Shown: positions 1-64,000 of the stretch, piece by piece
Layout: every line of letters begins with the position of its first letter
How positions within the stretch are numbered: the stretch's first letter is position 1
Assembly (NCBI GenBank): GCA_028284805.1
Contig: JANQQZ010000034.1
Span: forward strand, 1-64,000
From: Phycisphaerales bacterium
Lineage (GTDB): Bacteria > Planctomycetota > Phycisphaerae > Phycisphaerales > UBA1924
Length of the DNA stretch: 64,000 nucleotides
Direction of reading: 5' to 3'
Translations under genes and position numbers: made by a program
The notes under the pieces: generated by a model
Told to the model about the DNA's origin: nothing
Databases searched by the model: none
What the model saw: only the letters and a program-made list of their open reading frames with translations

Positions 1-1
1 C

Positions 2-1015
2 ACCGCGCTGAACCGCGAAGTCGAGGCAGCGCGCGAGCACGCCTCCGAACTCGACACGCGGCTGAACGAGACGACCAACGAGCGGAACACAGCGCGCGAC
101 GACCTGGAAGCGGCCCGGGAACGCATCGAGTCGCTCGGGAACGCCATGGACGCCGCGGCTCGCGAGGCGCAGCAGCGGATCGGGACGCTGACGGGGGAGC
201 TGGGCGCAGCGCAGGACACGCTCACCCAGCAATCGGAGCGCGCCGAACAGCTGGCCGCGAAGCTCGACGATGCCAAGGCGGAGCTGGAAGAGCTCGAGCA
301 AGCGAACGACGATCGCGTCGAGCGCATCGAGTCGCTTACCGCCGATCTGGCTGCAACGCGCGATCAGCTCGCCGAACGGGGTTCCGGCCTAGCCGACGCC
401 GAGCAGCGACTGCGCGAGGCCCGCGAGCGTCTCGCCGAGTCCGAGACTCGGCTTGCCGAAGCAAACGAGGAGCGTGAAGAGGCGTCGGCTCAGCGCGCCG
501 CGCAGGCAGCCGAGGTCGCAGCGGTGCGGCGCGAGATCGCCGATCTGACCCAGCGGCTCGCCGACCGCGACCGGCAGATCGCGGAGATGCTGCAGTCCGC
601 AGATCCTGTCCTGCCCGCCCCTGCTCAGCCTGCACCGGCGAAACCATTGGCCGACATGGACCAGCTCATCGCGCTCCGCGACGATCTCGACGCCCGGACC
701 ACCGAGCTGTCGTACATGCGCGAGCAGATGGACCGCGCCGACGACCGGGCCGACCGAGCTCGCGATCGGGCCGAGGCCGCCGAGCGATCCCTCGAGCGGG
801 CCGCGGCGATCGTCCGGCGCGCCAGACGACGCTCGTCGAAGCGGAACGAGCAGTTCGGCAATCTGGTCAACCGGCTCACCTCCATGCGGATCCGTTCTGA
901 GAACCTCGAGGCCCAGCTCCACGCCCGATCCCTGGAGCTGAAGCGGATGACCCGGATCGCGATCGCCTGCGGTGCCGTGGGCGTTCTGGTCCTGATTGGT
1001 GCCATGGTCATCTGA
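2..1015 (+). CDS. Coiled-coil protein with C-terminal membrane anchor (5' end outside window)
   Basis: The reading frame is open from the first bases of the window, so the N-terminus is missing; the internal ATG at 146 is only one in-frame methionine. Almost the whole visible protein is charged Ala/Glu/Arg-rich heptad sequence typical of a long coiled coil. There is one proline-rich break (about residues 200-215 of the visible part). The last 20 residues form a hydrophobic segment (IAIACGAVGVLVLIGAMVI) directly before the stop, which would tail-anchor the protein in the membrane with the coiled coil in the cytoplasm. No enzymatic motif is visible. It resembles SMC-like or chemoreceptor-like coiled-coil proteins only in composition, so no function is assigned. 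Confidence 0.75.
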   Translation, partial: TALNREVEAAREHASELDTRLNETTNERNTARDDLEAARERIESLGNAMDAAAREAQQRIGTLTGELGAAQDTLTQQSERAEQLAAKLDDAKAELEELEQANDDRVERIESLTADLAATRDQLAERGSGLADAEQRLREARERLAESETRLAEANEEREEASAQRAAQAAEVAAVRREIADLTQRLADRDRQIAEMLQSADPVLPAPAQPAPAKPLADMDQLIALRDDLDARTTELSYMREQMDRADDRADRARDRAEAAERSLERAAAIVRRARRRSSKRNEQFGNLVNRLTSMRIRSENLEAQLHARSLELKRMTRIAIACGAVGVLVLIGAMVI

Positions 1016-1126
1016 TCGGACCTGCGAGTCGAATTCCCACGCACGGTCGGGCGCATCCGTCGACGGCTCGACTATCGTTGGAACTGTTGCGGTCGGTTTC
1101 TGCCGATCGACGCGGGAGGCTCGGCC

Positions 1127-1891
1127 GTGTCCAAGGGACTGCGAAAGGTCGTCTACGACTACCTGTGCGAGCAGCTGCTCACCGGAGAGCTGCGCTCGGG
1201 GAGCCGTGTGTGCGAGCTGACGGTCGCCAAGGCGACTGGCGTCAGTCGGAGCCCGGTGCGCGAGGCGATCGGGCAGCTCCGCGCCGAGGGTGTGCTCGAG
1301 CAGATCCCGGGGTACGGCGCGTTCGTCACCAGCCCCACGCGCGAGGGGCTCGACGAGGCCTTCCAGGTGCGCGAGTGGCTCGAGTGCGAAGCCGTCTACG
1401 CGCTGGCGAGTCACAAGGACCGTCCCGACCTCGACGACGCCCGCGCCGCGTGCGACCGCATGATGGACTTTCTCCGCACGCAGCACGGCACGACCAACGA
1501 GACCATCACCGAGACCGCGTACGACCAGCTCGAGCGGATGGACCGCGACTTCCACGCCGCGATCCTCCGCGCCGCGGGCAACCGTCGTGTCGTCAAGATC
1601 ATCGCGGACACGCGCCTGCTGATCCACGCGACCGGCTGCCGACCCAGGCCCCTGACCGCCGAGCACGTGAGCAAGATCTTCACCGACCACGACGTCATCC
1701 TCCGCGCCGTCCAGCGGGGCGAGGCCGAGGAGGCCCGCGAGTTGATGCTCAGCCACATCCGGTGGGCGCACGCGGGCACGCTCAAGGTCTTCGACGAGCT
1801 CGCGGCCCAGGCCGAGGACGACGAGCCCCCGACACAGGTCGCCCGCCGCATCGGCAGCGCCAACCCGATCGGTCGCTCCTCCATCCGCTGA
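1127..1891 (+). CDS. GntR family transcriptional regulator, FCD subfamily
   Basis: This 254-residue protein has the layout of FadR/FCD-type GntR regulators. An N-terminal winged helix-turn-helix spans about residues 5-75 and includes the typical SRSPVREAIGQL recognition helix and the wing ending in GYGAFV. A helical FCD ligand-binding domain (about 85-230) follows, in which a D-x3-H pattern (DRDFHAAIL) and later histidines (HDVIL, HIRWAH) are the usual metal or ligand positions. The start is GTG at 1127, preceded at a good distance by GGAGG (1114-1118). It lies 18 bp upstream of a TauE/SafE exporter on the same strand, so it may control that exporter. The ligand cannot be read from the sequence. 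Confidence 0.9.
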   Translation: MSKGLRKVVYDYLCEQLLTGELRSGSRVCELTVAKATGVSRSPVREAIGQLRAEGVLEQIPGYGAFVTSPTREGLDEAFQVREWLECEAVYALASHKDRPDLDDARAACDRMMDFLRTQHGTTNETITETAYDQLERMDRDFHAAILRAAGNRRVVKIIADTRLLIHATGCRPRPLTAEHVSKIFTDHDVILRAVQRGEAEEARELMLSHIRWAHAGTLKVFDELAAQAEDDEPPTQVARRIGSANPIGRSSIR

Positions 1892-1897
1892 CCGACG

Positions 1898-1903
1898 TAC
1901 CCT
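1898..1903 (+). promoter_or_regulatory. TACCCT, candidate -10 of a leaderless transcript
   Basis: TACCCT lies 6 nt before the GTG start of the TauE/SafE gene, which has no Shine-Dalgarno sequence. The same arrangement precedes several other genes in the window. Confidence 0.4.
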
Positions 1904-1909
1904 CGCCGC

Positions 1910-2719
1910 GTGGAACCGCTGACCGAATCGATCGCCGTCGCAGGCATAGGCCTCGCCGCCGGTCTCGTGGGCGGGCTGACTGGGCTGGGCGGATCGGTGG
2001 TCATGCTCCCCGGGCTCGCGCTCATCATCGGGTTCGCGGACCCCTCCCGCATCGAGCAGCACACCTATATGGCCGCGGCGCTCGCGGTGAACTTCCTCGT
2101 CGCGGTGCCCGCGACCTGGCGGCACAGCAAGGCGGGCGCGATCCGCATGCCCGTCGTCGCACGCCTGCTGCCGCCAGCGGCGGTCGCGATGGTGCTCGGG
2201 GTGCTGCTCTCCAACCGCGTTGAGCCCGGGGTCCTGATCAACCTGCTCGCGGCGATGATCGTGGTGTTCGTGATCGTGGGCGAGCTGGGCGGAAGGCTGG
2301 GCAAGCCCGACGAGAGCGCGCCCGACGACACACTCGCCCAGCGGCACGCCTTCGCGCTCGCGGGCACCGGTGCGTTCACGGGCGTGCTCGCGGGGCTGCT
2401 CGGGATCGGGGGCGGCGTGATCATGGTCGCCACCCTCCGCGCCGTCGCGCGCCTGCGCGTCCGCGCCGCGATCGCCGCCAGCTCGGCAGCGATGTGCCTC
2501 ATGGCGCCCATCGGGGCGACGCTCAAGATCGCGACCCTGGGCGGGCACGGGCTGCCCTGGGTCGAGGCCGTCCGGCTCGCCGGGCTCATGGGCCCCGCGG
2601 CTGTCGTGGGCTCGCTCATCGGGTCCTCACTCGTGCACAAGCTGCCCAGACTGCTGGTGAAGATCGTGGTCGACACCGTGCTGCTCATCGCTGCGGCACG
2701 CCTGAGCGGGCTGATCTAG
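1910..2719 (+). CDS. TauE/SafE family sulfite/organic anion exporter
   Basis: This is a 269-residue integral membrane protein with about eight hydrophobic segments in two similar halves. Each half opens with a glycine-rich motif characteristic of the TauE/SafE (DUF81) family (GLVGGLTGLGGSVVMLP near residue 17 and GVLAGLLGIGGGVIMV near residue 160). Members export small anions such as sulfite, sulfoacetate or related sulfonates across the cytoplasmic membrane, but the substrate is not deducible here. The start is GTG at 1910, without a ribosome binding site but with a TACCCT hexamer 6 nt upstream. It follows the GntR regulator by 18 bp, which is the only hint about regulation. Confidence 0.85.
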   Translation: MEPLTESIAVAGIGLAAGLVGGLTGLGGSVVMLPGLALIIGFADPSRIEQHTYMAAALAVNFLVAVPATWRHSKAGAIRMPVVARLLPPAAVAMVLGVLLSNRVEPGVLINLLAAMIVVFVIVGELGGRLGKPDESAPDDTLAQRHAFALAGTGAFTGVLAGLLGIGGGVIMVATLRAVARLRVRAAIAASSAAMCLMAPIGATLKIATLGGHGLPWVEAVRLAGLMGPAAVVGSLIGSSLVHKLPRLLVKIVVDTVLLIAAARLSGLI

Positions 2720-2731
2720 AGGCAGCGCGCC

Positions 2732-2750
2732 CGAGAGGGGAAGACTCTCG
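2732..2750. other. Small inverted repeat after the TauE/SafE gene
   Basis: CGAGAG (2732-2737) and CTCTCG (2745-2750) can form a 6-bp hairpin 12 bp past the stop codon. No T-tract follows, so it is at best a weak or factor-assisted terminator. Confidence 0.3.
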
Positions 2751-2801
2751 CGGGGCGTGCTCGATCGCCGATCAGAATGAGCAGCCCCGAAGGAGCCAGC
2801 C

Positions 2802-3650
2802 ATGAAGACCCTCGCCGTCACCGCCTGCGTCGCCGCGGCCAGCCCCGCGCTCGCCAGCACCGAGCCGCCCCGGGGCATCCTCGCACCGCTCGCGCCCGTC
2901 GCGGTCGGCACTCCGGCGCCGCAGATACTCGGCTCACCCAGCGTCGCCGACGACACCTTCCTCAAGGTCCGCGGCGGCGGGTGGATCCTCTTCCAGTCGG
3001 GCACCGTCCGGATCGGCGATGACTCCGGCGGCGGCGCGAGCATCCTCGACCTCGAGGACACCCTCAACCAGGACAGCTCTGATGTCTCGCCCATCGGCTC
3101 GATCTCCGTCGCGATCCCCGCGATCGACGTCACCATCGAGGCCGGCTTCCTGGGAAGCTACACCTACGACGGGACCACCACCGAATCGATCAGCTTCGAT
3201 GGGACGACGTACACGGGCAATGTCGCGACCGAGACCAACTACACGATCTACGAGGTCAACGTGCTCTACGAGCTCGTCGAGCTCAGCGTCTTCAAGATCC
3301 ACCTGGGCGGCGGCGTGCGCATGTTCGACGTCGAGGCCGACATCACGGGTACCGTCGGAGGCAGCGTCCAGTCGGAGAACGAATCGCTGTTCCTTCCGAT
3401 CCCCGTGCTCGCGGCGGGCGCACGGGCGGATCTCGGCCCCAACTTCTTCGTGCAGGGGCGGATCGCCGGGCTCTACCTGGGCCAGTACGGCAGCGTGCTC
3501 GACGGCTCGCTCGAGGTCGGCTGGGACTTCATCCGCAACGCGGGCATCTTCGCGGGCTACCGCGTGATGGCCGCGGAGAGCGAGGGGTTCGATGTCGAGC
3601 TCGACCTCACGCTGGGCGGGCCCTTTGCGGGCATCGAGCTGCGCGTCTGA
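2802..3650 (+). CDS. Exported hypothetical protein, probable outer-membrane beta-barrel
   Basis: The 282-residue product starts with a signal peptide (MKTLAVTACVAAASPALAS, cleavage about residue 19). A clear AAGGAG ribosome binding site sits at 2790-2795. The mature part is rich in Gly, Thr, Tyr and alternating hydrophobic/polar stretches. Repeated short beta-strands and the end of the chain (GYRVM...VELDLTLGGPFAGIELRV) look like the strands of a small outer-membrane beta-barrel closing with a terminal strand. No enzymatic motif was found and no named family is recognised. It stands alone between the exporter and a convergent aminotransferase. Confidence 0.7.
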   Translation: MKTLAVTACVAAASPALASTEPPRGILAPLAPVAVGTPAPQILGSPSVADDTFLKVRGGGWILFQSGTVRIGDDSGGGASILDLEDTLNQDSSDVSPIGSISVAIPAIDVTIEAGFLGSYTYDGTTTESISFDGTTYTGNVATETNYTIYEVNVLYELVELSVFKIHLGGGVRMFDVEADITGTVGGSVQSENESLFLPIPVLAAGARADLGPNFFVQGRIAGLYLGQYGSVLDGSLEVGWDFIRNAGIFAGYRVMAAESEGFDVELDLTLGGPFAGIELRV

Positions 3651-3659
3651 CAGATGCGC

Positions 3660-4841
3660 TCAGCCCGACATCAGCTCGCACAGGATGTCCAGGCCCGTTT
3701 CAAGCTTGGCCTCGGGTGCCGCGAAGCTCAGACGGATATGCGTGTCGCGGTCGCTGAAGGCCCCGCCCGGGATCACGAGCAGGTTGCGCTCGATGCAGCG
3801 GTTCACGAGCTCCGTGCCCGTCAGCCCGAGCGGTTCGGGGACCTTTGGGAAGGCGTAGAACGCACCCTGGGGGTAGGCAACCTCGGTGACCTCCCTCAGC
3901 CGGGCGTGCACCCTGTCCCGACGGGCGGCGTAGGCCGACACCGTGTCGACCATGTCGACCTCCATCGCGGCGAGCGCCCCCCACTGCGCGATCGATGGCG
4001 CGCACACGAACGAATAGCCCTGGATGCGCTGCATCGCCTCGACGACGGGGTGAGGGCCTGATGCGTAGCCCATGCGCCAACCCGTGCATCCGTAGGTCTT
4101 GCCGAACCCGCGGATGACCAGCACGTTGTCCTGCGCGCCGTCGAACCGTGCTGGGCTCGGGCAGCGGGGCTCGGCCGAGTCCTTCGCCGAGACGTCGGTC
4201 ATGCCATCGGAGAAGGTGAACTCGTCGTAGATCTCGTCGGAGACCAGCAGTACGCCTCGTGATCGGCAGAGCTCGAGCAACTCGCGGCAGTCGTCCTTGG
4301 GAGAGACCACGCCGCTCGGGTTGTTGGGCGAGTTGAACAGCACGAACTTCGTCCGCTCTGTGAGCAGAGGCTCGACGCGCTCGGCGGTCATGCGGAAGTC
4401 GGGGTAGGTATCGCACCGCACCGCGTTGCCGCCCGCGATCGTCGCCAGGTGCGGGTACATCACGAAGTACGGGTCGGGGATGATCGCCTCGTCGCCCGGA
4501 CCCATGAGCGTGAGGAAGAGCAGCATGAGCGCGCCCGCGGTGCCGCTGGTGATCAGCGTGCCCTGCGCGTCGCTCGTGGTGTCCCAGCCCAGGTCCTTCT
4601 CGAGCTCGGCGTTCACGCGCTCGATCAGCTGCGGGATGCCCTGACTCGCGGTGTACCCGTTGCGGTCCCGCTCGATCGCCTCGATCGCAGCCCGCTTGAT
4701 CGGGTCGGGCACGGGGAAGTCGGGCTGGCCGATCGAGAGGTTGATCGGGTCCTTCAGCGTCGCCGCGAGCTGAAAGACTTTGCGGATGCCCGACGTATCG
4801 ATCGCGCGCCCGCGATCACAGATGAGCCGGGCGGTGTCCAT
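3660..4841 (-). CDS. Aminotransferase class I/II, PLP-dependent
   Basis: The 393-residue protein has the full fold-type I aminotransferase pattern. There is an N-terminal substrate motif (LSIGQPDFPVP), the NSPNNPSG loop carrying the PLP-contacting Asn, SDEIYDEF with the Asp that contacts the pyridine nitrogen, the Schiff-base lysine in GFGKTYGCTGWRMGY, and the carboxylate-binding Arg near the C-terminus (HIRLSFA). It transfers amino groups between an amino acid and a 2-oxo acid in the cytoplasm; aspartate or aromatic amino acids are the usual substrates of this subgroup. The start at 4841 has GAGGA upstream. The small basic protein gene lies 36 bp further downstream of the start on the same strand, so the two may share a transcript. 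Confidence 0.9.
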   Translation of the reverse strand: MDTARLICDRGRAIDTSGIRKVFQLAATLKDPINLSIGQPDFPVPDPIKRAAIEAIERDRNGYTASQGIPQLIERVNAELEKDLGWDTTSDAQGTLITSGTAGALMLLFLTLMGPGDEAIIPDPYFVMYPHLATIAGGNAVRCDTYPDFRMTAERVEPLLTERTKFVLFNSPNNPSGVVSPKDDCRELLELCRSRGVLLVSDEIYDEFTFSDGMTDVSAKDSAEPRCPSPARFDGAQDNVLVIRGFGKTYGCTGWRMGYASGPHPVVEAMQRIQGYSFVCAPSIAQWGALAAMEVDMVDTVSAYAARRDRVHARLREVTEVAYPQGAFYAFPKVPEPLGLTGTELVNRCIERNLLVIPGGAFSDRDTHIRLSFAAPEAKLETGLDILCELMSG

Positions 4842-4877
4842 CGGTCTGTCCTCGTGATCGGAACTGGGCGAGAAGTG

Positions 4878-5039
4878 TTACTTCTCGACGACGTGCGTCT
4901 TGGGCAAGCCGAGCGGGGTGTCGGTCTTGGCGTCGAACTTCTTGTCGCTCTTGAGCTTCTCGACGCGCTCGGCGCGGGTCATCACGGACCGCTTGCCGGA
5001 CAGGTTGCCGCTCGTCTTCAGGCTTCGGCTCAGGCTCAT
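4878..5039 (-). CDS. Small basic protein (planctomycete/verrucomicrobial family)
   Basis: The 53-residue protein reads MSLSRSLK..., contains NLSGKRSVMTRAERVEKLK, and ends in LGLPKTHVVEK. That matches the lysine/arginine-rich 'small basic protein' family known from Planctomycetes, Verrucomicrobia and Chlamydiae, which typically has an MSLDRSLK start and a LGLPKV end. I chose the ATG at 5039, not the longer in-frame start at 5138, because family members begin at this methionine and the upstream extension is unlike protein. A ribosome or RNA association has been suggested for the family, but the function is not established. It lies just upstream of the aminotransferase on the same strand. Confidence 0.85.
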   Translation of the reverse strand: MSLSRSLKTSGNLSGKRSVMTRAERVEKLKSDKKFDAKTDTPLGLPKTHVVEK

Positions 5040-5079
5040 GGCGTCTATCCCGTCGTCGCATGGGTCAGCGAAGACCCGT

Positions 5080-6135
5080 TCATCCACCGTACTTGATCCA
5101 ACCGATTTGGCCCGGGCGGCTGAAATCGAGCCTTCCACCGTGTTCGGTCAGCCACGCATTGCCGAGGTCAAAGATAGCCCGCTCGTGCTCGAATTTCTCT
5201 CGGCTCGTGTTGAACCCCTGCCCCGGGATGCCCACCAGTGTCCAGATCCGGTAGGCCTTCTGGCCGTCCGACTCGCGCACCAGTTCCTCGACGATCGAAT
5301 CGATGTCGTTGTCGAACAGGAACTGCTGCGCACGCACGGCCTCGTCGCGGTCGAAGGTCCTTGAGGTGTACATGTAGTTCAGACCGGCCTGGCGGGTGTC
5401 GACGTTCGCCGGGCTATCGGGCTTGGCGGTGGTTTCAGCGGCAGCGGTCTCCGAGGCATCACCGCTGGATTCGGCGGGTGGATCGAGCGGGACGGGCGTG
5501 GGGTCCTCTGCCTCGGGTGCGAGCACGACGTTGGCGTCTCGGATCGGCTCCCGATCGCCCGTGTCCCGCGAGGCGGGAGGAGGCGGCTCACGGAGTGGCG
5601 GCGGGTCGGAAGCCTCGAGCGCCCGGTTCGCCTGGTCGCCCAGGATGGGCTGGAGCTCCTCTTTGGAGTCGCGCCCGCCGAGCGAGTAGAGCGACGCTCC
5701 GAAGACCACTAGGGCGACGAGCGCCGCGCCGATGATCCCCGCGAGGGTGCTCACGGAGAGCGAGAAGCTCACCCGCCCCTCTTCAGACCGCGAGACCACA
5801 GGCTCGGGCTCAAGGCCCGACAGGTCGGGCATCTCGGGCTCACCCGGCTCGGGTCGCACGGGCTCGGCAACGTACCTGGGTGTCGAGATCTCCATCGCCG
5901 GCGCATCGCTCAGCGGTTTGGGCTCGCGAGCGGGCTCGGTCGCCGGGGCCGGCACGGACGTGGGCGGGGGCATCGCAACGGAGGCCTTGGGCTTCGCCGC
6001 TGGCGACGGGGCGACCACGGCTACGGGCTCCAGGGGCTTCGCGTCGGACTCCGGGCGCAATCCGACCGCCGACGTGCTCCCGGACTGGTCACGCAGCAAC
6101 TCGAACAACGCGGGTGAATTCCGACGCTTGGCCAT
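5080..6135 (-). CDS. Single-pass membrane protein with C-terminal SPOR-like domain
   Basis: The 351-residue protein begins MAKRRNSPALFELLRDQ. A low-complexity Pro/Ala/Glu region (about 20-125) comes first, then one hydrophobic helix (LAGIIGAALVALVVFGASLYSLGG, about residues 130-155), then another Pro/Glu/Ala-rich linker. A conserved-looking C-terminal part of about 100 residues follows (NYMYTSRTFDR...AVRAQQFLFDNDIDSIVEELV...YRIWTLVGIPGQGF). The alternation of strand and helix in that end resembles SPOR-type peptidoglycan-binding domains, but this is an inference. I placed the start at ATG 6135 because upstream in-frame codons run back into the divergent nuoI gene. The genes at 6135 and 6248 are divergent with 112 bp between them. 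Confidence 0.65.
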   Translation of the reverse strand: MAKRRNSPALFELLRDQSGSTSAVGLRPESDAKPLEPVAVVAPSPAAKPKASVAMPPPTSVPAPATEPAREPKPLSDAPAMEISTPRYVAEPVRPEPGEPEMPDLSGLEPEPVVSRSEEGRVSFSLSVSTLAGIIGAALVALVVFGASLYSLGGRDSKEELQPILGDQANRALEASDPPPLREPPPPASRDTGDREPIRDANVVLAPEAEDPTPVPLDPPAESSGDASETAAAETTAKPDSPANVDTRQAGLNYMYTSRTFDRDEAVRAQQFLFDNDIDSIVEELVRESDGQKAYRIWTLVGIPGQGFNTSREKFEHERAIFDLGNAWLTEHGGRLDFSRPGQIGWIKYGG

Positions 6136-6234
6136 CGGTGTATCTTCGCCACCCCGACCGCCCGATGCAAATGCACGCCGGATCTGGGCGTCCGATGCCC
6201 GGTTGAGGGCCCGGAACGCGGTGCGGGGTGTTCC

Positions 6235-6240
6235 TATACT
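6235..6240 (+). promoter_or_regulatory. TATACT, -10 element immediately before nuoI
   Basis: A near-consensus -10 hexamer ends 7 nt before the ATG of nuoI, and no Shine-Dalgarno sequence is present. Transcription would begin at or next to the start codon, giving a leaderless mRNA. No convincing -35 is seen. Confidence 0.5.
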
Positions 6241-6247
6241 GGGCCCC

Positions 6248-6793
6248 ATGCCCATCCGCGACGACGACATCATCCGGATCGACGTCCCCGAGCTCAACAG
6301 GCTCGAGTCCGCCTTCCTCCCCGAGATCTTCCGGGGCTTCGGCACGACGTTCCGGCACTTCTTCACCAGCTTCGGTCAGGGCAAGACCAGCCGGACCATC
6401 CAGTACCCGGAGGAGCGGCGCGAGGACTATCACCCCGAAGACGGGGGCATGGAGATCCGCAACTTCCGGGGCGTGCACCGCCTCAACCGCGACGAAGACG
6501 GACGGGTCAAGTGCGTCGCCTGCATGATGTGCCCGACGCTGTGCCCCGCCAACTGCATCCACATCGAGGCCGCCGAGAGCCCGTGGGACGACCGCGAGAA
6601 GTACCCCAAGAAGTTCGAGATCGACGAGCTGCGCTGCATCTTCTGCGGCATGTGCGAAGAGGCCTGCCCGGTCGACGCCATCGAGCTCACCCCGGTCTAC
6701 GACGTCGTCGGTCGATCGCGTCAGGAGATGATCTTCGACAAGGAGAAGCTCCTGAACGTCTACGACGTGACCATCGAGCAGAAGCCGATGTAG
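6248..6793 (+). CDS. nuoI: NADH-quinone oxidoreductase subunit I (2[4Fe-4S] ferredoxin-type)
   Basis: The 181-residue protein carries the two 4Fe-4S ferredoxin motifs of complex I subunit NuoI: CVACMMCPTLCP (about residues 94-105) and CIFCGMCEEACP (about 134-145). It also has the NuoI-typical RFRG-like stretch before the first cluster (MEIRNFRGVHRL) and the ELTPVYD tail. It would pass electrons along the peripheral arm towards the quinone site at the membrane. I chose ATG 6248, which follows TATACT by 7 nt; in-frame codons upstream lie antisense to the neighbouring gene. No other complex I gene occurs in this window, so the gene is an orphan here. Confidence 0.9.
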   Translation: MPIRDDDIIRIDVPELNRLESAFLPEIFRGFGTTFRHFFTSFGQGKTSRTIQYPEERREDYHPEDGGMEIRNFRGVHRLNRDEDGRVKCVACMMCPTLCPANCIHIEAAESPWDDREKYPKKFEIDELRCIFCGMCEEACPVDAIELTPVYDVVGRSRQEMIFDKEKLLNVYDVTIEQKPM

Positions 6794-6891
6794 CCCGCGC
6801 CCAGATGGGCACACCGAAAATTTCAGAATCCCGCTGGCCAAGCCGCAGACCCGCGGCATCTTGACAGGGTGGACTCGTGGGGCCGTCCCGA

Positions 6892-6910
6892 CGCACGCGC
6901 TGCGCGTGCG
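6892..6910. other. Perfect 8-bp hairpin between nuoI and the PEP-CTERM-like gene
   Basis: CGCACGCG (6892-6899) and CGCGTGCG (6903-6910) can pair around a CTG loop. It lies 98 bp past nuoI and 38 bp before the next start, without a T-tract. It could be a 5' leader hairpin or a weak terminator. Confidence 0.35.
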
Positions 6911-6948
6911 GGGAACCGAGTCGGCTGTACCCAACCCGGAGGGGTTCT

Positions 6949-7662
6949 ATGCGTTCGTGCGCGATCGGTCTATCTGTAGTTGTTGCGGCGGGAGCTGCCG
7001 CTGAACCAAGCGTTACCTTCAGCTTTGCATCCGACGTCAACAGCGACGGCCCGACGTTCCGGGGTGACTCGGGCAACGGCGTGGTCGACACGCTCCGCAA
7101 CCCGCTGGGGCTGCTCGTTGACGACGCGAACGGGCCTCTGCCAACGCTCTCGTTCGACGACACACGCTTCTACGCAGACTTTCAGCTGACCCACGACTCG
7201 TCGATCCTGCTCGGCACCGGGCAGACCCTGCACACCTACCGCCTCGATGGTTCGTTCCGGTTCGATGCGGTCCGCACGATGAGAGTCGACATCGAGAACG
7301 GGCTGTTCACCGCGCTGGGCGACTCTAACAGTTGGGGCAGCTCCGCGACGATCCAGGCCAGCAGCGACTCGGGCAGCACGGTGACCTACACCTGGCAGCG
7401 TGAGAGCTACCCCGCCTACAGCCTGTTCCAGGGTGCCTCGACCCAGGACAACACCGACGCGTCGTTCACCCTGACCAACCTGCTCTCATTCACCGCAAAC
7501 GGCACCGCGCCGGGCGTCGATCTCGATGCCCAGACCTTCCTGCCGAGCGAGAAGTGGCAGTCCGAGGGTTCGTACTCGGGCTCGGCGTTCTTCATCCCCG
7601 CTCCGGCATCTGTGGTGATGCTCGGGCTGGGCGGTGCGGTCGCGGCCCGGCGCCGCCGCTAG
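6949..7662 (+). CDS. Exported protein with PEP-CTERM-like sorting tail
   Basis: The 237-residue product has a signal peptide (MRSCAIGLSVVVAAGAAAEP, cleavage near residue 19) and a beta-rich Ser/Thr/Asp body. Its C-terminus, IPAPASVVMLGLGGAVAARRRR, has the proline motif, hydrophobic helix and arginine cluster of a PEP-CTERM exosortase signal, with PAPA in place of PEPA. Such proteins are exported, cut by an exosortase and attached or released at the cell surface. The start at ATG 6949 is supported by GGAGGGG at 6938-6944. The body has no recognised domain. Its stop codon overlaps the stop of the convergent pyrF gene by 3 bp. Confidence 0.75.
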   Translation: MRSCAIGLSVVVAAGAAAEPSVTFSFASDVNSDGPTFRGDSGNGVVDTLRNPLGLLVDDANGPLPTLSFDDTRFYADFQLTHDSSILLGTGQTLHTYRLDGSFRFDAVRTMRVDIENGLFTALGDSNSWGSSATIQASSDSGSTVTYTWQRESYPAYSLFQGASTQDNTDASFTLTNLLSFTANGTAPGVDLDAQTFLPSEKWQSEGSYSGSAFFIPAPASVVMLGLGGAVAARRRR

Positions 7663-8489
7663 CCCACGACTCGTCTGAGATCCTCGTGCATACGGCGCGC
7701 AGCGTCGGCGATGTCATCGCTGTAGATGATCGAGCGGCTCGCGTTCACGAGCACGCCCTTGCCCGGACCTGCGGAATCCCACAACACCATGCCGAGATCG
7801 TCCAGGGATCCCCCCTGTGCGCCGTACCCGGGCACGAGGAACATCTGCCAAGGCATCAGCCGGCGGAGGCTGAACGCCTCGCGGAACTTCGTGAGCCCGA
7901 CCACCGCACCCAGGTTGCTCATGCGGCCCCCGTTACGGTGTTTGTCTCCTGCCTCGTAGATGACCCGCGCGACATGCTCCGCAACGGTGAGGTGACCGTC
8001 GATCTCGACTGACTGCACCCGGTCGCTATCGGGGTTGCTGGTCCGGACGAGTGCGAAGACGCCGAGGCCCGCCTCCAGATATGGTTCGATCGTGCTGGGC
8101 CCCATGTAGGCGTTCACAGTGATCGCATCGACCCCGAGGCGGACCGCGGCAGCCGCGTAGTGCTCGGCTGTCGAGCCGATATCGCCCCGTTTGGCGTCGT
8201 AGATCACTGGCACGCCCGCGGCCCGGGCGTGGGCAACAGTCTCTTCCAGCGCTCCGAAGCCGGCCGAGCCGAATCGCTCGAAGCACGCGGACTGAGGCTT
8301 GAACGCCGCGGCGAACTCGGCGGTGCGGTCGATGACGCCCCGGCAGAAGGCGCTCACCCGATGGGCGTCGCTCTCACCCGTCGCCCAGGCGGGCAGCCTG
8401 GCCACCACCGGGTCGAGCCCGATGCACACCGGCGCCCCCACCGCCTCGATCCGGCCCAGTTGCCTGTCGATGTACCGCTCGTTCGCCAT
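7659..8489 (-). CDS. pyrF: Orotidine-5'-phosphate decarboxylase (type 2 subfamily)
   Basis: This enzyme decarboxylates OMP to UMP, the last step of de novo pyrimidine synthesis. The 276-residue length and the motif DAKRGDIGSTAEHYA, holding the catalytic Lys and Asp residues, identify the longer type 2 subfamily. Supporting motifs are CIGLDPV near the N-terminus, FKPQSACFERFG, TVNAYMG and VPGYGAQGG, the phosphate-binding loop. The start at ATG 8489 (MANERYID) fits the family; there is no ribosome binding site, but TAGGCT lies 5 nt upstream. It is divergent from the DUF971 gene with only 35 bp between starts. Confidence 0.93.
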   Translation of the reverse strand: MANERYIDRQLGRIEAVGAPVCIGLDPVVARLPAWATGESDAHRVSAFCRGVIDRTAEFAAAFKPQSACFERFGSAGFGALEETVAHARAAGVPVIYDAKRGDIGSTAEHYAAAAVRLGVDAITVNAYMGPSTIEPYLEAGLGVFALVRTSNPDSDRVQSVEIDGHLTVAEHVARVIYEAGDKHRNGGRMSNLGAVVGLTKFREAFSLRRLMPWQMFLVPGYGAQGGSLDDLGMVLWDSAGPGKGVLVNASRSIIYSDDIADAARRMHEDLRRVVG

Positions 8490-8494
8490 GCCCG

Positions 8495-8500
8495 AGCCTA
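8495..8500 (-). promoter_or_regulatory. TAGGCT, candidate -10 before pyrF
   Basis: On the minus strand TAGGCT ends 5 nt before the pyrF ATG and no Shine-Dalgarno sequence is present. It fits the TANNNT-start pattern seen at several genes here. Confidence 0.35.
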
Positions 8501-8509
8501 CGCCCGACG

Positions 8510-8515
8510 TATCGT
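8510..8515 (+). promoter_or_regulatory. TATCGT, candidate -10 before the DUF971 gene
   Basis: TATCGT lies 9 nt before the ATG at 8525. It sits back to back with the pyrF element inside a 35-bp divergent intergenic region. No ribosome binding site is present. Confidence 0.35.
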
Positions 8516-8524
8516 GCACATGAC

Positions 8525-8887
8525 ATGCAGAGCCTCCAGCCCGCAAGCATCGACCTCAAGAAGGACCGCGGCCTGACCGTGGAGTGGCACGACGGCACCG
8601 CGAGCTACTACTCGATCGAGTACCTCCGCAGGATGAGCCCCTCGGCGGACATGCGCCAGCTCCGCGAGGAGATCGCCAAGAACCCGCTGACCGTGCTCCC
8701 CGACGCGCCCTCGGGCGGCACGGTCGTCGCGACCGGAGCAGAACTGGTCGGCAACTACGCGATCCGGATCCGCTTCTCCGACGGACACTCCACGGGCATC
8801 TACAGCTGGGCCTACCTGCGCGAGATCGACCCCGCGCGCCAGAAGCCCGAAGGCTCACCCGGCGGCGAGCCCGAGGACCCGGCGTAA
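8525..8887 (+). CDS. DUF971 domain protein (gamma-butyrobetaine hydroxylase N-terminal-like)
   Basis: The 120-residue protein matches the short DUF971 fold. It has an N-terminal basic strand with L-x-V-E-W-HDG (LTVEWHDGTASYYSIEYLR), a central glycine stretch, and the C-terminal NYAIRIRFSDGHSTGIYSWAYLREI, which is the most conserved part of the family. DUF971 occurs alone in bacteria, next to iron-sulfur carrier genes, or as the N-terminal domain of gamma-butyrobetaine hydroxylases; a role in Fe-S or metal handling is suspected but unproven. The stop is 9 bp before the recG start. It is likely transcribed from the divergent pyrF intergenic region. Confidence 0.85.
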   Translation: MQSLQPASIDLKKDRGLTVEWHDGTASYYSIEYLRRMSPSADMRQLREEIAKNPLTVLPDAPSGGTVVATGAELVGNYAIRIRFSDGHSTGIYSWAYLREIDPARQKPEGSPGGEPEDPA

Positions 8888-8890
8888 CCT
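8885..8890 (+). promoter_or_regulatory. TAACCT, candidate -10 before recG
   Basis: TAACCT overlaps the stop codon of the DUF971 gene and ends 6 nt before the recG ATG, where no Shine-Dalgarno sequence is present. recG could be expressed as a leaderless mRNA. Confidence 0.35.
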
Positions 8891-8896
8891 GCCCAC

Positions 8897-11008
8897 ATGC
8901 CCGAGGGCGATCTGGAGCTGACATCCCCGCTGGTCGACGTGCCTGGCATCTCCGAGCGTCTGGCGCGCGACCTGTCGACGCTCGGCCTGCGCGCGGTGGG
9001 TCAGCTCGTCGCCCACCTGCCCCACCGCCACGAGCGCGAGGAGCCCGAGGCCCCGATCGCCGAGCTCGAGCCCGAGACGACCGTGTCCGCACGGGGCGAG
9101 ATCACGGCCTGCCGCCTCGCGGGGTTCGGCAAACGCGCCCGCTTCGAAGCTGTGCTGCACGACGGGACCGGGCGGCTCGACCTCGTCTGGTTCAACGCCC
9201 CCTACCTGCGAGGCAAGCTGCACCCGGGGGAACACATCCGGGTGCAGGGCAAGGCGAAGCGGTTCAAGAGCGGCATCCAGATCGCCAACCCGCGCTTCGA
9301 GGTCATCGACCCGGACGACGAGGGCTCGGCCGAGGTCGAAGCCAGGCTTCGCCCCGTGTACCCAGCGAGCGAGCGGGTCTCGAGCAGAGCGATCGAGCTG
9401 GCGGTGCAGCGCATCCTGCCGATCGCCCTGCCTTTGATCGACGATCACCTGCCCGAAGCACTGCGCAAGGAACGCAATCTGCCGGAGCTGCGCGAGGCGT
9501 ATCGCGCGCAGCATGCGCCGTCGGATGAAGATGAGGTTGCCGCCAGCCGACGCCGGCTCGCCTACGACGAGCTGCTGCTCATGCAACTGGGCGTCGCGAT
9601 GAAGCGGCACCACCTCCGCGACACCCAGCGTGCCCCCGCGCTCCGGTCGAGCGATGCCGTACACCGACGGATCCGCGACCGGCTGCCCTTCGAGCTGACC
9701 AAGGCCCAGAGCCGCGTGGTCGGCGAGCTGACCGATGACCTCACGCGAGACGTGCCAACAAACCGCATGATCCAGGGCGACGTGGGCAGCGGCAAGACCA
9801 TGGTCGCGCTCTACGCGATGCTGCTCGCGGTGGAGTCGGGCCATCAGGCCGCGATGATGGCCCCGACCGAGATCCTGGCTGAGCAGCACTTCGAGTCGAT
9901 CTCGAGCACGCTGGGAGGCGACGGGCCGCGGGTCGAGCTGCTGACCGGTGCTGCGAGCGACGCGGACCGGGCCTCGATTCTGCGCGGGCTTGCCTCGGGC
10001 GAGATCGATCTGCTCATCGGCACGCACGCGCTGCTGACTGAGTCGGTGGTCTTCAAGAGCCTGGCGGTCGCGATCATCGACGAGCAGCACCGCTTCGGCG
10101 TGCACCAGCGGTCGCTCTTGAGGTCCAAGGGGGAGAGCGGAGGCCAGGACGGCGAGGGCCTGACACCGCACGTGGTGGTCATGACCGCGACGCCGATCCC
10201 GCGGACGCTATCGCTGACGCTCTTCGGCGACCTGGACGTCTCGACGATCGACCAGCTCCCGCCCGGGCGTCAGCCGATCGAGACGGCGACCGCGACGCCC
10301 GATGACCGGGGCGAGGTGTACGCGCGCGTGCGGTCGGCGATCGAGGCGGGTGATCAGGCGTACGTCGTTGTGCCCGCGATCGACGCGAACGACGAGATCG
10401 GGCTCGTCGGCGTGCGCGAGATCACGCACGAGTTGGAGACGCGCCTGCTGGACGGCGTGCGGATCGCGACCGTGCACGGACGCCTCAAGCGGGCGACGCG
10501 CGAGCACATCATGGAGCGCTTCCGCCGCGGGCTGATCGACGTGCTGGTCGCGACGACGGTGATCGAGGTGGGCGTGGACGTGCCGAACGCGACGGTGATG
10601 GTGGTCGAGCAGGCCGACCGCTTTGGGCTGGCTCAATTGCACCAGCTTCGGGGACGCGTTGGGAGGGGGAGCAAGCCCTCGTGGTGCTGCCTCGTTTCTG
10701 ACCCGAAGACGCCCGACGGTGCCGAGCGGCTGCGTGTGCTGACGGAATCTCGCGACGGATTCCGCATCGCCGAGCGTGATTTCGAGCTCCGCGGCCCGGG
10801 CGAGATTTTCGGGGCTCGCCAATCTGGAATTCCGCCGTTCCGAGTCGCCGATCTCGCGAAGGACACGGACCTCCTGATCTTGGCTCGACGAGACGCACAA
10901 GATTGGGTTAATCACTCCCCCACGCTGAGCAACCCGAACGAACAAATCCTCCGCCGACGCGTCCTGAAGACTCACGGGACGTGGATCGGGCTTGGCGATG
11001 TAGGGTAA
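8897..11008 (+). CDS. recG: ATP-dependent DNA helicase RecG
   Basis: RecG remodels stalled replication forks and Holliday junctions in the cytoplasm. The 703-residue length is normal. An N-terminal wedge/OB-fold region (about residues 55-150, GRLDLVWFNAPYLRGKLHPGEHI) precedes the two helicase domains. Walker A is GDVGSGKTMVA (about 295-305), Walker B is DEQHRFG (about 395), and motif III is TATPIPRTL. The C-terminal helicase domain ends with ATTVIEVGVDVPNATVMVVEQADRFG and QLRGRVGRG. The C-terminal TRG-type hairpin region (RDGFRIAERDFELRGPGEIFGARQSG) is intact. It follows the DUF971 gene after 9 bp. Confidence 0.96.
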   Translation: MPEGDLELTSPLVDVPGISERLARDLSTLGLRAVGQLVAHLPHRHEREEPEAPIAELEPETTVSARGEITACRLAGFGKRARFEAVLHDGTGRLDLVWFNAPYLRGKLHPGEHIRVQGKAKRFKSGIQIANPRFEVIDPDDEGSAEVEARLRPVYPASERVSSRAIELAVQRILPIALPLIDDHLPEALRKERNLPELREAYRAQHAPSDEDEVAASRRRLAYDELLLMQLGVAMKRHHLRDTQRAPALRSSDAVHRRIRDRLPFELTKAQSRVVGELTDDLTRDVPTNRMIQGDVGSGKTMVALYAMLLAVESGHQAAMMAPTEILAEQHFESISSTLGGDGPRVELLTGAASDADRASILRGLASGEIDLLIGTHALLTESVVFKSLAVAIIDEQHRFGVHQRSLLRSKGESGGQDGEGLTPHVVVMTATPIPRTLSLTLFGDLDVSTIDQLPPGRQPIETATATPDDRGEVYARVRSAIEAGDQAYVVVPAIDANDEIGLVGVREITHELETRLLDGVRIATVHGRLKRATREHIMERFRRGLIDVLVATTVIEVGVDVPNATVMVVEQADRFGLAQLHQLRGRVGRGSKPSWCCLVSDPKTPDGAERLRVLTESRDGFRIAERDFELRGPGEIFGARQSGIPPFRVADLAKDTDLLILARRDAQDWVNHSPTLSNPNEQILRRRVLKTHGTWIGLGDVG

Positions 11009-11026
11009 CGTTCGATTCCGGGTCGG

Positions 11027-11032
11027 TATACT
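11027..11032 (+). promoter_or_regulatory. TATACT, candidate -10 for the HTH gene
   Basis: TATACT lies 42 nt before the GTG start of the HTH gene and just after the recG stop. No clear -35 hexamer stands 16-18 bp upstream, so it is only a candidate. Confidence 0.35.
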
Positions 11033-11073
11033 CTCGACTTGGTTCCGCCTGGGAACCCGGAAGGGAGGCTCGT

Positions 11074-11547
11074 GTGGGACAGGACAAATCGCTCGAGCTC
11101 AAGCCCATGCACCGCAGGCTTGAGGCAGCCCTGGAAGGCAAGACGTACCGCTGGATCTCGCGGGCGACAGGGATCCACCCGGAGACTGTTCGGCGTTACA
11201 TGCAGGGGCAGTCGCCCAGCGTGGAGTTCGTGTCTTCGGTCTGCTCGCAGCTGCGCATCAACCCGCAATGGCTGCTGACGGGTGAGGGCCCGATGCGCCG
11301 GGACGACGTCCGGGCCCACCACCTGGCCGAAGCGGATCCGGCAGAACTGCTGGCCGCGATCGCCGCTACTCTCGATCGCCTGACCGAGCGGGTCGAGCGG
11401 CTGGAGCTGTTCATCCAGCAGCTTGAGACACAGCTGAGCTCGGCCGCGGCGAGAGCGAGCGACGGTGACCAATCGGGATCCCATCACGAATCCTCCGAGC
11501 GAGTCGGACGCTCTCTCTCCAAGCGATCACGTCAGGATGCTGATTGA
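11074..11547 (+). CDS. Helix-turn-helix DNA-binding protein with C-terminal coiled coil
   Basis: The 157-residue protein has an N-terminal HTH of the phage-repressor/XRE kind (about residues 10-65). The fold signature is WISRATGIHPETVRRYMQG for the turn and recognition helix, followed by INPQWLLTGEGPM, a stretch common in CI-like and bacteriophage-type repressors. A short amphipathic coiled coil follows (LDRLTERVERLELFIQQLETQL, about 100-122), likely for dimerisation, and a Ser/Arg-rich tail. No peptidase or ligand domain is present. The start is GTG 11074 with GGGAGG at 11064-11069; an upstream ATG at 10981 would lie inside recG and has no binding site. The stop overlaps the possible TTG start of the next small gene. 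Confidence 0.75.
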   Translation: MGQDKSLELKPMHRRLEAALEGKTYRWISRATGIHPETVRRYMQGQSPSVEFVSSVCSQLRINPQWLLTGEGPMRRDDVRAHHLAEADPAELLAAIAATLDRLTERVERLELFIQQLETQLSSAAARASDGDQSGSHHESSERVGRSLSKRSRQDAD

Positions 11548-11711
11548 GTTGCCGCTCCGCGGGCCCCGAGCTCGCGCGGCGGTGGCTGGTGGCTCTGAAG
11601 ATCGTGCCCGACCACGAACGAGAGAGCGTCGTCCGGGCGGTCGAGCGTCAGATCCACGGTGAGTTTGCGTTGCACGACGATGATGGCATCGTCGGAAGCG
11701 ACAACGTCTGA
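11544..11711 (+). CDS. Putative 55-residue protein coupled to the HTH gene
   Basis: A 56-codon frame opens with TTG at 11544, whose last two bases are part of the TGA stop of the HTH gene (TTGA overlap), and AGGA lies 7 nt upstream. The codons are strongly GC-ending as in neighbouring genes (CTG, GTG, AAG, ATC, GAC). The translation contains an amphipathic helix ELARRWLVALKIVPDHERE followed by SVVRAVERQI and an acidic end (HDDDGIVGSDNV). That looks like a genuine small helical protein, perhaps a partner of the HTH protein. No family was recognised. The main doubts are the rare TTG start and the small size. Confidence 0.5.
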   Translation: MSCRSAGPELARRWLVALKIVPDHERESVVRAVERQIHGEFALHDDDGIVGSDNV

Positions 11712-11715
11712 TCGG

Positions 11716-11721
11716 TAGCAT
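11716..11721 (+). promoter_or_regulatory. TAGCAT, candidate -10 before polX
   Basis: TAGCAT ends 5 nt before the polX ATG, and no Shine-Dalgarno sequence is present. It fits the TANNNT-start pattern. Confidence 0.35.
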
Positions 11722-11726
11722 CAGCC

Positions 11727-13511
11727 ATGTCCTTCAACGCCGATCTCGCCGAACGCCTCGACACGATCGCCCGGCTGCTCGAACTCACCGGGGCGAACCG
11801 TTTCCGTGTGAACGCGTTCGCAAAGGCGGCACGCTCGATCGAAAAAGAGACGCGGGACGTCTCTGAGCTCGACACCGGCGAGCTGACCGCGATCGATGGC
11901 GTGGGCAAGGGAGTCGCCGAGAAGGTCCATGAGCTGCGCGACACCGGGACCATCGGCGAACTCGACGAGCTGCTGAGCGAGATCCCCCAGGGCCTGCTCG
12001 AGGTCATGGAGATCCAGGGGCTCGGGCCCAAGACCGTCCGCCAGCTGTGGAACGAACTGGGCGTGACCAGCCGTGATGACCTGAAACGCGTGATCGACGA
12101 CGGCAGCATCCTGGGCCTGCCCCGCATGGGTCAGAAGACGGTCGACAACATCTCCAAGGCGCTCTCGTTCGCGGCCAAGTCGTCCGCGAGGCTTCCGATC
12201 GGCATCGCGTGGCCCGTCGCGCAGCGCATCGTCGAGGCGATGAGGGCGGTCAAGGGTGTGAAGCAGGTCGAGGCCGCGGGCTCGCTGCGCCGTGGGCGGG
12301 AGACGATCGGGGATCTGGATGTACTTGTGGTCTCCGACGACGAGGAGGCGGTGCGCGAGGCGTTCTGCACGATGGAGGGCGTGACCGATGTCATCGCCCG
12401 GGGCGAGACGAAGTGCTCGGTCCGGCTGAAGATCTCGGCGGACACGGGGCGCTGGAACATCGCACGGGACCTGAACGACGGAGCGGTGGGTGTGGATCTC
12501 CGGCTCGTGCCCGAGCGGAGCTTCGGCGCGGCGCTCATGTACTTCACGGGTTCGAAGGACCACAACGTGCGCCTGCGCGAGCGAGCGATCAAACAGGGCT
12601 TGACGCTCAACGAGTACGGGCTGTTCAAGGATGACGGAGAAGCGGCGCCGCAATCGCGGGGGGTTGCGCCGGTCGCGAGCGCCGAGGAAGCCGACGTGTA
12701 CGCGGAGCTGGGGCTGCCCTGGCTGGCGGCCGAGTTGCGCGAGGACGCGGGCGAGCTTGGGCTTGATGAGGCGCCTTCGCTCATCGCTATCGATGACATC
12801 AAGAGCGAGCTGCACGCGCACACAACCGCGTCGGACGGACGCATGGAGCTCGATGAGCTGGTGCAAGGGGCGATCGATCGCGGCTTTCACACGATCGCGG
12901 TGACCGATCACAGCCGGTCGAGCGTGCAGGCAAACGGGCTGAGCGTCGAGCGTCTCCGCGAGCAGCGCGTACAGATCGAGGACGCCCGCGAGCGGTTCGG
13001 CGACGCGATCGCGATCCTGTGCGGGTCCGAGGTCGACATCCTAGCCGACGGCTCGCTCGACTACGACGACGTGCTCGCCCAGCTCGACGTGGTCGTCGCC
13101 AGCCCCCACGCGGCGTTGACGCAGGACGGTCCGACCGCGACAAGGCGGCTGCTGCGCGCCATCGAGCACCCGCTCGTACACGTCATCGGGCACCCGACGG
13201 GTCGGCTGATCAACCGCAGGCCCGGGCTGGAGCTGGCGATGGACGAGCTCATCGGGGCGGCGCGGGAGCACGGCGTCGCTCTCGAGATCAACAGCCACTG
13301 GATGAGGCTCGACCTGCGGGACACGCACGTGCGAGCGGCCGTGGAAGGCGGGGCGCTCATCGCGATCGACTGCGACGTGCACGCGCCGGACGACTTCGAC
13401 AACCTCCGATTCGGGGTGGCGACCGCCCGTCGAGGGGGGCTGTCGGGCGAGGGGTGCGTCAATACCTGGGACCGGACGCGACTCTCGGACTGGATCCGGA
13501 AAGATCGGTGA
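11727..13511 (+). CDS. polX: DNA polymerase/3'-5' exonuclease PolX
   Basis: The 594-residue protein has the complete bacterial family X polymerase architecture. An N-terminal 8-kDa-like domain has two helix-hairpin-helix motifs (AIDGVGKGVAEKV and EIQGLGPKTV). The palm motif GSLRRGRETIGDLDVLV carries the catalytic DxD pair at about residues 196/198. A C-terminal PHP domain (about 358-590) has the metal-binding series HAHT, TDHS, GSEVDI, SPHA, IGHPTG and CDVH. The enzyme fills short gaps in repair, and the PHP domain supplies a manganese-dependent 3'-5' exonuclease. All expected catalytic residues are visible. The start is ATG 11727. The stop overlaps a possible GTG start of the next gene. Confidence 0.95.
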   Translation: MSFNADLAERLDTIARLLELTGANRFRVNAFAKAARSIEKETRDVSELDTGELTAIDGVGKGVAEKVHELRDTGTIGELDELLSEIPQGLLEVMEIQGLGPKTVRQLWNELGVTSRDDLKRVIDDGSILGLPRMGQKTVDNISKALSFAAKSSARLPIGIAWPVAQRIVEAMRAVKGVKQVEAAGSLRRGRETIGDLDVLVVSDDEEAVREAFCTMEGVTDVIARGETKCSVRLKISADTGRWNIARDLNDGAVGVDLRLVPERSFGAALMYFTGSKDHNVRLRERAIKQGLTLNEYGLFKDDGEAAPQSRGVAPVASAEEADVYAELGLPWLAAELREDAGELGLDEAPSLIAIDDIKSELHAHTTASDGRMELDELVQGAIDRGFHTIAVTDHSRSSVQANGLSVERLREQRVQIEDARERFGDAIAILCGSEVDILADGSLDYDDVLAQLDVVVASPHAALTQDGPTATRRLLRAIEHPLVHVIGHPTGRLINRRPGLELAMDELIGAAREHGVALEINSHWMRLDLRDTHVRAAVEGGALIAIDCDVHAPDDFDNLRFGVATARRGGLSGEGCVNTWDRTRLSDWIRKDR

Positions 13512-13546
13512 AACCACGCACGCACGATCACGGTACAGACCACGGG

Positions 13547-14434
13547 ATGCGACGCCGACTCCGCGCTTTCACGCTGATCGAACTCCTCGTGGTCATCGCG
13601 ATCATTGCGCTGCTGATCGGCATCCTGCTGCCTGCCTTGAGCAGCGCAAGGAACTCCGCACGGGCTGTCAAGAGCCAGGTCAACCTGCGCTCGCTTGTCC
13701 AGGGCCTCCAGATGTACGTCGACGACGGCGATGGTGTCCTGCCCCCCCACCGCATGCCCGAGGGCACGCACGCCCCGACCGGCCGAGAGCGGGCTCGCTG
13801 GCACTGGCTGCTGAGCGACTACGTCGGAGGTGCCCCTTACCAGCCACGCGACGCGGAGGAGCGGCAGATCTTCGAGACCACCAACGACATCCCCCGGATC
13901 GACAACACGGTCTTCCTGGATCCGACGCATAGGCTCCAGGACTTCCGCTCGCAGCAGACCGGCGAGATCCAGGCCCTGCGCAACGGGTCGTATGGCTACA
14001 ACTACCACTACCTCGGCAATGCGCGGACGGGCTCGGGCGACTCGCCCTATTCGAACTACCCGGTGAGCGCGAGCCGGGTCTATGTGCCGGCGATGACTGT
14101 CGGGCTGGCGACGAGCTCAGGAAGCCAGTCGCTGCGGATCGACCAGGGGTTCCGCGAACACGCATACACCCTCGACCCGCCCAGGCTCGACACCGCCAAC
14201 AACGGCGCCACCGAGTGGGGCCATCGCAGCGGGCCTGTGCCCGGGGGGAACTTCCACTCGGGGCGCGTGCTGGTCGCGTGGCTCGACGGGCGAGCCGACC
14301 GGCACACGCTCGAGGAGTTGGGCTACGAGGTGGTCGACGACGAACTCGGTCGCGTGATTGTCGACTCGGGCTCCAACCGGTTCTTCACCGGTACGGGCGG
14401 CGACCCGGGGCGCGATCCGAGCCCGGCCGACTGA
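13547..14434 (+). CDS. Pseudopilin-like protein with prepilin leader and H-X9-DG motif
   Basis: The N-terminus MRRRLRA|FTLIELLVVIAIIALLIGILLPAL is a class III prepilin/pseudopilin leader: a short basic peptide, cleavage before Phe, glutamate at +5, then a long hydrophobic helix. The C-terminus contains HSGRVLVAWLDG, exactly the H-X9-DG signature of the large planctomycete families of processed pseudopilin-like proteins. The body (295 residues in all) is otherwise unassigned. Such proteins are presumably handled by a prepilin peptidase and a type II secretion-like assembly. An alternative GTG start at 13508, overlapping the polX stop, would give a 20-residue leader and has GGA upstream; I preferred the ATG because of the shorter leader. 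Confidence 0.85.
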   Translation: MRRRLRAFTLIELLVVIAIIALLIGILLPALSSARNSARAVKSQVNLRSLVQGLQMYVDDGDGVLPPHRMPEGTHAPTGRERARWHWLLSDYVGGAPYQPRDAEERQIFETTNDIPRIDNTVFLDPTHRLQDFRSQQTGEIQALRNGSYGYNYHYLGNARTGSGDSPYSNYPVSASRVYVPAMTVGLATSSGSQSLRIDQGFREHAYTLDPPRLDTANNGATEWGHRSGPVPGGNFHSGRVLVAWLDGRADRHTLEELGYEVVDDELGRVIVDSGSNRFFTGTGGDPGRDPSPAD

Positions 14435-14518
14435 TCGGCCTACGCTCACACGCTGCGGTCACAGCCCTGTTGCTCGGCTCACCTCTCGCGACAGGACGGC
14501 GCTCGGCGCCGACAATTC

Positions 14519-16021
14519 ATGTTCGAACGACTCTCCGACGGATTCAACGGCGTGTTCCGGAAGCTGTCCGGGCGCGCCGAGATCAGCGAGGCCAACGTCC
14601 GCGAGGCGATGGCGGACGTTGAGAACGCGCTGCTCGAGGCCGACGTGCACTACGACGTCGCCAAGTCCTTCTGCAAGCGCGTGCTCGAGGACGCGGTCGG
14701 GCAGGAGGTGACCAAGAGCCTCAAGCCCGGGCAGGAAGTCATCGGCATCGTGCACAAGCGGCTCGTCGAGCTCCTTGGGGGCGAGGGCCAACCCGCGGGC
14801 ATCATGGAGGTCAGCCCCGGGCCCACGATCGTGATGATGTCGGGCCTCCAGGGCTCGGGCAAGACCACGACCTGCGGCAAGCTCGCGGCGACGCTGAAGA
14901 AGCAGGGCAAGAGCGTCGTGCTCGCCGCGGCGGATCTGCAACGACCCGCGGCGGTCGAGCAGCTCCAGACCGTGGGCGCCCAGGTGCAGGCCGAGGTGAG
15001 CGGCGCCGGCTCGGTCGAGGTGTACGCCGAGCCCGACAAGGTCGCGGCGTACGGCAAGGCGGTGGGCGTCGCGGTCAAGGTCTGCCAGAACGCGCTGAAG
15101 CACGCCAAGAAGAGCGGCGCCGACGTGCTGATCCTCGACACCGCGGGGCGGCTGCATGTCAACGCGGAGCTGATGGACGAGCTCAACCGTGTGAACAAGA
15201 CGCTCCAGCCCCACCAGGTCTTCCTGGTCGTCGACGCGATGACCGGGCAGGACGCGGTGAACAGCGCCAAGGAGTTCCACGATCAGCTCTCGATCGACGG
15301 CGTGATCCTGACCAAGTTCGACTCGGACACGCGGGGCGGGGCGGCGCTCAGCGTCAAGGAGGTCACGGGCGCGCCGATACGGTTCATCGGCACGGGCGAG
15401 AAGCTCGACGCGATCGAGCCCTTCCATGCCGAGCGGATGGCCGGACGGATCCTGGGCATGGGCGACGTGGTCAGCTTGGTCGAGAAGGCACAGGAAGAGG
15501 TCAGCGAGGAGGAGGCCGAGAGCCTGCGTCAGAAGATGGCGCGGGGCGAGATGGGCATGGACGACTTCCTGAAGCAGCTCAAGACGCTGCGCCGGATGGG
15601 GCCCATGAAGCAGCTGCTGGGCATGCTTCCTGGCGTTGGGTCGGCGCTCAAGGACGTGAACATTGACGACAAGGAGCTGGACCGCGTCGAGGCGACGATC
15701 AACTCGATGACCGCGGCGGAGCGCCGCAAGCCGGATGTCATCGACAACAGCCGGCGCAAGCGGATCGCCGCGGGCTCGGGCAGCGAGACGACGCGGGTGA
15801 GCCAGCTCGTGAAGCAGTTTGGCGCGGTGAACAAGCTGAGCAAGCAGATGGCCAACCTGGGCGGCGCGGGCAAGGCCGAGGCGATCAAGGCGATGGGCGC
15901 CGACGGCATGGGGGGCATGATGCCCGGGCTGGGGGGCATGCCCGGCTTCAACACCAAGGGCTCAACCAAGGCCGCCGCTGGCGGTAAGCGGTTCAAGCAG
16001 CGGAAGAAGAAGCGCCGCTGA
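14519..16021 (+). CDS. ffh: Signal recognition particle protein Ffh
   Basis: Ffh is the SRP GTPase that binds signal peptides and 4.5S RNA and delivers ribosomes to FtsY at the membrane. The 500-residue protein has the N domain (about 1-85), then the G domain with G1 GLQGSGKTTTCGKL (about 110), DLQRPAAVEQL, LDTAGRLH (G3), TKFDSDTRGG (G4) and GTGEKLDAIEPF. A methionine-rich M domain with MGPMKQLLGMLPG and the RNA-binding SRRKRIAAGSG segment follows. The tail is unusually Gly/Met-rich (GMGGMMPGLGGMPG) and basic at the end, a mild extension compared with E. coli. No ribosome binding site is obvious. No SRP RNA gene was recognised nearby. Confidence 0.95.
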   Translation: MFERLSDGFNGVFRKLSGRAEISEANVREAMADVENALLEADVHYDVAKSFCKRVLEDAVGQEVTKSLKPGQEVIGIVHKRLVELLGGEGQPAGIMEVSPGPTIVMMSGLQGSGKTTTCGKLAATLKKQGKSVVLAAADLQRPAAVEQLQTVGAQVQAEVSGAGSVEVYAEPDKVAAYGKAVGVAVKVCQNALKHAKKSGADVLILDTAGRLHVNAELMDELNRVNKTLQPHQVFLVVDAMTGQDAVNSAKEFHDQLSIDGVILTKFDSDTRGGAALSVKEVTGAPIRFIGTGEKLDAIEPFHAERMAGRILGMGDVVSLVEKAQEEVSEEEAESLRQKMARGEMGMDDFLKQLKTLRRMGPMKQLLGMLPGVGSALKDVNIDDKELDRVEATINSMTAAERRKPDVIDNSRRKRIAAGSGSETTRVSQLVKQFGAVNKLSKQMANLGGAGKAEAIKAMGADGMGGMMPGLGGMPGFNTKGSTKAAAGGKRFKQRKKKRR

Positions 16022-16052
16022 TTCCGGCCTGAGACAAGTGAGGGGAACGACC

Positions 16053-16646
16053 ATGGACCGTCTGTCGATCGGGTGTGTGCTCGGCATCGCGAGCGTCGCG
16101 GCGGGCATGGGTATCGCGAGGCTCGAACGCGAGAGCGATACCAGCATATTGGTCGAGACGGCACCGGTTGTTGTCGCCGAAGACGAAGCCGCGATCGATG
16201 CGCTGCTGACCGATCTCTACGCGTGCATCTCAGGCCCCAAGGGCCAGGAGCGCGACTGGGAGACGTTCGACCGGGTCTTCCTCGAGGATGCGCGGATGGC
16301 GGCGTACTTCGGCACACCCGATGGCAACAACGGCTCGATGATCCTCACGCCTGCCGAGTACAAGCAACGCGTCGGCCCGCGGCTCGTGGAGACGGGCTTC
16401 GCCGAGCGCGAGACGCACCGCGTGCTTGAGGTGTACGGGCACATTGCCCACGCCTTCAGCACGTATCAAGGAGCGTACGACGGGGGCATCATGGAGACCT
16501 CAGTCGAGGGCATCAACAGCATCCAGCTCGTCAAGACGGGCGAGGGGTGGAAAGTGCGCTCGCTGATCTGGCAGCAGGCGAGCGATGAGCTGCCCGTGCC
16601 CGAGCGGTACCTGCCAGAGGATGATGGCCCCGGCGACGAAGACTAG
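16053..16646 (+). CDS. Exported NTF2/SnoaL-like domain protein
   Basis: The 197-residue protein starts at ATG 16053 behind GAGGGGA. It begins with a hydrophobic signal-like stretch (MDRLSIGCVLGIASVAAGMGIA). The rest fits the cone-shaped NTF2-like fold: an N-terminal helix region (DEAAIDALLTDLYACISG), the DWETFDRVFLEDARM segment, and four strands ending in GINSIQLVKTGEGWKVRSLIWQQ. Members range from enzymes to ligand-binding proteins, and no catalytic residue set can be assigned. It lies 31 bp after ffh on the same strand and converges on the AI-2E transporter gene. Confidence 0.7.
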   Translation: MDRLSIGCVLGIASVAAGMGIARLERESDTSILVETAPVVVAEDEAAIDALLTDLYACISGPKGQERDWETFDRVFLEDARMAAYFGTPDGNNGSMILTPAEYKQRVGPRLVETGFAERETHRVLEVYGHIAHAFSTYQGAYDGGIMETSVEGINSIQLVKTGEGWKVRSLIWQQASDELPVPERYLPEDDGPGDED

Positions 16647-16668
16647 AAGCCGCGTCGAGCGATCCTCG

Positions 16669-18249
16669 CTACTCCTTCGGGATGGGCAGGAAGTCGGGCG
16701 TCTCGCCTCGCGACCACTGCTTGAACCTTGGCCAGAAGATCTCTTCGAGCAGGATCTTGATGCAGGCGGCGAGCGGGATCGCGAGCAGCAGGCCGTAGAC
16801 CCCGAGCAGCGCACCACCCGCGAGCGTCGCGAAGAGGATCGTGGGCGTATCCATGCCCGTGCTCTTGCCCTGGATGAGCGGGGTCCAGACGTAGTCGTCG
16901 AGCGCCTGCCCGATGAAGTAGAACGCGGTCGGGGCGCCGAGGATCCACCAGATCTCGCCCCGGAAACCCGTGTGATCCTCGAGCTGTAGCAGCACGATCG
17001 AGATGGGGATTCCGACGAGCGCGGCGTAGGGCACGATCGACAGGATCGCGACGCACGCGCCGAGCAGCAGCGGCGCCGGCACGCCGACCGCCCAGTATCC
17101 GATGGTGAACACGATCGACTGGATGAACGCGATCGTGACCCGCCCGCGGATGAACCCGGACACCGCTTGATCGAACCGCTTGAGCAGGTGCACGGTCAGC
17201 ACACGCTTGTTGTCGGGGATCAGGCTCTCGCCGAACTTCAGGACCTTGCCGTAGCTGGTGCAGACGAAGAAGAAAAAGAAGCAGGTCAGGAAGATCGTGA
17301 AGGCGAAGAGACCGAGCGAGGTGACGAGGCCGATGAACGACTCGAACGCGCCGGCGCCCGTGCGCACCACGCGGGACGAGATCGCCGAGGCGTTGTTCTC
17401 GATGAACTCCACCGCGAGCGTCACGGTGCGCTCGATGTCGGAGGGCTCCTCGAGCTTGGCGATGAGCTCCTGCAGCTCTTCTGCCGACCGCACCGGTTCC
17501 AACGCCTCGGCGTCGGGGTCCTCCTCCGGTGCGGCTTCGGTTCCGGCATCGTTCTCGTCGGACTCGGTCTGGCCATCAGCCGGCTGGAGCTCGGTACCAG
17601 ACTGGGGATCAGCCTCGGAACCTGTGTCCGGAGCGCGATCGACCTCGGCCGGCGGGGGGATCGGCTGCAGAGCCTCGTCGGTCTCTTGAGCGGGTTCGGA
17701 TAGCGCGTCGTCCGCTGCCTCCGCTTCCTGCTGACGGAGCGCCGCCTCCGCGGCCTGCTCCTCGTATGCCGCCTTGAGCCGGTCCTGACGCTCCCGCTCC
17801 TTGTCGATCGATTCGAGAAGCCACTCCCACGGCTGGCCCCGGACGAGGCTGCGGACCGCCTCGTTGTCCCGGTTCTCTTCCTTGATCGCCTCGCGGAAGG
17901 CCTGCGCGTCGTCGCGGAGCTCGAGCACGACATCGGCGCCCTGGATCACCGCGTAGGTCCCGCCCACGCCCACAGGCACGATCGTGACCAGCGCGATGAT
18001 CCCGATGATGAACGCCGCCGCACCGCTCCGACCGAACAGGTTCTGCTTCACGAGCCACTGCACGAAGGGCTCGAACAGGTACGCGAACGCGATCGCCAGC
18101 AGCAGCGGCACCGTGACGATGCTCAGCACGTACCCGAGCCAGAACAGGAACAGCACGCCCGCGATCACGCCGATGTCGCGCAGGGGCTGGATCTGCCAGA
18201 GATGCCTGTCGAGCAGGTTCTTGGATTCGACGGGATCGCCCTCGGCCAT
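16669..18249 (-). CDS. AI-2E family transporter with large acidic insertion
   Basis: The 526-residue membrane protein has the AI-2E/PerM (UPF0118) pattern. An N-terminal pair of helices (VIAGVLFLFWLGYVLSIVTVPLL, AFAYLFEPFVQWLV) and the SGAAAFIIGIIALV segment come first. The conserved C-terminal block contains the GFIRGRVTIAFIQSIVF, PYAALVGIPISIVLL and IQGKSTGMDTPTILFATLAGGALLGVYGLLLAIP motifs. Between them, about residues 165-275, sits a Glu/Ala/Pro-rich low-complexity insertion that most homologues lack. Family members export small solutes or act as Na+/H+ antiporters, so the substrate is open. A TATCCT lies 6 nt before the ATG, with no ribosome binding site. Confidence 0.88.
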   Translation of the reverse strand: MAEGDPVESKNLLDRHLWQIQPLRDIGVIAGVLFLFWLGYVLSIVTVPLLLAIAFAYLFEPFVQWLVKQNLFGRSGAAAFIIGIIALVTIVPVGVGGTYAVIQGADVVLELRDDAQAFREAIKEENRDNEAVRSLVRGQPWEWLLESIDKERERQDRLKAAYEEQAAEAALRQQEAEAADDALSEPAQETDEALQPIPPPAEVDRAPDTGSEADPQSGTELQPADGQTESDENDAGTEAAPEEDPDAEALEPVRSAEELQELIAKLEEPSDIERTVTLAVEFIENNASAISSRVVRTGAGAFESFIGLVTSLGLFAFTIFLTCFFFFFVCTSYGKVLKFGESLIPDNKRVLTVHLLKRFDQAVSGFIRGRVTIAFIQSIVFTIGYWAVGVPAPLLLGACVAILSIVPYAALVGIPISIVLLQLEDHTGFRGEIWWILGAPTAFYFIGQALDDYVWTPLIQGKSTGMDTPTILFATLAGGALLGVYGLLLAIPLAACIKILLEEIFWPRFKQWSRGETPDFLPIPKE

Positions 18250-18255
18250 GCCGAC

Positions 18256-18261
18256 AGGATA
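18256..18261 (-). promoter_or_regulatory. TATCCT, candidate -10 before the AI-2E transporter
   Basis: On the minus strand TATCCT ends 6 nt before the ATG at 18249, again without a Shine-Dalgarno sequence. Confidence 0.4.
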
Positions 18262-18328
18262 GTGGGAACCGGGGAACCGGGCTTTCAGACGGACGAGCCG
18301 GAGGCTGGAGCCCCCGCCCGCGTGCGAG

Positions 18329-18724
18329 TCAGATCAGCTCGGCGTCGCTGAAGGCCTCGTCGAACTCGTAGACCCCCACGAAGTCCTCGTAGCTGTCCTC
18401 ATCGGTCTTCCGGAGGATCCCGGCGTCGATGAGCGCAAACACGAGGCGTCCGAAGTCCTCGGTCGAGTGCACGTTCCAGTGCTCGAGCACGGTGCGGGCC
18501 AGCGGGCCGTAGCGCTCGATCGCGAGGTCCTTCAGCCCGAGGCAGAGGTCGGCCCCGGAGACGTGGCGCGACTCGTCATCGGGGTCCGCGCCGGCGGCAC
18601 CTGGGCCGTGGATCATGCGGGAGGTGTGCTCGAGCCCTTCGCGGATGAACTCGAAGACCTGCGGGCTGAACCCGCCGGCCTCGGTCGCCAGCTGCTGCCA
18701 GTTGATGCTCGGGATCTCGCTCAT
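18329..18724 (-). CDS. Minf_1886 family protein (Planctomycetes/Verrucomicrobia-restricted)
   Basis: The 131-residue protein matches the conserved family named after Minf_1886. It has an N-terminal helix region (INWQQLATEAGGFSPQVFEFIREGLEHT), the R-H-V-S-G-A-D-L-C-L-G-L-KDLAIERYG core, and W-N-V-x-S-T-EDFGRLVFALIDAGILRKTDEDSYEDF at the end. The family is small, cytoplasmic and of unknown function, and is known mostly from the PVC superphylum. It supports the taxonomic reading of the window. It is transcribed alone on the minus strand between the AI-2E transporter and the DNA glycosylase gene. Confidence 0.88.
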   Translation of the reverse strand: MSEIPSINWQQLATEAGGFSPQVFEFIREGLEHTSRMIHGPGAAGADPDDESRHVSGADLCLGLKDLAIERYGPLARTVLEHWNVHSTEDFGRLVFALIDAGILRKTDEDSYEDFVGVYEFDEAFSDAELI

Positions 18725-18809
18725 CGCTCACACATCCGCCGGGTCGTCCGGCACACTCCTGAAGTCGGCTCGCCGGCTGTCCGCCCTTGAACCGGGTCTC
18801 CCTGTACCG

Positions 18810-19493
18810 TCAGTCTAGTGCCGGCCCTGACACGCTCAAGGCTTTCGGCCCGCTCAAGGACCGGGAACCGCGGAGAAAGTACCGAAGGGGCGTTTGTACC
18901 CATTCCTCCGCGTACCCAATCCCGATCCGTACGCTTCTTCCGATATCTGGTTCGTCGCTGCCGCGCGATCGGGTGCGTTCTTCGATCCAGAGCTCGTCAG
19001 ATGCTGTCAGATCGGTTCCCGAGAACCGCCTATCGATGTCCATTGCCTGGCAGAGCCTCGCTGGGCCCGAGCAGAGCAGGTGCTCGGGCAGCGCGTTCGG
19101 GTTTGCCGCTTTCGAGGTCTTCGCGCGAATGGCGCGCATCGTTCTAGAACCTTCTGTTGGCTCCAGAGCCCGGATCAGCACGGCCTGGGGGTCGCCCTCT
19201 GTGCTCGCGGCGACGTTCATGCAGTGGTGCATGCCGTAGGTGAAGTAGACGTACGCCGTGCCCCCAGGCCCGAACATGGGCTCGGTGCGTGCGGTGCGCC
19301 GGTTGTTGTAGGAGTGGGCTGCCTTGTCGACTACGCCGAGGTAGGCCTCGGTCTCGACGATGATGCCCGCGAGGCGGGTGCCGTCGGGGAGCCTGCGGAC
19401 GAGTTTGCAGCCGAGGAGGGACTGGGCGAGAGTGTCGGCGGGGGCAGAGAACACACGTCGCTCAATACGCAATCTGCTATGTTGTTCAGACAT
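18810..19493 (-). CDS. 3-methyladenine DNA glycosylase (AAG/MPG family)
   Basis: The protein excises alkylated purines (3-methyladenine, hypoxanthine) by a base-flipping mechanism. The 227 residues show the family core: LAQSLLGCKLVRRL near the start, IVETEAYLGVVDKAAHSYNNRRT with the catalytic glutamate region, and MFGPGGTAYVYFTYGMHHCMNVA, which holds the intercalating Tyr and active-site residues. Then come AVLIRALEP, LCSGPARLCQAMDID, and the C-terminal RYFLRGSRSLSGP. The ATG at 19493 has AAGG about 9 nt upstream; an in-frame ATG at 19529 is possible. Its start codon physically overlaps the start codon of the next gene on the opposite strand (CATG at 19491-19494). Confidence 0.88.
   Translation of the reverse strand: MSEQHSRLRIERRVFSAPADTLAQSLLGCKLVRRLPDGTRLAGIIVETEAYLGVVDKAAHSYNNRRTARTEPMFGPGGTAYVYFTYGMHHCMNVAASTEGDPQAVLIRALEPTEGSRTMRAIRAKTSKAANPNALPEHLLCSGPARLCQAMDIDRRFSGTDLTASDELWIEERTRSRGSDEPDIGRSVRIGIGYAEEWVQTPLRYFLRGSRSLSGPKALSVSGPALD
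19478..19483 (+). promoter_or_regulatory. TATGTT, candidate -10 before the gene at 19492
   Basis: TATGTT ends 8 nt before the ATG at 19492, inside the divergent glycosylase coding region. There is no ribosome binding site for that ATG. Confidence 0.3.
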
Positions 19494-20136
19494 GAAGTGG
19501 CCTTGGAACAAGCGGCGTTCTGCGAGCACCCCGCCGCAAGACGATGTTGAAGCTCGCGTTCGGCAAGCTGCTGAAAGTCGTGACAGTTCGGGTCGTCCCT
19601 ACAAGCTACTTGATGACCATCAGGCCCCGCTACGTTTCGGCAACGTCTTTGAGGTGATTCACAGGGATACCCATTCGAGTGTGTGGGCCGGGGCGGACGA
19701 GGCTCAGATCGAGACCTTGATTGAACTCGTGCAGAATCTCGAACCCCCCTACGGCATTGTCTGGGTGCTGACGGTGCCACGCGGAGGCTCGAAGGAGGGA
19801 CGCTACGCAACGATGCCAGAGTTCAGCCTCGACGAGGTGTCTGTGTTCCTAAGGGCCTACTGCGACAGTTTCGAGTGCGATGGACGGCATGCGATCTGGG
19901 TGGGCGACACCGACGGACGGTTTGTGGTCTACGACCAGCACAACTGGCTGCACTGCTACGGACCGGTCGATCGGCACGAGCAAGCGTTGCGCAGGCTCGG
20001 ATTCACCGAGGGCACACCCGAACTCACCGTCCCGCACTCGCATCTGTTTCATGATGAGTTCGACGAAGCGGAACGCATCATGACGGCCGCGTTTGAGTGG
20101 CATCTTTCTGAGTTGCAGCCTGGTGATGACGAGTAG
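19492..20136 (+). CDS. Hypothetical cytoplasmic protein
   Basis: The 214-residue product (MKWPWNKRRSAS...) has no signal peptide after its basic N-terminus and no membrane segment. It is acidic and aromatic-rich, with recognisable secondary-structure blocks such as YGIVWVLTVPRGG, FSLDEVSVFLRAYCDSF, HAIWVGDTDGRFVVYDQHNWLHCYG and the acidic end AFEWHLSELQPGDDE. Codons are less uniformly GC-ending than in the neighbours, which may point to recent acquisition or low expression. I do not recognise the family. The start was placed at ATG 19492 because further upstream sequence is antisense to the glycosylase gene. It converges on the CcsA-type gene 3 bp later. Confidence 0.6.
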   Translation: MKWPWNKRRSASTPPQDDVEARVRQAAESRDSSGRPYKLLDDHQAPLRFGNVFEVIHRDTHSSVWAGADEAQIETLIELVQNLEPPYGIVWVLTVPRGGSKEGRYATMPEFSLDEVSVFLRAYCDSFECDGRHAIWVGDTDGRFVVYDQHNWLHCYGPVDRHEQALRRLGFTEGTPELTVPHSHLFHDEFDEAERIMTAAFEWHLSELQPGDDE

Positions 20137-20139
20137 TGC

Positions 20140-21915
20140 TCACGCGTACGCGTGCAGGCCCGGCAGCAGCAGGTTCACGCCGAAGTAGGTCCACAGCATG
20201 ATGAAGAACCCGACGACGCTGAGCCACGCGGTGGTGAGCGCCTTGTTCTTGATGCCCGTGAACCGCAGGTGGATCACGATCAGGTAGACGATCCACGTAA
20301 CCAGCGCCCAGGTTTCCTTGGGGTCGAAGGCCCACCAGCGTCCCCAGCTGTGGTCGGCCCACCAGGCGCCGAGCAGGGTGCCCACGCCAAGCGTCCAGAA
20401 CGCGAGCTGGAGCACGGTCATGTGAGCGGTATCGAGATCGGCGAGCGTGCGGGCGACGCCCTTGGGCTTGGGGGTGTCGTCGGCGGCTTCGTCCGGCAGA
20501 TCGCCCAGCGAAGCCGCGGCGAACTGGGTGACCTCCGCCCGGTCATCTTTGGGGCCCCTGAGCTTGGCCATGTAGTGCGTGCCCAGGTAGAACAGGCTGA
20601 TCATGAAGCCCAGCGTGATGAGGCCGTAGGACACGAGCACGGTCGTGACGTGGTACTTCAACAGGACCGACGTGTTGAGGATGGCGGCCTCGCGTTCGAT
20701 CGACTCGCCGGGCATGCCCGTTTGCGTCGCGGTGACGAGCACCAAGAAGCCCATGCCCGCGGTCGCGGCGCCGAAGAGCCACTGCCTGGTCTTGAGCATC
20801 GCGAACAGCCCGATGAGAGCGGCGAAGAAGCTGAGGCCGGTCATCGACTCGAACTGGTTCTGGATCGCGAAGCGCTCTGCGATCATGCAGCGGAGCGTGA
20901 AGCCCACGCCGTGAAGCACGACCGCGCTAATGAGCAGGGTGATCCCGATCGCGACGAGCCAGCGGCGGCCCGTGCCGAAGGCGAGCATCAGGGCGACGAG
21001 CGAGAACGCGTAGAGCCAGAAGCCCCACTCGAAGGCGTTCGATCGGTTGTAGGCCATCTCGATCTGACGCTTGCGCTCGGGGTACTGCTCGGCGTTGATC
21101 GTGGGCAGCAGCTCAGCAAGACGGACCACGGCGGCGTTCACGCGTGCGGCGTCCTCGGCGCGCCAGGCGTCGCCCAGCTCCCGGGTCAGACCCGCGAGAT
21201 CGGGATGCAGACCCGATTCGCCCAGGTGGTGCCAGGTGTCTGTCGGCGAGTCGGGCGAGACCAGCAGCCAGTTGGCGATGGAGTTCTCGAAGAGCTGCTG
21301 GCGTCCGTCGAGGCGGGTCAGCGCCTTGCGGTAGGGCTCCTGCGACTCGTACTTCACCCACATCTGATCGCCGATGCGGACCTGCATGATGGGCGAGATG
21401 CGCGTCAGCTTCATCCAGCCCTCGACCTTGGCCTGGTCCTCGGGGAAGGCGGCCTCGAGGAACGCGCGGCGGAGCGGCAGGTAGCCGATCGTCAGCAGCG
21501 GCTTGTCGACGTAGTACGCCGGGTCGATCGCGAGGTCGACGAGCGTGAACAGGGCGTCGTACTTCAGCTTCGGGCGTGCCCCACCCTCGAGCTCTTGACC
21601 CAGATCGAAGTACGCCCTGCGGCCCGTGAGCTGCTGGACGGTCTCACCCGCGAGGGTGTCCATGATCTTGACACGCCCGTTGTGGAAGACGGCCAGGTCG
21701 CGGAACGGCTCGAGGTCGACCGCACCAGCGAAGGCGTGCTTGCTCTCGACCGTGCTCGTCGAGCGAGCGATGGGGTCGCCGAACGGGTGAGTGATCTCGC
21801 CCCGCTCGGTGACGAGCTGCGTCTGGGGGTGCGCGTTGCCGGCGGGTTGAGCGGCCGCGGCGCACGTGAACAGGCTGACGGCGAGCATCACAGCGTGAGT
21901 CAGGAGTCGGGTCAT
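20140..21915 (-). CDS. ccsA: Cytochrome c biogenesis protein CcsA/ResC-type
   Basis: CcsA works with ResB/CcsB to export heme and attach it to apocytochromes c outside the cytoplasmic membrane (system II). The 591-residue protein has a signal peptide (MTRLLTHAVMLAVSLFTCAAA) and a periplasmic region of about 270 residues that typical CcsA proteins lack. Eight or so membrane helices follow. The tryptophan-rich heme motif near the C-terminus is WGRWWAFDPKETWAL (about residue 535), with flanking histidines (LLKYHVTTVL, IVIHLRF). The start ATG overlaps the resB stop as ATGA, with AGGAG upstream, so translation is coupled to resB. The large exported extension may bind substrate or partners. Confidence 0.88.
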   Translation of the reverse strand: MTRLLTHAVMLAVSLFTCAAAAQPAGNAHPQTQLVTERGEITHPFGDPIARSTSTVESKHAFAGAVDLEPFRDLAVFHNGRVKIMDTLAGETVQQLTGRRAYFDLGQELEGGARPKLKYDALFTLVDLAIDPAYYVDKPLLTIGYLPLRRAFLEAAFPEDQAKVEGWMKLTRISPIMQVRIGDQMWVKYESQEPYRKALTRLDGRQQLFENSIANWLLVSPDSPTDTWHHLGESGLHPDLAGLTRELGDAWRAEDAARVNAAVVRLAELLPTINAEQYPERKRQIEMAYNRSNAFEWGFWLYAFSLVALMLAFGTGRRWLVAIGITLLISAVVLHGVGFTLRCMIAERFAIQNQFESMTGLSFFAALIGLFAMLKTRQWLFGAATAGMGFLVLVTATQTGMPGESIEREAAILNTSVLLKYHVTTVLVSYGLITLGFMISLFYLGTHYMAKLRGPKDDRAEVTQFAAASLGDLPDEAADDTPKPKGVARTLADLDTAHMTVLQLAFWTLGVGTLLGAWWADHSWGRWWAFDPKETWALVTWIVYLIVIHLRFTGIKNKALTTAWLSVVGFFIMLWTYFGVNLLLPGLHAYA

Positions 21916-24428
21916 GTCGCGGCTCCTACGGGTTCGGGTGTCTCGGCTTGCACGGCCTTGGCGGCGTTCTGTTGCGCCAACTCGGCCTGGATCCGCTTCT
22001 TCTTGCGCTTCACGAGCCAGGGCTTGACGTAGAACGCCCAGGGCGTGCCCACGCCCATCAGCACGCCGCCCAGGGCGATCACATGGATTCCCGGGTTGTT
22101 GCCGACACCGAGGATGGTGAAGCGGACGGTCGGGCGATCGAGCAGACCCGCGTCGACCTGGGCCTGGGTCTCCTCCCAGCCCGTCCGGTCCCAGCCGGCC
22201 TGGCTGAACTTGAACTGGCGCGGGCTCAGGTGGCTCACGAGCTCGCCCGCGACGTTCGAGGCGAAGCCACGCGAGTCGCTCCACAGGAACGGGGCTTTGA
22301 GCGGGGCGTTGAGCTTCGTGATGTGGTCGTAGGGCTCATCGAGCGCGGGGCGATCGGCGGCGGGCTCGACGCGGACGAGGGACTGGTAGTCACGCGGCGC
22401 ACCGCGGTGGTCGTAGGCGATCATCTCGAAGTCGATGAGCCTGAGCTGGAAGCCGGGCAGGCCGAACCACTGTCGCCCGAACATGAGCGAGATCGGCCGC
22501 CCATCGGGCAGGGTGATGGTGCGCTGCAAGCCGCCGTGCGTTCCGGCGTCGTGGGCGTAGCGGGCAAAGGGGAGCCAGACGGTCTGCGCCCAGCCGCTGT
22601 CCGTGGATACCTCGACCGCGATCATCGCCCGGTCGTGCTTCCCGATGAAATCGCCCTCGCGGTCGATCGGAGGAACGGGGTCGGGGCGTTCGAGCTCGCG
22701 GACGGCGTCCCAGCGATCCCCGAAGTCGAACGCGATGCGGTCCTCGGGCGTCTGGTACCGCGTGCCGGGCTCAAGCCCGGTCTGCACGTCCATGCCGTTC
22801 GAGAAGCGGTAGACGACGTCGACCAGCCCGGTATCGCTGTGCTCGTTGACATAGAGCTGGATTTTGGACTGATCGATGTACGACAGTGACAGGCGCTCGT
22901 CGGGCGCGCTCCGGGCCGGGCGTCCGTCGGGCGTGGTCGCCTCACCCATGTCCTGGTTGAGCACAGGGAATCTGTGGTAGACCCACCTGCGGAAGGTCTC
23001 CCCCTCGGGCGAGGTGGCGCGCACGATCGCGAGCGCCGAGGTCGCGTCCTCGTAGCCCTCGGTGATGATCGGGAAGGGCGGCTCGGACAGAACCTGCTCG
23101 ACGGTGAGCCGCCAGCCCGCGAGGCCGAACGTGCGCCCGGGGCGGTCCGCTGGGATGACGAGCCGCTCTCCGTCGACCTCCGCGATTACCACGTGATTCA
23201 GGCCCGGGGCCTGAGTAGTAAGCGCGGCCCATCGTTCGGCTGGCATGTCGACGTGGTACTCGACGCCCACCAGGCCAATGTACTCGACCGCGGCGAATTC
23301 GGGATCATTCGGGAGCATCGCGAAGCCGATCAGGCGACCCGTGCCGCCCTGATTGGCCTGGGCTTGCTTGTCGACGAGGTAGACCATCCGCAGAGGGTTG
23401 CTGGTCAGGGCGTCGGGCACCCAGTCTGTCACGGGCTCGGCGTACGTCGCGTAGCCGGTCACCCGCAGGCTGACGTCGTCCGGCACGATGCCGACGGCGC
23501 GGGCCTTTGTGGTCAGGTCGATGCTCAGCGTTCGCCCCTGGTCGCTCGCGGTCTCGATCGGTGCGCCGAAGCCCAGGTTGCTCTTGGCGGAGCCCGTCAC
23601 GCCTGCAGACAGGGCGTAGTCGTTGTACCGCGGCAGCCTGCCCGTGAGGGGCAGCTGGCGCCAGCCCCGCCCATCGAAGACCATCAGCGCCGGGTCCTCG
23701 CGGTCGTAGAAGATCCGCTGGGCCTGGCCCATGACCTGACCGCTCGCGGGGTCGCCTGCGAGCAGGATGGTGTCGCCCTCCTGCTTGAACGCCTGGTAGT
23801 AGATCGAGCCGAGAGCGATCGTCACGATGCCCGTGTGCACCGTCAGCACGCCCAGGTTGACGAACCTGAACTCGATGCGCCGGATCGTCGCGACAACCAT
23901 GTTGATCACGAACAGCCCGAGCATGAGCTGCATGGGCCACCACGCGTAGAACTCCAGCTCGGTCATCTCGAACGCGGGGAGGCGCCGAAGCGTGGTGTTG
24001 CGGTACGTCTCGACGAACTCGGGGAAGAGGCGGAGCCCGGTGCCGTAAGCCGGGTCGTAGTGCAGCGAGGGCCAGACGAGCGTCGACCAGAGCGCAACTC
24101 CCAGCGTTGCGCCGCCGATCAGCCCGAGCAGCGTGACCGCGAACCGCGGCGTCCGCGGCTTGACGAACACCCGCGACAGTGTGGCGAAGCCGACCGCCGG
24201 GAGCGCCGCCGCGACAATCAGTGAAAGGATGTATACGAGCCAGGTGACGCCCAGCGCCAGCAGGCCGATCGGCACGCTCGCGAGTACTGCATACACCGCC
24301 ACGCCTGTCAGCAGCACGATCGCGAGCGACACGGTGCTCAGGGCGTGCAACACCAGACGGACCGGCGTCAGCGGGCCTGTCAGATGCTCACGATCCCATG
24401 CCTGTACTCGACGCCACTTAGCGCTCAT
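21912..24428 (-). CDS. resB: Cytochrome c biogenesis protein ResB
   Basis: ResB is the second half of the system II heme ligation complex. The 838-residue protein has several N-terminal membrane helices (about residues 20-205) with the conserved FVNLGVLTVHTGIVTIALGSIYYQ segment. A very large periplasmic part follows, then a last membrane helix near the C-terminus (VGNNPGIHVIALGGVLMGVGTPWAFYV) and a basic tail. Length and order fit the long ResB proteins found in Planctomycetes and Bacteroidetes. GGAGAG precedes the ATG at 24428. It supplies the c-type hemes needed by the multiheme ActA, ActE and CoxB proteins encoded further along on the same strand. Confidence 0.88.
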   Translation of the reverse strand: MSAKWRRVQAWDREHLTGPLTPVRLVLHALSTVSLAIVLLTGVAVYAVLASVPIGLLALGVTWLVYILSLIVAAALPAVGFATLSRVFVKPRTPRFAVTLLGLIGGATLGVALWSTLVWPSLHYDPAYGTGLRLFPEFVETYRNTTLRRLPAFEMTELEFYAWWPMQLMLGLFVINMVVATIRRIEFRFVNLGVLTVHTGIVTIALGSIYYQAFKQEGDTILLAGDPASGQVMGQAQRIFYDREDPALMVFDGRGWRQLPLTGRLPRYNDYALSAGVTGSAKSNLGFGAPIETASDQGRTLSIDLTTKARAVGIVPDDVSLRVTGYATYAEPVTDWVPDALTSNPLRMVYLVDKQAQANQGGTGRLIGFAMLPNDPEFAAVEYIGLVGVEYHVDMPAERWAALTTQAPGLNHVVIAEVDGERLVIPADRPGRTFGLAGWRLTVEQVLSEPPFPIITEGYEDATSALAIVRATSPEGETFRRWVYHRFPVLNQDMGEATTPDGRPARSAPDERLSLSYIDQSKIQLYVNEHSDTGLVDVVYRFSNGMDVQTGLEPGTRYQTPEDRIAFDFGDRWDAVRELERPDPVPPIDREGDFIGKHDRAMIAVEVSTDSGWAQTVWLPFARYAHDAGTHGGLQRTITLPDGRPISLMFGRQWFGLPGFQLRLIDFEMIAYDHRGAPRDYQSLVRVEPAADRPALDEPYDHITKLNAPLKAPFLWSDSRGFASNVAGELVSHLSPRQFKFSQAGWDRTGWEETQAQVDAGLLDRPTVRFTILGVGNNPGIHVIALGGVLMGVGTPWAFYVKPWLVKRKKKRIQAELAQQNAAKAVQAETPEPVGAAT

Positions 24429-24499
24429 GCGCTCTCCGGTGCCCGTGCGTGCGGTGCTGCATCCGGCGGGCGCGGCATTCCCGCCAGACTGGAACGATT

Positions 24500-25807
24500 C
24501 TACTCAAGCACGATCCGTGGGGCAGCGTCGGAGACCAGAATCGACCGGGCAGGATTCGTGACCGCGCGGTCCGCCACCGGCACCGCAGCCAGCGCGAGCG
24601 GGCGGGATTCCGGGGCCAGGCAGGCCGCCGATTCGCCGAGCCCGAGCACATCGGCTCCGTTGATCGTGACCATCCGCACGAGCGTCATGGCATCGGCGGC
24701 GTCGCGGGCGTGCAGGAACCGGATCTCGTCGAGCGGCGAGAGGCGGTCGGTGCCCTCGGGCAGGTTGACGATCGAGTCGGTCCCGACGGCGACTGTCAGA
24801 CCGGCATCGATCATGTCGCGGTAGCGGTGAGGGCCGAAATGCCGCTCGGCACCGAAGTACGCGCTCGCACGAGGGCAGTACACGACGGGTGTGCCGGTCT
24901 CAGCGAGCAACGCGAGATCGGCGTCGCTGCACTGGTTCACATGCACCGCGATCGTGCCGCTGGCGTTGAGCACGGGTGCGAGTTGTTCGATGGGCGACCG
25001 GCCCTGGCCGAACTCCTCCGCGAGCGCGTCGGTCCAGAGCCCGAGGTCCTCGAGCAACCGACGCTGCGGGCCGGCGGCCTCACCCACGAATCGCTGTTCT
25101 TCGGGCGACTCGGCGAGGTGGGTCATCGTCGGTGCCCCCAGTTCGGCAGCGGCGGCGAGTGCGCGCCGGTATGCCTCGCGCGACACGGTGTTCGTCGCGT
25201 GCGGCTGGAGACCGAGGCGATGCCGGCCAGTGAATCTGCCGTGCTGCGTACGCATGAGGTCGATCGCCGCGTCGGCGCGTTCGCGCTCGGTCGATCCGAT
25301 GGCGAAGAACTCCACGAAGCTGATACCGGCAAGACCCGCGTCGCGGAGCGCCTCGGCCGCACACAGGCTCGCGGCACCGTTGACGGCACCTGCGATGTCC
25401 CCCACCGCTGCGACCCCGCCGGCGCGGCTCATCGTGGCGCCCCGCCCGACCGACGCGGCGATGTCGCCCGGGTCGGTGGGCCTCCCGGTGCGGATCTGGT
25501 TCACCCAGTGCACAAAGCCATCGCTCGGGTCGTGGGGTTGAGGCCCGATAACCGTGAGATCAAGGTGTGTGTGGGCGTTGATCAGACCCGGGATGAGCAC
25601 GGAATCGAGTCGATCGAGTCTGCGGGCGGTCGGTGCGGCGGGATGCCGCTCGACGTGCCCAGCTTGGCCCACAGCAAGCACCACCAGCCCGCCCTCGGGC
25701 GGGTGCTCGACGAGCACAGCAGCCGGGGAATTATGGCTCCCCGCAACCGACAGGCGCCCGTCGCACAAGGCGAGGCATCGCACGAGCGTGTGGGCGGATT
25801 CGGGCAT
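24500..25807 (-). CDS. Amidohydrolase family protein (chlorohydrolase/deaminase-like)
   Basis: The 435-residue enzyme carries the metal-dependent amidohydrolase signature. PGLINAHTHLD gives the HxH metal ligands near residue 75, then come LQPHATN (His), THLAESPEEQ (catalytic Glu/His) and VAVGTDSIVNLPEG (Asp). The SRASAYFGAERHFGPHRYRDM stretch and GTDS placement match the TRZ/ATZ, cytosine and S-adenosylhomocysteine deaminase branch, so it probably removes an amino or chloro group from a heterocycle. Two starts are possible: ATG 25807 (used here) or GTG 25822. Which substrate is used cannot be told. It lies 71 bp upstream of resB on the same strand. Confidence 0.82.
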   Translation of the reverse strand: MPESAHTLVRCLALCDGRLSVAGSHNSPAAVLVEHPPEGGLVVLAVGQAGHVERHPAAPTARRLDRLDSVLIPGLINAHTHLDLTVIGPQPHDPSDGFVHWVNQIRTGRPTDPGDIAASVGRGATMSRAGGVAAVGDIAGAVNGAASLCAAEALRDAGLAGISFVEFFAIGSTERERADAAIDLMRTQHGRFTGRHRLGLQPHATNTVSREAYRRALAAAAELGAPTMTHLAESPEEQRFVGEAAGPQRRLLEDLGLWTDALAEEFGQGRSPIEQLAPVLNASGTIAVHVNQCSDADLALLAETGTPVVYCPRASAYFGAERHFGPHRYRDMIDAGLTVAVGTDSIVNLPEGTDRLSPLDEIRFLHARDAADAMTLVRMVTINGADVLGLGESAACLAPESRPLALAAVPVADRAVTNPARSILVSDAAPRIVLE

Positions 25808-25850
25808 GCCCAATGATGGCACCGGACCAGCGGGAGGCGAGCCGCGCTGG

Positions 25851-25856
25851 TATCCT
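25851..25856 (+). promoter_or_regulatory. TATCCT, candidate -10 for the OmpA-like lipoprotein gene
   Basis: TATCCT lies 116 nt before the ATG of the OmpA-like gene, in the divergent region with the amidohydrolase. No -35 consensus was found, so it is tentative. Confidence 0.25.
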
Positions 25857-25972
25857 GTCCAACCGGTCCGACGCGAGCCAGGTGGATGGACTCACGAAGC
25901 GAGGGCCGACGAGAGCCGGGGGACCCGGCGCCGCCGACGGAGGGTCGGCGAGAGACTTCGAAGGAGTGTGTG

Positions 25973-26806
25973 ATGGTCAAGCGTGCGTACATCGGTGTGG
26001 TCGGCGGTGCGGTGGTGGCTCTCGGGCTCGGCGGGTGCGTCAGCCAGCAGCAGTACGACCAGCTCCAGGACGCGTACTACGCGATGAAGGATCAGAACAC
26101 CAATCTCACCAACGAGAACGAGAACCTGCGCGAGTCGCTCGACCTCGTCCGGGGCAGCGGGCAGCAGACCGAGGGCGTCCTCGAGCAGAAGGACCGGCAG
26201 ATCGCCAACCTCCGCGCGCAGCTCGACGAAACCAACAAGCTGCTCGAATCGATCGACACCGACCTGCGCACGCTCCGGCTCGTCGATGCCGAGTTCGACC
26301 AGGCGCTCCGCGACCTCGCATCGCGCTACAGCAACGTCATCGTCTACGACCCCGATCTCGGCATGCTCCGCTTCCGCAGCGACCTGACGTTCAACTCGGG
26401 CTCGGACCAGGTCCGCGACAACGCGCAGCAGGCGCTCTCGGCCCTCGCCGACGTGATCAAGAACAACACCAACATGAGCTACGAGCTCCAGATCGTCGGG
26501 CACACCGACTCCGAGCCCATCAGCTCGGGCACGGCCCAGCGCCACCCGACCAACACGCACCTGTCGGTGCACCGCTCGATCGCGGTCAAGCAGGCGCTGA
26601 CCTCGCTCGGCGTGCCCGCCGATCGCGTGATGGTCGCCGGATGGGGTGAGTTCCGCCCGACGGTGCCCAACAGCCCGGGCGGGAACACGCCGCAGAACCG
26701 CCGCGTCGAGATCTTCTTCCGCCCGGACAGCGGGTCGATCACGACCGCGGACGTGGTGCCCGCCGGCAACGACCCGGCAGGCAGCTTCACCGACCCGACC
26801 AAGTAA
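25973..26806 (+). CDS. OmpA family lipoprotein, Pal-like
   Basis: The 277-residue protein starts at ATG 25973 behind AAGGAG. Its signal ends in the lipobox LGLGGC (Cys about residue 20), so the mature protein is lipid-anchored. A coiled coil (about 25-95, YDQLQDAYYAMKDQNTNLTNENENL and repeats) precedes a C-terminal OmpA/MotB-type peptidoglycan-binding domain. The domain is recognised by LTFNSGSDQV, IVGHTDSEPI, LSVHRSIAVKQAL, VMVAGWGEFRP and NRRVEIFF. It would tether the outer membrane to peptidoglycan. The MlaE-type permease gene follows 73 bp later on the same strand. Confidence 0.92.
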   Translation: MVKRAYIGVVGGAVVALGLGGCVSQQQYDQLQDAYYAMKDQNTNLTNENENLRESLDLVRGSGQQTEGVLEQKDRQIANLRAQLDETNKLLESIDTDLRTLRLVDAEFDQALRDLASRYSNVIVYDPDLGMLRFRSDLTFNSGSDQVRDNAQQALSALADVIKNNTNMSYELQIVGHTDSEPISSGTAQRHPTNTHLSVHRSIAVKQALTSLGVPADRVMVAGWGEFRPTVPNSPGGNTPQNRRVEIFFRPDSGSITTADVVPAGNDPAGSFTDPTK

Positions 26807-26879
26807 GCCTCGGCCGACCGCCGCGCACGGAACCGCGATCATCTCCACGAGCGACGCCAGCCCGCCGATCCTGCACCGC

Positions 26880-27695
26880 GTGCTCGGCCGCGTTGGCGCG
26901 GGCGTGACCGATCAGATCGCCGCGTTCGGGCGGTTCGTCAGCTTCGGCGGCGAGACCGTCCGCGGGTTCCGATCGCTGGGCGCCTGGGCCCGCTGGGATC
27001 GCCTGGGTCGTCAGCTCTTCTTCGTGGGAACGATGAGCGTTCCCGTGCTCGCGATCACGGGCGCGTTCATCGGCATGATCCTCGCGATCGAGGGCTACAT
27101 GCAGTTCGCGCAGATCGGACAGCAGGCGCGCCTGGGCGGCGTGATCAACATCAGCCTGACCAAGCAGATCGGACCGGTTCTCGCGGCGGTGATCCTCGCG
27201 GGGCGTGTCGGCTGCTCGCTGACCGCCGAGCTCGGCTCGATGCGTGTCACCGAGCAGCTCGACGCGATGCGGGCCCTGGGCAGCGACCCCGTGCGCGTGC
27301 TTGTCTGCCCGCGCGTCGCCGCGTGCGTGCTGATGATCCCGCTGCTGGTGACCGTCTCGAACGCCTGCGGCGTCATCGGCGGCTGGGTCGTCACCACCAA
27401 GTTCTACGACGCCAACAGCGACCAGTTCTGGCAGTACTCCTCGGCGCTGGTCACCTGGTTCGACCTGTTCAACGGCATCTTCAAGAGCCTGATCTTCGGA
27501 TTCGCGATCGGGCTGATCGCGTGCTACAAGGGCTTCACCTGCAAGCCCGGCGCCGAGGGCGTGGGCAAGGCAACGACCGACTCGTTCGTCACGAGCTTCA
27601 TCGCGATCATCGCGCTGAACCTGGTGCTGGCGAAGTTCCTGAACGACGTCGACCTGTGGCGCAACGGCGGTGTGCTACGGGCCGTCTTCGCCTGA
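26880..27695 (+). CDS. MlaE-type ABC transporter permease
   Basis: The 271-residue product is the MlaE/TrnC permease kind that works with an ATPase and an MCE protein to move phospholipids between membranes. Seen in the sequence are the amphipathic N-terminal helix and the conserved SVPVLAITGAFIGMILAIEGYMQF. Next come LTKQIGPVLAAVILAGRVGCSLTAELGSMRVTEQLDAMRALG, the family signature with its central Glu and Arg residues, and PRVAACVLMIPLL. About five membrane helices are present. No ATG exists after the upstream stop, so GTG 26880 was chosen because it gives the usual length. Its 3' end overlaps the convergent gene by 21 bp. The ATPase and MCE genes are not in this window. Confidence 0.85.
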   Translation: MLGRVGAGVTDQIAAFGRFVSFGGETVRGFRSLGAWARWDRLGRQLFFVGTMSVPVLAITGAFIGMILAIEGYMQFAQIGQQARLGGVINISLTKQIGPVLAAVILAGRVGCSLTAELGSMRVTEQLDAMRALGSDPVRVLVCPRVAACVLMIPLLVTVSNACGVIGGWVVTTKFYDANSDQFWQYSSALVTWFDLFNGIFKSLIFGFAIGLIACYKGFTCKPGAEGVGKATTDSFVTSFIAIIALNLVLAKFLNDVDLWRNGGVLRAVFA

Positions 27696-28505
27696 GACCG
27701 GCTGATCCGAACCGGCGTCCGCGGGCGGCAGCCTCCGGTCCTCGCGGCGAGGGGCGAGCAGGAATGCCGCTGCGATCGAGCCGAGCACGGCCGAGAAGCC
27801 CACGCCCGCGTGGGTCCAGCCAAAGTCGGTCACGGCGTCGTTGGTGAACTGCGGCTTGGGCCCCCGCCTCGGGGGCATGGTCAGCAGGGCGGCGTCGAAC
27901 TGCCAGGTGCCCTGCACAAGCTCGCCGGGCTTGGCCGCCCGCCCGCTGCGTCCCGAGGGGTACGCGAGGCGCTCGTGCACGATCTCGCCTTCGGCGGTCA
28001 GCTCGTACAGATCGAACTTCCAGTCCTTCGCCCAGACCTCGCCCCATGTCGAGGCGTCGGCCCCGGGCGGGGGGATGCGCCGGACGATCACCAGCCGGTC
28101 CTCGATCGTGTCGTCGTTGATCGCGGCCTCGATCTGCTTCGGCGTCATGCCCTTGGCGAGTGCGAAGCGGAAGACGCGGAGCCACTCGCGGTGTCTCTCG
28201 AGTGTCTGCAGGTCGTCGACGCCGCCCGGCACGGTCTCGTCGAGCGTGAGCGTCTTGTCGCCGAAGGTGATCTCGACCTCGTCGATGCCATCGGCCATCG
28301 GGTCTTCGTCGAGCGTTCGGATGCGCACTGGGATGCCAGCGAAGCTGAAAGACGTCTGCGCCACGGGCTGGAAGAACGGCATGGCGCCGAGCTTGGTCTC
28401 GTTGTAGTTCGCGATGCGCTGCGACATCTCGTAGCCGCTGAACAGGAACGCCGCGAGTGCGAGCAGCAGCGTGACGAGGGCGATTGGTCGCTTGGTGAAC
28501 GGCAT
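27675..28505 (-). CDS. Two-TM hypothetical protein at the end of the act-cox operon
   Basis: The 276-residue protein has one N-terminal membrane helix (LVTLLLALAAFLFSGYEM) and one near the C-terminus (WTHAGVGFSAVLGSIAAAFLLA) flanking an exported domain of about 190 residues. A Trp/Pro-rich region (PPPGADASTWGEVWAKDWKFDLYELTAEGEIV) and charged turns mark it as folded, but no known domain or metal motif is visible. It is the last gene of the minus-strand act-cox operon, 38 bp after the subunit IV-like gene, so an assembly or accessory role in the oxidase is possible. Its 3' end overlaps the MlaE permease gene by 21 bp. Confidence 0.65.
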   Translation of the reverse strand: MPFTKRPIALVTLLLALAAFLFSGYEMSQRIANYNETKLGAMPFFQPVAQTSFSFAGIPVRIRTLDEDPMADGIDEVEITFGDKTLTLDETVPGGVDDLQTLERHREWLRVFRFALAKGMTPKQIEAAINDDTIEDRLVIVRRIPPPGADASTWGEVWAKDWKFDLYELTAEGEIVHERLAYPSGRSGRAAKPGELVQGTWQFDAALLTMPPRRGPKPQFTNDAVTDFGWTHAGVGFSAVLGSIAAAFLLAPRREDRRLPPADAGSDQPVSGEDGP

Positions 28506-28543
28506 CGCCTGGCGCGTGACCTCCGTCAGCGTGTTCGGACCGG

Positions 28544-29236
28544 TCAGTGGTCGGATTTGCCTTTGCCGGTGTGCTCATCCTCGGCGAGTTCGGCCCAGGG
28601 CCCCGTGCTGAACAGGCCCGGGGTCAGCCCGGTGGGCACACGGGAGTGATCCTTGGAATTGCCGTGAGGCTTGCGGGTGTGGCTCGCGTGCTTCTCGGCC
28701 AGCTTCTTGTCGAACTCTTCCTGCGTGTAGCCCTGCTCGGCGATGTAGTTCTCGCGGACCGTGACGTGCAGCGCGCTCCCGCCGAAGCCCTCACGCTTGA
28801 TGCCGACACCCGAGCCTCCCGCGACGACCTCGCCGCCGCGCCACTGCACGATCGTGCTCCGCCCGGACAGGTCGATCATGGTGAACATCAGGAAGAGCCA
28901 CACGGCGAAGATCGTGAACAGGAACAGCACGGTGTTCACGCCCTTGTCGTACCAGAGCTGCATGAAGAAGAGCACGACGAGCGAGCCCTTGATCGTCGCG
29001 ATCACCATCGCGAGCACGATGTTCACCCAGCCCGGGATGTCCCAGCCCCACGTCTTGTCGGCGTGGATCTCGAACTGCGCCTGGAAGATCGTGAGCGCGG
29101 TGAGGATCAGCAAAGCAACCAGGACGGCGAGCAGCGTCTGCCACGAGACGATGACGTGCCCGTGATCGTGATCGTGCGCGTGGAAGCCGTGCGGGTCCTT
29201 CGGGTCGTAGGCGTGCTCGGCGGGTGCGTGTGCCAT
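28544..29236 (-). CDS. Cytochrome c oxidase subunit IV-type protein (caa3)
   Basis: The 230-residue product starts with a His/Asp-rich cytoplasmic segment (HGFHAHDHDHGHV), then three membrane helices in about the first 125 residues (SWQTLLAVLVALLILTAL, VNIVLAMVIATIKGSLVVLFFMQLWY, VLFLFTIFAVWLFLMFTMI). That is the layout of the prokaryotic oxidase subunit IV (COX4_pro/CtaF). The remaining 100 residues are a basic, His-rich extension that homologues often lack. It lies between coxC and the two-TM gene, in the position where subunit IV stands in caa3 operons. The ATG at 29236 was chosen over an earlier in-frame start inside the coxC gap. Confidence 0.8.
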   Translation of the reverse strand: MAHAPAEHAYDPKDPHGFHAHDHDHGHVIVSWQTLLAVLVALLILTALTIFQAQFEIHADKTWGWDIPGWVNIVLAMVIATIKGSLVVLFFMQLWYDKGVNTVLFLFTIFAVWLFLMFTMIDLSGRSTIVQWRGGEVVAGGSGVGIKREGFGGSALHVTVRENYIAEQGYTQEEFDKKLAEKHASHTRKPHGNSKDHSRVPTGLTPGLFSTGPWAELAEDEHTGKGKSDH

Positions 29237-29279
29237 GACGTGTCTCGCATGCCTCGGGAGGCGTTTCTGAGGACGGCGG

Positions 29280-29966
29280 TCAGTGAACGAGGTACAGGAG
29301 CGGGAACAGGAAGATCCAGACAAGGTCGACGATGTGCCAGTAGAGCCCCACGCCTTCCATCATGGTGTAGTGGGTCGGGCCGTAGGCACCCTTGCGCTGG
29401 CGGTAGATGAGCCAGGCGATGAGGCCCATGCCGATGAGGACGTGGGCGGCGTGCACGCCGGTCGCCATGTAGTAGATGCTCCACCAGATGTGCTCGTGGT
29501 CTGTGCTGGCGTAGGGGTAGCTGAAGAGGTTGCCGATGCGCTTTCCTTCGGCCCACTTGGGGCCGTACTCGAAGATGAACTTGATCGCGAGGAAGCCCGC
29601 AGCGCACAGCCAGGTGATGCTGAGATTGATCGTGGCCCACTTCTGCTGGTTGAGCTGCACGTTGCGGATCGCCATGGCGATCGTGAACGAGGAGATCAGC
29701 AGCACGACGGTGTTGATGCCGCCGAAGCGCCAGTCGAGATAGCCCGAGCCCGCGGCGATGGCCTCGGGGTAGAGCATGCGGAAGACGGCGTACGCGCAGA
29801 ACATGCCGCTGAAGAGCAGCACCTCGGTCGCGAGGAAGAGCCAGATGCCGATCTTGGCGGCGTCGAACTCATCGTCCTGCGTGCGCCAGTGGTGCCCGGG
29901 GACGTACCGCTTCCAGAGCGGCTCCTGCTTGGTCAGGCCCGAGGCTCGTGTGTCAATGGTCGCCAT
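29280..29966 (-). CDS. coxC: Cytochrome c oxidase subunit III
   Basis: The 228-residue protein is the heme-copper oxidase subunit III. It has about six membrane helices with the typical patterns IGIWLFLATEVLLFSGMFCAYAVFR near the N-terminus, TVVLLISSFTIAMAIRNVQ, and the C-terminal HAAHVLIGMGLIAWLIY with GLYWHIVDLVWIFLFPLLYLV. The glutamate in helix III (ATEVLLF) is the position known to lie on the proton-uptake side. It stabilises subunit I during turnover and may help oxygen entry. GGAG precedes the ATG at 29966; coxA ends 30 bp upstream. Confidence 0.93.
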   Translation of the reverse strand: MATIDTRASGLTKQEPLWKRYVPGHHWRTQDDEFDAAKIGIWLFLATEVLLFSGMFCAYAVFRMLYPEAIAAGSGYLDWRFGGINTVVLLISSFTIAMAIRNVQLNQQKWATINLSITWLCAAGFLAIKFIFEYGPKWAEGKRIGNLFSYPYASTDHEHIWWSIYYMATGVHAAHVLIGMGLIAWLIYRQRKGAYGPTHYTMMEGVGLYWHIVDLVWIFLFPLLYLVH

Positions 29967-29996
29967 CGCGTGGCTCCGTCGCGCGGGTGCTTGCGG

Positions 29997-31754
29997 TCAG
30001 TGAACGGTGCGGACCTCGTCCTGCGGGGGCAGCGGGAAGTCCTTCTCGTCGCAGCCCGGGGGCACGACGGATTCGAAGTCATACGGGCCGTGCTTGACGA
30101 TCGGCTCGTGGCGGAAGTTGTGCTCCAGGGGGATCGGGTCGGTCTCCCACTCGAGGGTCAGGCCGCCCCAGGGGTTCTGGCCCGCCCGCTCGCCGACGAT
30201 CAACGAGTGGATGAACACGAACAGGTGAACCACGAAGCCCAGGGCAAGCACGAACGAGCCCACGGTCGAGATCTGGTGCAGGGTCGTGAACTCGTCGACG
30301 TAGCTCGCGTAGCGCCTGGGCATGCCCTGCGTGCCCAGGAAGAACTGGGTGAAGAAGGTCACGTTGAAGCCCACGAAGACCAGCCCGCTGGCGATCTTGG
30401 CCCAGAACTCGTTGTACATCCGCCCGAACATCTTGGGCCACCAGTGGTGGATGCCCGCAAGGAACGCAATCACCGTGCCGCCGAACATGACGTAGTGGAA
30501 GTGGGCGACCACGAAATAGCTGTCGTGCAGGTGCAGGTCGGTCGAGAGCGCCCCGAGCGGCAGACCCGTCAGCCCGCCGATCGAGAAGAGGAACAGGAAC
30601 TGCAGGGCGTAGAGCATGGGCGTCGTCAGCGCGATCGAGCCCTTGTACAGCGTCGCGATCCAGTTGAACACCTTGACGGCGGTCGGGATCGCCACGAGGA
30701 AGGTCAGGGCGCTGAAGATGGTCGCCGCCAGCTCGCCCTGGCTGGTGAACATGTGGTGGCCCCACACCAGGAAGCTGACCGCGGCGATCGCGAGCGAGCT
30801 GAACGCGATCGCGCGGTAGCCGAACAGCCGCTTGCGGCTGTGCACGGCCAGCACCTCGCTGATGATGCCCATGGCGGGCAGGATCATCACGTACACCACC
30901 GGGTGGCTGTAGAACCAGAAGAAGTGCTGGTAGAGCACCGGGTCTCCGCCCAGGCCAGGGTCGAAGATACCGATCTGGAACAGACGCTCGAACAGCATGA
31001 GCAGGAATGTGACGCCGATGACGGGCGTCGCGAGCACCTGGATGATGCTCGTCGCGTAGATCGCCCAGATGAACAGGGGCATGTCGAACCAGCCCATGCC
31101 CGGGGCACGGAGCTTGTGGACCGTCACGATGAAGTTCAGACCCGTGAAGATCGAGCTGAAACCCAGGATGAAGACCGCCAGGATCATCGCGACGACCTGG
31201 GGCTGGCCCTCGGTCGAGGTCGAGTAGGGCGTGTAGAACGTCCAGCCCGTGTCGATGCCCCCGGTCAGGATGACGTACACGCCGAAGAACGAGCCGAAGA
31301 CGTAGACGTACCACGAAGCCAGGTTGAGCCTGGGGAAGGCGACGTCCTTCGCGCCGAGCTGGAGCGGCAGGAAGAAGTTGCCCAGGCTCGCGGGGATGCC
31401 CGGCACGATGAACATGAAGACCATGATCGCTCCGTGGAGCGTCATGACGGTGTTGTAGAACTTGCCGACGCCGCCCACGCTGCTGCCCTCGCCGCCGGCG
31501 AACGCGGCACCGGTGATGCCCGCAGCGGTCTGGCGGGTCGGCTCGAAGAGCTCGATGCGGAGCATGAGCGCCGCGACACCGCCCAGGAAGAACATGAACA
31601 GCACGGTGAACAGGTACATCACGCCGATCTTCTTGTGATCGACGGTGGTCATCCAGTCCCACACGGTCGCGATCGGCCCGCCCTTGCCCGTCAGATAGGG
31701 CACGTCGTGGTGGTCATCGTGGGCGTGATCGAGCGCTCTATCAACGGTCGTCAT
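29997..31754 (-). CDS. coxA: Cytochrome c oxidase subunit I, A2-type
   Basis: The 585-residue subunit I binds heme a, heme a3 and CuB and reduces oxygen while pumping protons. Twelve membrane helices are predicted, with heme/CuB histidines in [28 protein letters not shown] and [16 protein letters not shown]. The loop at helix VI reads [13 protein letters not shown]: the usual proton-channel Glu of HPEVY is absent and YS precedes the His, the pattern that defines A2-type oxidases (caa3 type). The cross-linked Tyr of the HPxVY sequence is present. It starts 3 bp after the coxB stop and precedes coxC by 30 bp. Confidence 0.96.
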
Positions 31755-31757
31755 GAC

Positions 31758-32954
31758 TCAACCCTCTGCGTTCGCTGCGTCGGACTCGGCGGCCTGCTCA
31801 TCGAGGGCCTCGAATCCGGGAATGTTCTCGGTGTCGACGTCCAGCCCCGAGAGGCTGCGGATGTATGCGATCAGGCCCCGGAGCTCGACGTCGCTCAGCC
31901 GTCCGTCGTATGAGGGCATCTGGTTCGCGTAGCCCTCGTGGATCTTCGCCGAGGGGTTCAGGATGGACTCGCGGATGTAGTTGTCCCATGCTAGCGGGTC
32001 GGCGTCGATCTCGGCCTGCGAGAGCTCGGAGCCATCAGCGAACGGGACAGGGCGGTTGTACACCTCGAACCATGTCGGGCCCGTGCCAGCGGATCCATCG
32101 ACGCTGTGGCACGTCGCGCACCCGCTGGCGATGTAGACCTTCTCGCCAACCTCGACCGGGTTCGTGCCAGCGCCGTAGCGGGGCTGGCTCTTCCACCACT
32201 CGTAGTCGTCCTTGGACACCACGCGCATCACGGCAGCCATCTCCGAGTGCAGGTCGCCGCAGTACTCGGCGCAGAAGATCCAGTGATCGCGGTACCGCAC
32301 GTTCTCGCGGACGCTGTCGGCGATCTGCACGTCCATGGTCTTGACGCGCTCGTCGGCCTCGTCGAGCGCCGCTGCGCGGAACGAGTAGGGCGTGAACCGG
32401 TTGGGCATCACGTCGAGCTTCGTGCGGAAGTCGGGCACCCAGAAGCTGTGGATCACGTCCTGGCTCGACATCTTCAGGAGCACGGGCGTGTCCTCGGGCA
32501 TGTAGAAGACGGGGATGTCGTCGCGCGAGCCGAGCGTGACGGTCTCGTCGGCGCCCCAGCCCGTGTCGTACGTCATGCCCCAGCCCCACTTGAACGCCGT
32601 CAGGTCGACCTGTTCGGCGCTGCCCTCGGGCATCTGAGCGCGGAGGTACCCGTCGTAGCCCCAGAAGAAGATCACGACCAGGATGAGCGTCGGGATCACG
32701 GTCCAGGTGATCTCGAGTGCCGTGTTATGGCTCGCGCTCGGCTCCGCGGCCTTGCCGGGCACCCGCCGGTACTTCCAGCACCACCAGCCCATGAGGCCCA
32801 TCAGCAGCACGAAGAAGAACACGCTCACCCACCAGATGAACATGAACAGCCCGTCGATCCCCCAGCCCGAACCAACGTCCGAGTCGGCACCGCGACGGAA
32901 GAAGATGTCGAGCAGGAAGTCGTGGATCGCGAGCGTCGGTGTCGTCATGATCAT
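31758..32954 (-). CDS. coxB: Cytochrome c oxidase subunit II with fused cytochrome c domain
   Basis: The 398-residue subunit II has two N-terminal membrane helices (FMFIWWVSVFFFVLLMGLMGW and ITWTVIPTLILVVIFFWGY). An exported cupredoxin domain follows, with the CuA ligands in HSFWVPDFR and CAEYCGDLHSEM (C-x3-C-x3-H-x2-M). The C-terminal cytochrome c domain has heme motif CATCH (about residue 280) and a distal Met region (YANQMPSYDG). This is the caa3 arrangement: the fused c-heme takes electrons for CuA. The start ATG overlaps the sco stop (ATGA). It receives electrons from Act complex c-hemes, either directly or through soluble carriers. Confidence 0.95.
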   Translation of the reverse strand: MIMTTPTLAIHDFLLDIFFRRGADSDVGSGWGIDGLFMFIWWVSVFFFVLLMGLMGWWCWKYRRVPGKAAEPSASHNTALEITWTVIPTLILVVIFFWGYDGYLRAQMPEGSAEQVDLTAFKWGWGMTYDTGWGADETVTLGSRDDIPVFYMPEDTPVLLKMSSQDVIHSFWVPDFRTKLDVMPNRFTPYSFRAAALDEADERVKTMDVQIADSVRENVRYRDHWIFCAEYCGDLHSEMAAVMRVVSKDDYEWWKSQPRYGAGTNPVEVGEKVYIASGCATCHSVDGSAGTGPTWFEVYNRPVPFADGSELSQAEIDADPLAWDNYIRESILNPSAKIHEGYANQMPSYDGRLSDVELRGLIAYIRSLSGLDVDTENIPGFEALDEQAAESDAANAEG

Positions 32955-33862
32955 GGCTGCATCGCTCCCCTGGCGGGACCGTTCATGGTGGGATTCGTCG
33001 GTTCAGAGCTCGCGCCAGCGGCGTTTCGCGCGGAGCGTCGGCGGAAGACCTCGATGACACGCAGGCCGCCGATCAGCCCGCCTACGCCGATCACGCTCAG
33101 CACGCCCGCGATCTGCATCACTCGGAAGGCCTCGAGCGTGTACGCGCCGGCGGTCGGATCAAACGTGAAGCACATGTGCAGGAAGAAGTCCGCGATGGAC
33201 TTGGCGATCTTGCTGTCGCCCGCGTCGAGCAGGGCGATCTGGAGCTGCTGGGGCTCGTAGTCGAGACCCGAGAGGTAGCTCGAGAGCGTGCCGTCGGGCG
33301 TGAGGATGTACATGACCGACGGGTGGCTGAACTCACCCGAGGCCGGGATGAAGCGGTAGTCGAACCCGACCGAGTCGGCGAGCCTGCGCGACTGGCCCGC
33401 GGTCGCGGTGTGGAACAGAAAGCTCTCGGCACCGAGCTCGTCGAGCCCGCGGTCGTAGGCCCGGTGGTACCGCTCCTGCATCTGGCGGGCCATCTCGGTC
33501 GTGTTGGTGTGATCGAAGCTGACGACCAGGATGCGGTAGTCCTCGCCCACCGTCTGATCGGTGGCGTTGATGACCTCGTTCATCTTGTTGAGCATGAGGC
33601 CGCAGAGCATCGGGCAGTCGTAGTAGACGAGCAGCAGGACCGTGGGTCGGCGGTCGTTGAAGTACGACCCGATCTCGACGGTCTTGCCCGTGCTATCGAA
33701 GATCTCGACGTCGAGCGGCACACGGAAGCCCAGCTTGTCGCTGACCTCGAGCCCGCGGATCGCCTCGGGCGGCTCGTCGCTGAGCACTTGCCCGCGCGCG
33801 CTGCTACCGAACGCGAGGGCGCTCAGGAGTGCGGCGAGGATGGGCAGGCTGAATCGGTTCAT
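32951..33862 (-). CDS. SCO1/SenC-type copper chaperone
   Basis: The 303-residue protein has a signal peptide (MNRFSLPILAALLSALAFGSSARG) and a thioredoxin-like SCO domain. The copper-binding pair is CPMLC (YYDCPMLCGLML, about residues 108-112) and the partner histidine is in EFSHPSVMYIL (about 200). A membrane helix near the C-terminus (VMQIAGVLSVIGVGGLIGGL) anchors it to the membrane. It would load copper into the CuA site of the CoxB protein encoded just downstream. An in-frame start lies further upstream, but ATG 33862 gives the proper signal peptide. Its stop and the coxB start overlap by 4 bp. Confidence 0.92.
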   Translation of the reverse strand: MNRFSLPILAALLSALAFGSSARGQVLSDEPPEAIRGLEVSDKLGFRVPLDVEIFDSTGKTVEIGSYFNDRRPTVLLLVYYDCPMLCGLMLNKMNEVINATDQTVGEDYRILVVSFDHTNTTEMARQMQERYHRAYDRGLDELGAESFLFHTATAGQSRRLADSVGFDYRFIPASGEFSHPSVMYILTPDGTLSSYLSGLDYEPQQLQIALLDAGDSKIAKSIADFFLHMCFTFDPTAGAYTLEAFRVMQIAGVLSVIGVGGLIGGLRVIEVFRRRSARNAAGASSEPTNPTMNGPARGAMQP

Positions 33863-33890
33863 GCTCTGGTTCGGGCTCTCGGTCGTGGGT

Positions 33891-34268
33891 TCACTGGCCT
33901 GCGTACTGATCGATGACCTGATCGATCGCGCGATCGACCGGGATGCGGACGGTGCCGGAGTCCGGGTCGTCGGCGTGGTACCCGCTGATCTGCTCGACCG
34001 CCGCATCGCGATAGGGCGTGTACTCGTCCGACCAGCCGACGGTGTTCTCGAGACGCACCGCGGCAAGCTGCGCCGACGTGCTCCTGTAGAAGATCGTCAG
34101 GGCGATCACAAGCACGAGCACGATCGCCACCATCAGTACGAACGTGATGATCAGGGCACCGATGTTGACGTGCGCAGCGTGCTCGACCTGCGGCACGCCC
34201 TCTTCGGGACCGTGCTGGTGCCACTCATCGAGGTGCTGTTCGGGATGGGGCGTTTCCTGGTGCGTCAC
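33891..34268 (-). CDS. Small single-TM protein between actF and sco
   Basis: The 125-residue protein starts at GTG 34268, with GGAG six bases upstream. Its N-terminal half is soluble, His/Glu/Pro-rich (VTHQETPHPEQHLDEWHQHGPEEG). One strong membrane helix (NIGALIITFVLMVAIVLVLVIALTIFY, about residues 35-61) and a charged exported tail follow. It lies within the operon 28 bp before sco and 124 bp after actF. No family was recognised. The His-rich N-terminus could bind metal, so a role in assembly or as an accessory subunit of the Act-Cox supercomplex is plausible but unproven. Confidence 0.65.
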   Translation of the reverse strand: MTHQETPHPEQHLDEWHQHGPEEGVPQVEHAAHVNIGALIITFVLMVAIVLVLVIALTIFYRSTSAQLAAVRLENTVGWSDEYTPYRDAAVEQISGYHADDPDSGTVRIPVDRAIDQVIDQYAGQ

Positions 34269-34392
34269 GGCTGACTCCACTCGCTCACCTGTTCGAAGTT
34301 GCTGCCAAACAGGATTCTTTCTGGTTGAACGGTACTCCAGCTGATCGTCGTTCGTCTGTGCTTCGCTCTTGAAGTTGATTCTTAAAGCGGAC

Positions 34393-35694
34393 TTACACGT
34401 AATTCTTGTGATGCAGGCACTCGCCGAGCCTGGGGTCATTGACTGGGACGAGGTTGCCGCTGAACACATTGCGGACCACGACAGCTCCAAAGATGCCGAG
34501 GACGCCGACGATCGCCGCGAGGTCGACCCAGGCGGCCTTGATGCCCAAGGGCTCAGCGGTCGTGCCCTCGAGGGCCGCGGCCTTCATCTTCGCGGCGTCC
34601 GCCATCGGGCGGACCACCCACCAGATATCCAGCACGTGCAGCGCCAGGGCGCACCCCGCGAACAGCGCGACGTACGGGCGGAACCGCTTCAGCGGGCGCG
34701 GCAGCAGGAAGATGAACGGCAGCACGAAGTGGCCCAGCACGAGCGCCAGCGTCGCGTTCGGGAAGACCTCCTGGCGGAAGTCGAAGTAGCGCGTCTCTTC
34801 CGGGATGTTGGAGTACCAGATCAGGAAGTACTGGCTGAAGGCGATGTACGCCCAGAAGCAGGTGAACGCGAAGAGCAGCTTGCCCTGGTCGTGCAGGTGC
34901 TCCTCGGTGACAAGCCCCTCGAGCTTGCCCGCGGCGCGGAGCAGGCTGGTGATGATGATGTTCAGGGCCATCGCGCTGTAGGCGGCTCCCGCGAAGAAGT
35001 AGACACCCCACATGGTGCTGAAGAAGTGGAAGTCGAGGCTCATGAGCCAATCGAAGCCCGCGAAGGCGACCGAGAGCGCGAACAGGATCAGGCCGTAGGC
35101 GCTAGTGAAGCGAGCCTTGGACGAGACCCAGCGGTCGCCCGTCTCGTCCTGCTCGCGCTGCCACGCCCAGAAGCGTGTGATGAGCGCGATCCAGATGCCG
35201 AAGTACACGATCGCGCGGAGCACGAAGAACGGGGTGTTGAGGTACGCGGCCTTGTGCTCGTAGATCGCGTCGCCCGCGGTGATCTCGGGGTTCATCCACT
35301 TGAAGAGGATGCCGCCCGCGATGATCTCGATGAGGAGGATGGGCAGGAAGAGGATCATCACGACCCACATCGCCCGCATCACGTGCTCCATCTGGCGACG
35401 GATGGTGATGGGCCACTTGGCGTTGAGGATGTGGAAGAGCATCACCCAGAAGAGTGAGCCAAGACAGATGCCGAGCACCGCCATGACCGCGGTGTGATAT
35501 GCAGCCATCGCGTGCTTGGCGCCGACGACCGTCGCGCCGAAGCCCGTGAGGGCGAGACCCACGATCCCGACGATGCCAAGCCCCGCGACGAGTGCGCCGG
35601 GCAGCCGGTCGCCGAGCGTTACGTTGCTCTCGGTGAGCCGCTTGTCCTTCAGGACCATGCTCAGGATGCCGTCTGTGCCTGCGGCCTGACTCAC
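34393..35694 (-). CDS. actF: Alternative complex III subunit ActF
   Basis: The 433-residue protein has about ten membrane helices and is the smaller NrfD/PsrC-type quinol-side subunit of alternative complex III. Helices such as GALVAGLGIVGIVGLALTGFG and FWVMLFHILNAKWPITIRRQMEHV mark the N-terminal half. FAGFDWLMSLDFHFFSTMWGVYFFAG and YSNIPEETRYF belong to the ActF signature. It sits in the cytoplasmic membrane next to ActC. The start is GTG 35694, overlapping the actE stop as GTGA. The next gene follows after a 124-bp gap. Confidence 0.92.
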   Translation of the reverse strand: MSQAAGTDGILSMVLKDKRLTESNVTLGDRLPGALVAGLGIVGIVGLALTGFGATVVGAKHAMAAYHTAVMAVLGICLGSLFWVMLFHILNAKWPITIRRQMEHVMRAMWVVMILFLPILLIEIIAGGILFKWMNPEITAGDAIYEHKAAYLNTPFFVLRAIVYFGIWIALITRFWAWQREQDETGDRWVSSKARFTSAYGLILFALSVAFAGFDWLMSLDFHFFSTMWGVYFFAGAAYSAMALNIIITSLLRAAGKLEGLVTEEHLHDQGKLLFAFTCFWAYIAFSQYFLIWYSNIPEETRYFDFRQEVFPNATLALVLGHFVLPFIFLLPRPLKRFRPYVALFAGCALALHVLDIWWVVRPMADAAKMKAAALEGTTAEPLGIKAAWVDLAAIVGVLGIFGAVVVRNVFSGNLVPVNDPRLGECLHHKNYV

Positions 35695-36560
35695 TGGACA
35701 CCCCCTTCGGCGGCCGGTTCTGGTTCAACGGACGCGGTCTGGTCCACGGGCTCCTGGGCGGCCGCCCGCGCGGCGATCGCGCGGTCAACGAGGCCCGGGT
35801 GCTGCGCCGCGAGGCGGTCGCGCTCGCTCTCGGGCACCAGGTCGCTGTCGGCGGGCACGCCTCGCGACGCCTGCAGCGCCCGGATGTACGCGACGACGCC
35901 CCACATCTCGCGCTCGTCGAGCGCCTGCTTGAACGGGGGCATGCGGAGCACGCCGTTGGCGTCGTAGAGGCCCTGGCGTCCGACGTAGAAGATGTACCCG
36001 TCGCGCCCGGTGAACAGGGCCGGGTCCTTGTACTTCTCGTCGTGATAGTTGGCGACGATCTGACCCGCCCACCGCTGGCCAACGGGGCCCATGCCGTCGC
36101 CCTCGTACCCGTGGCACGCGGCGCAGTAGATGTTGAAGTTCTTGCGGCCCAGTTCGATCAGCTCGCGGTCGACCTCGATCGGGATGCGCTCGACCCAGCG
36201 CGCCGGGTCGGTCTCTTCGCCGCCTGCGCCGGTCTCGCCCGCGTACACCGCCTCGTCCTCGGCGAGGAACCGCGCCCGCTGCACGCGGAAGGTCTCGGCC
36301 CAGGTCGTTTCGGCGACCGCTTCGTTCTCGACGTCGATCGGCGTCCGCCCCCAGGGCACGGTGCCCTCGACGGCAGGCCGCATCGTCCGCCCGTCGACGA
36401 AGAACTCCGACTCGCGCTGTGCCTCGAAGCGAGGCTGGTCGTCCATGTCGGGGAACAGCTGGCGGGGGGGCTTGTCGGTGCGCTCGCCCCGGCAAGCCGT
36501 CATCCCGATCGCGGTCATCGCGACGAGCAGCGCGGTGATGGTCCGTGTGGTGGGGTTCAT
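35691..36560 (-). CDS. actE: Alternative complex III subunit ActE, monoheme cytochrome c lipoprotein
   Basis: The 289-residue protein begins with a lipoprotein signal (TALLVAMTAIGMTAC, lipid-binding Cys at about residue 25), so it would be anchored on the outer face of the membrane. It contains one heme c motif, CAACH (about residue 148), and a C-terminal Met-containing region (VLRMPPFKQALDEREMWGVVAYI) typical of class I cytochromes c. The operon position between actD and actF and the class of heme identify it as ActE. The ATG at 36560 has GGAGGAG upstream and is preferred to a GTG at 36566 that overlaps the actD stop. Confidence 0.92.
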   Translation of the reverse strand: MNPTTRTITALLVAMTAIGMTACRGERTDKPPRQLFPDMDDQPRFEAQRESEFFVDGRTMRPAVEGTVPWGRTPIDVENEAVAETTWAETFRVQRARFLAEDEAVYAGETGAGGEETDPARWVERIPIEVDRELIELGRKNFNIYCAACHGYEGDGMGPVGQRWAGQIVANYHDEKYKDPALFTGRDGYIFYVGRQGLYDANGVLRMPPFKQALDEREMWGVVAYIRALQASRGVPADSDLVPESERDRLAAQHPGLVDRAIAARAAAQEPVDQTASVEPEPAAEGGVQ

Positions 36561-36562
36561 GC

Positions 36563-37132
36563 TCACTCCTCCACCAGTTCGATGTGCGTCGCGCCCGCGT
36601 CCTCGAGCAGCTTGCGGGTGGTCTCGGGGTCAAACTTCACGTCCTTCGCCTCGACGGAGATGAAGAACGCGTCGTCCGACGTCGACAGGAACCGCTCGCT
36701 GTTGAACAGCGGGTGGTGGTGCCGCGGCAGGCCGTTGAACGCCAGCATGCCGATGATCGCGGCGAATGCGGTCAGCAGGATGCCCATCTCGAACGTCACC
36801 GGGATGAACGGTTCCCAGGCGCCGTCGGTCGGCTTGCCCTGCACGACGATGAAGTAGTCGTAGTTGATCCACCACTGCATCAGGAACCCGCCCACGACGC
36901 CCGTGAGCGCCGCGAGGCCGATGGCGTAGGCGAGCGGCCTGACCGCACGCCCCGCGATGCCCATCGCGTGCTCCATCTCGTGCACCGGGAAGGGCGAGTG
37001 GGTGTCCCACTTGCGAAAGCCCGCGTCGCGGACGGCCTTGGCGGCGTTGGTCAGCGTCAGCGTGTTCTCGAACTGCGCGAGGATGCCGAAGACCCTCGCG
37101 CCCGACTCGGTCTGGTAGATCGGGCGGGCCAT
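36563..37132 (-). CDS. actD: Alternative complex III subunit ActD (DUF3341)
   Basis: The 189-residue protein has a soluble N-terminal part and two membrane helices (AYAIGLAALTGVVGGFLMQWW and FEMGILLTAFAAIIGMLAFNGLPRHHHPLF). This is the layout of the DUF3341 subunit ActD. The HxHP/LFN turn after the second helix and the DDAFFISVEA motif belong to the family. Its stop is 3 bp from the actE ATG and its ATG overlaps the actC stop as TGATG, so the operon is tightly coupled here. Confidence 0.93.
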   Translation of the reverse strand: MARPIYQTESGARVFGILAQFENTLTLTNAAKAVRDAGFRKWDTHSPFPVHEMEHAMGIAGRAVRPLAYAIGLAALTGVVGGFLMQWWINYDYFIVVQGKPTDGAWEPFIPVTFEMGILLTAFAAIIGMLAFNGLPRHHHPLFNSERFLSTSDDAFFISVEAKDVKFDPETTRKLLEDAGATHIELVEE

Positions 37133-38760
37133 CAGTGGGCTCCCTCCTTGGCGGGGGCGTCGCCTTGGTCATCGGAGTGATCGTCGTCGTGATGCTCGTG
37201 GTCGTGCGGGCTCGCGCCTGGCATGACGGCCTTGAGCTCGGCGATCGGGAAGATCGGCAGGAAGCGGACGAAGAGCAGGAAGAGCGTGAGGAAGATGCCG
37301 ATCGAGCCGACGAAGGTCAGGATGTCGACCCAGGTCGGGTAGAACATGTGCCACTCGCCGGGCAGGAAGGCGCGGTGGAGGCTCGTCACGATGATGACGA
37401 ACCGCTCGAACCACATGCCGACGGTCACGAACAGCGCGACGATCCAGATGATGATCGGGTTCTGCCTGAACTTCTTGACCCAGAAGAGCTGGGGTGTCAC
37501 GACGTTGCAGAAGATCATGGTGTAGTACGCCCACCAGTACGGCGCGGTCTCGGGGTTGGCCCGGTTGCCGATGAAGGCGTACCACTCGAACTGGTTGGCG
37601 CCGTACCAGGCGATGAAGAACTCCATGCCGTAGGCGAAGCCGACCATCATGCCCGTGACGAGCAGGATCTTGGCCATCAACTCAAGGTGACGGAGCGTCA
37701 GCAGGTCCTTCATGTTGGGCAGCAGCTCACGCAGCGGGATGAGCAGCAGCAGCACCATCGCGAACCCGCCGAACACGGCGCCCGCGACGAAGTAGGGCGG
37801 GAAGATCGTGGTGTGCCAGCCGGGCAGGATCGAGGTCGCGAAGTCGAACGACACGATCGAGTGCACCGAGAGCACGAGCGGCGTCGAGATGCCTGCGAGG
37901 ATGAGGTACGCCTTCTCGTAGCGGAACCAGTGCGTGCCGCTGAACCGCCAGCCGAGGGCCAGGAACCCGTAGATGTAGGCCCGGAGCGTGTCGCCCTTGA
38001 AGGGCATCGTGAGCACCGGGAACGGGATGGGCAGCGCGAGGCGGAGCTTCATGTTCTGGCTCTCGCCCCGCTGCAGCCGGCGGTGCGCCCGATCGCGGAG
38101 CGTCGCGAGATCGGGGATCAGCCCCATGTACCAGAAGAGCGCCGAGACCGTCGCGTACGTCGACACAGCAAACACGTCCCACAGCAGCGGGCTGCGGAAG
38201 TTGGGCCAGATCCAGTTGTAGTTCGGGATCGGGAAGAGCATCCAGGCGAACCAGACGCGACCGACATGGATGCCCGGGAAGATGCCCGCGCAGACCACCG
38301 CGAAGATCGTCATCGCCTCCGCAGAGCGGTTCACCGCCGTGCGCCACTCCTGCTTGAGCAGGCAGAGGATCGCGGAGATGAGCGTGCCCGCGTGACCGAT
38401 GCCGATCCAGAAGACGAAGTTCGTGATGTCCCAGGCCCAGTCGACCTGGTTGTTCAGGCCCCAGACGCCGACGCCCGTGATGATCAGGTAGTGGATCATG
38501 TTCTGGGCGGGGCCCGCGACGGTCGCGGCGAAGCCCAGGGCGTGGAACCACCACCAGCCCGGCGCCTTCTCGGTGTAGCCGCAGACGATCTCGGTGACGT
38601 CGTGGAAGTCGCGTCCATTGAGGACGAGCGGCGGGCGGAGCGCCGGGTCATCGACCAGACTGCCGTCGCCGAGCGCCGGGTCGATGTCGCCGCGTGACGC
38701 GTCGGGCCTCATGCCGGCGAGGCGTTGGGCGTCGATCTGGTCGGGGTTGATGACGCTCAT
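37132..38760 (-). CDS. actC: Alternative complex III subunit ActC (NrfD-like)
   Basis: The 542-residue integral membrane protein is the large NrfD/PsrC-type subunit that carries the quinol site of alternative complex III. It has about ten helices. The conserved stretches are [56 protein letters not shown], and [38 protein letters not shown]. The loop histidines match known members. The C-terminus is His/Asp-rich. Its ATG overlaps the actB stop as ATGA and its stop overlaps the actD start. Confidence 0.94.
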
Positions 38761-41700
38761 GCGTGCACTCCCGTTGCCGCGCCGAGGACGCGGAGGCTCA
38801 CGGCGTACCCGCCGTCAGATTGCTTCTTGAACGGATCAAGGAACGAGGCGTGGTCGTCGCCGTGGCCGTCGTGATGGTCGTCGCCGTGCGATCCGCCGTG
38901 GTGGAACGGGTCCTCGACCGGGGCACGGAGCCTCGGGTTCGGGTTGGCGATCGCGACCTGGTAGGTCGTCCGCGGGCGGGTGTTCAGGTAGCCGAGCAGG
39001 GCGTAGCTCCGCCCGTCCTTGGCAGCCTTGGCGACCTTGCTCGACTCGTCGAGCAGATCGCCGAACACGATCGCGCCCGTCGGGCACGCCGCCTGGCAGG
39101 CGACCTGGAAGAACCCATCCGGAATCTGCTCAAGGTCCTGGAGCTTGGCCTCGTACCGTGCGGCGTTGATGCGCTGGATGCAGTACGTGCATTTCTCCAT
39201 GACGCCCCGGCTGCGAACCGTGACATCCGGATTCATCTTCATCTTCTGAATCTCGGCGAGCTTCTCGCGCAGGCGCGGCGGGATCAGGTTGATGTTGTTG
39301 GGCGTGGGCGTGCCCTCGGGGATCTCGTCCCGCAGCCCGCCGTTGAGGCGCTTGACGCCGTAGTCGAAGAAGTTGAACCGTCTGACCTTGTAGGGGCAGT
39401 TGTTCGCACAATAGCGTGTGCCGATGCAGCGGTTGTAGACCATGTAGTTCAAGCCCGTGGGCCCGTGCACGGTCGCGTTGACCGGGCACACCGTCTCGCA
39501 CGGCGCGTTCTCGCAGTGCACGCACGCGACCGGCTGGTGGTACAGCTCGCCCGGGTTCATCGGGTCGCCCGTGAAGTAGCGGTCGACGCGGATCCAGGTC
39601 ATCTCGCGGCCCTTGCGGACCTCGGTCTTGCCCACCGCGGGGATGTTGTTCTCGCTCTGACAGGCAATCGTGCACGTGCCGCAGCCGATGCACGTCGACT
39701 GGTCGATGCTCATCCCCCACTGGGGCCGCTCGCTGTACCAAGCCTCACCGGTCGGATCGGATTGCGACTTGTTGTACGGGTTCTCGTAGATCGAGATGTT
39801 GGGCGGCGTGTGCGCGAGCTCGCCGAGCTTCTCGCCGAAGTTGATCTTGCCGGTCTCGCCGTACGAGTCCTTGGTCTTCTTCGTCTCGTCGCCGTGCTTC
39901 CGGAACGCGGGGAGGTCGGCGGCCCGCACGATCGACGTGCGGCTCTCCATCGACCAGTGGTTCTGCGTGCTGCTGATCGGGTACTTGCCGGAGGCGGGTT
40001 CGACTGTCGCCCCCGTGTAGACCCTGCTGCCAGAGGCGTCGCGGATGGGCTGCACGTCGAAGCCCGCGCCCGCGCCGACCACGCCGCAGACACGGCGCCC
40101 GTAGCCCTGGGTCAGCACAACGGTGTTGTCGGCCATGCCCGGCATGATCCAGACGGGCACCTCGACGCTCCGTCCGTCGACGCTGATCGTCGCCATCTGC
40201 GCCTTGGGGATCTCGACGGTGTAGGGATCGGGCGTGAGCCCGAACCGCTCTGCGGTCGCCGGGCTCATCAGCGCGGGGTTGTCCCACACGACCATCGTCC
40301 CGAACTGGGGAAGCTCCTGGAGCCAGGGAAGGTTCGCGAAGCGTCCGTCGTACAGGTTGTCGGTCGTGACGACCACGTCGAGAGCGCGATCCGTCGGCAC
40401 CGGGCCAGGCCGCAGGGCATCGAGCACACCGGCCGCATTGCGGTAGAGCTCACCGGTGTTCGCTGTGCCGCTGGTCCCGCGCTGGGAGGTCCCCGCGACG
40501 ACTCCGTCGTGCAGCGCCCGCTTCCAGTTCCGTTCGAAGTCGCTCCAGTCGAACCTGGCCTGCCACACGTCACGGACGAGGTCGTGCCCGATCGGCTGCG
40601 TCTCGAAGTCGGACGCGTCGCGCTCGGCGGTGAGCAGCGCGAGCAACTCGATCTCGCTCAGCGCACCGTCGTAGAGCGGCGCGATCAGCGGCTGCACCGG
40701 CGAGACCGTGCCATCGGCGGCGATCACATCGCCCCACGACTCAAGATACGTCGCGGCGTTGAGCTGCCAGGTCGCGTGAGCCGTGGTCTCGCTCGGACCC
40801 TCGCTCAGCACGATGCGGTTGGTCACGCTCGTGAACGCGTCCTCGAACCCAAGCTCCGTCGGAAGGTCGTAGCACGGATTGGCGTTGAGAACGACGACCG
40901 TCTTGACACGCCCACGGGCCATCGACCCGATGAGCTCGGCGATCTCGTTCGTCCCGTCTTCGGCCGACTCCGGATCCAGCGGCACGTATGAGACCGTTGT
41001 CCCGACCGCGCCGAGCGCTCGGTTCACCGCAGCAACGATCGCGTGCGCCTGGGCGGGCAGCGACTGCCCCGCCAGCAGCACCGCGCGCCCCTGCGCGTTG
41101 ACCAGATCCTCTGCCGCGGCGTCGAGCCACTCGTTTGAGACCGGCGCCTCACCCCGAGCGTCCCATGCCCCGAGCGCACGCGCCAGCGACGCGTCGGCAC
41201 CCGTCGCTTCGAAGACCCGCTTGGCGATCTCGACGATCACCACGGGGAGACGCGAAGGCGCCACCACTTCCCGGTGATCCGCCATGCCGCCCAGCGGCGT
41301 GTAGTTGCACTCGGCCGCGTAGATGCGGCACATCGAATCACTGGTTGACTCAAGCCGCCGCGCCGCGCCGAAGCCGCGAGCGTTCTTGAGGCTTGTCGAC
41401 TCGTACCGAGTCGGATCGGCGTCGACCGACACGATCACGTCGGCGTTCTCGAGGCTCAGCAGCTCACGGTGCGGCTGTCCGAACGCGAGACGCAGACCGT
41501 TGGCACGGTTGTCCGCGCCCGTCGGGTCGTAGGCGATGAACTGCGCGAGCGGCCAGCGGGCACGCAGACGGTCACGAACCGCGTCGCGTGTCGGACTGGT
41601 CTTGCGGTCCGCGAGGATGACGAGGTCGCGGCCGTTGGTCGCGTCGAACTCGGCGAAGTGCCCCGCGGACCACGCGCGGAAGTCGTCCCACGTCGCCTCG

Positions 41701-42236
41701 CGCTCTTCTTCCGCCGTACGGAAGACCGGCTGCTTCAGGCGGTCGGGATCGTAGAGCGCAAGCACGGACGCGATCGACCAGGGCGAGCTCGTGCCCTGAT
41801 TGACCGGGTGGCGCGGGTTGCCCTCGACGAAGGTCGGGCGTCCTTCGTTCGAACGAACCAGCAGGCCCTCAGCGCCGCCCCCGGGCAGAGGCATCGATGT
41901 CGCGTAGTACAGCGGCTTGCCCGGCATGATCTCGTCGGGCACCTCGCGGCTGTAGGTCATGATCTTGTGGTCGGGCCTGCGGCAGCCAGGCAGCGTCGCG
42001 GCACCCGCGATCGCCAGCGCACCGCCCATGAGCTGCATAAACGTCCGCCGGCTGCTCTTGAGCAGCTCGCTCGCGCCCTTCGGGAACTCACGCTCGAGGA
42101 ATGGGCGGAACTCCCCCGAGTCCGCGAACTCGTCGAGGCTCCGCCACATGGTCTTGCTGCCGTTGACCGTCGACGCGCGATCCGCTTCCGGGTCGTGCGT
42201 GCCGATCGTCGAGGGGCATTGGTCGGGTCCGCTCAT
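38757..42236 (-). CDS. actB: Alternative complex III subunit ActB (TAT-exported molybdopterin-like and Fe-S fusion)
   Basis: The 1159-residue protein joins a large molybdopterin-oxidoreductase-like domain (about residues 90-800) to an iron-sulfur domain (about 830-1070). A twin-arginine signal [19 protein letters not shown] lies near residue 63. Four cysteine motifs carry the clusters: [37 protein letters not shown] and CTYC...CQAACP. As known for ActB, the catalytic domain probably lacks molybdenum. It transfers electrons between the quinol side and the c-hemes of ActA and ActE on the outer face. It is the longest gene in the window, with actA just upstream (50 bp). Confidence 0.95.
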
Positions 42237-42286
42237 GCGTCGCTTTCCGTGTCTGGCCCGCGGTCACGCGGGCGTGCGGTCCTCGG

Positions 42287-42997
42287 TCAGTGGTGGCAGG
42301 CGCCGCAGTTCTGCGGGCCGCCCTCTGCGTGGCTGGCGTGGAGTGCGTCGATGATCGCCTGCGCCTCGGGCGTTGCGTTGTTCCCGTTGCGCGCCCGATC
42401 GGCCAGGTGCTCCTCGACCCAGACCAGGTCGGTCACCTTGCTCGGTCCGACGATGTGATCCTCGACGTTGCGGTGACAATCCAGGCACCAGCCCATCGAG
42501 AGGCTCTCGGCCTGATAGACCACGGGCATGCCCCGGAGCTGGCCGTGGCACGAGTAGCAGCTCACGCCCGCCTGGATGTGCATGTGGTGCGGGAAGTTGC
42601 CGACGTAGCCCGGCAGGCTGTGCACCTTGCGCCACGGGATCGACTCGTCCTCCGCATACGCATCGCGGATGAAGCCGACGAGTTCGACGCCCGGGTCATA
42701 CTCCGGCGCGAGCTTGCCATCGGTGTGGCAGCCCATGCACGTCGAAACGGTCGGCACGTTGGCGTGCGCCGAATCTTCGACGTTGGTGTGGCAGTACCGG
42801 CAGTCCATGCCGAGCGTGCCCGCGTGCAGCTGGTGGTTGAACCCCGCCCCGGGCTGCGTCGGCATGTAGCCGACCTCCCAGAAGTCGGGCGTGGCCCAGT
42901 AATACGTCCCGAGCACCGCCGACGTCAGGCCGCCCACCGCGACCGCCGCCGACACTGTCGGGAACGCGTTCATCCACTTCGGAAAGAGCACCGACAT
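42287..42997 (-). CDS. actA: Alternative complex III subunit ActA, pentaheme cytochrome c
   Basis: The 236-residue protein has an N-terminal membrane anchor (VSAAVAVGGLTSAVLGTYYW) and five c-heme motifs in order: CRYCH, CMGCH, CYSCH, CLDCH and CGACH. The last lies at the very C-terminus. Histidine pairs between the motifs (HQLHAG, HHMHIQ) would be distal ligands. This is the multiheme ActA that passes electrons from the Act complex towards the oxidase. The start is ATG 42997 with GAGGGA upstream; ATG 43015 is an alternative with a 6-residue longer N-terminus. It is the first gene of the operon. Confidence 0.93.
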   Translation of the reverse strand: MSVLFPKWMNAFPTVSAAVAVGGLTSAVLGTYYWATPDFWEVGYMPTQPGAGFNHQLHAGTLGMDCRYCHTNVEDSAHANVPTVSTCMGCHTDGKLAPEYDPGVELVGFIRDAYAEDESIPWRKVHSLPGYVGNFPHHMHIQAGVSCYSCHGQLRGMPVVYQAESLSMGWCLDCHRNVEDHIVGPSKVTDLVWVEEHLADRARNGNNATPEAQAIIDALHASHAEGGPQNCGACHH

Positions 42998-43102
42998 GAG
43001 GCCGAGTCCCTCCATGCGAGATCCGGTCGCGTCGGGACCCGCCGCCGCAGCGGGATCCCCAGACCCGGATACCCTACACATCCTGATTCTCGTCTGACCG
43101 AA

Positions 43103-43131
43103 ATTTCTGCGCCTAGAGCGTACCGTGTCAA
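43103..43131 (-). promoter_or_regulatory. Candidate sigma-70 promoter for the act-cox operon
   Basis: On the minus strand a perfect TTGACA (43131-43126) is followed after 17 bp by AGAAAT (43108-43103), which matches TATAAT only in its last three positions. It points at actA, with a leader of roughly 100 nt. It lies between actA and the divergent ctaA. Confidence 0.4.
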
Positions 43132-43154
43132 GCCGGGCAACATCCGGCGAGACA

Positions 43155-43173
43155 GTTGAGAACGAATCTCAAC
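43155..43173. promoter_or_regulatory. Perfect 7-5-7 inverted repeat, candidate operator
   Basis: GTTGAGA (43155-43161), ACGAA, TCTCAAC (43167-43173) forms a perfect palindrome. It is 22 bp before the ctaA GTG and 24 bp upstream of the act-cox -35 element. The position suits a protein that controls both transcription units. Confidence 0.45.
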
Positions 43174-43194
43174 GTGATCCGGGAGGGCTTTTCA

Positions 43195-44649
43195 GTGAAT
43201 TCCACACAGGATCCGGCCACCGGCACCCAAGCTGCACTTCCTGTTTCACAGGAACGCGGGGCCCCATCGCCTAGGGTCTGGCCCGGGGTCGTCATCGGGT
43301 TCGGCACGGCCGTCACCATGTGGATCTTGTGGTACGGACTGCACTTACCCTCGATCCGGGTCTCTCCGTCCGTTTCTGCGGCAGTGCTGCTCGTCGCCCT
43401 GCTCGGCTCGGTCGCCCTCGGCACGCGCGGGCTGGGCCCTCGCGCTCCGCAAGCAGGGCTCGTCGCCGGGCTCACCGCGGGGCTGATCAATCTGCTCCTG
43501 CTCGGCTCGAAACTCACCGAGGCGGGCGATGCCCCGGGCGAGGCATCGGCATCGCTGATCCCCAGTGCACCGATCATCGTTGCCGGCTTTCTCGCGGTCT
43601 GTGTAGCCGCGGGGTTCGTCGGCGGGCTGACCGGCAACGCGCTCGCGCCGCAGCGCCTCGCACCAAAGGGATTCTGGCTCGCGCGCTTCGCGCTCATCGC
43701 GCTCGCCTCGTTCATCCCGCTCATCACGATCGGCGGCGCTGTCACCAGCGCCGGCGCCGGCATGGCCGTTCCCGACTGGCCCGGCACATACGGGTCGAAC
43801 ATGTTCCTCTATCCCATCGGGCTCATGGCCGACCCATACATCTTCCTTGAGCACACGCACCGCCTCTTCGGCACGCTCGTCGGGCTTACGACCCTCACGC
43901 TCATGATCGTTGTGCTGCGTTCGGGCTCGTCGCGCTTCAGCAAGATCCTCGCGTGCTGCGTCTTTGTCGGGGTGTGCATCCAAGGCGTGCTGGGCGGCAT
44001 CCGCGTGACCAACATCGATCCCGCGTTCGGCGCTGTGCACGGTGTGCTCGCGCAGATCCTCTTCGGCACCGCTGTCATCCTCGCCGCTTCGCTCACCAGC
44101 GCATGGCGCACCGGGGTCACGCTGCCGACCGAGACCGACCGCGCAGCCAAGCTCTCGCGCGGGTTCGCGATCGCAACAGCGGTTGCGCTGCTGATCCAGT
44201 TGACGCTCGCGGCGCTCTATCGGCACACGGGCTCGGAGCACGCGCTCTGGACGCACATCGGCTTCGCGATCGTCGTGACGGTCATCGTTGCGGTGCTCGG
44301 GTTCCTCCTCCAGCAGGCCGAGGGCTTCTCCGACGCGGGTCGCGTCATGCGTCGCGTGGGGAAGACGCTGGTGGTCGCGGTCGCGTTCCAGTTCGTGATC
44401 GGGTTCGGCGCTTGGGCGGTCGCGGGCGAGGGGGGGCCGGAACGGGTCGTTCCGACCGAGGCGATCGGCACGGCGGCGGCCCCGGCGCTCGACCGGACGA
44501 TCATCGCCACGATCCACCAGGCGAACGGGGCCTTCCTGCTGGCCCTGGCGGCGCTGGCGCTGGGGTGGTCGTACCGCTTCGGGCGAGCCGCATCGCCCGC
44601 GAAACCGAGCACCGAGGGCAATCCTGGGCCCCGTCCTGCGTTAGGCTGA
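43195..44649 (+). CDS. ctaA: Heme A synthase CtaA/COX15 with extra N-terminal membrane segments
   Basis: Heme A synthase oxidises heme O to heme A, needed by the oxidase encoded on the opposite strand. The C-terminal 315 or so residues carry the family core, with the four histidine helices seen in FLEHTHRLFGTLVG, AVHGVLAQILFG, WTHIGFAIVV and TIHQANGAFLLALA, and the first-helix loop ITIGGAVTSAGAGMAVPDWP. In front of this lie about 165 residues with four additional membrane helices not found in B. subtilis CtaA. The start is GTG 43195 with GGGAGGG at 43181-43187; a TTG at 43156 would overlap the palindrome and has no such site. Confidence 0.9.
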   Translation: MNSTQDPATGTQAALPVSQERGAPSPRVWPGVVIGFGTAVTMWILWYGLHLPSIRVSPSVSAAVLLVALLGSVALGTRGLGPRAPQAGLVAGLTAGLINLLLLGSKLTEAGDAPGEASASLIPSAPIIVAGFLAVCVAAGFVGGLTGNALAPQRLAPKGFWLARFALIALASFIPLITIGGAVTSAGAGMAVPDWPGTYGSNMFLYPIGLMADPYIFLEHTHRLFGTLVGLTTLTLMIVVLRSGSSRFSKILACCVFVGVCIQGVLGGIRVTNIDPAFGAVHGVLAQILFGTAVILAASLTSAWRTGVTLPTETDRAAKLSRGFAIATAVALLIQLTLAALYRHTGSEHALWTHIGFAIVVTVIVAVLGFLLQQAEGFSDAGRVMRRVGKTLVVAVAFQFVIGFGAWAVAGEGGPERVVPTEAIGTAAAPALDRTIIATIHQANGAFLLALAALALGWSYRFGRAASPAKPSTEGNPGPRPALG

Positions 44650-44710
44650 TCGAAACCCGCCGCGGCAGATGCCGAACGAGCGTGCGGGAGCGCGACGGAG
44701 GCCCGACCGC

Positions 44711-46219
44711 ATGGCTGGCATGGGACGCATCCGCGACACCGACTTCGGGTACGCCGAAGCCCGCCATCTGCTCTGGCGCGCCGGTTTCGGCGGGACGCCC
44801 AAGCAGATCCAGACGCTCGCCGCATGGGGCGCTGAGAAATCGGTCGACTACCTGCTGACGTACGACCAGGTCACCGACCCGAAGCCGCCGACACCGACCA
44901 CGTTCGACCCTAACATCATGCGCCCGCCCACGGCGGACGAGCGTCAGCAGTACCGGCGCGCCCAGCAGCTGCGCGACGAGAACACGCTCGCGCGGTTCCG
45001 CCTCCGACGCCAGGACGCCCAGCGCCGCGACCGCCAACAGATGCGCGAGCTCCAGAAGTGGTGGCTCGCGCGCATGATCGAGACGCCGCGCCCGCTGCAG
45101 GAGAAGCTCACGCTCTTCTGGCACGGGCACTTCGCGACGAGCTACCGCACGATCGAGAACAGCTACCACATGTTCCAGCAGAACCAGTTGTTCCGTACGC
45201 GCGCAGCCGGGAACTTTGCCGATCTGATGTTCCAGATCATCCGTGACCCGGCGATGCTCGCCTACCTCGACAACGACGACAGCCGCAAGGACCGCCCCAA
45301 CGAGAACCTCGCCCGCGAGCTCATGGAGCTCTTCGGGCTGGGCGTGGGCAACTACACCGAGCGCGACATCAAGGAGGGCGCACGCGCGCTCACGGGCTAC
45401 ACGTTCGAAGACGACCGCTTCGTCTTCCGCCAGCAGGACCACGACACGGGCGCGAAGCGGATCCTGGGCCAGTCTGGCCCGATGGACGGCGACGACTTCG
45501 TCCAGGCCATCCTCGCCCAGCGCGACTGCTCGACCTTCATCTGCCGCAAGCTCTACCGGTTCTTCGCGGAGGACATCAACGTCGAGGCCGACACCCGCGA
45601 CCTGCCCGACGGCGCATACAAGACCATCCGCGCCATGCAGCGCGCCATGCTCGCGACACGCTACGAGATCAAGCCCACGCTCCGCGAGCTGTTCCTCTCG
45701 GAGCACTTCTACTCGCCCGAGGTCATGGCTGGCCAGATCAAGAGCCCTGTCATGCTGGGCGTCGGCGCGGTCCGCTCGCTCAACACACCGGTGCGCGATC
45801 TCTCGATCATGCTCGACGCGTTCGACCTGATGGGCCAGAGCCTGTTCTTCCCTCCCAGCGTTGCCGGGTGGGACGGCGGGCGGGCGTGGATCAACACCTC
45901 CACCCTGTTCGTCCGCCAGAACCTGCTCGCGTACCTGCTGACGGGCAAGAAGCCCCACGGCTACGACGCGCTCGCGGACCAGGAGAAGTACGACCCGTCC
46001 GATCTGGTCACGCAGCTGGGCGAGGCGCTCGCGGGCGCGGAGCGTGACCCCGTCTCGGTCTCTTCGTACCTGCTGCGGTTCACGGTCGGGCGCGCGTCGA
46101 GCACGAACATCGAAACCCTCAGCGGCTTCCTGAACCAGCACGGAGGCCGCATCACACCCGAAACCCTCACCGGGGCGTTGCTGCTGATCAGCGCCATGCC
46201 CGAGTACCAGCTCTGCTGA
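44711..46219 (+). CDS. DUF1800 family protein
   Basis: The 502-residue protein begins with the family's typical DFGYAEARHLLWRAGFGGTPKQIQ motif. The conserved block WWLARMIETPRPLQEKLTLFWHGHFATS follows, then PNENLARELMELFGLGVGNYTERDIKEGARALTGYTF. The C-terminal part has PSVAGWDGGRAWINTSTL. DUF1800 proteins are exported or cytoplasmic proteins of unknown function that nearly always travel with a DUF1501 gene, as here (10 bp downstream). The start is ATG 44711 with GGAGG about 9 bases upstream. A role in cell-surface or sulfatase-linked processes has been proposed in the phylum but is unproven. Confidence 0.88.
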   Translation: MAGMGRIRDTDFGYAEARHLLWRAGFGGTPKQIQTLAAWGAEKSVDYLLTYDQVTDPKPPTPTTFDPNIMRPPTADERQQYRRAQQLRDENTLARFRLRRQDAQRRDRQQMRELQKWWLARMIETPRPLQEKLTLFWHGHFATSYRTIENSYHMFQQNQLFRTRAAGNFADLMFQIIRDPAMLAYLDNDDSRKDRPNENLARELMELFGLGVGNYTERDIKEGARALTGYTFEDDRFVFRQQDHDTGAKRILGQSGPMDGDDFVQAILAQRDCSTFICRKLYRFFAEDINVEADTRDLPDGAYKTIRAMQRAMLATRYEIKPTLRELFLSEHFYSPEVMAGQIKSPVMLGVGAVRSLNTPVRDLSIMLDAFDLMGQSLFFPPSVAGWDGGRAWINTSTLFVRQNLLAYLLTGKKPHGYDALADQEKYDPSDLVTQLGEALAGAERDPVSVSSYLLRFTVGRASSTNIETLSGFLNQHGGRITPETLTGALLLISAMPEYQLC

Positions 46220-46229
46220 GGACCAAGCC

Positions 46230-47573
46230 ATGAGCCTGCACAACTCGCCTTCCGATGCCCGCGCGTTCACGCGCCGGTCGTTCCTCGGGCAGGGCCTGAC
46301 GATGGCCTCGGCCGCGGTGACCGTCCCCCACTTCCTGCAGGCATCGGCGTTCGGCCTGCCCATGCCCGAGGCGGGCCTCAGCTCGATCCCGGGCGTGCCC
46401 GAGGATCACGTTCTTGTCGTCGTCCAACTGGGAGGCGGCAACGACGGGCTTAACACCGTCGTGCCCTTCGAGCACGACGATTACTACAAGGCACGCCCCA
46501 CCATCGCCATCCCCAAGGACCGCGCGCTCAGCCTGGGGCGAGGCCTCGACGTCGGGCTCCACCCAAGCATGGAGGGCATCAAGGAGCTCTACGACGACGG
46601 CTACTGCGGCATCGTCCAGGGCGTGGGCTACCCCAACCCCAACCGATCTCACTTCAAGTCCATGGACATCTGGCACACCGCCGACACCAGCGCCACCGGC
46701 AACGGCTGGCTCGGGCGCTACCTTGACAGCCAGTGCTGCGGGTACGGTAAGGGCGAGAGCGGGCGTGCCGAAGACGGGCAGCCCTCCGACGACTCCCTCC
46801 CCGCGGTCGCCATCGGGCGCACGGCGCCGCTCGCGATGCAGGGCGGGCAGATCAAGCCTGTCGCGTTCGAGACCGCCGACCTCTTCCGCTGGACGGGCGA
46901 GGACATCCACGACTCGCTCGTCGAGCCCTACCGCACGCTGACGATGCGCGGGCCCCGGGCCGCCCACGACGACGATCACCCCAACGCCCGCTTCCTGATG
47001 CGCACGGCGCTCGACGCGCAGGTCTCGAGCGAGATGATCCGCAAGGCAGTGAGCGTGCAGCCGCTCGTGCGCTACCCGCAGAGCAACCTGGGCCGCCAGC
47101 TCCAGATGGTGGGCTCGATGATCCGCGCCGGGCTCAGCACCCGCGTCTACTACGTCACGCTTGGGGGCTTCGACACCCACGCGGGGCAGGGCAACGTCAA
47201 CGGCAGCCACGCCAACCTGCTGGGCCAGTTCTCAGCTGCGATCAAGGCGTTCTACGACGACCTGAAGCGCCAGGAGAACGACGCACGTGTGCTCACCATG
47301 TGCTTCAGCGAGTTCGGGCGGCGCGTCAGCCAGAACGCCAGCGGCGGCACCGACCACGGCACCGCCGCACCCATGTTCCTGTTCGGCGCCAGGACCAGGC
47401 AGGGCGTCATCGGCGATCACCCATCGCTCCACGACCTCGACTCGGGCGACCTGAAGTTCCGCATCGACTTCCGCAGCGTCTACGCCGGCGTGCTCGACCA
47501 GTGGCTCAAGGCCGACGATCGGGAGATTCTTGAGGGTCGGTATCGGGCACTGCCGGTCGTGCGGGGTGCATAA
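46230..47573 (+). CDS. DUF1501 family protein, TAT-exported
   Basis: The 447-residue protein has a twin-arginine signal FTRRSFLGQGLTMASAAVTVP at its start. The DUF1501 core follows: VVVQLGGGNDGLNTVVPFEHDDYY, GIVQGVGYPNPNRSHFKSMDIWHTAD, GWLGRYLD, TLGGFDTHAGQ, and the end MCFSEFGRRVSQNASGGTDHGTAAPMFLFG. The fold is alkaline-phosphatase/sulfatase-like, and the metal-ligand-like residues (D-x-H, D-H-G-T) are retained. Its role is unknown. It is translated behind DUF1800 after 10 bp, forming the usual pair. Confidence 0.9.
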   Translation: MSLHNSPSDARAFTRRSFLGQGLTMASAAVTVPHFLQASAFGLPMPEAGLSSIPGVPEDHVLVVVQLGGGNDGLNTVVPFEHDDYYKARPTIAIPKDRALSLGRGLDVGLHPSMEGIKELYDDGYCGIVQGVGYPNPNRSHFKSMDIWHTADTSATGNGWLGRYLDSQCCGYGKGESGRAEDGQPSDDSLPAVAIGRTAPLAMQGGQIKPVAFETADLFRWTGEDIHDSLVEPYRTLTMRGPRAAHDDDHPNARFLMRTALDAQVSSEMIRKAVSVQPLVRYPQSNLGRQLQMVGSMIRAGLSTRVYYVTLGGFDTHAGQGNVNGSHANLLGQFSAAIKAFYDDLKRQENDARVLTMCFSEFGRRVSQNASGGTDHGTAAPMFLFGARTRQGVIGDHPSLHDLDSGDLKFRIDFRSVYAGVLDQWLKADDREILEGRYRALPVVRGA

Positions 47574-47627
47574 CCCCATAGCAGACCGGCTTCCAGCGCT
47601 GGGCCGCCGATGCGCGAAGCCCAAAAG

Positions 47628-47658
47628 AACGACCCTTTGATCGCGCAAAGGGCTCGTT
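47628..47658 (-). terminator. Intrinsic terminator of the esterase gene
   Basis: CCCTTTG (47633-47639) pairs with CAAAGGG (47646-47652) around a 6-nt loop, extended by AACGA and TCGTT with one bulge. Read on the minus strand, the stem is followed by the U-rich TTCTTTT. It also separates the convergent DUF1501 gene. Confidence 0.65.
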
Positions 47659-47682
47659 GAAACTGAATCTCGTTCTCTGTGG

Positions 47683-49059
47683 TCAGTCGGTGCCGTAGAG
47701 ATGCTTGAGCGCCATCGGGAATCGCTCCGCCCAGGCGGTCTCGTTGTGCACGTGCCCGGTGCCGATGACGGTCTCGATGTCTACCCGCGCAACCTCGGCG
47801 GCCTCGGTCAGGCGGTTGGTCGCCATGATGTACCGCTTGTTGAGGTCCTGGGCCTCGTCGGCCGTGCCCGCTTCCTGGTCGCCCATGCCCAGGAACACGG
47901 TGTCGGGCCAGTTGTACCCCTCGGCGGTGAACGCGGCGAGCATCGCCTCGCCGCCGCTGAGCACGCTCGGGCTCTCGACGATCGCGGCGCCGAACAGGTC
48001 GGGTCTCGTGCTGGAGGCGTGCATCGCGAACACGCCCCCGAAACTCGCCCCACCGATCGCGGTGTTCGAGGCGCCGGTCTTCACCCGGAAGGCCCGCTCC
48101 ACGCGGGGCATGACCGTGTGCTCGAGGAACCCGATGAACTCGTCGGCCCGAGGATCGATGCCGGTCATCAGCGCCTCGGGCAGGTACTCGTCGGCCCGCC
48201 CGTGCCCCGAGTGGGGCACACCCACGATGATCACGGGCTCGATGTCGCCCGACTCGATCAGCTCGGTCGCGGCCTCGTCGGCCATCCACTCGCCGGGCGT
48301 GCCCGGCTGCTGCATGAAGACGTTCTGCCCGTCCATCAGGTAGAGCACGGGGTACGCCGCGTTGGAGCTCTCGTAACCGGGGGGGAGCCAGACGATCGCA
48401 TCGCGCACGATGCCAGCGCCGCGCCCCACGCCGCCAGGGATCTGCAAACGCTTGGCGGTGCCCGTCACCTCGAGGGGCGTCGAGGGATCCTCGATCCCCC
48501 GCTGCACCACCGCGCCGGGCAACTGGTCGGCCCACTTGGGCACGACAAACTCGAAGATCGGGCGGCTGCCGTCGGCGTACCGGGCGGGTTCGATCTGCGG
48601 CAGGATCCGGTTGTCGATCTGCTCGTTCTCGGCGTTGATCTCGACCGTCTCCCACGACCCGCGGGTGAACTTGAACTGCATCCGCCCCGGGTCGGTCGGC
48701 TTGGGCACGATGATCTGCCAGCGCCCGTCGGAGCGGGGCGTCATCCGCCAGTCGACGTTGCCCGGGTTCCAGTTGCCGTGATTCGTGCCGATCGTGATCG
48801 GCTCGCTCGCCGAGGCGAGCTTGTTCGGATCCTCGACAACGATGATGAAGCCCTGCTCGAGCGTCTCGGGCTGCACGAGCGTCGTCTCGGGCTGCGTGTC
48901 ACCGTTCTGGGCGACGTAGCTCATGGGCTCGGCCTCCCCGGGGGCGCTGCGGGTGGTCCTGCCCTGCTCCGCGAGCGAACCGGCGATCAGCCAGATCAGC
49001 AGCACCACGATCAGCAACGGCAACGAAAGAAAGACCATCAACGCGAATCGGCTGCGCAT
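47683..49059 (-). CDS. Esterase (enterochelin esterase/esterase D-like) with carbohydrate-binding-like N-terminal domain
   Basis: The 458-residue exported or membrane-anchored hydrolase has an N-terminal membrane helix (FALMVFLSLPLLIVVLLIWLIAG). A beta-sandwich region (about 60-150, NHGNWNPGNVDWRMTPRSDGRWQIIV and MQFKFTRGSWETVE) resembles starch-binding domains. A C-terminal alpha/beta hydrolase of the esterase D family follows. The catalytic Ser lies in GGASFGG and the His in TGHVHNETAW, with an acid between. PVLYLMDGQNVF is the typical oxyanion-side motif. Substrate unknown. CAGGAG precedes ATG 49059. The superoxide dismutase gene lies 48 bp upstream on the same strand. Confidence 0.83.
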   Translation of the reverse strand: MRSRFALMVFLSLPLLIVVLLIWLIAGSLAEQGRTTRSAPGEAEPMSYVAQNGDTQPETTLVQPETLEQGFIIVVEDPNKLASASEPITIGTNHGNWNPGNVDWRMTPRSDGRWQIIVPKPTDPGRMQFKFTRGSWETVEINAENEQIDNRILPQIEPARYADGSRPIFEFVVPKWADQLPGAVVQRGIEDPSTPLEVTGTAKRLQIPGGVGRGAGIVRDAIVWLPPGYESSNAAYPVLYLMDGQNVFMQQPGTPGEWMADEAATELIESGDIEPVIIVGVPHSGHGRADEYLPEALMTGIDPRADEFIGFLEHTVMPRVERAFRVKTGASNTAIGGASFGGVFAMHASSTRPDLFGAAIVESPSVLSGGEAMLAAFTAEGYNWPDTVFLGMGDQEAGTADEAQDLNKRYIMATNRLTEAAEVARVDIETVIGTGHVHNETAWAERFPMALKHLYGTD

Positions 49060-49107
49060 CGAATTCTCCTGACGACTCGGTCTGTGCTTCTGGGCTTCCA
49101 CCCGCGA

Positions 49108-49746
49108 TCAGGCCATCGCCGCGTCGTACCGCTCGGCGACCGCGGACCAGTTCACGACATCCCACCAGGCCGAGATGTAATCGGGGCGGCGGTTCTGGTA
49201 CCGCAGGTAGTACGCGTGCTCCCAGACGTCGAGCCCGAGGATGGGCGTGCCCGCGAAACCCGCGATGTCCTCGCCCATGAGCGGGCTGTCCTGGTTGGGC
49301 GTCGAGCCGACGACCAGCTTGCCGCCGCTGACGACCAGCCAAGCCCAGCCCGAGCCGAACCGGGTTGCCCCCGCCGCCGCGAACCGGGTCTTGAAGTCGT
49401 CGAACGAGTTGAAGGTCTGCGTGATGGCATCGCCCAGCGCCCCGCCGGGCGCCCCGCCGCCGCCGCTGCCCGAGGGGGCCATGATCGACCAGAACAGCGC
49501 GTGGTTGGCGTGCCCCCCCGCGTTGTTGCGGACCGCCCCGCGGACCTGGTCCGGGACGGAGGGGAGCCTGGAGATCACCTCGTTCGGATCGGTCTCCTCA
49601 GCGAAGGGCGTGTCCTTCAGCGCGGCGTTGGCCTTGTCAACGTACGCCTGGTGGTGTTTGCCGTGGTGGATCTGCATCGTCTGGGTGTCGATCGCGGGCT
49701 CGAGGGCGTCGAACCCGTAGGGCAAATCTGGAAGGGCGAATGCCAT
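49108..49746 (-). CDS. Superoxide dismutase (Fe/Mn family)
   Basis: The 212-residue enzyme converts superoxide to oxygen and hydrogen peroxide. The four metal ligands are visible: the first His in [15 protein letters not shown], the second in [13 protein letters not shown], and Asp and His in [20 protein letters not shown]. The full N-terminal motif [15 protein letters not shown] is also present. The glycine-rich stretch [12 protein letters not shown] in the middle is longer than in E. coli SOD. Which metal is used cannot be fixed by eye. Start: ATG 49746 with AAGGAG. A short distance (48 bp) separates it from the esterase gene. Confidence 0.93.
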
Positions 49747-49871
49747 GCGAGACTCCTTGTGATGCGATGCAGTTCTCACGATCGCGGCCGTCGGATGAAG
49801 CCCGCTCGCGAGGATAGACCGGGATCCGGGCACGGGCCTCGTGACCCTGCCATGATCCAACCAAATGTGAC

Positions 49872-49900
49872 TTGACAGAAGGGCAGATTGCCGATAGTGT
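49872..49900 (+). promoter_or_regulatory. Candidate sigma-70 promoter upstream of the sigma factor gene
   Basis: TTGACA (49872-49877), 17-bp spacer, then TAGTGT (49895-49900). The -35 is perfect and the -10 is poor. A transcript from here would have a leader of about 540 nt before the sigma gene, or could be a separate small RNA. Confidence 0.35.
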
Positions 49901-50145
49901 GCAGACTGCAATCAGCAGCCAGGGGTGTGGAGCGCCCCGGGCTGCGACCGATAACAGTAGGAACCCGGACACGCGTGGTCAAGATTCCGGCCCGGCACAC
50001 CGCCCCGGACACGACAAACACCCCCTCTCGTCCGGCTTCATCCGTCACGACAGCCTTTCCGCCTGCGGAGGACCGCTCGGCGGGACAAAAGCTGATTGCG
50101 TATCGACCGACGTCGCGTGGATTGCATCGCGTCATGGTCGCTGGC

Positions 50146-50170
50146 CCACGCCGCATCGGACGAGGCGTGG
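50146..50170 (+). other. 7-bp stem-loop in the sigma factor leader
   Basis: CCACGCC (50146-50152) and GGCGTGG (50164-50170) pair around an 11-nt loop. No T-tract follows. Confidence 0.35.
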
Positions 50171-50295
50171 TTCTTCCAGGGACGGATTGGCCATCAGTCA
50201 GAACCGACGGGTGGCATGGACGTATAAGAAGGGGCGACCGAGGCCGCACGTACGCAAATGTGTCGGACCTCGGCGGGCCTGCCTGATCCGGAGCT

Positions 50296-50338
50296 GATCC
50301 GGATTTCCTTCTGAAAGGGAATCCTGGGTATCCGGATC
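50296..50338 (+). promoter_or_regulatory. Mutually exclusive stem-loops in the sigma factor leader
   Basis: GGATTTCCTT (50301-50310) and AAGGGAATCC (50315-50324) pair with one G-U around CTGA. GATCCGGAT (50296-50304) can instead pair perfectly with ATCCGGATC (50330-50338). The two pairings share bases, so only one can form. GATCCGG is also directly repeated at 50285. This arrangement could act as a switch. Confidence 0.4.
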
Positions 50339-50443
50339 GACTTGGGTGTTTCGGACGAACGCCAAGTCAAGGCCCCCCCACAACGAACGATCGTTGCCGC
50401 CAAGGTCTGTGACTGAGGCGGCATCAGAATGCAGGGAACGCAG

Positions 50444-51517
50444 ATGAACCGGATCCAGCACCACACCCCGAGCCCGCTTGAGCAGGTCCGACGCCGGCAC
50501 CGCGTCCGCGTCGCCTCCTCGCCCACCGGCACCGGCCCGAAGAAAACCGTCCGCCGGCTCAGCCCGGCCGACGAGCGTCTCCTCCAGCGCCTCCTCCAAG
50601 GCGAGCAGGACTTCATCGACTCGCCCGTCTTCTACGAGGACGAGGCCGAGACCAAGATCTATCAAGAGGTCCCGGACGTCCAGAAGCCGGACACCACCTG
50701 GTACCACCCGGTGATGGACGACCTGTCCTCGTCGACACGGACCCGCACGATGAAGTCGGCGCAGCAGGTCATCCTGACCGGTGCCGAAGAGCGGATCCTC
50801 TTCCACCAGTTCAACTACGCCAGGTACCGCGTCCGCTGCGTGCAGCGTGCCGTCGCCGAGGCGGCCGACAAGCTGCCGACGCCCGAGCAGGCCGAGGACG
50901 TCCTGCGCTGGCACCGTCTGGCTGAGCGGATCCGTGAGCAGATCGCCGAGACCAACCTCGCGCTGGTGCTGGCGATGGCCAAGCGAACCCGCATGAGCGA
51001 GGTGGACTTTGCGGACCTGGTCAGCGAGGGCAACATGGCGCTGCTCCGTGCGGTCGATAAGTTCGACGCCGGGCGGGGCTACAAGTTCTCGACCTACGCG
51101 TGCCGAGCGATCCTGAAGGCCTTCAGCCGTCAGGGCATGAAGCTCAGCAAGTACCGCCAGCGGTTCCCGACCGACTTCGACCCGAAGCTCGAGAAGTCGA
51201 ACTTCCTCGAGACCAAGCGAGCCGATTTCGAGAAGGACGCGGCCAGCGAGGTCCGCGAGATCGTGACCAGCAACCGAGCCGACCTAACCGAGGTCGAGCG
51301 GACGGTCATCGAGCACCGCTTCGGCCTCGAGGCGGGCGAGAACGAGAAGCCCATGACCCTCGAGCAGGTGGGCCAGATCATCGGCGTGACCAAGGAGCGC
51401 GTCCGACAGATCCAGAACAAGGCCATGGAGAAGATCCGCAAGGAGCTCGAGACCAACTTCCTGGGCACGAACCAGGCCGAGGAAGCCGAGGCCGAGGCCG
51501 AGGCCACCAGCGCCTGA
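50444..51517 (+). CDS. Sigma-70 family RNA polymerase sigma factor with divergent region 2.4 and short region 3
   Basis: The 357-residue sigma factor begins at ATG 50444 with AGGGA upstream; ATG 50429 is an alternative. After a Pro/Arg-rich N-terminus, region 1.2/2.1 is seen around ERILFHQFNYARYRVR. Region 2 is ETNLALVLAMAKRT...DLVSEGNMALLRAVDKFDAGRGYKFSTYACR, and region 4 is VERTVIEHRFGL...LEQVGQIIGVTKERVRQIQNKAMEKIRKEL. The -10 reading helix, usually YATWWIRQAITR, here reads YACRAILKAFSR, and region 3 is hardly recognisable. It is therefore not an ordinary RpoD, though region 4 is. A strong terminator follows. The C-terminus is acidic. Confidence 0.87.
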   Translation: MNRIQHHTPSPLEQVRRRHRVRVASSPTGTGPKKTVRRLSPADERLLQRLLQGEQDFIDSPVFYEDEAETKIYQEVPDVQKPDTTWYHPVMDDLSSSTRTRTMKSAQQVILTGAEERILFHQFNYARYRVRCVQRAVAEAADKLPTPEQAEDVLRWHRLAERIREQIAETNLALVLAMAKRTRMSEVDFADLVSEGNMALLRAVDKFDAGRGYKFSTYACRAILKAFSRQGMKLSKYRQRFPTDFDPKLEKSNFLETKRADFEKDAASEVREIVTSNRADLTEVERTVIEHRFGLEAGENEKPMTLEQVGQIIGVTKERVRQIQNKAMEKIRKELETNFLGTNQAEEAEAEAEATSA

Positions 51518-51567
51518 CCCAGCGTCTGACCGGCGTGCGTCCGGGTCAGCCCCTCCGAACCCTCCCG

Positions 51568-51594
51568 CGGCCCGGCTCGTCCGGGCCGTTTTTT
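51568..51594 (+). terminator. Intrinsic terminator after the sigma factor gene
   Basis: CGGCCCGG (51568-51575) and CCGGGCCG (51581-51588) form a perfect 8-bp stem with loop CTCGT, followed directly by six T residues. It ends transcription 50-80 bp past the sigma gene stop. Confidence 0.88.
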
Positions 51595-51747
51595 CGTCCG
51601 CAGCCCATCGACCCCGCGGGTGGACGGGTCCCGGGGGTGTATCGTCTGTGATGGAACCGCCCGGACCGCGCAGGCGGACCGGGAGGCCAACCAACCCGAG
51701 CAGTAGACACCCGGCCCGACGGCCGCGAGACCGCGGGGGAGCCCCAC

Positions 51748-52905
51748 ATGAGCGTTGATTCCGAAGTCCACTCCGACGCGACCGCCGTCGGGCACGTCGC
51801 CCTCCCGAGCCAGGTCAAGCGCGACCCGCACGAGACCCGCTGGGGGGACTTCCTCAAGGCGACGATCAAGATGGAGTCGTCGGACCTGATCATGAAATCG
51901 GGCACGGTGCCCAAGCTCCGGATCAAGGGCAAGCTCAAGCCATTGGACACCACCCCGGTCTCGGCAGAGGAATTCATGTCGATCGCCAAGGCGATCCTGA
52001 CCGCCGAGCAGTTCGAGGACCTGCACAAGTTCGGCTCGGTCGACTTCGCGTACGACTACACCGAGCGCAACCGCTTCCGCGTGAACCTGTTCATGGCGCG
52101 GGGCAAGCTCTCGGTCGCGGCCCGGAACATCACCAGCAACATCCTGCCCTTCGAGGGCCTGCACCTGCCCCCGATCATGAGCGACATCGCGATGCAGCCC
52201 CAGGGCATCGTGCTGCTCTGCGGCGTGACTGGCTCGGGCAAGTCAACCACCATCGCCTCGATGCTCGACTATGTGAACGCGCGCAAGCCCGTACACATCG
52301 TCACGATCGAAGACCCCATCGAGTACGTCTTCGAGGACCGCAAGGCCACGATCAACCAGCGCGAGATCGGCATCGACTGCCTCGACTTCAAGACCGCGCT
52401 GCGTGCGCTCGTGCGTGAGAACCCCGACATCGTGCTGGTCGGTGAGATGCGCGACCAGGAGACGTTCGAGGCCGCCCTCCACGCCGCCGAGACCGGTCAC
52501 CTGGTCTACGGAACGATCCACGCCTCGTCGACGACGCAGACGTTCAGCCGCATCTACGGCCTGTTCGAGCAGGAAGAGATCGAGGGCGTCCGCAAGATCC
52601 TGGCGTACCAGATGCGGGCGTTCGTGTATCAGAAGCTGCTGCCCACGCTTCACGAGAACATCCACCGCATCCCCGCGCTCGAGATCCTGATCAACAACGC
52701 GGTCGTGCGGACGCACATTCTCGAGGGGCGTGAGGGCGAGCTGCGTGAGTACATCAAGGCGATCGAGGCCCAGCAGTCGGGCATGATCGACTTCAACGGC
52801 TCGCTCGTGAAGCTGGTGGAAGACGAGTACATCCACATGCGCGTCGCTCAGGAGTCCTCGCCGAACCTCGACGAGCTGATGATGCGTCTGAAGAAGCTGG
52901 GCTGA
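51748..52905 (+). CDS. Type IV pilus retraction ATPase PilT-like
   Basis: The 385-residue ATPase has an intact set of motifs. Walker A is LCGVTGSGKSTTIASML, the Asp box ITIEDPIEYVF is present, Walker B is IVLVGEMRDQETFEAAL with its Glu, and the His box is VYGTIHASSTTQTFSRI. The N-terminal domain (SDLIMKSGTVPKLRIKGKLKPLD, FRVNLFMARGKLSVAARNI) is that of PilT/PilU. A degenerate AIRNL-like segment (VVRTHILEGREGELREYI) lies near the C-terminus. It would retract type IV pili, although no pilin or pilus assembly gene is near. It is preceded by GGGGAG. The gene after it is a defective relative of the same family. Confidence 0.9.
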   Translation: MSVDSEVHSDATAVGHVALPSQVKRDPHETRWGDFLKATIKMESSDLIMKSGTVPKLRIKGKLKPLDTTPVSAEEFMSIAKAILTAEQFEDLHKFGSVDFAYDYTERNRFRVNLFMARGKLSVAARNITSNILPFEGLHLPPIMSDIAMQPQGIVLLCGVTGSGKSTTIASMLDYVNARKPVHIVTIEDPIEYVFEDRKATINQREIGIDCLDFKTALRALVRENPDIVLVGEMRDQETFEAALHAAETGHLVYGTIHASSTTQTFSRIYGLFEQEEIEGVRKILAYQMRAFVYQKLLPTLHENIHRIPALEILINNAVVRTHILEGREGELREYIKAIEAQQSGMIDFNGSLVKLVEDEYIHMRVAQESSPNLDELMMRLKKLG

Positions 52906-52989
52906 GCCCGGGCGAGGGTCCGAGCGGGCGTCTGCACGGGCTTCGGTCGGCCCGATCCCGGCGGGCGGGCACGCGGATCGGGGTGGACT

Positions 52990-53010
52990 GGTCCGCTACC
53001 ATCGCGGACC
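52990..53010. other. Perfect inverted repeat around TACCAT before the pseudo-ATPase gene
   Basis: GGTCCGC (52990-52996), TACCATC, GCGGACC (53004-53010). It lies 46 bp before the next start and 84 bp after the PilT-like stop. It could be an operator over a -10-like TACCAT, or a T-less hairpin. Confidence 0.4.
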
Positions 53011-53056
53011 GTCCGGCCCAAGCGCCGGCGGCCGAGCCGACGGAGAACCCAGGATC

Positions 53057-54766
53057 ATGCTCAGCCTCGACGCGATCGATGCCGCCACGCTGGCCCAGCA
53101 GGGCCCGCTCACGCTGGTCTCCTGGTGGAAACCGCTCCTCCTGCTGCCCCCGGTCATCGCCTGGGCATGGTTCGTCTCGCGGGTGTTCGACAAGCACGCC
53201 GCGCGGTTCAGCCTCCCTCGCAAGCAGTGGAACCTGATCCACCTGAGCGTCGCGACGATCGCCGTGCTCGCGGCGTTCATCCTCCCTGTGCCCGGCATCG
53301 GCGGCATCCTCGCGGCGCTGGGCCTGCTGGTGGTCGTGCTCGGCGCGGACATCCTGATCTTCGTGCAGATGCACAACAAGGACGAGCGGACGCAGGAGGG
53401 GCACGAGCTCAAGCTCGACTTGTCGGCGATCAAGGAGTCGCGCGAGGCCAAGGCTGCCGCGAAGCAGGCCGGCACCGTCCAGCTGCAGGTCGTGGGCCCT
53501 GGCAAGCAAGCGGTCGCGGTGCCCGACAGCGAGACACCCGAGTACGAGATCCGTGCCAAGGCCGAGGAGCAGTTCATCCCGGCGGCCGAGGGGCGGGCAA
53601 GGCTCTTTGAGTTCACGCCCATCGACAAGGACGCGAACTACGCCGTCACCATGACCGTCGACGGCATCAAGCAGCCCATCGAGAAGATGCCCGGCGCGCA
53701 GGCGATCAAGCTGATCGACTTCTGGAAAGCGGCGGCCGGTCTCGACGTCTCCGACCGCCGACGCCGCCAGCAGGGAATGATCAGCGTCGGACGGGGCGAG
53801 GCCTGGCACAAGCCTGTGCGGGTCACGACGATCGGCGGGCAGGCCGGCCCAAGGCTCACGCTCCTGATCGAGCCGGCCAAGCAGGTGCAGCGCACCGTCG
53901 ACGACCTCGGGCTGCTCGATCCGCAACTCAACGCCCTGCACGAGATCCGCGACGACGTAGGCGGGCTCGTCCTCGTCGCGGCCGGCCCCGCACAGGGGCT
54001 CACAACGTCTCTCTACAGCATCACCACGCTGCATGACCCGTACACGACGATCGTCCAGACGGTCGAGGCCGACGTGCAGGCCGCACTGGAAGGCGCGAAC
54101 CAGAACCCCTTCGACCCGCAGGGCGATGGGGAGTACTCGACGCTTGTCCGCTCGATCCTGCGTCGCGATCCCGACTTCGTGACGGTCGCCGACCTGCCCG
54201 ACAAGGACACCGCGCAGGAGGTCGTGCGCGCCGACCTGAAGCGGACCCGTGTGTATCTCGGGCTCCGCGCCGAGGGGGCGCTGCAGGCGATCCAGGGCTT
54301 CGTCAAGTTCCACGGCGACGCCGATGCTGTCGCCTCGGTTCTGCGAGGTGTGGTCGCTCAGAAGCTCTGCCGCAAGCTCTGCCAGAACTGCCGGGTCGCC
54401 TACCAGCCCAAGCCCGAGATGCTCCAGAAGCTCGGTCTGCCCGCCGACCGCGTCAAGCAGCTCTTCAAGAAGGGCGGGCAGGTGCTGATCAAGAACAAGC
54501 CCGAGCTCTGCCCCGTCTGCGGCGGGGCTGGCTACCGGGATCAGCTCGCCCTTTTCGAGGTCTTCCCGATCGGCGAGGCCGAGCGCGACATGATCCGCGA
54601 CCAGGACTGGAACGGGCTTCGGGCCGAGTTCCGCAAGCGTCAGCTGCCCACGATCCAGCAGGTCGGCCTCCGACGCGCCGTGGAGGGCCTGACCAGCCTG
54701 GAAGAGATCACCCGCATCACATCGTCAAAGAAGCCTGCTCAGCCGGCCGCGAAGCCCACCGCCTGA
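53057..54766 (+). CDS. Membrane-anchored GspE/PilB-like protein with lost ATPase motifs
   Basis: The 569-residue protein has two N-terminal membrane helices (LLLLPPVIAWAWFVSRV and LIHLSVATIAVLAAFILPVPGIGGILAALGLLVVVLGADIL). A GspE/PilB N-terminal-like region follows, then a degenerate ATPase domain. Walker A reads GPAQGLTTS (about 310-318) where GPTGSGKTT is expected: Leu replaces Lys and one residue is missing. Walker B, normally MVGEIRD, reads TVADLPDKD, and the His box is LGLRAE. The C-terminal zinc pairs CRKLCQNC (about 438-445) and CPVCGG (about 488) remain, so the fold is kept but catalysis is doubtful. The start is ATG 53057 with AGGA upstream. It may be a structural or regulatory partner of the PilT-like ATPase. 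Confidence 0.85.
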   Translation: MLSLDAIDAATLAQQGPLTLVSWWKPLLLLPPVIAWAWFVSRVFDKHAARFSLPRKQWNLIHLSVATIAVLAAFILPVPGIGGILAALGLLVVVLGADILIFVQMHNKDERTQEGHELKLDLSAIKESREAKAAAKQAGTVQLQVVGPGKQAVAVPDSETPEYEIRAKAEEQFIPAAEGRARLFEFTPIDKDANYAVTMTVDGIKQPIEKMPGAQAIKLIDFWKAAAGLDVSDRRRRQQGMISVGRGEAWHKPVRVTTIGGQAGPRLTLLIEPAKQVQRTVDDLGLLDPQLNALHEIRDDVGGLVLVAAGPAQGLTTSLYSITTLHDPYTTIVQTVEADVQAALEGANQNPFDPQGDGEYSTLVRSILRRDPDFVTVADLPDKDTAQEVVRADLKRTRVYLGLRAEGALQAIQGFVKFHGDADAVASVLRGVVAQKLCRKLCQNCRVAYQPKPEMLQKLGLPADRVKQLFKKGGQVLIKNKPELCPVCGGAGYRDQLALFEVFPIGEAERDMIRDQDWNGLRAEFRKRQLPTIQQVGLRRAVEGLTSLEEITRITSSKKPAQPAAKPTA

Positions 54767-54848
54767 GCCGCGGAACCCGAGAACGCCTCACCCGTCCCAA
54801 CGAACCGAGCGAACCAGCACGACGCGTCCCGCACCGGGGAGCCCCACC

Positions 54849-56606
54849 ATGGTCCTGAGTCTCATCGCCATCGCACTCGCCGCCGGCATCGCCTACGCCT
54901 GGGTCGTGCGCGGGTTCTTCAGCGCCTTCCTGCACATGATCTGCGTCATCATCGCAGGCGCGTTCGCCTTCGCCTTCTGGGAGATGGCCGCGCTCGCGAT
55001 CCTGAACAACGCCCCCGGCGGCTTCTTCGGTTTCGCGGGAGACGCCGCTTGGGGCATCGGGCTCATCGCGCCCTTCATCGTGAGCCTGGGCGTGCTCCGG
55101 TTCATCGTCGACTCGCTCGTCAAGAGCAACGCCCAGGTCGAGGACGCCTTCAACTACATCGGGGGCGGCGTCTGCGGGCTCGTCTCGGGCGTGATCTCGG
55201 CGGGCATCTTCGTCAACGCCGTCAGCTTCATGCGCGTGCCCGCGGAATTCTTCGGACACCAGCCCGTGACGTACGGGTCGGCCGGCAACTTCCAGGCGAC
55301 GTCGAACCTGCTCGTGCCCGTCGATCGGCTCACCGCGTCGTTCTACGGGCACCTCTCCGAGAACGTGCTCGCCGTGCCCGACCCGCTGGCTCGCTACTAC
55401 CCCGACCTCGCGGTCGCCGCGGGCGCCCAACGCATGAGCGACGGCGGCGGCGACAACCGCAACTCGGTCTCGCCCGACGCCCTCTCGCTTACCGGCGCCT
55501 TCACCGTCGCCAAGCAGAGCGGCAGCGGCGCCTCTGTGCTGGGCGACTTCAACAACCCGGGCGTGCAGCAGGTCGCGGGGCTCGACGGCAACCCCGTGCC
55601 CACCCCCTACGTCGTCGGCTACGTCGTCAGCTTCGGCTCGGGCACCCGCGAGCAGTTCGGACAGATCGTCGTCAGCAAGGGCCAGAGCCGGCTCGTCACC
55701 GAGAACGAGACAACGGGCGAGCGGCTGACCAGCTTCCCCATCGCCATCTCCTCGCAGGCCCGTGCGGGCGAGGACGTGTTCGGGCGGTACCGATACGACA
55801 CCGACGGCACGCACATCGCCTCCGTGGGCGGCGCCGCCGAAGCTCCGATGGCGATCGAGTTCGCCGTTCCGCGCGGGCACGAGCCCGTTGCGCTCTATGT
55901 CAAGAACGTGCGTCTCAACATCACGGGCATTGAGACTCGCGACTACGCCGACGCGGGCGCGCGCGACCTCGACATCCAGACCGGCAACCTGCTCGGGGGC
56001 AGCCGGGCGCAGAACCTCGATACAAGCAATGCCGCGGTTGTCCAGACCCCCAACCAGGGCCAGCCCGCTGGGCTTGTCATGGGCACGCGTCTGCCAAGGC
56101 AGTACGGCCTCCAGGAAGGCCAAACCCGGGGCGTCACGATCAATGAAGACAACCAGATCGACGGCGGTCAGCAGGCCTACGCACTGAGCGAAGTCGGTGT
56201 GCGCGTCGAACGAGCCCTCGCGGTGAACGAGTTCGCGGTCACGAGCGACACCACGATCCTTCAGGTCACGATGTCGGGCGACCCGAGCCAGATCCCGAGC
56301 TCGGTCTTCGGGCCCGCCGCGGTTGCGATCGACAACTCTCAGGCACCAACCCTCGTCGATACCTCGGGGCGCGTCTACCCCGCGATCGGCTATCTCTACA
56401 CCGATCGGGACAAGGCCGAGATCCGGTACACGCCCTCGCAGCCGATGCGGGCGATGAACGAGGGCCCGGGCCTGAGCAGCACCCGCGATGATCAGGAGAT
56501 GATCCTGCTCTTCCGCGTGAGCCTGGGTGTCGAGATCGAGCACCTCGCCATCGGCGAGACCGTCGTGACGAGCTACGACGGGCCGGTCGAGGTCCGACGC
56601 CGCTGA
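54849..56606 (+). CDS. Large membrane protein with CvpA-like N-terminus
   Basis: The 585-residue protein starts at ATG 54849 after GGGGAG. The first 135 residues contain about four membrane helices with the arrangement and patterns of CvpA (SLIAIALAAGIAYAWVVRGFFSAFLHMICVII, LIAPFIVSLGVLRFIVDSLV, GGGVCGLVSGVISAGIFVNAV). The remaining 450 residues are soluble and beta-rich (PVTYGSAG, VAGLDGNPVPTPYV, VVVQTPNQGQPAGLVMGTRLP), probably outside the membrane, and unlike any family I recognise. It lies 82 bp after the pseudo-ATPase on the same strand, forming the third gene of the cluster with pilT. Confidence 0.65.
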   Translation: MVLSLIAIALAAGIAYAWVVRGFFSAFLHMICVIIAGAFAFAFWEMAALAILNNAPGGFFGFAGDAAWGIGLIAPFIVSLGVLRFIVDSLVKSNAQVEDAFNYIGGGVCGLVSGVISAGIFVNAVSFMRVPAEFFGHQPVTYGSAGNFQATSNLLVPVDRLTASFYGHLSENVLAVPDPLARYYPDLAVAAGAQRMSDGGGDNRNSVSPDALSLTGAFTVAKQSGSGASVLGDFNNPGVQQVAGLDGNPVPTPYVVGYVVSFGSGTREQFGQIVVSKGQSRLVTENETTGERLTSFPIAISSQARAGEDVFGRYRYDTDGTHIASVGGAAEAPMAIEFAVPRGHEPVALYVKNVRLNITGIETRDYADAGARDLDIQTGNLLGGSRAQNLDTSNAAVVQTPNQGQPAGLVMGTRLPRQYGLQEGQTRGVTINEDNQIDGGQQAYALSEVGVRVERALAVNEFAVTSDTTILQVTMSGDPSQIPSSVFGPAAVAIDNSQAPTLVDTSGRVYPAIGYLYTDRDKAEIRYTPSQPMRAMNEGPGLSSTRDDQEMILLFRVSLGVEIEHLAIGETVVTSYDGPVEVRRR

Positions 56607-56664
56607 TCCAGCGGGCTCCAGAGCACAGAACCGCGGGCGTGAGCACGCACGTTGCGCAGAAAGA

Positions 56665-56682
56665 CCGCCCCGTTCGGGGCGG
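56665..56682 (-). terminator. Terminator for the rplI gene
   Basis: CCGCCCC (56665-56671), GTTC loop, GGGGCGG (56676-56682). On the minus strand the stem is followed by TCTTTCT. On the plus strand it closes the CvpA-like gene with a weaker T-tract (CTTGCGATCTTT). Confidence 0.6.
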
Positions 56683-56715
56683 CTTGCGATCTTTGAATTC
56701 AGCCGAACGGTGCGA

Positions 56716-57294
56716 TCAGGCCTGGGCGGGCTCGGCCTGGGGCTCCGACGCCTCGGGCTTCGCTTCGGCCTTGGGCTTCTCGATCAGGTTGCCCTCGTTG
56801 TCGAACTCCATCTCTTCGCGCTCGTCGAGATCCAGCTCGCGGTCGGGCTCGACGTGCACCTTGATGTGCTCCTCGAGGTCCGTCGCCAGCTTGACGGTCA
56901 CGTCGAACTCGCCGACGCGCTTGATGACCTGCGGCAAGCGGACCTCGCGGGGCTTGACGTCAAAGTCGAGTGACTTGAGCGCCGCGGAGATGTCCTGCTG
57001 CGTCACCGAGCCGTAGAGCAGGCCCTGGTCGTTGCACGACCGCTCCATCGTGATCTCGACACCCTCAAGCTTCTTGACCAGCGCCTCGCGGACGACCCGG
57101 AGCTTGCGCTGCTCCTCCTCGGCCGCCTTGCGCTTGTCGGCGAGCTGCTGGATCAGCTCGTCGCTGGGCTCGGTCGCGTACCCGAACGGGAGCAGGTAGT
57201 TCCGGGCGTACCCGGTCTTGACACGGACGACGTCCCCGACGATGCCCAGGTTGTCGACGTTCTCGATGAGCAGAAGCTGCACGCTGCGGGCCAT
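56716..57294 (-). CDS. rplI: 50S ribosomal protein L9
   Basis: The 192-residue protein has the L9 N-terminal domain (VQLLLIENVDNLGIVGDVVRVKTGYARNYLLPFGYA), a connecting helix, and the C-terminal rRNA-binding domain (SVTQQDISAALK...IKRVGEFDVTVKLATDLEEHIKVHVEP). An acidic Glu/Pro/Ala-rich tail of about 30 residues is added after the usual end. L9 binds 23S rRNA in the large subunit. The ATG at 57294 has GAGGAGG upstream. The 185-bp gap to ssb has no rpsR gene but two small GC hairpins (57424-57444 is one). Confidence 0.95.
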   Translation of the reverse strand: MARSVQLLLIENVDNLGIVGDVVRVKTGYARNYLLPFGYATEPSDELIQQLADKRKAAEEEQRKLRVVREALVKKLEGVEITMERSCNDQGLLYGSVTQQDISAALKSLDFDVKPREVRLPQVIKRVGEFDVTVKLATDLEEHIKVHVEPDRELDLDEREEMEFDNEGNLIEKPKAEAKPEASEPQAEPAQA

Positions 57295-57479
57295 GGCCCA
57301 CCTCCTCGCTGTCTCCCGACGCAACGGGCCGGGGTTCAGGAGCTGAGCACGGCACCGGATGCCGGTCGGCCCCAACGGGGTTCGAGGCCAGCGCCAGTCG
57401 CCGGCCCTCGCGAATCGGATGTCGGCCCCAGCGATCTCGGGGCCAGCGGCGGGATCGTAGCCCCGCGGAGGATCTTTGG

Positions 57480-57917
57480 TCAGAACGGGATGTCGTCGGA
57501 GCTGACGGGCTCTCCGTAGTTGTCAGCCGGGGCCTGCTGGCGCGAGCCGCGGCTGCCGCCCCCACCGCCTCCGCCCGAGCCGCCCTCGCGCCCGCCGACG
57601 AACTCGAAGTTGTCGACGACGACCTTGAGCTTGGAGCGGTTGTTCCCGTCGCGGTCCTGCCACTGCTCGAAGCGGAGCTTGCCCTCGATGAAGACGGGGC
57701 TGCCCTTGCTGAGGTAGCGGGCGAAGGGCTCGGCGCGGTTGCCGAAGATCTCGCAGTCGATGAAGTTGGCCTTGTCGACCCAGTTGCCGTCCTTGTCCTT
57801 GTAGCGGTCGTTGACGGCAAGCCCGAACGAGCCGACGTTCGTGCCGCTGGGCAGCGCCCGCATCTCAACGTCGCGTGTGAGGTTGCCCATGAGGATCACT
57901 TTGTTGAAGCTGCCCAT
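57480..57917 (-). CDS. ssb: Single-stranded DNA-binding protein
   Basis: The 145-residue SSB has the OB fold (VILMGNLTRDVEMRALPSGTNVGSFGLAVNDRY, ARYLSKGSPVFIEGKLRFEQW) with the aromatic residues that stack on DNA. A Gly/Ser-rich flexible linker and the acidic tip DDIPF bind partner proteins. It coats single-stranded DNA during replication and repair. A strong AAAGGAGG site precedes the ATG at 57917. It lies 56 bp after rpsF, as usual for the S6-SSB operon. Confidence 0.96.
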   Translation of the reverse strand: MGSFNKVILMGNLTRDVEMRALPSGTNVGSFGLAVNDRYKDKDGNWVDKANFIDCEIFGNRAEPFARYLSKGSPVFIEGKLRFEQWQDRDGNNRSKLKVVVDNFEFVGGREGGSGGGGGGGSRGSRQQAPADNYGEPVSSDDIPF

Positions 57918-57973
57918 TCGGGGCCTCCTTTCTCGGAACCGCGGAGTCTAGCGTTCGGAAACTGGAAGGTCGA

Positions 57974-58510
57974 TCACTCGCCCGGGGTCTCGGCACCGGC
58001 CTCCGCGGGCTGCTCGGCCTCGGGAGCGACCTCGCCCTCGACCGGGGCTTCGTCCGCAACTGGGGCCTGGGCCTGCTCGCGGACCGGGGCGCCCAGCGAC
58101 ACGCTGCCGCCCGCGCCCGCTTGGTCTCGCTCGGCCGCCCGCTCGGCGCGGAGCTTGGCCTCGACCGCCAGATCCTCGCGTGCGTTGCGGGCCGCGATCT
58201 CGTCCTCGGTCAGGTGATCGGCCTTGGTGACCATCACCCGGAGCAGGTGCTCGCTCAGGTTGCAGTCGCGCTCGAACGACGAGAGCTTGTCCGTCGGGCA
58301 CCGGAAGTAGCCCAGCAGGTACACGCCCCGCTTCTGCTTGTCGATCTCGTAGGCCAGGCGGCGCTCGTCCCACTTGGCCAGGGCCAGCGACTCCGCGCCC
58401 GCGCGCTCGTACAGCCCGTCGATGTGCTCGATCACGCCCGCCAAGTCCGCGGCCTCACCCTGGCTGATCAGATACATCACCTCGTACGTCCCGACTCGTT
58501 GATCTGTCAT
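57974..58510 (-). CDS. rpsF: 30S ribosomal protein S6
   Basis: The S6 core (about residues 8-105) has the YEVMYLISQGEAADL start, KWDERRLAYEIDKQKRGVYLLGYFRC and LLRVMVTKADHL. It is followed by a long Glu/Ala/Pro tail that makes the protein 178 residues, compared with about 100-135 in other bacteria. S6 binds 16S rRNA with S18. AAAGG precedes the ATG at 58510. It follows pth in the same direction with 43 bp between. Confidence 0.94.
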   Translation of the reverse strand: MTDQRVGTYEVMYLISQGEAADLAGVIEHIDGLYERAGAESLALAKWDERRLAYEIDKQKRGVYLLGYFRCPTDKLSSFERDCNLSEHLLRVMVTKADHLTEDEIAARNAREDLAVEAKLRAERAAERDQAGAGGSVSLGAPVREQAQAPVADEAPVEGEVAPEAEQPAEAGAETPGE

Positions 58511-58553
58511 GCTGTTGCCTTTCTCGCGCCACCACCGGAGGCGCGTCCTCCGT

Positions 58554-59186
58554 TCACGACCCGCCCGGGTTCTCGTCGTCCCGGGGGGCCCACGCGTCGA
58601 AGCCCTCGGGGGGCTTCTCGCGCACGTTGTGCGTGTTCATCGCGGCGTCGATCCCTTCCGCCGCGAACGTCTCGACGGCATCGGCCGCCTTCTCGATCGC
58701 CGACGCCAGCGCCGGCTGCTCTTCCTCACGAAATCGTCCAAGAACGAAGTCGTGAAGCACCATCACCGATGGCTTGGGTCCCACGCCCACGCGGAGCCTC
58801 GGGTACTGCTGGCCTCCCAGCTTCTGCTGGATGTCCTTGAGCCCGTTGTGCCCGTTCGCGCCGCCCTCGGCGCGGACGCGGATGGTCCCGGTGCTCAGCG
58901 CCGCCTCGTCGACGATCACCAGCACGTCCTGCGCGGGCGCGAGTTTGTAGAAGCGTGCCGCCTCCGCGAGCGCCATGCCCGAGCGGTTCATGTAGGTCGT
59001 GGGCTTCATCAGCACGCACTTCTCGCCCTTGATGTTGGCTTCGAGGATCATCGCGTGGAACTTGCTCCGCGGGGTCTGGCCCATCGCATGGCGCTCGGCG
59101 AGCCTGTCGACCACCATGAACCCGGCGTTGTGCCGGGTCCTGGTGTACTCGGGGCCCGGGTTGCCGAGGCCGACGATCAGCTTCAC
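58554..59186 (-). CDS. pth: Peptidyl-tRNA hydrolase
   Basis: The 210-residue enzyme releases peptides from tRNA. Its motifs are intact: the N-terminal IVGLGNPGPEYTRTRHNAGFMVVD with the catalytic His, KPTTYMNRSGMAL with its Asn, IVDEAAL with the catalytic Asp, and RAEGGANGHNGLKDI. The start is GTG 59186, immediately after the rplY stop (TGA then GTG), so it is probably translated together with rplY. The C-terminus is Pro/Glu-rich beyond the normal end. Confidence 0.95.
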   Translation of the reverse strand: MKLIVGLGNPGPEYTRTRHNAGFMVVDRLAERHAMGQTPRSKFHAMILEANIKGEKCVLMKPTTYMNRSGMALAEAARFYKLAPAQDVLVIVDEAALSTGTIRVRAEGGANGHNGLKDIQQKLGGQQYPRLRVGVGPKPSVMVLHDFVLGRFREEEQPALASAIEKAADAVETFAAEGIDAAMNTHNVREKPPEGFDAWAPRDDENPGGS

Positions 59187-59828
59187 TCAGCCCTCCTCGC
59201 CGTCCTTCTTCTCGCCGATCACCTCGGGGGAGGCGTCGCCGCCGACCTCGGTCTCCTCGGCCGTGGGCGCCGCCTTCATCGCGCCGGTGATCGTCGCGAG
59301 CACGGCGTCCGGGTCGCTGAGCAGCTTCACGCCCGCGGGCATGGTGATCTCGCCCGCGGAGATCGACTGGCCCTGATCGAGCTCCGCGATGCTGACCTCG
59401 ATGTGATCGGGCAGGTCGCGGAGCTTGCACTCGACCGTGACCTCGTCGGTCGGGTGGACGAGCGCCGTGCCCGCGGACTTCAGGCCGACCGCGTCGCCGA
59501 CCAGCTTGATCCGGACGTGCGCGTGCGTGACCTCGTCGAGCGAGACACGCGACAGGTCGGCGTGGATGATCTCGTCGCCCAGGTAGTTGAACTGGACGTC
59601 GCGGAGCAGCACGATGTCCTCCTGCCCGCCCAACTCGAGCTTGAAGACGCGGTCGCCCTCGTGGATCGCCTTGATCGTCTCCTTGGCGTCGACGGAGACG
59701 TGCGCGGGCTCCTGCCCGTGCCCGTAGACGACCGCGGGGAGCCGCCCCGCCTCGCGGAGCCGGCGCGAGTACCGCGAGCCCATCCGGTCGCGCGGTTCCG
59801 CTTTCAGTACTGGTGCGTTCTCGTGCAT
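59187..59828 (-). CDS. rplY: 50S ribosomal protein L25/general stress protein Ctc
   Basis: The 213-residue protein is the long, two-domain (Ctc) type of L25. The 5S-rRNA-binding N-terminal domain has GSRYSRRLREAGRLPAVVYGHGQEPAHVSVD. The C-terminal TL5-like domain has VRIKLVGDAVGLKSAGTALVHPTDEVTVECKLRDLPDHIEVSI. An acidic tail follows. AGAGGA precedes the ATG at 59828. It lies between prs and pth, the common order of this operon. Confidence 0.94.
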   Translation of the reverse strand: MHENAPVLKAEPRDRMGSRYSRRLREAGRLPAVVYGHGQEPAHVSVDAKETIKAIHEGDRVFKLELGGQEDIVLLRDVQFNYLGDEIIHADLSRVSLDEVTHAHVRIKLVGDAVGLKSAGTALVHPTDEVTVECKLRDLPDHIEVSIAELDQGQSISAGEITMPAGVKLLSDPDAVLATITGAMKAAPTAEETEVGGDASPEVIGEKKDGEEG

Positions 59829-59868
59829 TTCGGAATCCTCTTGCAATCGGTGTAAACCGTGTGTGTCT

Positions 59869-60852
59869 CTATCGCTTGAAGCCCGCGGTCTGGCGGAACA
59901 GCGCGCTGACCGACTCGTTGTGGTGCACGCGGTGGATCGCGGCGCCGAGCAGCGAGCCGACGCACAGCTCGACCAGCCTGCCGCCCAGCTCGGCCCTCGC
60001 CTTGTCCTGCGGGATCGTGTTGGTCACGACGACCCGGCTGATCGCCGAATCGCGCAGCCGCTCGTACGCGGGCCCGACGAACAGCCCGTGCGTCGCGCCC
60101 ACGATGATGTCCTCCGCCCCGTGCTCGCGCACGAGCTTGGCGGCCTCGCAGATCGTGCCCGCGGTCGAGATCATGTCGTCGACCATCAACACCGTCTTGC
60201 CCTTCACGTCGCCGATGATGTGCCCGGTGGTGACCTCCGAGCCCGAAAGCCGACGCTTGTTGATGATCGCCAGATCGCCCCCGAGCAGGTTCGCGAAGCC
60301 CTCGGCAACCTTGACGTTGCCGACGTCGGGCGAAACCAGGCACAGCTCGCCCAGGTCCTCGCGCACGCTCTTGAAGTAGTCGTGGAAGACGGGTGTCGCC
60401 GAAAGGTGGTCGACGGGCAGGTCGAAGAAACCCTGGAGCTGCGCCGCGTGCAGGTCGAGCGCGATCACCCGGTCGGCCTTGCCCGCGGTGATCAGGTTCG
60501 CGACCAGCTTCGCCGTGATCGGCACCCGCCCCTCGCTCTTGCGGTCCTGGCGCCCGTAGCCGAAGTATGGGAGCACGACCGTGACCGTCTTCGCGCTGGC
60601 GCGGCGCAGGCAGTCGAGGAAGATCAGCAGCTCCATCAGGTTGTCGTTCACGGGCGAGCAGGTCGAGATCACGATGAAGCAGTCGCGCCCGCGGACGTCC
60701 TCCTCAACCTTCACGAGCAACTCGCCGTCGGGGAAGACGTGCGTCTTGGCGTCACCCAGCGGCAGCTCGAGGTAGTCGCTCACGCGTTGGGCGAGCGCCC
60801 GCATGTGCCGCCCCGCGAAGACCTTCAGCTGGTCCGCGTCGTACTTGGCCAT
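59869..60852 (-). CDS. prs: Ribose-phosphate pyrophosphokinase
   Basis: The 327-residue enzyme makes PRPP from ribose-5-phosphate and ATP. It has the class I motifs: KVFAGRHMRALAQRVSDYL near the start, FPDGELLVKVEEDVRGRD, the flexible loop YFGYGRQDRKSEGRVPITAKLVANLI, and the PRPP loop VLMVDDMISTAGTICEAA. RRLSG-type residues for the ADP site are present. ATG 60852 overlaps the previous stop by one base (TGATG), with GGAG upstream. PRPP feeds the pyrimidine pathway that pyrF completes. Confidence 0.96.
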   Translation of the reverse strand: MAKYDADQLKVFAGRHMRALAQRVSDYLELPLGDAKTHVFPDGELLVKVEEDVRGRDCFIVISTCSPVNDNLMELLIFLDCLRRASAKTVTVVLPYFGYGRQDRKSEGRVPITAKLVANLITAGKADRVIALDLHAAQLQGFFDLPVDHLSATPVFHDYFKSVREDLGELCLVSPDVGNVKVAEGFANLLGGDLAIINKRRLSGSEVTTGHIIGDVKGKTVLMVDDMISTAGTICEAAKLVREHGAEDIIVGATHGLFVGPAYERLRDSAISRVVVTNTIPQDKARAELGGRLVELCVGSLLGAAIHRVHHNESVSALFRQTAGFKR

Positions 60853-61622
60853 CACCGCACCTCCGCCCGCGCTCGGAACACCCGGTCGACCTCGCCCAGT
60901 TGCTCGGGCGTGTTGATGCTCAGCACGTCCTCAGCGGGCACGGCGTCGATCACCTCGACCCCCTCGCCTCGCCCGAGCAGCAACTCGGGGATGTCCGTGA
61001 CGTACTCCTCGCCCGTCGCCTCGTTCGGCGCGATCGTGCCAAGCCCCCACCGGAGAGCACCGAGCCGGAAGCAGTAGTAGCTCGGGTTCACCTCGCGGAT
61101 GGCGAGCTCGTCCTCACTGGCGTTCTTCTGCTCGACGATCCGCAGGAAGCGGCCCGCCTCGTCGCGCTTGATCCGCCCGTAGCCCGCTGGGTCGTCGAGC
61201 ACCGCGGTCGCGAGCGTCGCCGACGCATCCGACGTCCGGTGCGTGTCGAGAATGGTCCGGAGCGTGGACGCCCGGATCAGCGGGCCGTCGCCGCAGAGCA
61301 CGAAGACGGGCGTGCCATCGCCAGTGCCCTCGAACGCGGGCATCGCGCAGCGCACGGCGTGGCCCGTCCCGTTCTGCTCAAGCTGCTCGGCGAAGGCGAT
61401 CCGGTCGCCGTACCCGGCGAGCGCCTCGCGCACGAGCTCCTGCTTGTAACCCACGACGGCAACCACCCGCTCGCAGCCCGCCTCGAGACAGGCATCAACC
61501 ACGGCGCAGACCATCGGGCAACCCCCGATCGGGTGGCAGACCTTGGGAAGGTCGGACTTCATGCGGGTGCCCTTGCCCGCCGCCAGAATGATCGCCGAAG
61601 GTGCCGACACACTCAGCTCCAC
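60852..61622 (-). CDS. GlmU-type sugar-phosphate nucleotidyltransferase (no acetyltransferase domain)
   Basis: The 256-residue protein is the pyrophosphorylase half of GlmU. It has the N-terminal nucleotide motif AIILAAGKGTRMKSDLPKVCHP, EQNGTGHAVRCAMPAF, FVLCGDGPLIR with metal-binding Asp, and GYGRIKRDEAGRFLRIVEQKNAS. The left-handed beta-helix acetyltransferase domain found in E. coli GlmU is absent. It probably makes UDP-N-acetylglucosamine from the sugar-1-phosphate and UTP. The start is GTG 61622. It lies 33 bp after tRNA-Gln and overlaps prs. Confidence 0.88.
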   Translation of the reverse strand: MELSVSAPSAIILAAGKGTRMKSDLPKVCHPIGGCPMVCAVVDACLEAGCERVVAVVGYKQELVREALAGYGDRIAFAEQLEQNGTGHAVRCAMPAFEGTGDGTPVFVLCGDGPLIRASTLRTILDTHRTSDASATLATAVLDDPAGYGRIKRDEAGRFLRIVEQKNASEDELAIREVNPSYYCFRLGALRWGLGTIAPNEATGEEYVTDIPELLLGRGEGVEVIDAVPAEDVLSINTPEQLGEVDRVFRARAEVR

Positions 61623-61655
61623 GTGATGACGGATTCAACGAGCACGAATGGCAAG

Positions 61656-61727
61656 CTTCCCGGCCAGGACTTGAACCTGGAACGTCTGGACCAAAACCAG
61701 ATGTGTTGCCAATTACACCACCGGGAA
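61656..61727 (-). tRNA. tRNA-Gln (anticodon UUG)
   Basis: The 72-nt gene folds as a cloverleaf. The acceptor stem is TTCCCGG/CCGGGAA, the D arm GTGT/ACAC, the anticodon stem TCTGG/CCAGA with loop TTTTGGT (anticodon TTG, reading CAA), and the T arm contains GGTTCAAGTCC. Discriminator is G. CCA is not encoded. It lies 33 bp before the GlmU-like start and may be cotranscribed with it. Confidence 0.95.
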
Positions 61728-62035
61728 AGCGGTGATTTTGTCGCGCGATGTTCCGCCGGCCAACGTCTCCTGAAGCCAGCACACACTGGCTCTGCCCATC
61801 GATCCACCAACGCGGACCGACGGGCCGTGCTCTCAAGCACGACGCCGGCCGCGGACTGGGCTGACCCCCGACGTGCGCCTCGGCACCCGGTGCCAGCCTG
61901 AGCATGGACCCCCGCCTTCCGCGACCACCGGCGCTCTCGAACAAGCGTCGACAACCCGGCCGGGACCCATGGACGCGCCTGAGCCCCTCAGTCAGGAGGA
62001 GCACCTCGTCGCGCCCGGCTCTCGTAGATCTGATG
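61728..62035. other. 308-bp intergenic stretch between tRNA-Gln and the SWIM gene
   Basis: Apart from the candidate tRNA promoter at its left end, no gene, repeat or known structure was seen. The translatable frames over it and the tRNA look random. Confidence 0.5.
61735..61763 (-). promoter_or_regulatory. Candidate promoter of tRNA-Gln
   Basis: On the minus strand TTGGCC (61763-61758) and CAAAAT (61740-61735) are spaced by 17 bp and end 7 bp before the tRNA. Each matches the sigma-70 consensus in four of six positions. Confidence 0.45.
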
Positions 62036-63070
62036 CTAGCCCTCGTCGTCTGCGTCGTCCGGGCCGAACCCGTCCGATTCCGACGCGTCCTGGTCGGCCT
62101 CGGCGGTCTCCCTGAGCACCGACTCGCTGATCACGTCGTAGCAGGTCGCGAGCAGGCCCACGAGCGGGAAGCTGCTGCCCTCGAACGGGCTCTGGCCCAG
62201 CCGGCGGAGCAGCGGGTGGCTCACCTGGGGCTTCTCGGGGGTCAGGTGCAGGTGCTCCAGCGTGCCCCGGACCTCCCAGAAGTGCTCCAGCCCGTCTTCC
62301 AGCGGGGGAACCGCAAGGGCCTCGACCGCGCCGACATGCGGGGCGTAGACCGGGGCCGAACCGTCCGGCGCCGCGGGCAAGAGGCGGCTGTGACGCAGAC
62401 GCTCGAGCAGCTCGTCCTTGTCGAGCCCACGGAGCGTGAAGATGAGCCAGGGGTTCTCCGCGAGCCGGTCGGCCGTCAGCAGGCCCACGCATGCCGCGTG
62501 CTTGCACCACGTCTCGGGCGACTCCTTGGCCTCGTCGCAGTTGCAGCTCGGCGTGAGCTCCGAGAGCTCGGAGGGGTACAGGTGCACGCCCAGCGGGGCG
62601 AACAGCTCCTCGATGTTCGTGGGCAGCTCGCCCGCGAGCAGCTTGGCGGCGTACTTCGCCTGGTCGGACATCGCCGCCAGGATCGTGTCCCACATCTCCG
62701 GGCTGAAGGGCTCGATCGCGATCTCGACCTTGTACGCCTTGGGCGCGCGGCCCTGCACCGCCGCAACGATCTTGCCCGACTCGAAGCCGATCGTGCGCGT
62801 CTGGCCCAGCGAGGCGTACTCGAGCGCCTCGGCCTGGATCGCGGGCTCGACCCCCGACTCGATCAGCCTGAGCCAGCGCTGGCCCGCCCAGCTCTCGCTG
62901 GCGCGCTCGGTCGAGGGCATGCGGTGCCCGCCGCGGACGCGCCGGGGGTTCTTCGTGCGCTCCGCCTGACGCGACGCGTACCCGCCGACCTGGCGCCGCT
63001 CGACGCCGGGCGGCGGCTTGGGCTTCGAGCTGGGGCGGGGGGGCGGCTGGTTGGAGGGACGCTTGGCCAT
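62036..63070 (-). CDS. SWIM zinc-finger protein next to a SNF2 helicase
   Basis: The 344-residue protein begins with a Pro/Lys/Arg-rich segment (about 1-50). The middle carries a SWIM-type zinc finger, CNCDEAKESPETWCKHAACVG (about residues 175-195, CxC...CxH). The stretch before it (WGSRFGFESGKIVAAVQGRAPKAYKVEIAIEPF-type) and the rest are similar to proteins that accompany SNF2 helicases in bacteria. The C-terminus is acidic. SWIM domains bind DNA or proteins. A GGAGGA site precedes ATG 63070. The SNF2 gene ends 3 bp upstream, so the two are one operon. Confidence 0.8.
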   Translation of the reverse strand: MAKRPSNQPPPRPSSKPKPPPGVERRQVGGYASRQAERTKNPRRVRGGHRMPSTERASESWAGQRWLRLIESGVEPAIQAEALEYASLGQTRTIGFESGKIVAAVQGRAPKAYKVEIAIEPFSPEMWDTILAAMSDQAKYAAKLLAGELPTNIEELFAPLGVHLYPSELSELTPSCNCDEAKESPETWCKHAACVGLLTADRLAENPWLIFTLRGLDKDELLERLRHSRLLPAAPDGSAPVYAPHVGAVEALAVPPLEDGLEHFWEVRGTLEHLHLTPEKPQVSHPLLRRLGQSPFEGSSFPLVGLLATCYDVISESVLRETAEADQDASESDGFGPDDADDEG

Positions 63071-63073
63071 CGG

Positions 63074-64000
63074 CTACTCCTCCCCCACCGCGTCGTCGCG
63101 GAGCGTCAGGAGTTCCTTCAGCGCGTCCGTGTCCAGCTCGGTCAGCCACTGCTCGCCCGAGCCCACGATCTGCTCGGCGAGCTCGGTCTTGGCCTCGAGC
63201 ATCTCGTCGATGCGCTCCTCGAGCGTGCCCCGGCAGACGAACTTGTGCACCTGCACCGTCCGCGTCTGCCCGATGCGGTACGCACGGTCGGTCGCCTGGT
63301 TCTCGACCGCCGGGTTCCACCAGCGATCGAAGTGGAAGACGTGATTCGCCGCGGTCAGGTTCAGGCCCACGCCGCCCGCGCGGAGGCTGACGAGCATGAT
63401 GGGCGACGAGCCGTCGGCGCGCTGGAAGTCCTCGACAAGCTTCTGGCGCTGCGTGCGGGGCGTGCCGCCGTGCAAGAAGAGCACATCCTTGTCGAACGCG
63501 TGCCGGAGCATGACCGCGAGCATGTGCCCCATGACACGGAACTGCGTGAAGATCAGCGCCTGGTCCCCCGCGGCGAGGATCTCGTCGAGCATCTCGATGA
63601 TCCGCGTGCTCTTGCCCGAGCGCGCCGCCGACGGCGCAACGTTCGACGACTTGTCGAACTCCTTGAGCGCTTGCGCCGGATGGTTGCAGATCTGCTTCAG
63701 CTGCACGAGAGCGGAGAGCACGATGCCCCGACGCTTCATGCCCTCCGCCTGATCGACCTCTGTCAGCATCCGCTTGACCGTGCTCTCATAGAGCTCGGCC
63801 TGCTCGTTCGTCAGGTGCGTGTACTCGCGGCTCTCGACCTTGGGGGGCAGATCACCCACGACCTTCGGGTCGGTCTTCAGCCGACGCAGCACGAACGGCC
63901 GAACGAGCGCGCGGAGCTGGCGACCCCGGTTCTCGTCTCGGTAGCGCTCGATCGGGACCGCGAACTTCTTGCGAAAGGTGCCCGACGGGCCGAGGTACCC
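63074..64000 (-). CDS. SNF2 family DEAD/DEAH helicase, C-terminal part
   Basis: The frame is open to the right edge of the window, so the N-terminus is missing. The visible 308 residues have the SNF2 C-terminal helicase domain: [115 protein letters not shown] (in pieces) and [15 protein letters not shown]. These are motifs IV-VI of an ATP-dependent DNA translocase. It is cotranscribed with the SWIM-finger gene. Confidence 0.93.

Follow-up and report, generated by a model that had tools for sequence, protein, structure and literature searches.

Why would a bacterium keep a degenerate motor ATPase, anchor it in the membrane and encode it beside an intact one? The question is raised by a stretch of 64,000 nucleotides (the window) from a Phycisphaerales metagenome assembly (G000) that is 85% complete. 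A preliminary description made from the letters alone had noticed three genes in a row there, for an intact PilT, for a GspE/PilB relative with two N-terminal membrane helices and no catalytic residues, and for a large CvpA-like membrane protein, and had suggested an undescribed machine. The three open reading frames are found where it placed them, consecutive and all on the plus strand, with intergenic gaps of 151 and 82 nt. The second protein is called TM-GspE here, meaning the membrane-anchored GspE/PilB relative encoded at 53057-54766. The features of the locus are these:

51567..51589, plus strand: terminator-like stem-loop between the sigma-factor gene and PilT (consensus scan; weak)
51748..52905, plus strand: PilT/PilU-type ATPase, 385 aa, without a membrane helix, every catalytic motif intact
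53057..54766, plus strand: TM-GspE, a GspE/PilB relative anchored in the membrane, 569 aa, catalytically dead by sequence
53126..53380, plus strand: three-helix membrane domain at the N-terminus of TM-GspE (residues 24-108), predicted orientation N-out/C-in
53981..54007, plus strand: degenerate Walker A of TM-GspE (residues 309-317, AGPAQGLTT), Leu315 at the Lys position
54380..54520, plus strand: tetra-cysteine (zinc) site of TM-GspE, residues 442/445/485/488
54849..56606, plus strand: CvpA-like membrane protein, 585 aa
54849..55226, plus strand: four-helix membrane part of the CvpA-like protein (residues 1-126; hydropathy and AlphaFold helices)
55254..56603, plus strand: soluble part of the CvpA-like protein (residues 136-585; AlphaFold), a large beta-rich domain, probably periplasmic

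It is worth considering where this unit ends. A sigma-70 family factor gene lies upstream of PilT (50429-51517, plus strand). We reject it as a member because it is near the cassette in many genomes of family f1 and in no other family compared; some f1 genomes have it at a distance or on the opposite strand. The stem-loop is a possible upstream boundary, though the consensus scan found 4 terminator-like sites against 3.3 expected from shuffles, which is no excess. No pilin, PilC, prepilin peptidase or secretin is found among the cassette neighbours scanned in the window, as the preliminary description had said of pilin, peptidase and secretin. Pilins, PilC, PilB and PilT are encoded on another contig of the same genome (C123). 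The assembly also holds a second copy of the locus (L051, G000:C58:1-8000), which has a sigma factor, PilT and TM-GspE and is ended by the contig edge. Its PilT is 76% identical to that of the window and its TM-GspE 46%. The composition of this copy fits the genome. It may be a paralogue, though it could also be contamination by a relative's contig.

PilT is the simplest of the three proteins to place. It scores 375 bits against TIGR01420 (cut-off 319), its best PDB sequence match is a PilT (2ewv, E 6.5e-77), and the motifs GVTGSGKST, VTIEDP, VGEMRD and TGHLVYGTIHASS are all intact, so the earlier reading of this protein holds. It is like the PilT/PilU retraction ATPases in its motifs and TIGR01420 membership. 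It differs from them in its gene neighbours, which are TM-GspE and a CvpA-like gene and not pilus genes. It may power pilus retraction. By alignment the Walker Lys is present in the PilT of every cassette inspected, whereas TM-GspE loses it. Two PilTs of the class (L127:4413-5537 and L130:8838-9962) have an eroded Walker B and His box (GDMANKEA and GEMRTKDD) and keep the Walker A Lys.

TM-GspE is harder. Its sole consistent Pfam domain is T2SSE (136 bits against a cut-off of 24.9), and it scores far under every GspE/PilB equivalog cut-off. The AlphaFold model (pLDDT 91.2, from an alignment of 41 sequences) begins with three helices (24-50, 55-75 and 81-108), one more than had been described, followed by N2D and then the C-terminal motor domain. 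The closest folds in the PDB are PilF (5oiu), PilB (5tsh) and GspE, with a Foldseek E of about 1e-31 and a target-normalised TM of 0.85 to PilB. Thus N2D, the C-terminal RecA-like domain, the tetra-cysteine zinc site and the fold are shared with the GspE/PilB assembly ATPases. Those enzymes have a soluble N1D that docks on GspL/PilM and have no membrane helices, while in TM-GspE the three-helix membrane domain replaces the N1D region. Nearly all full-length orthologues show the N-terminal hydropathy peaks. The charge distribution suggests, by the positive-inside rule, that the protein is oriented N-out, C-in. TM-GspE would form a hexameric ring, although the model is of a single chain. In family f47 (L132-L137) there are about 50-100 additional residues ahead of helix 1, and some of these proteins begin like a signal peptide.

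The catalytic motifs can be judged by the roles assigned to them previously (PMC5424180). In the window the P-loop reads AGPAQGLTT where the canonical form is GPTGSGKST, Walker B reads VADLPD instead of GEIRD, the His box has disappeared, and the two CxxC pairs remain. The same is seen across the class, for which we collected 161 distinct sequences, 159 of them aligned at the Lys position, with some genomes counted twice via two collections. Not one of the 159 has the Walker A Lys; Arg stands there in 110 and Leu in 19. The P-loop Gly (159/159), the Thr/Ser (158/159) and the Asp-box Glu (159/159) are kept. The claim that the catalytic residues are lost is therefore right for the Lys, Walker B and the His box and wrong for these others. 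The claim that the zinc cysteines are retained is borne out more widely, since every motif-intact homologue has all four and each is present in 156-158 of the 158-159 class sequences. Phycisphaerae TM-GspE differs from GspE/PilB in lacking the Walker A Lys, the Walker B Gly/Arg and the His box, and we infer that it does not hydrolyse ATP. Many canonical assembly ATPases have Arg in the QDGR motif; the motif-intact TM-GspE proteins (L132-L140 and L143) have Ser, Gly, Ala or Asn at that position.

How often was catalysis lost? Beyond the class, TM-GspE of families f47, f54 and f68 is membrane-anchored and has every catalytic motif, with Lys at Walker A in 10 of 10 sequences, which means that a scaffold role cannot be ancestral. 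The copies in families f97 and f88 are dead. A gene tree splits TM-GspE cleanly from canonical GspE/PilB (95, starred). The RpoB tree places f97 and f88 beside f47 (100, starred), and a TM-GspE tree built without the catalytic columns agrees with it (91, not starred). When the catalytic columns are included all dead copies come together (93), but this is what convergent decay would produce. Since RpoB and the tree free of catalytic columns both put f97/f88 with f47, two independent losses are the better reading. We argue that catalysis was probably lost twice within one inherited module, once in the Phycisphaerae and once in f97/f88. An AU test does not reject one loss (p = 0.33). Loss of catalysis looks like a repeated trend.

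The third protein was called CvpA-like. The window protein reaches 17 bits against Pfam Colicin_V (PF02674), under the cut-off of 29.3. Shorter cassette homologues in f54, f68 and f97 pass it (34, 45.3 and 46.1 bits), and 34 of 45 orthologues match at E<=0.01. The window protein shares with CvpA the four N-terminal membrane helices, seen by hydropathy and in the AlphaFold model (2-21, 23-54, 67-90 and 99-126; pLDDT 92.8). MarP consists of a CvpA part plus a periplasmic domain, and the window protein resembles it in having a soluble domain after the CvpA part. This domain of 450 residues is probably periplasmic by the positive-inside rule. It differs from the CvpA/MarP-type proteins in that this domain is rich in beta structure and has no counterpart in the PDB (no fold match for the protein at E<=0.001) and in that the gene is linked to PilT/GspE-type ATPases. 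An internal repeat search of the domain gave 92 columns at P 0.077. Outside the class there are short homologues, which do not have the domain. In family f4 (L052, L053, L054, L071, L107 and L108) the protein has 413-422 aa and an extra C-terminal membrane helix.

A TM-GspE homologue is found in 61 of 61 family and order relatives, and the order is kept there wherever the contig permits, except that some f1 loci have no PilT in the fetched stretch. Of 80 genomes with names, most carry the label Phycisphaerales or planctomycete; in this set the CvpA-like gene adjoins TM-GspE in 79 of the 79 loci with room and PilT adjoins in 64 of 76 (in the other 12 it is not adjacent). The CvpA-like gene is present in 116 of 120 class genomes. 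Most class families fetched show the three-gene order again, with a few loci lacking PilT alongside. The membrane-anchored dead ATPase beside an active one, as first described, is true of the class as a whole. PilT is upstream in the same order in f54, f68, f97 and f88 too, with gaps often of just 2-100 nt. Contigs titled Cyanobacteria, Leptolyngbya and Isosphaera (L180, L205 and L248) bear typical Phycisphaerales TM-GspE genes, so these record names look wrong.

The same pattern is seen across the phylum. In a sample of 199 genomes, 26 of the 28 with TM-GspE (by hand count, with G221 included) have the CvpA-like protein, as do 0 of the 171 without (Fisher p = 1e-30, not corrected for shared ancestry). 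For G093, one of the two exceptions, a direct profile search finds the CvpA-like gene. PilT of the cassette type (E<=1e-110) occurs in 87 of the 199, most of them without TM-GspE, and in all 28 with it; in other families it stands alone. The conservation and co-occurrence of the cassette are far beyond chance. The preliminary description had reasoned that homologues with the Walker A Lys and unlinked genes would make both linkage and loss accidental. The Lys is present in f47, f54 and f68, as shown above, but unlinking is only partial and is confined to f47. All three genes are linked in f54 and f68, and in f47 two are linked with the third elsewhere in the genome, either a PilT at about 1e-130 (other PilTs score about 1e-97) or the CvpA-like gene. 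The linkage is thus not accidental.

What then would a dead motor do beside a live one? The preliminary description suggested a regulator or stator, and TM-GspE may be one. Our preferred scenario is tentative, and we rate it as possible but a little short of probable: a membrane-tethered, non-hydrolysing TM-GspE ring docks or gates PilT, with the CvpA-like protein reaching the periplasm. The starting point would be an ancient planctomycete inner-membrane module. TM-GspE would have begun as an assembly-type (GspE/PilB) ATPase, acquired its three-helix anchor, and become bound in evolution to the CvpA-like four-helix protein and usually also to a PilT-type motor. It would then have ceased to hydrolyse ATP in the Phycisphaerae, and separately in f97/f88, while retaining the fold, the zinc site and much of the nucleotide pocket. 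The dead protein would most likely persist as a ring or scaffold for the active PilT, and the periplasmic domain of the CvpA-like protein would connect the cytoplasmic ring with the envelope. Its likeliest output would be to control how type IV pili are retracted or disassembled. Of all this, the order of the genes, their co-occurrence across genomes, which motifs are lost and which kept, the membrane anchor and the predicted fold are seen in the data, whereas the lack of hydrolysis, the ring, its contact with PilT, the topology and the pilus role are inferred. There is precedent for a non-hydrolysing family member that acts as an adaptor or signal. In V. cholerae, a PilT whose Walker box is inactive can still support retraction via PilU, and in Myxococcus a PilB mutated in its Walker motif continues to signal (PMC11656802). 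However, those are engineered mutants of soluble motors, whereas the loss in TM-GspE is natural, class-wide and in a membrane-anchored protein.

One can imagine a scenario where TM-GspE works as a pair with the CvpA-like protein and PilT is only an operon neighbour that serves ordinary type IV pili. Its support lies in the distribution. PilT is more widespread than TM-GspE, so the core consists of TM-GspE and the CvpA-like protein, which PilT often accompanies; TM-GspE is tied most closely to the CvpA-like protein rather than to PilT, and both the adjacency and the co-occurrence of these two are stricter than PilT's. PilT is the least constant partner in the cassette, which weighs against docking or gating. 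Even so, we consider an incidental PilT unlikely, as it sits upstream in the same order, often at close spacing, throughout the class and in four other families, and a PilT of the cassette type is in every TM-GspE genome of the phylum sample.

Another route is an envelope machine without a pilin, in which a motor pair derived from type IV filaments was re-used, for example for envelope transport or for transmitting force through the CvpA-like protein. The empty neighbourhood of the window cassette would fit, as would a TM-GspE with its own membrane domain in place of N1D, and CvpA has been tied to export and bile resistance rather than to pili (PMC6705877). But PilC-type T2SSF and PilM are each found in 119 of 120 class genomes and every cassette genome also has pilus machinery, so the module is never alone, and PilT genes are frequently unlinked from pilin genes anyway. 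Pilus involvement is thus neither shown nor excluded by these counts, and we regard the re-used pair as rather unlikely. We give the same low weight to the boldest version of the idea, a new pilin-independent planctomycete inner-membrane machine whose extension-type motor became embedded in the membrane and twice became a ring which does not hydrolyse ATP and which a separate PilT motor drives or reads, with the CvpA-like protein as its envelope-facing half.

TM-GspE could instead be a nucleotide or second-messenger sensor that binds ATP/ADP but does not hydrolyse ATP, and passes a signal to the envelope via the CvpA-like protein. The comparison is with PilB in Myxococcus, which reportedly signals to exopolysaccharide production. 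That precedent (PMC11656802) and the near-invariance of the P-loop Gly, the Thr and the Asp-box Glu despite the loss of Lys speak for it, as does the frequent replacement of Lys by Arg. The retained residues may be structural, however, the window protein has Leu at the Lys position, and nucleotide binding is putative, so we find a sensor distinctly doubtful. That the module is a decaying or neutral remnant with a merely historical linkage is barely credible: the catalytic motifs are lost and the CvpA-like part diverges fast (29% mean column identity), but open frames are full-length in essentially every complete class locus, the zinc and pocket residues of TM-GspE are invariant, and its mean column identity is 42%.

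Our preferred scenario remains a TM-GspE ring that docks or gates PilT. Searches of the open-access literature for CvpA with PilT, CvpA with Planctomycetes, pseudo-ATPases with type IV pili and Phycisphaerae with PilT found nothing relevant, so the first description's word undescribed stands provisionally for the three-gene module, as regards that literature and genomes within the Planctomycetota. The three-gene set is very old in planctomycetes and points to an unstudied inner-membrane machine. To our knowledge, the secretion-type motor ATPases described in the GspE/PilB family are active enzymes that are soluble. Here a dead member is naturally anchored in the membrane across a class, beside an active PilT and with motif-intact homologues in sister lineages, which offers a comparison for the change from motor to scaffold. 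The cassette further connects motor ATPases with the CvpA family, which is poorly understood. Describing it gives a name to a near-universal module of the Phycisphaerae, in a phylum with an unusual envelope biology for which few explanations exist.
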